Assembly (NCBI GenBank): GCA_009776805.1
Contig: WRNB01000007.1
Location: 1-38,823 of the forward strand
Origin: Candidatus Bathycorpusculum grumuli
GTDB taxonomy: Archaea > Thermoproteota > Bathyarchaeia > Bathyarchaeales > Bathycorpusculaceae
Reading direction: 5' to 3'
Length of the DNA stretch: 38,823 bases
The notes beneath the pieces are model-generated. The model was not told where the DNA came from. It made no database searches and saw nothing but the letters and a program-made list of their open reading frames with translations. Of this stretch, positions 1 through 38,823 are shown piece by piece (position 1 is the first letter of the stretch; each line of letters begins with the position of its first letter). A program made the translations under genes and the position numbers.

Positions 1-965
1 CCCCCCCCCCTGTTGGAAAAAATGTTGCAATTTATGGATATCTGTCAATTCTGTTTTTACTCAACAGTTCATATGTCGCGTAGTATTTTTCATTTAATTT
101 TAATTACATTTAAACATCAAATTAAAAAATATGACAACAGACACATTAATTATGATAACATATGTACAACTGTACTACAATTAAACATGTCCGCATTGGT
201 GCTATAACCATCTCAAACCCACAAACTTTACAGCACAATTTTTTGCCATACACATACACAAAAAAATAAACAAAAACAAAAAAGAAAAACACACAACACA
301 AACACACATAAAAACCGCATCTTAACCTGCCATCATTCACCATCACCTACCTAAATTACGCCTTAAGGTCTTATGTTCAGATTATTGTTGGTGTGCAATA
401 ATGATATAGTTAACCCAAAACGAGTAACTTATTTCATTGTTTTGCTAAGCAGGTCATTTCTTATATATAGTAGAGCCTTCGGTCATAGTTTGTTTCCCAC
501 TTGCGCACCAAGTCATTTCCATAAATGTAAATGCAGTAAAAAACGATCATTTTTCATCAGAAGTGCTGACGCACAATTCGTAGCTCTACAAAAACATGAC
601 AATACTATTAGAAATGCAAGAGGTTGAATTTGAAAAAGAGATACAGACACAATAGTGAAGAGGTGGGGATGGAAATTGTACCAGTATATCGTAGAGAAAT
701 CATCATTTATCCCACTTTTTTCTCTTAAACAGTATGGTAAATAACATTTTGTAGTTATTTGGTAGTATAAAAACATCCAATCAGCGGTTATAAGAAAATG
801 CTCAGATAGTTAATGAGGTGTGAATAAAGGTGTTTTGCCTTTATGTTTTGTTTTCAAGTTTTCTTAGTTTATCAGAGCTTTTATTGTGAAGTAGAGTTAA
901 CCATTTTTGGGGCGACAGTGAAACGAGTTTGTGTCGCTTCATGCAAAAATCTGTCGTATTCTATA

Positions 966-1041
966 GGATCTTGCGGGTAAAATTCTTTGTAGGGTGTGTA
1001 GGATTTTTGTTTGTTTTGGTTTCGGCTCAGCCGAGTTGGGG
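966..1041 (+). repeat. dispersed leader element, copy A
   Basis: aggatcttgcgggtaaaattctttgtagggtgtgtaggatttttgtttgttttggtttcggctcagccgagttggg; matches copies at 7007-7081 and 32196-32273 (reverse). Confidence 0.75.
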
Positions 1042-1448
1042 TATTTGTGGGTTAAAAAGTTATATTTTGGGTTTGGTAGTGGTGTATTTTTTTGTTTTTG
1101 TTGTTTTTGTATTGTGAAGTTGGGTTTGTGGTTTTGGTTTGTTTCTAGTTTTGTGTATATGTGTTAGTATGTTTTTGATGGTGGTTTTGTAGGTTGCTGT
1201 TTTTTAAAAAGTGTGGCAGTTAGTTGTTTGAATGTGTTAGTAATGAAAAATTTGTGTATAATAGTGATAGATCATGGTTTCATATTTATGTGATTTTTTA
1301 ATAAATTTGTTCAAATGAAGTTAGTGAATGCAAATATAAGATTTGTGTTATATGAAAATATAAAATAAATTCTTACAATATTACCTTGCAATATATTAGA
1401 TATGTTCTAATCAAATGCACCATTGTGTTTATTAAGAACAATACACAG

Positions 1449-1787
1449 ATGCTAAAGCAGGTGGAGACATTAACAGATACTGAACCATTATCACTAAAAA
1501 TGATCACAAAAACAGGGAACATTATAAACGTAACAACTAACGATTTTATAGTTACAATAAAAGAGAAGACAATAACAATACCCAACACAGACATATCCAC
1601 AATTTGCTTTACAAAAATACGATTCCAATCAGAAGCAACATTAACAGTAACAAACACAAACAACCAACAACTAATTTTCAAATTCAACGTAAAGAAAAAA
1701 GAAGTACCTACAACACTTGACATATTAACCCAAATATATAGCAACAAATTCAGCATAATAAAAAAACAGACAAACCACACCACATAA
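1449..1787 (+). CDS. hypothetical protein (~112 aa from internal ATG of the 1386 ORF)
   Basis: Plus-strand ORF MLKQVETLTDTEPLSLKMITKTGNIINVTT... has protein-like composition; T/G-rich sequence precedes it and A/C-rich sequence follows, as for other plus-strand genes here. The antisense ORF 1373-1783 is low-complexity hydrophobic. Confidence 0.45.
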   Translation: MLKQVETLTDTEPLSLKMITKTGNIINVTTNDFIVTIKEKTITIPNTDISTICFTKIRFQSEATLTVTNTNNQQLIFKFNVKKKEVPTTLDILTQIYSNKFSIIKKQTNHTT

Positions 1788-1928
1788 TCTTAACTTAACC
1801 CACAATTTTTGATGGCGTTCGACATTAATTTACACCATTAAATGTCGAGTGAAAAAATTCACAATAATAACACAACCCAACCATAATTTTATACATCTAA
1901 AAAAACAAATAAAACTATACACAGATCG

Positions 1929-2085
1929 AGACTGTCTGAAAATTATGATACAGAATTTTTGTAGTTGTAAATGATTTTAGAAGTTTGTATTTTAGAAGCA
2001 TTTTTTATGTTTTTACTGTTCAAATATTTTGAATTATTCAGTTTTTATTTTTGCCTCATAATTGTGGCTAGTTTTCGGACAGTCT
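1929..2085. mobile_element. possible MITE / IS remnant with terminal inverted repeats
   Basis: agactgtctgaaaa at left end and ttttcggacagtct at right end form a ~14-bp inverted repeat with 1 mismatch; no coding capacity between them; no clear target duplication. Confidence 0.5.
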
Positions 2086-2367
2086 GAGATTCACTTCACA
2101 CAAACACACAACAACAAACACTTACACCCAAACTTTTACATATCACACGCGCCAACCACAACTTTGCCTGCGCCAAGAACCTGTACATACACATAAACAC
2201 CACCACATAAACCATAAAAACACTAAACAATTACAACAACAAAAAGTTTAATTGGCCATCCTACTCGGTTGAAACCCTGCAATAAGTACAAACACGTTTC
2301 ATTCCTCATACTTACATGCATTATAATTAGGCTTTTATGATTTTTATAGTTTTATCTTCAATTTTAT

Positions 2368-3039
2368 TTATGTAAGTAAAAACCGTAAAGTTTTTTGTTT
2401 TTTTCTAACATAAACTTTGTAACTATCAAAAAGGTCATCTGCAATAACTTGTCGATATTTTTTAGTATATGCCCTTATTGCCTCGTTAATTTCACTTTCT
2501 ATTTCTAAAGTCCTTTGTTCAATATAATGGTTATAATACACATCATTTCCAAATTGAGCTTTGAATGCTTTCATTTTATAATGTGCATAATTAAACGCAT
2601 CGAATTCGCGTGGTTGAAATCTATAAAATATAAAGTTATCTTGCTCATCATTATATATTTTTGAATTTATTATCCACCAGTGTAATGTTGCCTTGCTGGG
2701 TATTTCATAGATTTTAATTAATTTTCGTTCATTGTCTAAATTTATTACGTCATCTTGATACGCATGACGTCCTTCATGAATAACGGTAGCCATTGCGGCA
2801 TAATTTGTGAGAGGTTCTTTTGAATCAAGGTAACAAGAATTAATGTATAGTTTACACGGTCTCTTATCACAATAATGACCAAACGTGCCTGCACTCAACA
2901 ATTTATCTTCGACTACTATTCTGACTTTTTCTCTACCTTGTTCTTCTGGGGTTTTATGCTCTAATTCTCGTAATGCCGCAATTTTTTCATCGCGCTTTAA
3001 ACCATCCCAACTATCAGTTTTAAAAATGCTTAAATCCAC
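2368..3039 (-). CDS. HEXXH-motif putative zinc metallopeptidase-like protein
   Basis: 223 aa, contains MATVIHEGRHAYQDD (HEGRH). Confidence 0.6.
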   Translation of the reverse strand: MDLSIFKTDSWDGLKRDEKIAALRELEHKTPEEQGREKVRIVVEDKLLSAGTFGHYCDKRPCKLYINSCYLDSKEPLTNYAAMATVIHEGRHAYQDDVINLDNERKLIKIYEIPSKATLHWWIINSKIYNDEQDNFIFYRFQPREFDAFNYAHYKMKAFKAQFGNDVYYNHYIEQRTLEIESEINEAIRAYTKKYRQVIADDLFDSYKVYVRKKQKTLRFLLT

Positions 3040-3051
3040 TTAAAACCACTA

Positions 3052-3675
3052 TTATCCTCGCAAAAATTGAAATGTTTTATATTGTTCAGCAACTTTTTTA
3101 GGCGATTTCGATTCTAAAATGATACTCATTCTAAAAATTGATTCAACATATGAAGCCTTTTGTTTTTTCATTATATCATCCAAAGTTACACCATTACAAT
3201 TGTAGCCAATTTCATCGCCTTTTACCCATGCTTTAACAACCTTATACAGTTTTGGATGTACCGTATTTAGCTGATTTGCCATAATTCTCGATATAAATTC
3301 AGACTTACGCGTTTCAGCCATAATTTTTTGCACAACCTCATTTGTGCCAAAATTCGGGGACTTACTCACTTTTACCCCTCCTTTCACTCCAGATTCTACA
3401 TTACTTTTTATCAGCTCAAGCATAATATTATCAAGAAACCTTTCAATCATATCTAATTTTTGCATAGACATATCAGATACAAAGTTAGCTCGATTTGAAA
3501 TAAGCCTCTTTATATATGCTATAATAACCTGCATATTTTCATCTTTAGTCAGCTCAAACGCATCTTCTGAAAACTTTTCATCTCTGAACACTAACTCTAA
3601 CGCATTAGTATCTCTGGAACGCCTGATAGAAAACTCTAAAATAGCTGATTTACACTTTTCTTCCATGACTGACAA
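3052..3675 (-). CDS. hypothetical protein, 207 aa, operonic with HEXXH protein
   Basis: Protein-like ORF 12 nt upstream of the HEXXH ORF on the same strand. Confidence 0.55.
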   Translation of the reverse strand: MSVMEEKCKSAILEFSIRRSRDTNALELVFRDEKFSEDAFELTKDENMQVIIAYIKRLISNRANFVSDMSMQKLDMIERFLDNIMLELIKSNVESGVKGGVKVSKSPNFGTNEVVQKIMAETRKSEFISRIMANQLNTVHPKLYKVVKAWVKGDEIGYNCNGVTLDDIMKKQKASYVESIFRMSIILESKSPKKVAEQYKTFQFLRG

Positions 3676-3990
3676 TTATAGACCCCATGTAGAGCTTCAA
3701 TTTTTTTACGTGACCGTACAAGTTTAGCCCTAACTAGTGCATGTTAAGCAGCTTTCATACAAATAAGTTGGAGTCACTTTAAATCGATTGACACTAAATA
3801 CACTAATTCTTTTACTCATCAAACATCCCTCGTAATTATTGCGTCTTCAATAGTGATATTGTCATCCTATCTTATTAAAATGTCGTATTCACTATATCAG
3901 ATTCTATTTTTTGTAAGCATCATTTTTTACCTCTTGCACCCTATGTAGCAATATCATCAGGCTATCGTTAGATAAGGAAACTAAAGTACA

Positions 3991-4088
3991 GGTAACCTCC
4001 GAAAACCCCATTTCAAAAAACTAAACAACATAGATACACGGTTTACAGTATGTGATTTTTAGAAAAATATAATTTTTCGGAGGTCACC
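3991..4088. mobile_element. 98-bp MITE-like element, copy 1 (TSD TACA)
   Basis: ggtaacctccgaaaa...tttttcggaggtcacc terminal inverted repeats; direct repeats taca at 3987-3990 and 4089-4092; homologous 98-bp copy in inverse orientation at 32293-32390. Confidence 0.85.
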
Positions 4089-4359
4089 TACACAATTCAA
4101 CAGCATAAAAAACATTAGACCTTGTGCGTTATTAATTGCCAATTCAAAAATCAAATACATACTATCTAATAACACAAAAAAACAAATGCTAAAAAACGTA
4201 GAAATCATAATGCAAGCATGCAAAAAAGACCACCTATGTGCAATACCTTAAAAATCATCCACCATAACCCATACATGATTTCATGTAAGGTTTTTTCAAT
4301 AGATTATGATCACTATAATCTCATTTTGGAATAAGATACAATAAGTCTTGCTGTAGAAA

Positions 4360-5417
4360 TTATTTCCAGTAGTCATTTCTAATTTTTTCATATCCACGCT
4401 TTTTTAGAACGTCAGGTGTTTCTGTAAGCGAAGGAAACTCGTTTGATAATTCCACACAAAGACAGGATAATAATTCCTCACCTAATATTTTGGAGTATTT
4501 ACCACGTAGTGCTTTTTCATACCACTCAACCAAGTTTGTTTCTGTAATAATACTTTGTATGCGATTGCGCCAACCGATTTGATTGAGTATCGAAAGTATG
4601 AGTTTTTCTTCTGCGTCTTTACAAACAATAACTATTTTGTCGCTTGAAACGCCATCTACAATTTCTTCGGCTAATTCTTCATTAAGACTTAGATGTTTTA
4701 TCTAAAATAGCTGAACCCCAATTTGAATACATATCAAGTCCTCTATCAGCGGCGTTTGTAACACCGACACGAAAGACTTTTGCATTTTGCGTGTTTGTGT
4801 CATTGTTTATATCCAGACACATCACCATTTTCGCAAAACTAGAAAATTCTTCTAGCAAATATTGTTTTTTATCGTTGACAGAAACTTTTACTTTCAATTC
4901 CAATGCAGATACAAGCGTTGCGAACAATGCATAGACTATAACTTCATAAACTTTATCTATACTGCGTTTTAAGCCAGATTCAGTACGGAACGAATTAATG
5001 AACTTTATAATTTGAAAATCGACTTTTGTGGCGTTTAGACAATAATTTAACGCATCGGCAAGCTGTGTATGCTTATTCATAAAACGGTTGTAAATATAAG
5101 CTTCAACTGCACCAGTCGTCTCTATGTTTTCATCGCCAAGTATTTTAAGTATAATTGGCGGAATTGCGTTGTCATTGAATAAATCATCTTAAATCGTGTA
5201 GAACTTGTACAAATACGTCCCAATAAAACAAGGCTCATATCGTTTCGCCATTGCTTGCTTTTATTACGGTAATCATCAAGTTTCAATAAATTCAATGATT
5301 CAGGCTGCATTCTATGATGATACAAAATTTCAGCTACCTGTATAGGTTTGTAGAGATGTATCCGTGATTTACGGATAATTGTATCTAGTGCTATTTTAGC
5401 TCTTTTCTATCTGTCAT
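4360..5417 (-). pseudogene. HaeII-like type II restriction endonuclease, frameshifted
   Basis: Conceptual frames join: MTDRKELK/IALDTIIRKSRIHLYKPIQVAEILYHHRM...YRNKSKQWRND...GRICTSSTRF/DDLFNDNAIPPIILKILGDENIETTGAVEAYIYNRF...RVGVTNAADRGLDMYSNWGSAI/IKHLSLNEELAEEIVDG...IRNDYWK. Frame breaks near 5393, 5192 and 4702. Start overlaps the methyltransferase stop. Confidence 0.75.
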
Positions 5418-6504
5418 CGTTGTCATTGTACCTGATCTTCCATTCATGTTCTTTTAGTGCAAACAACATTTTCTCGGCAACTGCCTCTATAACTGGAATT
5501 GCTACACTATTTCCAGTTTGTTTTTTTATACTGCTATATGGTACTACTATTTTAAATGTATCAGGAAACCCTTGTAAACGAAGCATTTCACGAGCCGAAG
5601 GACGACGCTCGTTATTTATAAGGATATAATTTGCCGAAGCTCCTGCACGGAGAGCACAAGAAAAATAATGCGGCGTAACTAAACCCCCTACATTTTCGTG
5701 AGTTACATATGGACGTTCAGGTATCTTTTTCATTCGCTCAAATCGACTTTGCTTAATGCAATCTTTAACCCACAATGATTTGTCTAATTCATCCTCATTT
5801 TCGAGAATATCGTCTAAGGCAAGCCTTTCCCCTTTTGGCACAGGGTTTGGAAAACTAAAATGAACCTCATTAAGAAATCCACAAATAATGATTCGTTCAC
5901 GTTTCTGCGGAACGCCAAAATCAAGAGCATTTAGCACTTTTGAGTGTACATAATATCCCAACGCTTGCAAATGCGAAATAATGGTACTAAATGTTTTACC
6001 ATTGTTATGTGCTGTAAGGTTGCGAACATTTTCTAGCATAAAAGCTTTAGGGTGTTTATCTCGAAGGATACGTTCGATTTCAAAAAAAAGTGTTCCCTGT
6101 GTTTCATGCTTAAAACCATCTTTATCGCCTATTATGCTAAACGGTTGACAAGGAAAACCACCAAGCAGTATATCAAAATCAGAGATGTCCTTTGAAGCAA
6201 TTTTTGTAATGTCACCATGTGGAGTTTCTCCAAAATTTGCTTCATAAGTTTTAGCTGCCTGTTTATCCCATTCTGATGAAAAAACGCATTGGCCACCAAC
6301 ATGTTCAAAACCAAGGCGGGTACCCCCAATCCCTGCAAATAAATCTATAAATCTAAAATTGTCCCATGATGAATTTTGGAACTGTTGCGTCTTAAATTCA
6401 GCATTGTATAATGTGGGTGCACTATCAAAAATGGATAATTGTACACTTTTCTCCTTCCCCGTGTATATTGTCTGCCCGCTCATCGGTTTCATCTTATTTA
6501 TCAA
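5407..6504 (-). CDS. DNA (cytosine-5-)-methyltransferase
   Basis: FIDLFAGIGGTRLGFEHVGG (motif I), GGFPCQPFSIIG (motif IV), MLENVRNL (motif VI), SAREMLRLQGFP and QTGNSVAIPV (motifs IX/X). Confidence 0.95.
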   Translation of the reverse strand: MINKMKPMSGQTIYTGKEKSVQLSIFDSAPTLYNAEFKTQQFQNSSWDNFRFIDLFAGIGGTRLGFEHVGGQCVFSSEWDKQAAKTYEANFGETPHGDITKIASKDISDFDILLGGFPCQPFSIIGDKDGFKHETQGTLFFEIERILRDKHPKAFMLENVRNLTAHNNGKTFSTIISHLQALGYYVHSKVLNALDFGVPQKRERIIICGFLNEVHFSFPNPVPKGERLALDDILENEDELDKSLWVKDCIKQSRFERMKKIPERPYVTHENVGGLVTPHYFSCALRAGASANYILINNERRPSAREMLRLQGFPDTFKIVVPYSSIKKQTGNSVAIPVIEAVAEKMLFALKEHEWKIRYNDNDDR

Positions 6505-7006
6505 TAATTCATTTGTATTATTAAATTGTGCCTATGGAGCATGAAAATAACAGATTGCAATCTGATTTTTTTTATTTACTTACTGTGGTTAATGTGTGAT
6601 ATAATTCAAATGTATGTATAAAAGTTGTCTGCTGCGTGTGTGCGTATTTGTCTAGGGAGTTGAAGGGTTGTTTTTGTTGTATGGTGTTGGTTGGCTGATA
6701 AATTTCGGCTGTTCTTGTTTGGTATGAATGTATATAAAGAGAGGACGTCTGTTTGTGATTTTTTGGTGTTTTTGGAGTTTGAACAAACCTACGGCGTGCT
6801 TATTTTGTATGGTAAGCGTTTTTGGAGGGTATGGTTGGGTGTTGTTGGTTTGTGGAGTTGCGGGTGGTTTTGAGGTGTCTTTGGGTGTTTAAGTGTGTGT
6901 TTGTTGTTTTTTGTGTGCCGTTTACTAATAATTTGGTTGAGTGGGATTTGTGTTATTGTAAGAAAGTTGAAGGTTTTTTGTTTTTGGTGGGGTTTTGTTT
7001 GTTATG

Positions 7007-7081
7007 TTAGTATCTTAGGTAAAATTTTTTGCAAGGTGTGTTGAATTTTTGTTTGTTTTGGTTTTGGCTTAGCCGTTGGGT
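7007..7081 (+). repeat. dispersed leader element, copy B
   Basis: ttagtatcttaggtaaaattttttgcaaggtgtgttgaatttttgtttgttttggttttggcttagccgttggg; aligned with copies A and C. A degenerate partial copy lies at ~7286-7323. Confidence 0.75.
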
Positions 7082-7587
7082 TTGTAGTTTTTTTTATGGT
7101 TTCTAAGTGTAATGTGTCGTTGTTGTTTGCTGTAAAAATTTTTTCCGAGTTTGTACCTCGTTAAGTGGATGTGTTGTTTTGTTAAGGTGTATGTGTTTTT
7201 TGTTGTTTGTAGTTTTAGGTTTGATGGTGGTGTTTAAATTTTTTTATTATTAAATATGAAGTGGGAAATATTTTGTTTTTTCTTATTTGTAGTTTTGGTT
7301 TTGGTTTCGGTTCAGTTGAGTTGGATATGTTTGTTTTTTTCTAATGTTATGCTATCGTTTAATAAAAAGTGTGTTGTTTTGTTGTTTGAGGGATAATTGT
7401 GGGTTTAGGTGTTGTTTGGTTTACTGTTAAAGAGAGGCGTTGGAGAATTGGTTTTTTTGGTAAGTTTTCTTGGATGGGGGTAGAACGGTTTTGGGATTCA
7501 GGTAATTGTACTATTAGTATTGCAAAGAGTTTTAGTAATGATTGTTTAATTGTTGTTCGAAGTAATCGGTCTTTGTATAGTAGTTTT

Positions 7588-8430
7588 ATGGGGAAGAAAG
7601 TTGTGTTGCGTTATATGTTGAGTTTTGAGATTTCAAAGGTGCCCGCAAATCCTCGAACAGAAATATATGTGGCGATACATAAGAGGTTTATAAAAGGAAG
7701 AGGTCGAGTTTCAAAAAAACGGTGGATTTTACAACTTGATGATAAACATTGGATTTGGGAATGGGTTCAAGAAGGAAAAGATATTACAAATTCTACAATT
7801 TATCAATTATATTGCAAAATAGTCAAGACTTTAAAACAGTCTTTTGAAGTAAACATTCAAGTGCAAAAGAACATGTTTATTAAAGAAGAAGAAGTATTGC
7901 CAGTTATATATCAACCGAGTGTTGATGCTTTAAAAAATTTTGTACGAGAAATCCATTGTGCTAAACAATCTCCAGACGTTTATGGTACCTATATCATAGA
8001 GGTTTCCCTTCTCTTCAACAACGAACGACTTCGCCAACACGGCCTCTTTAACTCTATCTACAAAAGCATCCGTTACCTTATTTATGGCAGAACAATGGAT
8101 ATTGAAACCTTCAAAATACACGTACATAAAAATTCCGCAGACAACTACTTTACATTTGAAGGCATATACAGCGGTCATAACGGAATTAATGCAGACTCAA
8201 CACATGGAGACAAAAAGTTGCCTCTGTCTAAACATTCCATAAAATATTATTTCATCAACCAAAATCATCCAATTGTATTTATAAATACATCAAATCATGC
8301 AATGGCAGAATATGATACAAATAATAAACTCTGGAAGTGGGAATATATTCCGTGGTTAACAAATACGCCTGTAAAATATGGTACATTAACAAGAAAAGAG
8401 TTGGAAAAAAAGATAAAAAAAAGTAAATAA
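7588..8430 (+). CDS. hypothetical protein (start uncertain; ORF open from 7399)
   Basis: Protein-like from MGKKVVLRYMLSFEISKVPANPRTEIYVAIHKRF...; the N-terminal 60 aa of the long ORF read as low-complexity leader sequence. Confidence 0.6.
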   Translation: MGKKVVLRYMLSFEISKVPANPRTEIYVAIHKRFIKGRGRVSKKRWILQLDDKHWIWEWVQEGKDITNSTIYQLYCKIVKTLKQSFEVNIQVQKNMFIKEEEVLPVIYQPSVDALKNFVREIHCAKQSPDVYGTYIIEVSLLFNNERLRQHGLFNSIYKSIRYLIYGRTMDIETFKIHVHKNSADNYFTFEGIYSGHNGINADSTHGDKKLPLSKHSIKYYFINQNHPIVFINTSNHAMAEYDTNNKLWKWEYIPWLTNTPVKYGTLTRKELEKKIKKSK

Positions 8431-8468
8431 TAACTAGAATTATGAAAATAATAATTTTTGTGCAAGGG

Positions 8469-9221
8469 TTATTTTCGGTTATTAGTGAAAATTTGATAAA
8501 CCGCGTAAACAGTATATATACTGTATGATAGTAACAGTTTTATAATTAGTCGTGTGTTGCCTATTTGTAATGATTCAGTGATTAAATTTATACTGCCTTT
8601 AAGTGTCCATACAGTGTTAGATCTGTAATGGATACAAAATGGGTCATAACACGTGATAAAATTATAACCTTTTTTTGTTATGTGATCTTTTATGTATGTA
8701 TCTTCGAAAACATGCAATTTAGAAGGAATTTGAATGTCTTTCACTAGAGCTGTTTTTATTAATGCATCATGAGTACCACCACGAATTTGAGCTATTTTAT
8801 GAGTAACAATTAAAAACAACTTTAACATTTTCGGATTTTTTATAGTTGACCATATTTCAATACCCCACACTGCACCAGTTTGAGGAGCGATACATTTTAT
8901 GGCTTTTTGATACCAATTACGACATAAAACAACATCACTATCTAAAAATAAAAACCACTCTGTTTGCACCTCCTGTATACCTTTTTGACGAGCAGAAGCA
9001 CGAGTACCATGATCAAATATTATTTTAATATTAGAATATATTTGTTGAAATTTTTTTATTATTGCAAGTGTATTATCAGTTGAGTAACCATCAACAACAA
9101 TCAATTGATGCACTGGAACGTTTTGATAAAGCGCATTTAAACATTTAGTTAACACACATTCACTATTTTTTGTCAACAAAACTACGTCTACCAAATCCGC
9201 CACCTGTTTAACCACATCCAC
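8469..9221 (-). CDS. glycosyltransferase family 2 protein
   Basis: LIVVDGYSTDNTLAIIKKF...SARQKGIQEVQTEWFLFLDSDVVL (GT-A fold DXD-like); GTG start. Confidence 0.85.
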   Translation of the reverse strand: MDVVKQVADLVDVVLLTKNSECVLTKCLNALYQNVPVHQLIVVDGYSTDNTLAIIKKFQQIYSNIKIIFDHGTRASARQKGIQEVQTEWFLFLDSDVVLCRNWYQKAIKCIAPQTGAVWGIEIWSTIKNPKMLKLFLIVTHKIAQIRGGTHDALIKTALVKDIQIPSKLHVFEDTYIKDHITKKGYNFITCYDPFCIHYRSNTVWTLKGSINLITESLQIGNTRLIIKLLLSYSIYTVYAVYQIFTNNRK

Positions 9222-9383
9222 TTTAATGTATTCTCACACATACCTATTATGATTTAACGAAAGTAAAACTTAGAATATTTAAAGATAAAAACCAAACATG
9301 CTCAAACGAGTTGATTTTAATAATGATTTTATAGTTCAAATGTGATTAGTTGCAGTAACAGTTAGTCAGGCGGCGGGTTAAGC

Positions 9384-10418
9384 ATGGGTTTAAAAAAGAT
9401 GGCAAATATTGCAGCACGTTCTCTTGTTTGGGGTAAACCACATCACGCACAGTGGCTTATTACAAGAAAATGTAATTACAAATGTTTGGGTTGCAATGTT
9501 TGGAAAGAGCAAGATACAAAAGAGTTATCATTAGAGAAAATTAAACAGGGCATGGATATTCTTAAGGCAGCAGGTATCGTTGAACTTGTTTTATCTGGTG
9601 GAGATCCATTGTTGCGGGAAGATATTGGAGAGATACTAGATTACGCTGCTGAACGGTTTGTGACGACTGTATATGATAATGGAAGTATGGCGGCAAAAAA
9701 AATTGATCTTTTGCGAAAAGTAGATTTTGTCACTTTATCTATTGACAGTTTAGATGAAAATAAGCATGATTTTATAAAAAATGTTCCCGGAGCATGGAAA
9801 AATGCGATGGAAACTGTAAACATTCTTCAAAAAGAAGGAATAAATGTAAGTGTTAGCCCAACAATTTCCCAGGTAAATCTGTATGAAATAGTAGAAATAA
9901 CCAAATATTTCACAGAAAGAGGAATCCCTGTATGGTATTGCCTTTATTCATATGATACAATTCAAGAACCCAACCAACTATTCCGCATTGGCAAACCTAA
10001 AGACGAATTTATTATAACAGACAAAGAAGCAATGATTAAACTCTGTGACACACTACTAAAAATGAAAAAAACCAACAAACAAATCCTAATAACAGACAAA
10101 CTATTAAAATGCACAAAAACCCTCTACACAGAAGAAAAAAGAATCTGGAAATGCAATGCCCTACAAAGCTTTCTAGTTATAGACCACATGGGCAAAATAG
10201 CAGGATGCCATAACCAACCATCCACAGGCTCAATTTTTGATCTACAAAAAGAATGGAAAAGCAAAAAATACAAAGAACTGCGAAAACAATACAAAATATG
10301 CACTAAATGCACCTATTTATGCTACGTATTTTATTCACTTTATGGCACACCAACAGGACACCTCTCATTAGCATTAGAACAACGAAAAAACGCATCACTA
10401 CTACTAAAGAAAAAATAA
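9384..10418 (+). CDS. radical SAM protein with C-terminal Cys cluster (SPASM-like)
   Basis: WLITRKCNYKCLGCNVWKE (CX3CX2C), ELVLSGGDPLLREDI; C-terminal MGKIAGCHNQ...CTKCTYLC. Confidence 0.9.
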   Translation: MGLKKMANIAARSLVWGKPHHAQWLITRKCNYKCLGCNVWKEQDTKELSLEKIKQGMDILKAAGIVELVLSGGDPLLREDIGEILDYAAERFVTTVYDNGSMAAKKIDLLRKVDFVTLSIDSLDENKHDFIKNVPGAWKNAMETVNILQKEGINVSVSPTISQVNLYEIVEITKYFTERGIPVWYCLYSYDTIQEPNQLFRIGKPKDEFIITDKEAMIKLCDTLLKMKKTNKQILITDKLLKCTKTLYTEEKRIWKCNALQSFLVIDHMGKIAGCHNQPSTGSIFDLQKEWKSKKYKELRKQYKICTKCTYLCYVFYSLYGTPTGHLSLALEQRKNASLLLKKK

Positions 10419-10497
10419 ACACCACCACAAACAAAAATACACCAACACAATAAACGATAAAAACTTTTTTTTGAAAACATACCTAAAAACTTGAAGC

Positions 10498-10645
10498 ACG
10501 ACAAAGCCACTTCCATGAAAACATTGACTACTTTCACAGTTCTTCCAACATCGACCACAATCATGGTGAAGTCTCTCATGAAAACATTTAGAGTTTTCAT
10601 GGTTCTTCCAATATCAACATGCTAATAGCAAACTTTTCCATGTAC
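10498..10645 (+). repeat. hairpin tandem repeat, locus 1 (2 units)
   Basis: Units start at 10515 and 10578: ATGAAAACATTGACTACTTTCACAGTTCTTCCAACATCGACCACAATCATGGTGAAGTCTCTC; ATGAAAAC...GTTTTCAT stem in the second unit. Confidence 0.7.
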
Positions 10646-11615
10646 CCATAAGCAACATACAAACTCTAAAAAATACTTCCACAAATACACAAACCATAAC
10701 AAGACTAAAAAAAACCATATGTCCATAACCTGCGCACAAGTGTTGTAGTGTAACTTTTTTTGCGACAATCTAGTAAATATTTTGGTTGCAAAAACCCTAC
10801 AACATATTATTTTTACAGATACACAATAATTCAGTTCATTGTGAAAAAACAGCCTACAAAACGCGTGCGATGGTTATGTACGTATGGATTTTTTTGGAAA
10901 TTGTGGGGTGTGTTGCGGGAATGAACGTGTCCTTGCCACCCACAAAGACCCGAGGATAAAAAATGGCATGAACTACATACACTACCTTTATATACGCTGC
11001 AAATGGAAATGATTCATAATATATAAATATAACTTAATTTTACAAACAACCAACAAAACACAATTACGCAAACAATAACTACAGGTTAAACCCTTCACTT
11101 CTAACAAAGCCCAGAACTCTCGTAAAACCTCACTTTTTCGCGTACCAAAAAATATACATCATAATTTCTCCCGTATCATAATTTAATGCACACCACAACC
11201 AGCAAAAATGTTTTTTACAATAAACCCTACCCCACATCTCACCATTTCAAAACAAATTTTTAATAATTTATCAAGATACATATTTTGAGTTGATATTTAT
11301 AAAAAATTTGTTTTTTTAAAACAAACATCATAGTATTTGGGCTTATGTTTAAAGCATGCACAGCATCACATATGCCGCTACCGTTTAACACTATTTTTAT
11401 AATTAATAGTTTGGTTTTTGGTTAGCTCCATTGCTTGCGTATTGTGTCTGAAATGTTTTTTGTATACTTTGTATTTTAGGTGTTGTTTGTTGTTTGATGT
11501 TGTCGTTTTTTTCGATTTTTGTTTTTAATGGTTGTGTGTGGTTGTTTTGTTTATTGTGTTTGAGTGTTTTTGTGTTGTTTGTCATGTTTATAAACCATTT
11601 TAAACATGACATTTG

Positions 11616-13493
11616 TTATGTTGTTGGTTCAAATTGGCTATTGTATAGTTCTGCATAGAATCCGCCTTTTTCGAGCAGTTGAGTGTGATTTCCGCTTTCA
11701 ACAATATCACCATCTCTCATTACTAGAATTAGATCTGCATTTTTGATGGTAGAAAGCCTATGGGCAATAACAAATGATGTTCTACCATAGGTTAATTTGT
11801 CCATTGCTTCTTGCACAATTTTTTCAGTACGGGTGTCTACGGAGCTTGTTGCTTCATCTAGTATTAGTAATGGTGCATCTTGGATCATGGCACGTGCGAT
11901 AGTGATGAGTTGTTTTTGGCCTACAGATAGATTTGTTTTGTCGTTTAATATGGTGTTATAGCCGTTTGGCAGGGTTCGTATGAATGGGTGAATACCAACT
12001 GTTTTGCAGACAGCAATTATTGCTTCATCAGTGATGCCTTGTTTGCTGTAAATAATGTTTTCTTTTATGGTTCCTTCAAAGAGCCAAGTGTCTTGAAGTA
12101 CCATACAGAATTGGCTGTGCACGTTTTCACGTGTTACTTGGTTGGTGGGTATGTCATCTATACAGATTTCACCACTATCTATTTCGTAGAAACGCATTAA
12201 CAAGTTAACTATTGTTGTTTTCCCTGCGCCTGTGGGCCCGACAATAGCTATTTTTTGTCCTGCTGTTATTTTTGCGGAAAAATTGTTGATGATGGGTTTA
12301 TCTTTTTCGTAGCTGAAGTGAACGTTTTTGAATTCGACGTCGCCTTTGACGTTTTCTATTTTTTTGATTTTTTGGTCTTCGTTTGTTAATTCTTCTTCGT
12401 CTAAAAATTCAAAGACGCGTTCGCTTGCAGCTGCTGTTCTTTGTAGTTGTTGCATTGATTGTGCTAATTGTGTTAGGGGTTGAGTGAATAGTCGGATGTA
12501 TATCATGAATGCAACAATAACTCCAAAGTCAATTGTACCATTCATGGCTAATATAGCTCCAACAACGCATACTGCTACATAGCCAAAGTTTCCGATAAAA
12601 TTCATTAGCGGCATCATTAAGCCTGACATGAATTGAGATTTCCAGCCGGTTGTATAAAGTGAAGTGTTTATGTCTTCAAACGTTTTTTTTGCGTTTTTGC
12701 CACCGTTGTATACTTTAACGACATTGTGGCCGGAATAGATTTCTTCGATGTGCCCGTTGATGTCTCCAAGTCCTTTTTGTTGTGCGACAAAATGTTTTTG
12801 TGATCGTGACATAATTAACATCATACATATAAAACCGATAACGGAGGCACCTATTGCGGTTAAAGCCATTATCCAGTTTGTTATAAGCATCATTATCATG
12901 GATCCAATAAATAGGGTAATTGCTCTTGCTAGCATGTCAAGACTTTGGTTGAGTGTTTGACCAATAGCGTCAATGTCATTAGTTACACGGCTTATAACAT
13001 CACCGTAGCTTGTTTTGTCAAAATATTTAAGGGGCATTCTGTTGATTTTTCGTGAAATATCGGTTCTCATGTTTTTGGATATTTTAGCTGATACTGTTGC
13101 CATCATATAGTTTTCTATAAAGCTAAGTATTGCTGAAGCCGTGTATAAACAGACGAGTAATATACCAAGGTTGTACACGACAGTCATATCGATTGCGTTA
13201 ATAACAGGCACTCCGTTTACTAAACCAGGAAGACCTTTTATGATTTCGTTTGTCATATCACGCAGTTTATCAGGACCTATAACAGTAAACACTGCGCCTA
13301 AAGATGCAAAAATCAAAGCAGTTACGATAACTGGTAGATAAGTTTTGCAATATTTAACAAGGCGTCCAAAAGTTTTTTTAAAGTCTTTTGCCTTTTCGCC
13401 AGATCCCATACCAGGTGGAGAAGGCCCTCTACCACCTAAAAATCCACCGCTTTTTGTTTGTCTGTGTTCTTTGGAATTATAATGATCACTCAC
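11616..13493 (-). CDS. ABC exporter, permease-ATPase fusion (consensus catalytic residues)
   Basis: Walker A GPTGAGKTT, signature LSVGQKQ, Walker B LLILDEATSSVD, H-loop FVIAHRLSTI. Confidence 0.95.
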   Translation of the reverse strand: MSDHYNSKEHRQTKSGGFLGGRGPSPPGMGSGEKAKDFKKTFGRLVKYCKTYLPVIVTALIFASLGAVFTVIGPDKLRDMTNEIIKGLPGLVNGVPVINAIDMTVVYNLGILLVCLYTASAILSFIENYMMATVSAKISKNMRTDISRKINRMPLKYFDKTSYGDVISRVTNDIDAIGQTLNQSLDMLARAITLFIGSMIMMLITNWIMALTAIGASVIGFICMMLIMSRSQKHFVAQQKGLGDINGHIEEIYSGHNVVKVYNGGKNAKKTFEDINTSLYTTGWKSQFMSGLMMPLMNFIGNFGYVAVCVVGAILAMNGTIDFGVIVAFMIYIRLFTQPLTQLAQSMQQLQRTAAASERVFEFLDEEELTNEDQKIKKIENVKGDVEFKNVHFSYEKDKPIINNFSAKITAGQKIAIVGPTGAGKTTIVNLLMRFYEIDSGEICIDDIPTNQVTRENVHSQFCMVLQDTWLFEGTIKENIIYSKQGITDEAIIAVCKTVGIHPFIRTLPNGYNTILNDKTNLSVGQKQLITIARAMIQDAPLLILDEATSSVDTRTEKIVQEAMDKLTYGRTSFVIAHRLSTIKNADLILVMRDGDIVESGNHTQLLEKGGFYAELYNSQFEPTT

Positions 13494-15249
13494 GATTTAA
13501 TTCCTCCTCGCTTAATTGAGATAGAGCAATTTCTTTATACACTGCACAGTTACGAAGCAGTTCTTTATGTGTGCCTTTGCCAACTATTTTACCTTCGTCA
13601 AGCACAATAATTTGGTCAGCATCCATAATTGTGCCGATTCTTTGGGCAACAATTAAACTGGTTACGCCAGCAGTTTCCTGTTTTAATTTACTGCGTAAAA
13701 CGCGGTCAGTTTTATAATCTAACGCTGAGAAAGAATCATCAAAAATGTAAATTTCTGGTTTTCGACAAATTGCGCGTGCAATAGCAAGACGTTGTTTTTG
13801 ACCACCTGACACGTTTGTGCCACCTTGTGCAATAGCTGCATTATAAGTGTCTTGCATTTTTTCAACAAAATCTGTGCCCTGTGCAATTTGTATGGCTTTT
13901 TTAACTTGTTCATCACTAAAACTAGTTTCGCCGTTATCTCCATAAGCAACATTAGAGTTCACAGTACCTTTGAATAAGACGGCTTTTTGTGGTACATACC
14001 CAATTTTGTTGTAAAGAGTTTCTAGTTTGTAATTTTTGACGTTTACGCCATCTACTAATACTTCGCCTTCTGTTACGTCAAAGAAACGTGGTATAAGATT
14101 TATAAGAGTTGATTTGCCGCTTCCGGTAGATCCGATGAAAGCAACTGTTTCACCTTGTTTTGCTGTGAAATTTATGTCTTCAAGAACACAGTATGTTGCG
14201 TCGGGATATTTGAAGCTAACATGGTTAAAGATAATTTCACCTTCAAGGTTAGGTTTTCCGGTAGTTTCTTTTCCGTCGATAATAGTTGGAACAGTGTCAA
14301 GGACTTCATTGATGCGGTTTGCAGAAACGCTTGCGCGAGGCCACATGATAAATATTATTACCAACATTAAAAAGGACATTATTATTTGCATTGCATAAGT
14401 TGAAAAGACAATCATGTCTGAAAACACTGTTAGTTTATCGGTTATCTGTGCGGCTTCAATTAAATATGCGCCTATCCAGTAGATTGCAAGTGAAAGTACA
14501 CTTAACATGCTCATGAGAACAGGCATAAGTATAGCCATGGCACGATTGGTGAATAGTTGGATATCGGTAAGTTCTTTGTTTGCGGTTTCAAATTTTTCTT
14601 CTTGATAGTTTTCGGCGTTGTAAGCGCGAACAACACGTAATCCCATAAGGTTTTCTCTTGTGACACGGGTTACATCGTCAGTAAGGGTTTGCATTTTTTT
14701 GAATTTTGGTATGAGAAATACCATAAGGATCATAACCATAATGAACACAATTAAAATAGCTACACCAGTGGCAAGTGTCCATTCGAAGCCTTTGCCAGCG
14801 ATTTTTGTTATTGCCCAAACGGCCATTATTGGGGCTTTGATAACTAGTTGTAAAGCTAGTACTATTAACATTTGAACCTGTATGATATCGTTTGAAGAAC
14901 GTGTGATTAAACTTGAAGTTGAGAAACGGTTGATTTCTTCCATTGAAAAAGTGTCAACTTTGTTGAATAATAGACTTCGTAGGCGTTGTGAGAATGATGC
15001 GCCTATGCGTGCTGCAAAAAATCCTACGATAATAGCAGATATTATACTGCCCAGTGTGCATAAGAGCATGTATCCGCCTGTACGCCAAACATCGCTCATT
15101 GCACTTCCAGGTGTTTGAACAAGTATAGTTATCTCTGACATGTACTCAGGTAGCTTTAAATCAAGCCAAACCTGCACAATAATAAACGCCAAGCTAACAC
15201 CTATTAGTGCCAATTCTTTTGACGTTAAATACTTGAAGATTTTAAACAT
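13486..15249 (-). CDS. ABC exporter, permease-ATPase fusion (degenerate catalytic residues)
   Basis: Walker A GSTGSGKST, signature VSGGQKQ, Walker B IYIFDDSFSALD (Glu to Asp), LIVAQRIGTI (switch His to Gln); 8-nt overlap with downstream partner. Confidence 0.95.
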   Translation of the reverse strand: MFKIFKYLTSKELALIGVSLAFIIVQVWLDLKLPEYMSEITILVQTPGSAMSDVWRTGGYMLLCTLGSIISAIIVGFFAARIGASFSQRLRSLLFNKVDTFSMEEINRFSTSSLITRSSNDIIQVQMLIVLALQLVIKAPIMAVWAITKIAGKGFEWTLATGVAILIVFIMVMILMVFLIPKFKKMQTLTDDVTRVTRENLMGLRVVRAYNAENYQEEKFETANKELTDIQLFTNRAMAILMPVLMSMLSVLSLAIYWIGAYLIEAAQITDKLTVFSDMIVFSTYAMQIIMSFLMLVIIFIMWPRASVSANRINEVLDTVPTIIDGKETTGKPNLEGEIIFNHVSFKYPDATYCVLEDINFTAKQGETVAFIGSTGSGKSTLINLIPRFFDVTEGEVLVDGVNVKNYKLETLYNKIGYVPQKAVLFKGTVNSNVAYGDNGETSFSDEQVKKAIQIAQGTDFVEKMQDTYNAAIAQGGTNVSGGQKQRLAIARAICRKPEIYIFDDSFSALDYKTDRVLRSKLKQETAGVTSLIVAQRIGTIMDADQIIVLDEGKIVGKGTHKELLRNCAVYKEIALSQLSEEELNRE

Positions 15250-15453
15250 AATACTCTTCACCAGATAACTATTATTTAGCAAGCATACAAAATGTGTTCG
15301 ATATAAACACATACCATATCAATCACTTAATTTTCTTAGGAAAAGACAACTTTACAGGTTATAGAAAAATAACATAAAAACCACATACAAAAACCATAAA
15401 AACCAAAATTAAACACATAATTCTTTTCTAAAACTTTGTTAACCACTATAACG

Positions 15454-16068
15454 TTAAACAACAGGCAAACAAGCACAAACAGTGTTATCAATTACTTGAC
15501 AAAGAATTTGGAAAACCTGATCAGCATTTAAATTATCAGTGTCCAAAATAAAATTGAAAGGAACAAAATCTTCACCTAAATCAAAATTGTAAAGTTTTTT
15601 ATAAATTGTTTTTGTTTGAGCTTCTTTTTCTTTAAGAATATCGTGAGCCTGTTCAAAAGTCATTTTATCACGATCAGCCACTCTTGCAGCACGCCTATCA
15701 AAAGAAGCCATTAACCAAATTTTAAAACCATCTTTAAGCAACCAAGGCATAGTCCAACTGTCAAGCAAAACATCACCCAATTTTGCGTAACCAAGCAATT
15801 TACTATCCACTTCTTTATCAAACTGGGAATTTTTAACACGCTTCTCTAGAAAACTTAATCCATCAGGACTCTCCCACCAACCCTCACCAGTTATTTCATA
15901 CCCATCCTCTTTAGCTAACTCTTTAAGAGCATCCCCGCCAGAATAACATTTCAAATTATAGTGTGAAGCAATTCTTTTAGATAAAGTACTTTTACCTGTA
16001 CCAGCCATTCCAGAAATACAAATAATAATAGGCTTACGCGCAATAGTTTTGGAGTCACTTGTAGACAT
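15454..16068 (-). CDS. cmk: archaeal cytidylate kinase
   Basis: PIIICISGMAGTGKSTLSKRIASHYNLKCYSGGDALKELA; located in the secY-DUF106-cmk neighbourhood. Confidence 0.85.
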   Translation of the reverse strand: MSTSDSKTIARKPIIICISGMAGTGKSTLSKRIASHYNLKCYSGGDALKELAKEDGYEITGEGWWESPDGLSFLEKRVKNSQFDKEVDSKLLGYAKLGDVLLDSWTMPWLLKDGFKIWLMASFDRRAARVADRDKMTFEQAHDILKEKEAQTKTIYKKLYNFDLGEDFVPFNFILDTDNLNADQVFQILCQVIDNTVCACLPVV

Positions 16069-16085
16069 ATAGTTAACCTTTTTTG

Positions 16086-16592
16086 TTATTCATTAGTAGG
16101 TGCCGTACGTAAGACACGCGCCAGTAAAGTTCCCAAGAATAAAGCCACCATCATATACCAAATCATAAAATTCGGAACAACCAAACCAAAAATGTTAAGA
16201 TCTGGAGCTCCAACACCAGGCAAAATAAACACAGGACGCGATGAAAAAATAGGCCGTATCAAAGTCCAAATTGGAAAGTAACAAAATGACAAAGCCAACT
16301 GGATCATTTGTGGTTTCATCATTTTTGCATTCATTGCATTAATTTGAGCTTGTTTCTTTTTTACTTTTTCAAGTTGCTTCTTGTCTTTTGAACGAGCAGC
16401 TTCCATACTTTCCTTTCGAAAATCAGCCATTTCTTTTTGCATTGCACGATAATTATCCCAACCCAAAAAGTGTCCAATAAGTAATTTATTAGTTGTTTGA
16501 ATAACTAGCGACATTACAAACGCAATAGCCATAATAACTACGGTTGCAACAGGCGCGAGTATAAGCCATTCTGGTGTGGACATGTCATTCAC
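16086..16592 (-). CDS. DUF106 family membrane protein (EMC3/TMCO1/YidC-like)
   Basis: TM-coiled coil-TM architecture: NKLLIGHFLGWDNYRAMQKEMADFRKE...MMKPQMIQLALSFCYFPIWTLI; syntenic position. Confidence 0.85.
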   Translation of the reverse strand: MNDMSTPEWLILAPVATVVIMAIAFVMSLVIQTTNKLLIGHFLGWDNYRAMQKEMADFRKESMEAARSKDKKQLEKVKKKQAQINAMNAKMMKPQMIQLALSFCYFPIWTLIRPIFSSRPVFILPGVGAPDLNIFGLVVPNFMIWYMMVALFLGTLLARVLRTAPTNE

Positions 16593-16789
16593 TTGAAATA
16601 CTTGATGTATGCGTAACCTTCTTCCTTATTTATAACCGTTTTTACTGATTTTACTGCAACCCAACAGTAACCATATTTATCTTGAACAAACCATCCAAAA
16701 ATAAAAGCAACCTTCATGAAACGGTTTTATTCAAATATAAGACATTAATTATTAGAATAAGAAAATAAAGTATAACAGAGGAACAGTAA

Positions 16790-18049
16790 ATGACAAACGA
16801 GAACCTACACGCCTTACTGGCAAAGTTTGTAAAAGTTAATGCAAACGTTACTGACGTACAGTGGGACAGAAGGATGAGCCCTCGTTTATTATTTAATCCC
16901 TACTCAAATATTTATGAAGAAAAAAAAATAGCAGCTCACTATTTTTTGCTTGCAGCATCAATTCTTGATGATCAAATGGTAGGTTTTTCAGAAAACGCCC
17001 GAACATTGCTTATCAATTTACATAAAGAATTTGGAACACAACGACTTTTTGAAATTACTAAACCTCATTTATTTAATGACGAAATTGTAAAGTACGGTTT
17101 TTATAATTACCTTGGACCACGCAAAGATACCATCGCAGAAACTTTAACCGCAGTAAACATTTTTGTCAAGTTTAAAGCTGAAAGAGATTTGTTACGTTAT
17201 TCACAAAAATTTGTCAAACCAAAAGATTTTGTTGATGAATTATCCAAAAGTATTGAACGAATGCGTGATGTTCATAAACATAAAGCATGGACATACATGC
17301 GTTGGATGGTACGCCCAGATCCTGATTTAGAAATTTTTAAACAATATACCCCTGAAGATTTACTGGTACCTTTAACAAAAGAAAACGCCAGTGTTGCAAT
17401 TAGTTTAGGCTTGATTAACGCTACTTTACCGTATTTGCTAAAAGATGAATTTGCTGCTTTGAAAGCACAAACAAAAATTACAGACTATGCTAAACGAATT
17501 TTCCCCCATGACCCTGCAAAAGTAGATTACCCATTTTTCCTTTTAGGCAGATGGCTTAAACGTAAAAATCTTAAACGAAACACTTTGAAAGAAGCACTAC
17601 AGTTTTTTGAACGTATTCAAAAAATTACTGGTCAACCTCAAGCACATTATCAAAAGTTAAGTCGTTACAAAAGCGGTTGGGAGAAAGAAACTGCACGTAT
17701 GTTAATGCGCATGCACATTCCTTATGGGTATGAAACTATTACTTTCCCATTACCAGGTGAACAGTATACTCCAGATTTTATTTTAGACATAGAAATTAAT
17801 GGCAGAAAAATTGTTTTAGAGCCACATTATGAAATGAACCTTAAACAGTCTTCAAAATATTCGTTATTCAAACAAACCTACGGTCACAAATTTATGCTTA
17901 TTTTACTTTTAAAAAATGATTTAATAACTTCCTTTAATAAGAGAAACATACTAACAAGTGATGTTTGTGATGATATATGGCCAATAGAGTTTGTAGGGTT
18001 GCTTATAGATAAAATAAAAACTGGCGAGTATGGCCAAGATAAAAAATAA
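16790..18049 (+). CDS. putative DNA-processing protein: DUF2400-like N-terminal region plus PD-(D/E)XK-like C-terminal region
   Basis: EEKKIAAHYFLLAASILDDQ, AWTYMRWMVRPDPDLEIF, DLLVPLTKENASVAISLGLIN, RIFPHDPAKVDYPFFLLGR (DUF2400-like); WEKETARMLMRMHIPYGYETITFPLPGEQYTPDFILDIEINGRKIVLEPH (PD...E-x-x nuclease-like). Confidence 0.6.
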   Translation: MTNENLHALLAKFVKVNANVTDVQWDRRMSPRLLFNPYSNIYEEKKIAAHYFLLAASILDDQMVGFSENARTLLINLHKEFGTQRLFEITKPHLFNDEIVKYGFYNYLGPRKDTIAETLTAVNIFVKFKAERDLLRYSQKFVKPKDFVDELSKSIERMRDVHKHKAWTYMRWMVRPDPDLEIFKQYTPEDLLVPLTKENASVAISLGLINATLPYLLKDEFAALKAQTKITDYAKRIFPHDPAKVDYPFFLLGRWLKRKNLKRNTLKEALQFFERIQKITGQPQAHYQKLSRYKSGWEKETARMLMRMHIPYGYETITFPLPGEQYTPDFILDIEINGRKIVLEPHYEMNLKQSSKYSLFKQTYGHKFMLILLLKNDLITSFNKRNILTSDVCDDIWPIEFVGLLIDKIKTGEYGQDKK

Positions 18050-18146
18050 TTTTTCACTAAACAAAAGTCAGCCAAGTTAATTATTAATGAGTTAAAATAG
18101 AAAATAAAAGAAGAGAAAGGCTTTACTGCCTTTGGTTATTTGTTGA

Positions 18147-19577
18147 TTAGTCACCGAGTATTCGTTTGAATGCAGGGAACATTTCTGCGGCGCGTTCGCG
18201 CATTAATAGTTCATAGTATTGGTAGATGATACCTACTGAGAGCAAGATACCTGTACCTGAACCGAACACGCCTAAAAAGTCAGCAAAACCTGCTATTAAA
18301 CCAACTATTATGCCGCCGAGTACCGTTACTACTGGAATGTATCGTTTTAGTATTTGTTCAATTGGTCGTTCGCTACGTCTGTAACCTGGGATTTGCATAC
18401 CGCTACTCATGAGTTGCTGAGCTACTTTGTTTGGACCTAAACCGCCGATTTCAAGCCATGTTAAGGAGAAGAAAGCACAGAATACTATCAGGATACCAAG
18501 ATATGCTACTGCTCGCACTGGTTCTGCTACAACATTGAGGACGCCTGACGGTGCAGTTACGTAGTGAGCTAATCCGCCAACACATTGAACTGAACCACTT
18601 GCGGTACTATAGTTACCAAAGATTCTAAAGAACCACGAGACTAATGTTGAACTGGAATTTCCAAAGTTTGACCATAAGAGTTGAGTGAAGAAGTATACGT
18701 TTGCAAATAGTGCACTAGCAAAGATTACTGGCAAGTTGCTGACGTAGAGCAGTTTGATTGGATATCTGCTACGGAATCCTTTGTAACCTGCATAAGTTAT
18801 GGGTAATTCAACACGGATGCCTTGTACGTAAATAATTATTATAAATACAACTATGGTTGCGATGAAACCGATTAATGATGGATTTCCACGCGTAGTACCT
18901 ACAACCCACTCATAGAGTGTTATTGAACCGTTTCGCAAATCATTTAGGGCACCTACAAATAGACCACCTACTCCGCCTGAGGCTGGTGAGAACATTGACC
19001 ATAATATGTTTTGGGCTACACCGGCCATAATAAAGAGACTTATACCACTGCCTAGACCCCAACCTTTTTGAAGTAACTCATCAAGAAGCATTACAATTAT
19101 GCCTGCAAATATCAACTGTAAAAGTATAGCAACTATTACTATTACGCCAAGATCACCGACATGACCATACATACCGCTTAAAATGTAAGCGACAGCCTGA
19201 ACACCGGTTAAACCGATAGAGAAAACTTTACTTGCTGATGTGAAAAGCCCTCGATCTTCAGGATTAGACATATCACATTTAATTATTGAAGACCCGGCAA
19301 GCAATTGAAGAATTAAACCAGCTGTCACAATGGGTCCTATACCCAACTCCATTAAAGTTCCCCTATTGGAGGCAAAGATTACTCTTAACTGTGCAAACTG
19401 ATCAAACTCGCTTGATGCCACACCATAAAGGGGAATTTCAGTCATGACTAAGAAGATAATTAAAACAAGAGCAGTCCAGAAAATCTTTTCATTAAAAGAA
19501 ACTTTACGGGTTGGCTTCTTTATCTCAGGGAGAATTCTACCAATTGGTTTGAATATACTAAGAAATCTTCCAGCCAT
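18147..19577 (-). CDS. secY: preprotein translocase subunit SecY
   Basis: ELGIGPIVTAGLILQLLAGSSII, GWGLGSGISLFI, SSGMQIPGYRRSERPIEQIL. Confidence 0.98.
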   Translation of the reverse strand: MAGRFLSIFKPIGRILPEIKKPTRKVSFNEKIFWTALVLIIFLVMTEIPLYGVASSEFDQFAQLRVIFASNRGTLMELGIGPIVTAGLILQLLAGSSIIKCDMSNPEDRGLFTSASKVFSIGLTGVQAVAYILSGMYGHVGDLGVIVIVAILLQLIFAGIIVMLLDELLQKGWGLGSGISLFIMAGVAQNILWSMFSPASGGVGGLFVGALNDLRNGSITLYEWVVGTTRGNPSLIGFIATIVVFIIIIYVQGIRVELPITYAGYKGFRSRYPIKLLYVSNLPVIFASALFANVYFFTQLLWSNFGNSSSTLVSWFFRIFGNYSTASGSVQCVGGLAHYVTAPSGVLNVVAEPVRAVAYLGILIVFCAFFSLTWLEIGGLGPNKVAQQLMSSGMQIPGYRRSERPIEQILKRYIPVVTVLGGIIVGLIAGFADFLGVFGSGTGILLSVGIIYQYYELLMRERAAEMFPAFKRILGD

Positions 19578-19586
19578 AGACTAACT

Positions 19587-20000
19587 TTACTCTCCGTTCT
19601 CTTGGGAAACAGTGATTACTTTTCCGCCTGCTTTGGCGATTTTTTCTTCTGCCGATTTAGAACAGGTTGATACTGTAACAGTTAAGGATCGAAATATTTT
19701 TCCGGTACCTAACAATTTAGTATAACCCAAAGTAGTTAAATTAATTGTATCAGTTTCAGCGATTTCAGTTAATTTTTGGAGGTTGATAACATTTTCTTTT
19801 TTATGAAGACTTTGTGGAGAGGTAAAACCGTGGTTTCCAAAATAATCAGGCTCATAAGTAACAACTTTGCTCCAAAGATGCTTGTGACGCCCAACTTTTC
19901 GGTTACCCTTGCTACCTGCATCACGGTGTTGACCGATTCTACCGTAACCCTGTGTTCGTGAACCTCTTGTTTTTCGTATTTTTCTAAGTTTATGAGGCAT
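19587..20000 (-). CDS. rpl15: 50S ribosomal protein uL15
   Basis: MPHKLRKIRKTRGSRTQGYGRIGQHRDAGSKGNRKVGRHKH; directly upstream of secY. Confidence 0.95.
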   Translation of the reverse strand: MPHKLRKIRKTRGSRTQGYGRIGQHRDAGSKGNRKVGRHKHLWSKVVTYEPDYFGNHGFTSPQSLHKKENVINLQKLTEIAETDTINLTTLGYTKLLGTGKIFRSLTVTVSTCSKSAEEKIAKAGGKVITVSQENGE

Positions 20001-20007
20001 ATTATAT

Positions 20008-20463
20008 TCAGCTTCTCTGTTTATTATTTGTGCGAATTTCTGCTTTCTTTAATTTTATTTCCAGTACGCCATTCTTGAAAGTGGTATGGATATCGCTCGG
20101 AATCACTACCTTCGGTAAATTTAAACTTTTATAATATCTGCGCTCTTTTGATTTTGCAGACAGCGTAATTTTCTGGTCTTTAACATTTATCTTGAAGGAT
20201 TCCTTATTAAAGCCTGCGATTTCTGCGACTATAGTTATCCAATTAGTTTCTTGAAAAATATCAATCAAAGGTTTAGGCTCACAAAATTTACGCTTACCCA
20301 CACCTTTTGAAAACTTGAAATTTTTTCCGTAACGGGTACTCTTAGTAAGCTTTAAGGGATTAATCTGCATAACATTTGGCTCATCGGTAAAGAAATCACT
20401 TAAATCCTCATCAAAGTCTACCCATTTACGACTTTTTATACTTCTTCGCCATTTTGCGCTCAT
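20008..20463 (-). CDS. Hsp20/alpha-crystallin family small heat-shock protein
   Basis: LIDIFQETNWITIVAEIAGFNKESFKINVKDQKITLSAKSKERRYYKSLNLPKVV...TFKNGVLEIKLKKAE. Confidence 0.9.
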   Translation of the reverse strand: MSAKWRRSIKSRKWVDFDEDLSDFFTDEPNVMQINPLKLTKSTRYGKNFKFSKGVGKRKFCEPKPLIDIFQETNWITIVAEIAGFNKESFKINVKDQKITLSAKSKERRYYKSLNLPKVVIPSDIHTTFKNGVLEIKLKKAEIRTNNKQRS

Positions 20464-21129
20464 TATTCCCCATCCAACTTTACCTACGCAACTCAGCATA
20501 GGTCTTATAAAAGATATCGCACACCAAAAGCAAAAAACATCTAAACAGCAATAAAGAGAAACACACACCAAAAAAAACAACACCCAAACAATTTACAAAA
20601 AAACACCAAATTCAACAGCATATATAAACCAAACAAAACAAATTTAACAATAAAAAAACTTGAAAAAAAATTAAATTTAACCCTTAACACTAATTTACTG
20701 AGTTAAAGATCAAGTCGTACAATTTTTAGCCAACATACCACACACATCTACAAAAACACACACATAATCAGATTTAACAAATAAAACAATACAAAAAAAC
20801 ATGGCAAATATTCAGTCGTATAGCGAATTTTGGAATAAAAACATTATTGTTCCCTTGAAAATCCCAGAAATAACACAAGCAAATTCCCTCTTTTAACAAC
20901 TATTCCGATAATGAAACAATTTTACCAAAAATCCCCGCACCTTGCACTAAACGAAAACCACCCAACCTTAACTTCACAACAAAACAAATACACACTCAAC
21001 CAAAATATTAACAAACAACACCCAAAACCAAAAACAAACCACAAAACCCAACACCAAACAACCTACAATCCAACAAACACCTAACCTTCAAACACATCCA
21101 CACACCCACAACCAAAAAATTCTCCCCAA

Positions 21130-21720
21130 ACCAACACCAAAACCCACAAATACGCTCCCAAACACTCAAACATAACAAGCCGACAACACATTCACACAAA
21201 CCTTCCTTACAACACTCCACCACTCTCCTTCAACCTGCACAAAAAATCCATCACCCAAACCACCCACCCTAACCAACATCCTCAACCACACCCAAAAACT
21301 CACGCAACAAATAAGCATTACACAACACATAAAAACAATTTTCACAATTAAAATACGACCCCCAACAATCATGAACCACCACACCAAAAAACTCGTTTAA
21401 CACTCCAGTTATCATCGGTACCAATTTGACCTCTTTTTTTAGGATAAACCATAATATAGATGCTTCTTCACTTGAAAAAGTGTTAGTCAATACATCTTTC
21501 TACACTAATTCCGGTTTCATCAAAATACAAAACTGATTCATCTTAATCTTGGAGGATTTCATTTAGAACTGACTGCTTTTTCTACAAACACGGCCACATA
21601 ATTAACTATGGTACCTATAGATAGCGGTACACCAAATATGGCATTAAAAATTTTTTTGGTTTTTATCATCTTAGCATAACGTAATGAATGAGTAGAACTA
21701 ATGACTTTTACGCCTTCGCC
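21130..21720 (-). pseudogene. decayed IS66-like transposase
   Basis: Pieced across frames: KKIFNAIFGVPLSIGTIVNY; LNEILQD*DESVLYFDETGISVE; PKKRGQIGTDDN; FFGVVVHDCWGSYFNCENCFYVLCNAYLLREFLGVVED; LSACYV-VWER. Matches IS66 transposase landmarks (FDETG, VHD-W-SYF, LCNAHLLRE). Confidence 0.7.
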
Positions 21721-22214
21721 ACATTATTGTGGAAGTTAACTCTGGGGAAGACCTGTGTGTTTAGGATTTGGCAGTTAGGCAGGTTTTTGTTATTTGGTTG
21801 TGTTGAGTGAATTGGATTTGTATTTGGATGTCGATTTTGTATCAGACCTCTGTTTGGGCACCGTTTGTGAGTTGGTGTGGCAGTGTTTACATTTGATGTG
21901 TTTGTTATTATTTGGTGGGTTGTTTTTAGATTTTTAGCCCGTGATGGCTTTGTGCTTGGGTTGTGCGCCTAGTTTTTGTTGGTTTTTTGGTGTGTGGATT
22001 GGGTTTTTTCAGGTGTCTGTTGAGGTGGTTTGGGACTGTTTTTGCTATCGATGTTTAGTCGGGTTTAAAGTTTGGTTATTTTTGTCTGAAAATGGTCATA
22101 CAGTGTTAGAAATTTTGTGAGTTTTTCTAAATGTGACCTTTGCATAGCGTTTACTCAATTTACACTATATAAATATTGTATGCGTCAAAAATTCAAACAC
22201 TATCGACTGAATAA

Positions 22215-22510
22215 TTACTTGATGTTTATGTTTGTGCCGTATTTGTCGGTGATTGTTTTTATGACGAGTTTTTCGTATGGTGTTAGGGTGTTTGGGTCGA
22301 TTGTATTTTTGGCGAGTAGTTGTATTAGGTATTTGTTTGGTGTTAGGGTGTTGTTGTGTGTTTGTCCTATGCATTTGCTTGGGGTGTTGTATTTTTTGTT
22401 TGTTTTGTCCCATTTGGTTTGGCATACGTAGGTGTATTTTTTGTTTACGTTTTCGGTTATGTACATGTGCTTCTCTGTAATGGTATAGTGTTGTGATTGT
22501 TTATATGTGT
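22215..22510 (-). pseudogene. possible transposase N-terminal fragment
   Basis: MYITENVNKKYTYVCQTKWDKTNKKYNTPSKCIGQ... resembles N-termini of IS1634/IS4-type transposases (YxWDKEKK-x-NK-xxIG). Confidence 0.35.
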
Positions 22511-22620
22511 GTTGGTGTTGTGGGTGTGTGTTGTTGCTGGTTTGTTTTTTGTGTTTTGTTGGTTTTGGCATTTGTTTTTGTATTGTTTTTATTCGAAAAA
22601 TATAATGTTATAATTTTTTG

Positions 22621-22880
22621 TGAGTTTCCATGAAGCATTTGTTTGCTTTATAGTTTTTATAGCATGACCGCAGTCGATGGCGAAATCTTCCATGAAAACA
22701 TTTGACTACTTTCATAGTTCTTCCAACATCGACCGCAGTCGATGGCAAAATCTCTCATGAAAGCATCGGTGATTTTTTGGTTCTTCTAACATGGTCGTAG
22801 CTGATAGTGAAGTCTTCCATGAAAGCACTTGGCTGTTTTTGTAATTTTCGAGCATTGATTTGTCGATGGTGAATTTTGAT
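22621..22880 (+). repeat. hairpin tandem repeat, locus 2 (4 units)
   Basis: Units start at 22630, 22692, 22757, 22819 (62-65 bp period); CATCGAC-CGCA-GTCGATG hairpin and TTCTTCCAACATC / TCTYYCATGAAARCA conserved blocks. Confidence 0.75.
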
Positions 22881-23051
22881 GTTAGAAAACAAAAATATGG
22901 TTAAAATACATAAATAATAGAGTTTACATTTGTAATAAATGTGCATGTTTTAGTTTTAATTTCAAAAATTGAATGTAGTGTTTTTTGTGATTAGATAGTT
23001 ATTATATATTAAAAATTTTATAAATAAATTAAAAGGTTGGACGTTGATGGG

Positions 23052-23540
23052 TTAGATCATACGTTTAACTAGATCATTAATAGCTTCGCCGCGGTATCCT
23101 GCTTCACCACCAGCTTTGAAGGATTTCTTGACATTACCTTTGAATCCTTTTGATGGTGGATGCAATTTGAATACTGGAGTCATAAATGGAAGTTTACCAT
23201 GTTCTGCTTTACCAGCCATTATTGCATCTGCGAGTTCTTCGAATGCTTTGAAACCGAGCTTTTCGAGATATTCAGTTGTTAATTTTTTGTTACCTAATAA
23301 TCGAGCTCTTTTTTCAAGCATTTCAGTTATTGTTTCTTTTGTGACCTCGCCCCATGTAACGTAACTGTTTACTCTTTGTAACATACCTTTGTATGATGCC
23401 CGATCATCGATGAGAATAGCGTGATTTGTGTGGTCTAGACGGAGAAGAGATAACGTTTCACGAGCTTCTCTTAATGCACTGATTGTACCGCGAATACGAA
23501 TTACAACTATTTGTTTTTGGTTTTCTGTCTGTTGTGCCAT
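23052..23540 (-). CDS. rpl30: 50S ribosomal protein uL30
   Basis: IVVIRIRGTISALREARETLSLLRLDHTNHAILIDDRASYKGMLQRVNSYVTWGEV; downstream of uS5. Confidence 0.95.
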   Translation of the reverse strand: MAQQTENQKQIVVIRIRGTISALREARETLSLLRLDHTNHAILIDDRASYKGMLQRVNSYVTWGEVTKETITEMLEKRARLLGNKKLTTEYLEKLGFKAFEELADAIMAGKAEHGKLPFMTPVFKLHPPSKGFKGNVKKSFKAGGEAGYRGEAINDLVKRMI

Positions 23541-23541
23541 T

Positions 23542-24198
23542 TTATCTCACCCAATCAGCTTGCGTGATCAAGTTATATGTTTTGCGCAAACCGTCAAATA
23601 TTGCATATGCATATGATGGAACTGTCCGAGTTGAACCAAAGCTTCTCATCCAAAGATCTTTTACACCTGCTAAGCCAAAAATTGTTTTTGCAACTTCACT
23701 TGAAACAAGTCCTAAACCTCTTGGCCCTGGAAGGATAATTACGCGAACACCACCACATTTACCTTCAACTTGAAATGGTACTGAATGAGTGTGTCCACAG
23801 TTACATTCCCAGCTACCACAGCCCCGTTTTATTGGAACAATATTTAAACGTGCATTTGCTGCGGCTTTTTCTATTGCATTGCGAACTTGACTGGCTTTTC
23901 CATTACCGATACCAACATATCCGTCTTTGTTACCAACAGCTACGATTGCTTTGAAACGGGATTTTTCACCTGCATCAGTTTGTTTCTGTACCAAATTTAC
24001 GTTTATGACTTCTTCCTGTATATCGGGTAGGAGTGCATCAACGATTTGCGGTTCAGAAATTTTTATACCGCTAAGGAACAGGTCCTCCATTGTTGTAATT
24101 TTACCTTCTTGAATCATCTTACCTAGTCGAGTTTTCGGTATCCACTCTTCAAGGTTTGTTGTACGTCTATCACGGTCTTCTCGTTGTTGTCTACTCAT
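23542..24198 (-). CDS. rps5: 30S ribosomal protein uS5
   Basis: EEVINVNLVQKQTDAGEKSRFKAIVAVGNKDGYVGIGNGKASQVRNAIEKA. Confidence 0.97.
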   Translation of the reverse strand: MSRQQREDRDRRTTNLEEWIPKTRLGKMIQEGKITTMEDLFLSGIKISEPQIVDALLPDIQEEVINVNLVQKQTDAGEKSRFKAIVAVGNKDGYVGIGNGKASQVRNAIEKAAANARLNIVPIKRGCGSWECNCGHTHSVPFQVEGKCGGVRVIILPGPRGLGLVSSEVAKTIFGLAGVKDLWMRSFGSTRTVPSYAYAIFDGLRKTYNLITQADWVR

Positions 24199-24797
24199 TC
24201 TTTCTTTTCACCCTTAAATGACGCAATTATATCGGCTTTTATTTTTGTAAAGTGTTCAGGTAGTTTTTCTGGAGCAACACCAGCTTTAAGGTATGCAGCA
24301 AATTTTTGGTTATACTCATCCGAGCCAGTGCCAAGTTTCTTTGCATACTTTGCAATTTGTTCGCCTTTTATGCGTTCTTTTACTATTTTTTCTTCACTGT
24401 GTGGAACGTCTACGCCTGCATCAACAACACCACTTAGCATTGCAAAGATCCTTGCACCATTTGTTGGGGAACTAAGACCTATATCTAGAATTGCTTCTTT
24501 GATTCCTTGTTTTTTAGCTTTTAAACCACAGATTAATCCAGTTAGGTATGCTGCAGGTATATTACCTGTTGGGACTTTCCAACCAAATTGTTTGGTTAAT
24601 TCTTTGCTGTTTGCAGCTATTAATACAAAGTCGCCTTCTGGTTTTGCTTTAATGATTTGCACTGTAGCGTTTTTTAGTGAACCTCTGATGACCAGACGGA
24701 GTTTGCCTGAGACAACCATACCTTTACGGGCTTGGTAATCGGTTTTGCCTTCACGTCTGCGTCTTAATTGTACACGGTAATTTGCATTTCTTGCCAT
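24195..24797 (-). CDS. rpl18: 50S ribosomal protein uL18
   Basis: NYRVQLRRRREGKTDYQARKGMVVSGKLRLVIRGSLKN. Confidence 0.96.
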   Translation of the reverse strand: MARNANYRVQLRRRREGKTDYQARKGMVVSGKLRLVIRGSLKNATVQIIKAKPEGDFVLIAANSKELTKQFGWKVPTGNIPAAYLTGLICGLKAKKQGIKEAILDIGLSSPTNGARIFAMLSGVVDAGVDVPHSEEKIVKERIKGEQIAKYAKKLGTGSDEYNQKFAAYLKAGVAPEKLPEHFTKIKADIIASFKGEKKE

Positions 24798-24798
24798 C

Positions 24799-25254
24799 TT
24801 AACGTTTCCTCCATAAATCCTTTGCTTTCAGATAACGCTCTAGGTCAGCAATGGATTCGAATCGACCACTACCGGCCATCCTGTAGAATTCAGTGTATGT
24901 TTCTTCAGTGATTGTACGATTTGCCTTAAGTTCGCGAAGTTTGCGACGTAGTGAACGAATTTTAATTATCCAAGCGTCTTTTTTGGTTACGTTTGCTTTT
25001 GGTGAGCCTGTGTAACTGCCTGGACCTTGGCGTCTGCCTTTACGTTTCTTTTCGCGGATAACTTTTGCTCTTGAGCGACTGACACCTTTTTCAGGTAATG
25101 AAACTATGACTTTTTCGTAAATTAATCGTTTGATTTCTTCACGGGTAATGGCACCTTCAACATCGCTTATACGAGCTGGGTCTATCCAAACACGATTTTC
25201 ACCTGTTTTAAGAATTGCTGAAGCAAGGCGTCTTTGACTTGACAAATTGGTCAT
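24799..25254 (-). CDS. rpl19e: 50S ribosomal protein eL19
   Basis: LSSQRRLASAILKTGENRVWIDPARISDVEGAITREEIKRLI. Confidence 0.97.
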   Translation of the reverse strand: MTNLSSQRRLASAILKTGENRVWIDPARISDVEGAITREEIKRLIYEKVIVSLPEKGVSRSRAKVIREKKRKGRRQGPGSYTGSPKANVTKKDAWIIKIRSLRRKLRELKANRTITEETYTEFYRMAGSGRFESIADLERYLKAKDLWRKR

Positions 25255-25772
25255 TATTTCTTTTTCTCCTTAGACTTTTTGGCTTTTAGTTTTTCTTTTT
25301 TTGCTTTGATCCGTTTTTCTTTTTCTTTCTTTTCAGCCTTATCGTCTTTAACTTCAGCTTCCGGTACTTCCTCTTCAACTATTGGAAGGTTGAGTACTTT
25401 TATTTCTAATTTTTCAGCTTCAGCAACTATTAGGGCACGTTTTCGTTTGCCAACCGTGCCAGCAATGCGAATAGCTTGAGTGTTAGGATCAACTGTGGCA
25501 ACTGTTTCAACATTGTATATAATAACTTCGCGGTAACCTGATGGGTGTAAACCTCGAGCGATTTTTGGACCTTTGTATCCAGTGCTAGGTCCTGCTGGCC
25601 ATCCTTTGACTTTTTGGCGGATTTTGTTGTCTAAGCCACGTGGTCTTCTCCAGCTTTTGCTAAACTTTATATCTCGCCAGCTTTCTTGTCTTAGGAAGGC
25701 AGGTTTTTTGTTTCGTGCACGAGCTCTTGTTTGTAGAGCTTCACGTTGTAATTGTGGTTTCTTTTCAGTCAT
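25254..25772 (-). CDS. rpl32e: 50S ribosomal protein eL32
   Basis: PAFLRQESWRDIKFSKSWRRPRGLDNKIRQKVKGWPAGPSTGYKGPK; Lys/Glu-rich C-terminal tail. Confidence 0.96.
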   Translation of the reverse strand: MTEKKPQLQREALQTRARARNKKPAFLRQESWRDIKFSKSWRRPRGLDNKIRQKVKGWPAGPSTGYKGPKIARGLHPSGYREVIIYNVETVATVDPNTQAIRIAGTVGKRKRALIVAEAEKLEIKVLNLPIVEEEVPEAEVKDDKAEKKEKEKRIKAKKEKLKAKKSKEKKK

Positions 25773-26317
25773 TATGCCATACCTTCATTTCTTTCGTAAA
25801 CGTACAAGCCGTCGAGGAAAACGCGGACATCTTTGTTTCTAACGCGTGTTGCCTGTTCGATGTTTGCTGCTGTCTGGCTTACATCTTCAAGGCTTATTCC
25901 TGAGACGACAATATCTTCAGTTTCGATTTTTACTTTGACATCACCGATAATTTTTATATGTCTTGCTCTTCTTTCACCTGTAAAGTTTTCAATCAGAATA
26001 CTTTTTCCATCAAGTTTTACGGCTATAGGGAAGTGAGAGAACACAATTTTTAGTTTGTATGAATAGCCTTTAGTTACACCTGTTATCATGTTTTGAATAT
26101 GTGAGTATATCGTACCAACAAGTGCTGATTCTTTTTTACGGGGCCATTTTGCGGAAACACGAACAGTCTGTCCTTCGGCATCAATCGAAATAGGAGCAAA
26201 AGAAAAGTTTCGAGTTAAAGTTCCTTTTTCTCCTTTTACACTAACCACTTTACCCTGTATGGTTAATGTTACAGCCTCAGGGACTTGAATAGTTCGCGAT
26301 ATTTCGGGGAGTCGCAT
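25772..26317 (-). CDS. rpl6: 50S ribosomal protein uL6
   Basis: MRLPEISRTIQVPEAVTLTIQGKVVSVKGEKGTLTRNFSFAPISI; internal ATG chosen. Confidence 0.96.
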   Translation of the reverse strand: MRLPEISRTIQVPEAVTLTIQGKVVSVKGEKGTLTRNFSFAPISIDAEGQTVRVSAKWPRKKESALVGTIYSHIQNMITGVTKGYSYKLKIVFSHFPIAVKLDGKSILIENFTGERRARHIKIIGDVKVKIETEDIVVSGISLEDVSQTAANIEQATRVRNKDVRVFLDGLYVYERNEGMA

Positions 26318-26326
26318 AAGAAACAC

Positions 26327-26710
26327 CTAATATATGAAGGCTAATAGCCTTCCTCCTACATTTTTTTGCTCAGCATCTTTGTGGGCAATTACACCCTTTG
26401 AAGTTGAAACTACCATTAAACCAACATCTCTTGATGGTAGAAACTTCTTTTCCCATTCTTCAAATTCATCTACTTTTGATGGAAAGCGTGGTTTAATTGC
26501 ACCACACTTGTTTATTCTACCTAATAGTTGAACTTTGAATTTACCCAAACGACCGTCATCAATGAATTCGAATTCACCTATGTAACCGTTAAGTTGCATT
26601 ATACGTAAAACGCGACCTAACAGTTTAGAGGCTGGGCTGATGATGCATTCTCGTTTATTTCGCATTTCATTATTGATTATTGTTATTAATCCATTTGTTA
26701 AAGTATCCAT
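26327..26710 (-). CDS. rps8: 30S ribosomal protein uS8
   Basis: LTNGLITIINNEMRNKRECIISPASKLLGRVLRIMQLNGYIGEFE. Confidence 0.97.
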   Translation of the reverse strand: MDTLTNGLITIINNEMRNKRECIISPASKLLGRVLRIMQLNGYIGEFEFIDDGRLGKFKVQLLGRINKCGAIKPRFPSKVDEFEEWEKKFLPSRDVGLMVVSTSKGVIAHKDAEQKNVGGRLLAFIY

Positions 26711-26721
26711 TGCCCTAGCTC

Positions 26722-26886
26722 CTATTCATATTTTTTAAAACCTATTTTCGGCGCAGCTTCTCTGAAACATTGCCTACATAAATGTAAATCATAACGTCGA
26801 ATTACTGGCCCGTAAGCACCGCATCTAACGCATGGGCGTGAACCTTTGCCGTGTTTTCGATCTTTTTTAATTTGCTGTTTTCCCAT
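26722..26886 (-). CDS. rps14: 30S ribosomal protein uS14 (zinc type, 54 aa; not in ORF track)
   Basis: [54 protein letters not shown], between uL5 and uS8. Confidence 0.95.
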
Positions 26887-26904
26887 AACATTCACACTTC
26901 TATC

Positions 26905-27438
26905 TTAGACTATTTCGACTCCTAAAGTTTGTCGCACAAATTCGATTGACTCTTCGGGAGTAAGCATATGATTTTTGCCGATGTGCTTTGTCTGTTTTCG
27001 ACGGGTTTTTATGCGCTGACCAGGACGATTTACTGCTACACAAACATCCATACCAAATATGCCAATTTCTGGATCATACTTTACGCCTGGAATGTCAATG
27101 TGTTCTTTTAATCCGAATGCAAAATTACCAATTTCATCAAATGAACGTTTAGAAATTTTGTTATCGATAACAGGTAATACTTTCTTTAAGAAAATTATAC
27201 CTTTCTCCCTGCGCAAAGTTACAACACAAGCGATTGGTTCACCTTCCCTAACACCCCAGTCTCTAATGCTTTTCTTTGCTTTTGCTTTATAAGGTGTTTG
27301 ACCTGAAATTTCTTCAAGTACACGAGTGGCTTTTTCAAGCGGTTCGCCTGATTTACCAATATTAAGGTTGACAACCACTTTTTCGATACGTGGTTGTAAC
27401 ATTTTATGTTCAGTCCACTTTTGAGTTTCTTCAGTCAA
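26905..27438 (-). CDS. rpl5: 50S ribosomal protein uL5
   Basis: PRIEKVVVNLNIGKSGEPLEKATRVLEEISGQTPYKAKAKKSIRDWGVREGEPI. Confidence 0.97.
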   Translation of the reverse strand: MTEETQKWTEHKMLQPRIEKVVVNLNIGKSGEPLEKATRVLEEISGQTPYKAKAKKSIRDWGVREGEPIACVVTLRREKGIIFLKKVLPVIDNKISKRSFDEIGNFAFGLKEHIDIPGVKYDPEIGIFGMDVCVAVNRPGQRIKTRRKQTKHIGKNHMLTPEESIEFVRQTLGVEIV

Positions 27439-28207
27439 CTGTGGTTTCCTCCAGTTCTGCAGTTATTTCTTGTTGTGCAAGTTCATTACCAGCAATAGAA
27501 AAGACGAAATCCAAAATTGTTTGGCAACGTATACCTTTATCATCTTCAATAAGTACTAGAGCTTGACGACGTTTTTTAGCTTCAGTCTTTTCGATTTCAA
27601 CTATTTTCCCTTTGACACCAATGTTTTTACCACCAGTGATTACGGCCATATTATCTTCTTTTGTTCTAATTTTTTCTGCAACTTCACCTGTTGCAATATT
27701 AATTTTAAGAATATCAAATGTCTTATATGTTACTTCAACTGGGTTTTTTGGGTCTGCAACTTTGATTAACATATTTGTTCCATCGTGTAATGCAATTTGA
27801 ACACCGACTGACGTTGTTGTTTTATTTTCTACACGTACAAGTTTGTATTTTGCATCTTCTTTAGTAATCGGTGTTAATATTAGTCCTTTGTGGGAAGGTA
27901 AAACTCTGTAGTATTGGTTTGAGTCAGGCATCGAGATAACATCCATTAAACCGACTGGAAAATCGTCTTTTTTGCGAACTATACCATTTACTTGGATTTT
28001 ACCTTCTGTGAGTATATGTTTCCCTTCTTTCCTGGTGTCTGCCACGCCGAGTACATCTCGGAGTACAAGAGTCATTGGTAAACATGTTTGTAATGAATGT
28101 GGACCAGAAGCAGGTTTAACTACCCATGGTAATTCTTTTCTGTGAATAGGCCAGTATTTTGGTGCTGGCTTTCGTTTCAGCCTTGCTGTTTTTCCTTTTT
28201 TACCCAA
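27431..28207 (-). CDS. rps4e: 30S ribosomal protein eS4
   Basis: WPIHRKELPWVVKPASGPHSLQTCLPMTLVLRDVLGVADTRKEGKHIL. Confidence 0.97.
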   Translation of the reverse strand: MGKKGKTARLKRKPAPKYWPIHRKELPWVVKPASGPHSLQTCLPMTLVLRDVLGVADTRKEGKHILTEGKIQVNGIVRKKDDFPVGLMDVISMPDSNQYYRVLPSHKGLILTPITKEDAKYKLVRVENKTTTSVGVQIALHDGTNMLIKVADPKNPVEVTYKTFDILKINIATGEVAEKIRTKEDNMAVITGGKNIGVKGKIVEIEKTEAKKRRQALVLIEDDKGIRCQTILDFVFSIAGNELAQQEITAELEETTVD

Positions 28208-28209
28208 AT

Positions 28210-28782
28210 TTATTGTCCTCCTTCTTCTTCTTCTGTTTCGAGGGTTTTTGGCTTAGCACTAGGCTTAGATACAACGGATTTTTTTGCCGCTGTTTTTTTA
28301 ACTGCCGGTTTTGCGGTTGTTTCAATGGTTTCTGCTGTTACGATGAAATTTCGTTTCAATCTTGGCTTAATTTGTAGTATTGGTTTTTGTGTTGGTTTTG
28401 GTGCAGTTTCTTTTTCTAGTGGTTTTTTTCTTTCAACTATAGCTTTACGTTTTTTGTCGTTAAGGCTTAGTGTTTTTATTGTAACTTTGGAGGGGTGTAC
28501 TGAGAGAAAAATATTTGTGCCATCAACTTTTTCTCGTGTTAAACCTTCGATGTAAACACGATAGTTTTTCATGTCAACTCGGGAAACTTTTCCTTCAAAG
28601 CCTTTATTGTCACCGCGTTTGATGCGGATTGTGTCTCCTTTACGGACTGTGAGTGTTTTTGTGCCGTGTTTTTTGGCTAATTCTTTTGAAAGGGGAGCTG
28701 CCATCATTTTATGTCGTTTATGTGCGGGGGCATTATGAAGGCGTTTTCTTTGTTTGCCGGGGTTTTTAACTTTTGTTTGCAT
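28210..28782 (-). CDS. rpl24: 50S ribosomal protein uL24 with long C-terminal extension
   Basis: KRLHNAPAHKRHKMMAAPLSKELAKKHGTKTLTVRKGDTIRIKRGDNKGFEGKV; Lys/Ala/Pro-rich tail. Confidence 0.95.
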   Translation of the reverse strand: MQTKVKNPGKQRKRLHNAPAHKRHKMMAAPLSKELAKKHGTKTLTVRKGDTIRIKRGDNKGFEGKVSRVDMKNYRVYIEGLTREKVDGTNIFLSVHPSKVTIKTLSLNDKKRKAIVERKKPLEKETAPKPTQKPILQIKPRLKRNFIVTAETIETTAKPAVKKTAAKKSVVSKPSAKPKTLETEEEEGGQ

Positions 28783-28795
28783 GTGTTTATCAGTC

Positions 28796-29239
28796 CTATA
28801 CGATTATGCCTGAAGCACTGGCTATTCTTGGCCATCTTTCTGCTGCTTCTCTTGCGACTGGTCCCCGAATTTCGGAACCTTTCATTTCGCCTTCTGGTGT
28901 GATAATTACTGCGGCGTTATCTTCAAATTGTACCCATACACCATCGACTCTACGGAATGGTCTTCTTTGTCGTACTATAACAGCTTGGAAGATTTTTTTA
29001 CGCATATCGGGTGAGCCTTGACGGACTGAGACCGTTACTTTGTCACCTACTGCGGCTGATGGATAACGTCTTAAACGACCCTTGTAACCCATTGCTTGTA
29101 TTAAGCGTAAAACTCGTGCACCTGTGTTGTCGGTGCATCTTAGTTCAGATCCAGCGACAAGTCCTCTGCTGACTTTTTGGCCGTGTGCAAGCATACCTTT
29201 TGCAGTTAGAGCTCTCTGTTTTGATTTCGCTGCGCACAT
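28796..29239 (-). CDS. rpl14: 50S ribosomal protein uL14
   Basis: AGSELRCTDNTGARVLRLIQAMGYKGRLRRYPSAAVGDKVTVSVRQGSP. Confidence 0.97.
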   Translation of the reverse strand: MCAAKSKQRALTAKGMLAHGQKVSRGLVAGSELRCTDNTGARVLRLIQAMGYKGRLRRYPSAAVGDKVTVSVRQGSPDMRKKIFQAVIVRQRRPFRRVDGVWVQFEDNAAVIITPEGEMKGSEIRGPVAREAAERWPRIASASGIIV

Positions 29240-29566
29240 TTACTTTTTCTCTCCTATTTTTTCTACAACTACAAATGATACAGTTTTACTAATTGGTCGG
29301 CACTCAGCTATTTTTACACTGTCGCCTTCTTTTACGTCAATGCATGGTGGGCTGTGTGATGCGATGTGTCCGTGTCTTCTTTCATATCGTGAGAATTTTG
29401 GTGAAAATTGCATGAATTCTCGGTCAACTATGACTGTTTTGTCCATTTTTGCGGAGACAACTATTCCTTCGAGAACACGTCCTCTTATTGAGAGCGTTCC
29501 GTGAAATGGACAGTTGTGATCATCGCATGTTTTTTTGGGTTGTTTGAATGTTAGAGACATTACCAT
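29240..29566 (-). CDS. rps17: 30S ribosomal protein uS17
   Basis: CPFHGTLSIRGRVLEGIVVSAKMDKTVIVDREFMQFSPKFSRYERRHGHIASHSPP; alternative start at 29560. Confidence 0.96.
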   Translation of the reverse strand: MVMSLTFKQPKKTCDDHNCPFHGTLSIRGRVLEGIVVSAKMDKTVIVDREFMQFSPKFSRYERRHGHIASHSPPCIDVKEGDSVKIAECRPISKTVSFVVVEKIGEKK

Positions 29567-29841
29567 AACCTCTTAATGCTTTTTTTTAGTCTGTCCTCTG
29601 GTCTTCCAATCAAAAGTTTACCGTCTATTTCAACGGTTGTACCATCATTGAATGTGAAGTTAAAAACAGCAGAGTCTTTAATTATTTTTTTAGTTTTGTT
29701 TTCACTGTTTAATGTGAAAGTGTTTCTTGTTTCCCCGATAACTCTGCCGCTTAATCCGAGGTAACCCATATGGTTACTGTGAGCGACTTGAGCTGCCGTG
29801 CCGATAAACTCGTATCGGATGATGTCTGGGGTAATTTTCAT
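29560..29841 (-). CDS. rnp1: ribonuclease P protein component 1 (Rpp29/Pop4)
   Basis: DIIRYEFIGTAAQVAHSNHMGYLGLSGRVIGETRNTFTL between uL29 and uS17. Confidence 0.93.
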   Translation of the reverse strand: MKITPDIIRYEFIGTAAQVAHSNHMGYLGLSGRVIGETRNTFTLNSENKTKKIIKDSAVFNFTFNDGTTVEIDGKLLIGRPEDRLKKSIKRLW

Positions 29842-30117
29842 TTAATTTTGTTTCTCCTTTGATTCAGTCACCTTGGATTTTTTGTCAGCTTTTCCTTGTT
29901 TTGCTGAAACCCTAAGGTTAAGTTTCACTTCATTCTCGATTGTGAGAATTTGAGCGATAGTTTTGCGTAATTGTCTTACGCGTGTTGGGTTTTCTACTGC
30001 ACCGCCTGCGCGCACCATAGTTCTCATGCGGGCTAGTTCAGTGCGTAATTCTACGAGTTTTTTTGTCCTATCTTCACTGGACATGTTGATAACTTCGTTT
30101 AGTCGTAATATTGCCAT
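29842..30117 (-). CDS. rpl29: 50S ribosomal protein uL29
   Basis: LVELRTELARMRTMVRAGGAVENPTRVRQLRKTIAQILTI. Confidence 0.95.
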   Translation of the reverse strand: MAILRLNEVINMSSEDRTKKLVELRTELARMRTMVRAGGAVENPTRVRQLRKTIAQILTIENEVKLNLRVSAKQGKADKKSKVTESKEKQN

Positions 30118-31055
30118 TATTCTTTTGCCTCTTCAGTTTTTTCTTCTGCTACAGGTATTGACTTTGCTGCTGAAGTGGATTTGGCCTCAACAACTGGAAC
30201 CGATTCAGCCTCAACAACTGGAACCGATTCAGCCTCAACAACTGGAACCGATTCAGCCTCAACAACTGGAACCGATTCAGCCTCAACAACTGGAACCGAT
30301 TTAACTTTCTTTTCTACTGGTGTTGTTGCTGGATCATCTGTAACTTCTTGCGCCGTTATTAGGTTATCTGGTTTTGGTTCTGGTTTTGGTTGTGCTTTTG
30401 GTTTTGGCGGTTTAATTGTAACTGGAGGGGCTGCAATTATTTGTGGCTCTTCTTTAGGTAATTCTGTTACTATCTTTATCTTGTCTGGAAATTGTGCATC
30501 TGGAGGCATGATTTTTACACGTACACCAAGCATACCTGGTTTTAGTTGGACATGTGCTTCAGCTTTTTTCATGTAACGTAGTGCTGGCTCTCCACATCTT
30601 GGGAAATATCCTGCACGGAATTTCTCAAATCTTGCGCGTTCTGTGCGGAGTTTACCGCTAATAACAATTTCACATCCTAATGCGCCTGCTTCCATAACTT
30701 GATTAAGTGCCCAAAAACCTGCACGTCTGAAGTGTACGCCTCTTTGTAATGCGGATGAAACGCGGTTTGCAACAACTATTGCATTAAATTCTGGAATTTC
30801 GATTTCGGAAACACTGATTTGGGGATTTGAGAGTTTAAAATTCTCTTCTAAGGATAAAGCGAGCTCTTTAATGGTTTCTCCACCTCGGCCGATGACCAAA
30901 CCTGGTCTCATAACGTAGATAACTACATGTGTTCCAAGGGGTGTTTTGGAAATATTAACTCCGCCGTATCCGGCGCGTTCAAGTTTTTTCTGTAAGAACT
31001 CATCTATTTCGTTTCTTTTTATTGATTCAGTTATAAAGCGTTTAACTATCGACAT
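30117..31055 (-). CDS. rps3: 30S ribosomal protein uS3 with repetitive C-terminal extension
   Basis: KH domain VIYVMRPGLVIGRGGETIKELALSLEENF; C-terminal (SVPVVEAE)n repeats. Confidence 0.97.
   Translation of the reverse strand: MSIVKRFITESIKRNEIDEFLQKKLERAGYGGVNISKTPLGTHVVIYVMRPGLVIGRGGETIKELALSLEENFKLSNPQISVSEIEIPEFNAIVVANRVSSALQRGVHFRRAGFWALNQVMEAGALGCEIVISGKLRTERARFEKFRAGYFPRCGEPALRYMKKAEAHVQLKPGMLGVRVKIMPPDAQFPDKIKIVTELPKEEPQIIAAPPVTIKPPKPKAQPKPEPKPDNLITAQEVTDDPATTPVEKKVKSVPVVEAESVPVVEAESVPVVEAESVPVVEAESVPVVEAKSTSAAKSIPVAEEKTEEAKE
30185..30300. repeat. 24-bp in-frame tandem repeat (5 copies) in rps3
   Basis: caacaactggaaccgattcagcct repeated with near identity starting 30188, 30212, 30236, 30260, 30284. 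Confidence 0.95.
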
Positions 31056-31057
31056 GC

Positions 31058-31534
31058 CTATTCTCCCGGTTTCTCATCTAGGACAATTTCAACGTGTGTT
31101 GTTGTGTTGTATTTGGGTGATGCTCTACCGTGTGCTCGTGGAGTGAAACGTTTAATTTTCATACCTGGATAGGCAGCAGCGTGAAAAATTCTCAGGCGAT
31201 CAACATCTAAGCCTTTATTTTCAGCGTTTGATTCTGCTGCTTCGATAACACGAAGGATCTGTGCAGACGTTTTTACTGGATATCTTCCAGCAAAAGTACG
31301 GACTAAACCACGTCTGTGGCCGAGTTTTTTCTTATATCTCACATAGGGGATAGCTTGCTTGAGTGTAATAACGTCACGCAAATAGTCTTTTGCGGTGCTA
31401 AGCATCATACCCCTTACAGCACGACAGACTTCTCTGGCGGCTTTGTGGGATATCTTTAATTCTCTTCCGCTTGCTTTCGCTGTTTTTTCTGAATCCAAGT
31501 TTTCTTGAGTAATGGAATATCCCCATTTTGGCAT
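31058..31534 (-). CDS. rpl22: 50S ribosomal protein uL22
   Basis: MPKWGYSITQENLDSEKTAKASGRELKISHKAAREVCRAVRGM; ggag ribosome-binding site before this ATG. Confidence 0.96.
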   Translation of the reverse strand: MPKWGYSITQENLDSEKTAKASGRELKISHKAAREVCRAVRGMMLSTAKDYLRDVITLKQAIPYVRYKKKLGHRRGLVRTFAGRYPVKTSAQILRVIEAAESNAENKGLDVDRLRIFHAAAYPGMKIKRFTPRAHGRASPKYNTTTHVEIVLDEKPGE

Positions 31535-32195
31535 TTTTAAATCTCCGATGCGCAATCACAGACGTAAAAGCAATTTATATGGCTTTCCGTATCACAACTA
31601 ATATTTCAATTCTAACGACCAATAAGTATCCTAGCGAAGGATCAATTCGAACGCGTGAGGTGTGTCAACAAACTTGAATACAACTATCAATATATAGTTT
31701 TTCCAAACACCCTAACACGAACAAAAAAAATAAAAACAAAAAAAACACTTAAAAACCCAAAAAAGACCTTGCTATTTAAAAAACAGGTAAAAACTTGATT
31801 TTAACAGTAGACATTAGGCACTAATCACCATTTTGATGAATTTGTTAGCGTAATTTCGCGATTTTTGTATTTTTACGCATTTGTTTTACTCATTTAACAG
31901 TGCATATACGCGATTTGAGAACACAAAAATAATAAGTACTAAAGCATAGTTTAAACAAAAATCCACACAAACGCGTCAAAAAATTAAGCCACAAACAATT
32001 TTGGGACAAAAAAGAACACATAAAAGTACCCTAACAAATTACCACAACATATACCTCAAATAGTTGAAATTAAAGTTTTTGAAGAAAAAAATAACATGTA
32101 TAAACCATCTGCTGAATTTGGAGAAAAGAACAAACTATCCAATTAAATGATATTAAACAAGTCCAACAGAGACTATATGAAAAGATTTTGTCGTA

Positions 32196-32273
32196 CCCTA
32201 CTCGGCTGAGCCGAAACCAAAACAAACAAAAAATCTACACGTTTTGCAAAGAATTTACCAGTAAGATACTAAA
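32196..32273 (-). repeat. dispersed leader element, copy C
   Basis: Reverse complement: agtatcttactggtaaattctttgcaaaacgtgtagattttttgtttgttttggtttcggctcagccgagtaggg; matches copies A and B. Confidence 0.75.
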
Positions 32274-32292
32274 CTCTCACAAAAAAACAATA

Positions 32293-32390
32293 GGCGACCT
32301 CCGAAAACCTATATTTTCCCAAAAATCACGTGCCGAAAACAGTGTAACTATGTTACTTAGTTTTTTGAAATGGGGTTTTCGGAGGCTGCC
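32293..32390. mobile_element. 98-bp MITE-like element, copy 2 (TSD AATA)
   Basis: ggcgacctccgaaaacc...ggttttcggaggctgcc; direct repeats aata at 32289-32292 and 32391-32394; inverse orientation to copy 1. Confidence 0.85.
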
Positions 32391-32799
32391 AATAAAAACA
32401 AAACAAAAACACTTACCAACCACATCACACAACAAACACACAAACAAAACAAAAAATATCAAATGTAAAAACAAAATTTCTATACAATATGTAAAAAAGT
32501 TCACGTGTAAGATATAATATTCACGTTTTTCGGATACCGATACGGCCACATAGATAACAAGTTTACAGACAACCTATGTTAGTTTGCGGTTGTGTTTGTT
32601 ATGATAAAGTAGATTTGCTGACATGTTTTTGCTTGTGTTTTTTTAATTTTATTGTTAAATGAATATTGATGCTTAGTTAAGAGAAAAATCGTCTCTGTAT
32701 GGGTGAAAAGTTAATTAGGCATGTTTTTTGAGTTAATTATATTAGTTATGTTATTTTATTTATATATCAGGTGTAATCATAGTATAGAGGACACTTGGT

Positions 32800-33570
32800 A
32801 TGGCTTGGTTTGACGATCCCACATTCATAATTGTTATCCTAGCTGTGGCGCTGTCGGTGATGGGATCGGCATTAGTGTTTTCTGGGATGAGGTTACGTGA
32901 TAGAAAGAAGCCTATAGTTGAAGAAAAACCTAAGGGTAAAGAGTCTAAGAATGTAAATTTAAATGTAGAGAGTTCTAATTCGCCGTTTAAAGTTTCAAAG
33001 AGTGTTCAAACAGTTATGGCTTCAAATGCTAAAGATGAGTTGCGTATTTTAGATTTAGAACGTGAAATTTTAGGAGATTCTATTAGACGGTTGTATGAGG
33101 CGCAGGCTGAGGGTAAGATTACTGAAAGTGAGCGTGACAGGCTTGCAACAACTTATAAGAATCGTATGAGTGTGATTAAGGATTCAATAGCTAAAGATGA
33201 GACTATTGTTGCGTTACATGAGCTTGAGGGTATGCAAGAGGATTTAATGCAACTTTTTAGTGAACGTTTTGGTGAGTTAACAAGTAAGGTGGAAGAGTTA
33301 CGAGGGAGGATTGATATTAAGCCGATAAGGGAAATTCCTATAAAGTTACCAACACCCATACAGACACAGATGGAATCTGAAGATGAGGAACCCGAGGAAG
33401 AAACATCGACACCTTCGACAAGTAGCAGTGAAGAAAAACCTAGGAAAAAACGTAAGCCACCTGTTGAAAAGTCTGATGTTAAAAGTGAGGCAGAGAAACG
33501 CATAGAGTCTATTAGAAGTGAAGTAGAGAAAGTGTTAGACAAGTTGGGGCAGATGGAAATTGAAAACTAG
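32800..33570 (+). CDS. hypothetical protein: N-terminal TM helix plus coiled coil, charged C-terminus
   Basis: DPTFIIVILAVALSVMGSALVFSGM then Glu/Lys-rich helical sequence; overlaps rpiA start. Confidence 0.8.
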   Translation: MAWFDDPTFIIVILAVALSVMGSALVFSGMRLRDRKKPIVEEKPKGKESKNVNLNVESSNSPFKVSKSVQTVMASNAKDELRILDLEREILGDSIRRLYEAQAEGKITESERDRLATTYKNRMSVIKDSIAKDETIVALHELEGMQEDLMQLFSERFGELTSKVEELRGRIDIKPIREIPIKLPTPIQTQMESEDEEPEEETSTPSTSSSEEKPRKKRKPPVEKSDVKSEAEKRIESIRSEVEKVLDKLGQMEIEN

Positions 33571-34267
33571 TGTAGAGTTAATTGTGGAGGCAAAAAAGAA
33601 TGCTGCACTTGAAGCAGTTAAGCATGTTAAAAACAATTCGGTTATTGGATTAGGAAGCGGTACTACTGTTGCGTTTGCTATAGAAGCGTTAGGTAAACGT
33701 GTGAGGGAAGAAAAAATAAAAATTTTAGGGATTCCTTCTTCGTATCAGGCGTTTCAACTTGCAGTTGAACATGGGATTCAGTTAACAACTCTTGATGAAC
33801 ATCCGGTAATTGATGTGACTATTGATGGTGCTGATCAGGTTACGCCGGAGCTTTATCTGATTAAGGGTATGGGAGCTGCTTTATTAAAAGAAAAAATTGT
33901 GGCCGCGGCAAGTAAATACAACATAATTATTGTTGATGAAAGTAAACGTGCTAAAGTTTTAGGTGAAAATAATCAAACAGTACCGGTTGAAGTTTTACCG
34001 TTCGCTGTGTCACTTGTAAAAAATAAAATTACCATGTTGGGTGGAACTGTTGTGGTTAGGGATGGGAAAGGTAAATTGGGGCCAATTATTACAGACAATG
34101 GAAACATGATAATTGACGTAAACTTTGGATTAATACCAAATCCTTGTGAGCTTGCAGTTAAAATGAAAAATATACCAGGTGTTGTTGAGACTGGATTTTT
34201 TATAGGTTTAACAGATCTTGTTTATGTTGCCACTGAAAACAACGTAGAAAAACTTGAAAATAAATAG
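33560..34267 (+). CDS. rpiA: ribose-5-phosphate isomerase A
   Basis: VIGLGSGTTVAFAIEALG, TIDGADQVTPELYLIKGMGAALLKEKIVA, VDESKRAKVLG; TTG start. Confidence 0.95.
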   Translation: MKTSVELIVEAKKNAALEAVKHVKNNSVIGLGSGTTVAFAIEALGKRVREEKIKILGIPSSYQAFQLAVEHGIQLTTLDEHPVIDVTIDGADQVTPELYLIKGMGAALLKEKIVAAASKYNIIIVDESKRAKVLGENNQTVPVEVLPFAVSLVKNKITMLGGTVVVRDGKGKLGPIITDNGNMIIDVNFGLIPNPCELAVKMKNIPGVVETGFFIGLTDLVYVATENNVEKLENK

Positions 34268-34310
34268 TTTTCAGGTTTCTCAAAAAAATTTTTATAAAAA
34301 TTGGTTGCTA

Positions 34311-34388
34311 CCTTGAAAGTGTTTTTCTGTTTTTGGGGTTCTTCCAACATCAACATAGTTGATGGTGAAGGCTCTCATGAAAATCTGC
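34311..34388 (+). repeat. hairpin repeat, locus 3 (1 unit)
   Basis: ttgaaagtgtttttctgtttttggggTTCTTCCAACATCAACATAGTTGATGGTGAAGGCTCTCATGAAAA; stem CATCAAC/GTTGATG. Confidence 0.7.
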
Positions 34389-35218
34389 CATAGATATCTT
34401 ACAATAATCCATTATACATTTAAAACTAATAATACAACAAAATAAAACCAACACTATATAACCATCAAACATCACCAAACAAAACCACACAACCACAACC
34501 AAACAACCAAACAAACCCAATGTTATAATGCTATCGTTAGTTAAGAACCGTAACTCTGCTGTTTTATCTCATAGTAGCTAGGAAAAATAGTAAATGTTAC
34601 ATTTACTGTATTCACTGCCCTTGTAAAGATTGCACTGTGACTTGGCTTATAAACTATTTTGACACATGATCCAAATTTTAAACCACTACTTTAACAGGCA
34701 ACATTTCCTAGTTTAAAAAAACAAAAAACACGTTTTTAGATGTAACAATTTTGGCTAAACAATACCAAAACTTCCTAAAACCAAAAATATAGACGCCAAA
34801 TATCGTTTTACATATCCAATTAGACACAAAGAAACTACCGGTTTGTAAGAAATATTAACCCGAACTTAAAACTAAAAAGATTGAAATCAACACACATTAA
34901 AAAACGAAAAAAAACAAGACCCAACCACACATATTTAACACTACAAAAAAAACTACCTACAACAATACAAAGATACCACAACAAATCCATAAAAATTTGA
35001 TACAAAACAACCACGTTACAAAAAAATATTCACTACATACAAACTATTTTTTCACAAAACACCTACATTCTTTTTTACACCCTCACACTCAATAAAACAT
35101 TATCTTTTAAGAACTTCAAACCCCTCTCTACACTGCGATTTACAATACCTACTTTTTCAGCAAGCTCAAATAGTTACCAACAGTTCCATAATCAACGACA
35201 ACATCTTTATTTAAACTT

Positions 35219-35276
35219 CATTTACACCGACATTTACACCGACATTTACACCGACATTTACACCGACATTTACACG
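35219..35276. repeat. 12-bp tandem repeat catttacaccga (~5 copies; further partial copies near 35319)
   Basis: catttacaccgacatttacaccgacatttacaccgacatttacaccgacatttacacg. Confidence 0.9.
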
Positions 35277-35507
35277 AAAACCAACACAAAAAACAACACC
35301 ACCAAACAAAAAACAACATTTACACCGACATTAACACCAACACAAATTATGTTACACACAAATTTAACTTAACACCTTTATTTCTAAAAAACGATTTAAA
35401 AACACCACTTTTTTACACCTAATTTTCACCTTATTAATACCCCTCACACTCAACTCACCCACAATAATAAAAAACAAACACAACACACAAATTACACAAA
35501 AAACTTA

Positions 35508-37070
35508 TCATAAAACCAACAAACTTTCCAAAAAAGGCACATCGACATTCAAAAGTTCACTTGGCTCAATCTTTTGCAATCCTCCACCATACACTCTCCC
35601 TTCATCACGCAACTTACCAGGAGCCATACCACTCAACATTTCCCATATCATCCGTTTTAAATCCGGCCTACGAACAATAACATCAGACAATAGTTTACGC
35701 GGATAAAGCGCAAGATAAGAATTAGTAACCGTTGCCTTTGAATTGTTAAGTATAAAACGAAAAGCACCACTATTTTCACCACTTTGACGCCCCATATAAG
35801 TACACACTATCATAGGAGCCTCACGCCGCTCTTGAAAATACCAACACCTACGAGCTTTACAAAGATACCCCTTAGCTACACTATCTCTACCACTTTCAAG
35901 ATAACTCCAAAGCTTAGGATACCTTTCCCTAATCTCATCTTCACCAAGCCGACAGTCAAGCAAAAACAACCGTTGCGACAAAAGAGGATTCCCAAATTCA
36001 TCCGATTCAATCTCTACTTCTTTAACATACCGTGCACTCGACAAAACTGGACGAAAAAATTCAAACGGCAAACCCAATTCAACAATACGCACCTCATCCA
36101 TTATAAAAAAATCATTACCACCAGTAGCAATACCACGCTTCACCTCAAAATAATCTTTGAGTTTTGGTACAGACAACTTTATACTACTTCTCTGAGGTAA
36201 ACATGGAAAACGAGACCACTTAGTTTCTCTTCTTAACGATTCAACACTAATAACTTTGCTTACCTGTGGCGAGTCTAAGGAGCCACCATAAGTAAATAGT
36301 ACACTTTGATTTCTAGGCGTCTTTTTTCTAAACCACACAACAGCTGAAGATACCAAAGCATCATCAAACTGAATATCAACAGGATTGAATCTATGTATTT
36401 GAAATAAATCTACCTTGTCTAGTAAAAAGTTTTTTACTGCTATCCCATAGTTTACATCCATAAACTCACTAGGTATTAACCACCCAGCCACTGCCCCTTC
36501 AGCCATCCACTGAATAGACTGTAAAAGAAAATGACAGTAAAGCCCCGCAAGACCCGACAAACTCACCCCAGACACCTGCTCTGTTTTACGCCTAATTTCC
36601 GCCTTGCGATATGCATCGATTAAATGATGACGTACATAGGGAGGATTACAGATAATAAAGTTGTAAGAATCATCTGGGTCAACCTCGGTAAAATCAGCAT
36701 TTATGATATTGACCCCATAATCAGCCCAAAGATCACATGCAACATTCGCAAATGACGGGTCGATTTCAACAACTGTAGCTTTAGTTATATTGTCAAACGT
36801 GGCTTTTTCAAAAAGTGCGGAATAGAACGCTCCTGTTCCAAAAGCAGGGTCAAAAAACCGTATATCCTTTGGCGTATCCATATGTTTGATGCCAAATGAC
36901 ACAATTTCACGAGCTAACAAGGTAGGTGTTGCAAACTGACCCAATCTACGCCGCTCATCAATAGACTTGCAAGTATTAAGCTCGTTTTGCAAGGATAACC
37001 GACGATTCTCAATAGATTCGTCTAAAGTCCAAACAGTACAAGATCGTCTATTCTGTGTTCCCATACCCAA
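35508..37070 (-). CDS. N6-adenine DNA methyltransferase of a type II R-M system (start uncertain)
   Basis: RRRLGQFATPTLLAREIVSFG, FFDPAFGTGAFYSAL, FIICNPPYVRHHLI (NPPY). Confidence 0.9.
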   Translation of the reverse strand: MGMGTQNRRSCTVWTLDESIENRRLSLQNELNTCKSIDERRRLGQFATPTLLAREIVSFGIKHMDTPKDIRFFDPAFGTGAFYSALFEKATFDNITKATVVEIDPSFANVACDLWADYGVNIINADFTEVDPDDSYNFIICNPPYVRHHLIDAYRKAEIRRKTEQVSGVSLSGLAGLYCHFLLQSIQWMAEGAVAGWLIPSEFMDVNYGIAVKNFLLDKVDLFQIHRFNPVDIQFDDALVSSAVVWFRKKTPRNQSVLFTYGGSLDSPQVSKVISVESLRRETKWSRFPCLPQRSSIKLSVPKLKDYFEVKRGIATGGNDFFIMDEVRIVELGLPFEFFRPVLSSARYVKEVEIESDEFGNPLLSQRLFLLDCRLGEDEIRERYPKLWSYLESGRDSVAKGYLCKARRCWYFQERREAPMIVCTYMGRQSGENSGAFRFILNNSKATVTNSYLALYPRKLLSDVIVRRPDLKRMIWEMLSGMAPGKLRDEGRVYGGGLQKIEPSELLNVDVPFLESLLVL

Positions 37071-37994
37071 TCTATCCCCTCTGCAGCTTCATATCCAAGA
37101 TAACCAGAATCAAAGTAGCCACATAAAAACAAGCAAAAACTAACATCCGCACCATAGGTGCTTTTAAGTTGTGCCATTTTCTGGGCTTCTTCTTTGCGCC
37201 GCTTATTGACGTTAGTAAAATCTCCGGCGGATTTTGCCTCAATCAAAAACGGTAAGTCACGTTTAGATGCATTCAATGGCATTATCACAACATCAACAGA
37301 AATATTCACTTTTGTTGGTGTACTGTCACCCTTTATAGAAACAGGCACATTTGTCCTAAACGAAAAAGTTCCCGCTTCCATCTCACTAAATTTGATACCC
37401 TCAACCTGACGATACCCTCTTGCTTTAAGCCACGTACCAATTGCAGTTAACTGACGCTTCTCTTGAGCATTACGGATAATAGGATCCGATACAGCTCCGC
37501 AAAGCCTATCGGCAATAATTGTTGCCGCACGGGTTATCTCGATTTTTGTGGCACCTACTGCCCTATTACGCCAGACAAATATGTCGGGGTCAACCATCTT
37601 TTCAATAACGCCAGATATACGCTTCAGAGCGGCATCAAGTTTACCGTTGGTTATGCGAGGGGGAAATCTTGGATTTGAAGAATCCTCCATGCTTTCAACA
37701 AGTGTCTTTGATACACCCGCCAACCCTACAAAGCGATCACGAGCAATGGATGGACAGGTAGACATACGAAGTATTAATAACACTTCAGGATGCCCTCTTA
37801 ATAACTCTAGAAATATCGCTAAGGTTATTTGTTGCTTTCAAGGTTTGCTCTACACGTTTAGCGGTAACTAAACGTGTTTCACGGAAGGCTTTAGGTGCAA
37901 ACTCCATAAACCAAATGTTATACAAATCAACAGACAGTGTTATATCCTGTTTCCATCTATCTGGATTATTACGGTTTACTGCTATATCTTGCAC
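37022..37994 (-). pseudogene. XamI-like restriction endonuclease, frameshifted near 37795
   Basis: N-terminal frame ...RWKQDITLSVDLYNIWFMEFAPKAFRETRLVTAKRVEQTLKATNNLSDISRVIKR joins the other frame HPEVLLILRMSTCPSIARDRFVGLAGVSKTLVESME...; PFLIEAKSAGD nuclease-like motif. Confidence 0.7.
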
Positions 37995-38384
37995 CGCCTT
38001 TTAAAGAAGTATTGGCTTTTCCAAGTTAATAATTTTATTGATATCTTCAACGTTAGTTACTCCTACGTTTACATTCTTTTTTGTCTCCTCGAATTCATAG
38101 TCACAACACCATTATTCTGATACCCAAAAATTTGCAAATTTTGGCCATGCATCAAAACAATTCATGATCGAAATTCAAAATATTTATGAACAAACCAAAC
38201 AAAACTACATACATCGCCAAAAACTTGGAAGAATAAATAGTTCTACGAGTCAAATACTTCAACCGCGTACGAAACATCAAACACTTAGCATTACAATTGT
38301 AAATGTGGTAAATATGACTTTGATACATGCCAACAACCCATCAAACCAAACCAACCCACAACTCAACATCAACAATCACCCTTG

Positions 38385-38823
38385 CTATTGCCACCAAACA
38401 ATAAAAACACAACAAATAAAACAAATTACAACTGCAATACTAAATAGACATGGGTTAGAAGGTTTATTTCTGAACGACTTATCTACAAGTGTTGATGTTG
38501 ACTTGTCAAGTTGTTTGATTTGGTCTATAGTTTGATGGTTTTGAAAGTATAGTTGACCTATTTTTCTTATGACACCTACCAAATTGGCGGGTACTTGATG
38601 CTGAGCATTTCAGCTTCAGCTGAACGATAAGTTTCTTTTGGGTTTTTGCAGTTTTTGTTTGTGCATTTATAGGCGTAACTTGTTACGTGTAGAGTTTCTT
38701 TTAGTGCTGTAAATGTTTTTGCGCCATGCTATGTGGCTTTGTTTTAGGTTTTTGTTGCAGTGTGGGCATAGGTTTATTTCTGGCTTAAAACATAGTTGTT
38801 TTGCTCTGCTGTATGTTTTTGGT
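38385..38823 (-). pseudogene. N-terminal region of a zinc-ribbon transposase, frameshifted, truncated by the window edge
   Basis: EINLCPHCNKNLKQSHIAWRKN / KTFTALKETLHVTSYAYKCTNKNCKNPKETYRSAEAEMLSIKYPP / NLVGVIRKIGQLYFQNHQTIDQIKQLDKS. Confidence 0.5.

What the first reader, a model, noticed from the sequence alone, without database searches (positions are those of the whole stretch)
3991..4088. 98-bp MITE-like family (copy 1) with TIRs and 4-bp target duplication
Seen directly: 98 bp starting ggtaacctccgaaaacccc and ending tttttcggaggtcacc, flanked by TACA on both sides. The other copy (32293-32390) is also exactly 98 bp, aligns end to end with scattered substitutions (core cccatttcaaaaaactaa..acatag.tacac...gtgatttttrgraaaatata), lies in inverse orientation, and has a different 4-bp duplication (AATA). 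Two copies of equal length with independent TSDs fit a non-autonomous transposable element mobilised by a transposase not encoded here.
Basis: seen in the sequence. Interest (0 to 1): 0.8.

Follow-up and report, generated by a model that had tools for sequence, protein, structure and literature searches.

The report
98-bp archaeal MITE family, IS5-type
A 98-base piece of DNA with no genes of its own has spread to at least 26 places in this termite-gut archaeon (and at least 40 in a distant relative), most likely moved by the enzyme of a larger jumping gene of the common IS5 family; it is a real new example of a well-known kind of element.

Summary
3991-4088 and 32293-32390 are two members of a 98-bp repeat family with imperfect 15-17-bp terminal inverted repeats (TIRs, GGYRRCCTCCGAAAA). 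There are about 26 copies or more in the host genome (genus Ca. Bathycorpusculum, Bathyarchaeia, termite gut) and at least 40 in one same-genus genome. Of 58 full-length copies, 33 have an exact 4-bp target duplication (3.3 expected by re-pairing flanks; none longer), usually T/A-rich (TATA, TAAA). Related empty sites exist for several copies, including window copy 1. The window copies are not a segmental duplication. The likely mobiliser is an IS5-family insertion sequence (about 1.29 kb, same TIR, 4-bp duplication). It is seen whole but frameshifted in a same-genus genome, and its ends are multi-copy in the host genome, where contigs break inside it. Beyond the TIR the 98-mer shows no similarity to that IS, so it is a type II MITE; separate 129-147-bp MITEs here look like the IS's deletion derivatives. 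Patchy spread, with up to 91% identity to a species only 71% identical in a ribosomal region, suggests horizontal transfer. Archaeal MITEs, including IS5-linked ones, are known, so this is a new member of a known kind.

The parts
3991..4088 (+). MITE copy 1, 98 bp, gene-free; left TIR 3991-4005, right TIR 4074-4088
   Evidence: related empty site in G000:C135 (L032:1050-1112, 81% over 64 bp)
3987..3990 (.). target duplication of copy 1, left (TACA)
4089..4092 (.). target duplication of copy 1, right (TACA)
32293..32390 (-). MITE copy 2, 98 bp, inverted; 98/98 identical to the copy at G000:C151:3292-3389, which has a different duplication (TACA)
32289..32292 (.). target duplication of copy 2, left (AATA)
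32391..32394 (.). target duplication of copy 2, right (AATA)
10706..10887 (.). another repeat of the genome; an uninterrupted relative of the targets of two MITE copies elsewhere (G000:C52 and G000:C8), so it serves as their related empty site

Best explanation
[quoted passage not shown] It carries no gene and is mobilised in trans by the DDE transposase of an IS5-family insertion sequence that has the same TIR (GGYRRCCTCCGAAAA) and makes the same 4-bp target duplication. The transposase would bind the two TIRs, free the element, and insert it with a 4-bp stagger into T/A-rich, mostly intergenic DNA (often TATA or TAAA); host repair then yields the direct repeats. Shown: the family, the ends, the duplications, the related empty sites, insertion away from ORFs, and an IS with the same ends and duplication length. 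Inferred: that this IS's enzyme does the moving, that an intact copy exists or existed in the host, and that the family spread between species horizontally.
For: About 26 copies in G000 and at least 40 in G024. Exact 4-bp duplications in 33 of 58 copies, 3.3 expected and at most 9 in 2000 re-pairings, none of 5 bp or more. Related empty sites with a single target for L011/L012 (each supplies the empty site of the other), L110, L105, L008 and window copy 1. Insertions fall in ORFs of at least 100 aa in 3 of 55 cases against 115 of 220 random nearby positions. Identical copies with different duplications: L005 TACA, L006 (window copy 2) TATT = AATA on the + strand. IS with the same ends: L068:1433-2721, 1289 bp, TTGA on both sides; L069:1397-2769, 1373 bp, TACA on both sides. 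Its split transposase matches NCBIfam NF033581 (IS5 family) over positions 2-284 of 285 in three pieces of 112.7, 63.4 and 43.5 bits, plus Pfam DUF772 and DDE_Tnp_1. In G000 three contigs (C8, C72, C141) stop 100-101 bp inside identical IS left ends, as collapsed multi-copy elements do. MITEs of 129-147 bp with the same TIR, also with 4-bp duplications, align beyond the TIR with the IS ends. One 98-mer (L008) sits inside such a derivative.
Against: No intact transposase gene was found: every copy of this IS read so far is frameshifted or cut by a contig end. The interior of the 98-mer does not resemble this IS beyond the TIR (z below 1), so its parent could be another, unseen IS with the same TIR. 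25 of 58 copies lack an exact duplication, which fits age or deletion but was not resolved copy by copy.
Confidence: 0.93

Rival explanations
1. The 98-mer is a MITE, but its parent and mobiliser is a different IS (not the 1.29-kb IS5 element), with the same TIR by common descent.
For: The interior and subterminal bases match neither end of the IS. The right end is usually GGCGACC, where the IS ends are mostly GGCARCC.
Against: No other IS with this TIR and a full transposase was found. Classes C and D (C64, C63) have single TIRs with other neighbours, C64 beside fragments of a PF01609 transposase. TIR, duplication length and T/A-rich target agree with the IS found.
Confidence: 0.25
2. The repeat is a structured RNA, terminator or regulatory repeat whose copies spread by recombination; the duplications are incidental.
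For: Both strands fold into a stem-loop better than shuffles (z -3.7 to -4.7). Copies are intergenic.
Against: The fold is explained by the TIRs. Exact 4-bp duplications in 33 of 58 copies and clean empty sites require insertion. There is no Rfam match in the window. Copies occur in both orientations with unrelated neighbours.
Confidence: 0.03
3. The two window copies are pieces of a larger duplicated segment.
For: Copy 2 and copy L007 both lie next to the same 77-bp repeat.
Against: Flanks of copies 1 and 2 do not match each other and their duplications differ. L007 and copy 2 differ in distance to the 77-bp repeat and in their duplications.
Confidence: 0.01

Closest known systems
Archaeal MITEs linked to IS5-family elements (IS5-linked MITEs of Methanosarcina and Methanococcoides in PMC3852290)
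   Same: Short, gene-free, multi-copy, TIRs of 15-17 bp, linked to IS5-family ISs; in that paper many archaeal MITEs share little more than the TIR with their IS.
   Different: Shorter (98 bp against 140-252 bp listed there). A clear 4-bp duplication, where those IS5 entries list 0 or 3 bp. A different host class (Bathyarchaeia).
Type II MITEs (definition in PMC10969869: similarity to the autonomous IS confined to the TIR)
   Same: Only the TIR is shared with the 1.29-kb IS.
   Different: The mobiliser is inferred, not proven; a closer parental IS may be missing from the draft assembly.
IS5 family of insertion sequences (NCBIfam NF033581; Pfam DUF772 + DDE_Tnp_1)
   Same: The candidate mobiliser has these domains, a length of 1.3 kb, TIRs and a 4-bp duplication. 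From memory, IS5 itself duplicates 4 bp (YTAR).
   Different: The target here leans to TATA/TAAA rather than YTAR. All full-length copies seen have frameshifts.
MITECca01 of Cardinium (PMC9769881)
   Same: A MITE that outnumbers its IS and sits mostly between genes and within other mobile elements.
   Different: That MITE derives from an IS982-family element with intact copies in the same genome.

Membership tests
MITE (prokaryotic) | Short (under about 500 bp), no transposase gene | tested here: met
   98 bp, too short to encode a transposase
MITE (prokaryotic) | Terminal inverted repeats | tested here: met
   15-17 bp imperfect TIRs in most copies
MITE (prokaryotic) | Target-site duplication of constant length | tested here: met
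   33 of 58 exactly 4 bp against 3.3 expected
MITE (prokaryotic) | Multi-copy with independent insertion sites and empty sites | tested here: met
MITE (prokaryotic) | An autonomous-type partner with the same TIR and duplication length | tested here: met
   L068 and L069; full-length but frameshifted; in the host genome only its ends are assembled
MITE (prokaryotic) | Movement by that partner's transposase | not testable with these tools
   needs a transposition assay
IS5 family (the candidate mobiliser) | DDE transposase of the IS5 type over its full length | tested here: met
   NF033581 positions 2-134, 137-200, 214-284 of 285 in three frames of L068; no single piece reaches the curated cut-off of 140 bits, since the gene is frameshifted
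IS5 family (the candidate mobiliser) | Intact single transposase ORF (needed for autonomy, not for family membership) | tested here: not met
   All copies read are frameshifted or cut off; an intact copy may be hidden in contig gaps
Type I MITE (internal deletion derivative of the 1.29-kb IS) | Similarity to the IS beyond the TIR | tested here: not met
   z below 1 for both ends and both orientations, whereas the 129-147-bp MITEs give z of 3-6 at most ends

The most novel reading that the evidence does not exclude
A gene-free element has moved horizontally between distantly related archaea of one genus and multiplied separately in each, riding on the transposase of a resident IS that is not its parent. 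Basis: the 98-mer is up to 91% identical between two species whose ribosomal-protein region is only 71% identical in DNA, and it was not found in six nearer relatives of the host.
Probability: 0.5. Interest if true: 0.4.

Novelty: new member of a known kind. Interest (0 to 1): 0.27.

Why it matters
It adds a well-supported MITE family, with its likely IS5-type driver and derivative families, to Bathyarchaeia, a class with almost no cultures; the paper searches made here found no report of mobile elements in this genus. It suggests that repeats of this kind break assemblies and swell intergenic regions in these metagenome-assembled genomes. The patchy spread between species offers a simple marker of horizontal DNA flow among termite-gut archaea.

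Tried and rejected
PF13586 found nothing in G000 or G024. The PF01609 match on C74 (L030, an intact 417-aa DDE transposase) has no TIR of this type nearby and was rejected as the partner. No relatives were found among viral contigs, by IS protein or by MITE end. The solved-structure search with the transposase N-terminus gave nothing. There was no Rfam match in the window. The idea that the 98-mer is a deletion derivative of the 1.29-kb IS was tested and dropped. An orthologous insertion shared by G000 and G024 was looked for and not seen. The apparent empty sites for L006 and L019 were judged too weak or too low in complexity and are not counted.

Full report
Observation. The two 98-bp sequences are present at the stated coordinates with the stated ends and flanks. 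They are 83/98 identical without gaps once copy 2 is reversed. All four exact matches of GGNRNCCTCCGAAAA in the window are at their ends, where shuffles give none.

The family. The 98-mer of copy 1 finds 29 matches in its genome (2.29 Mb, 173 contigs), about 26 of them full length or nearly so; the count is a lower bound because only 40 of 67 candidates were scored. A search of 60 relatives finds it in one same-genus genome, G024, with at least 40 copies, and gives one trace match in G021. The other 29 same-genus genomes and all outside the genus gave nothing at that threshold. The TIR itself (exact pattern) is common only in G000 (56), G024 (84), G002 (34) and G012 (8) among 32 genomes of the genus.

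Host. A scan of named genomes with the IS protein matched Candidatus Bathycorpusculum termitum Cus372_bin2 (same DNA as G012), Ca. B. soli Pmx449_bin19 (as G031), Jx357_bin35 (as G024) and Nl494_bin6 (as G002). The window's own genome is of the same genus, Bathycorpusculum (Bathyarchaeia; described in PMC10684969); its species name was not shown.

Target duplications. With ends fixed by alignment to a consensus, 33 of 58 full-length copies have identical 4-bp flanks; random re-pairing of left and right flanks gives 3.3 on average and at most 9 in 2000 trials. No copy shares 5 bp or more. TATA (9) and TAAA (5) are the commonest; the first base is T in 28 of 33 and the last is A in 25 of 33.

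Empty sites. Joining the flanks of each copy in a script and comparing them with all DNA at hand shows related uninterrupted sites. Copies L011 (C8) and L012 (C52) lie at different places in the same repeat, so each shows the other's empty site; a third, uninterrupted relative is in the window at 10706-10887. Further cases are L110 (against L121), L105 (against several G024 repeats), L008 (against L010, L089, L014) and window copy 1 (against L032, 81% over 64 bp, with CACA in place of TACA). At the locus of copy 2, the intergenic stretch of about 985 bp (31737-32720) is 56-71 bp in G021 and G027, and no TIR is found there in seven relatives; this shows the region expanded but does not define the insertion to the base.

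Not a segmental duplication. Comparison of 1.5-kb flanks shows no copy pair with shared flanks on both sides, apart from overlapping fetches and other small repeats. Copy 2 is identical to the copy on C151 yet has a different duplication, evidence of a fairly recent move. Only 3 of 55 insertion points fall in ORFs of 100 aa or more, against 115 of 220 random positions in the same loci.

The likely mobiliser. Many single TIRs in G000 lie near contig ends. They are of two main kinds, A and B, which in G012 are the left and right ends of one 1289-bp element flanked by TTGA (L068:1433-2721); a 1373-bp relative in G031 is flanked by TACA. The element encodes an IS5-type transposase, split by frameshifts: DUF772 and DDE_Tnp_1, and NF033581 over 2-284 of 285 in three pieces. 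In G000, contigs C8, C72 and C141 end 100-101 bp inside identical A ends, which suggests several near-identical copies that the assembler collapsed; the interior, and so the state of the transposase gene, is unknown there.

Relation of MITE to IS. Elements of 129-147 bp (L049, L050, L055) have the same TIR and 4-bp duplications (AGCG, AATA, TAAA; read) and resemble the A and B ends beyond the TIR (z 3-6 at most ends; 1.3 at one), so they look like deletion derivatives. The 98-mer does not (z below 1). By the definitions in PMC10969869 the former are type I and the latter type II. One 98-mer copy, L008, has inserted into a type I copy.

Spread. On a tree of 55 copies the genomes are strongly clustered (4 changes against 18 in shuffles), with few well-supported deep forks, so each genome probably amplified its own stock. 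The best match between genomes is 91%, yet the ribosomal-protein region next to copy 2 is 71% identical between G000 and G024 and 86-87% between G000 and six relatives in which the 98-mer was not found, apart from one trace match in G021. Unselected DNA should not be better conserved than ribosomal-protein genes under vertical descent, so horizontal transfer is the simplest reading; it remains an inference.

Known background. MITEs are known in several archaea, and IS5-linked ones have been listed with lengths of 140-252 bp (PMC3852290; PMC10969869). The searches made here found no paper on mobile elements in Bathycorpusculum, within an open-licence library only. The finding is therefore ordinary in kind, well supported, and new as a family.

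Noticed in passing
window 4350-5420 (-) and 5407-6504 (-): A HaeII-like restriction endonuclease gene (PF09554) is broken into three frames that together cover profile positions 1-338, beside a C5-cytosine methylase ORF that looks whole: a methylase apparently left without its working nuclease.
   Followed up: partly
window 32196-32272, 964-1040, 7007-7075: A second, about 77-bp repeat with a palindrome (CTCGGCTGAGCCG) and the end GATACTAA, also in several other contigs and in relatives; MITE copy L007 sits exactly at its end.
   Followed up: partly
window 10706-10887: A third repeat of at least 180 bp, related copies of which carry MITE insertions on C52 and C8.
   Followed up: partly
window 31737-32720: The intergenic region upstream of the ribosomal-protein operon (S3 and neighbours) is about 985 bp, against 56-71 bp in two relatives, and is rich in repeats (31860-31944 recurs in G002, G021, G010).
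   Followed up: partly
L053:3533-3619 (G000:C63), also C22:20553-20639, C108:941-1027, C89:3704-3788: A further MITE-like family of about 85-87 bp with the same TIR but another interior.
   Followed up: partly
contig ends C141/C157, C72/C118, C48/C15 of G000: Flanking tetranucleotides of the A and B ends of the IS agree pairwise (TAAA, TATG, TATA), which may show which contigs adjoin across a missing IS copy.
   Followed up: no
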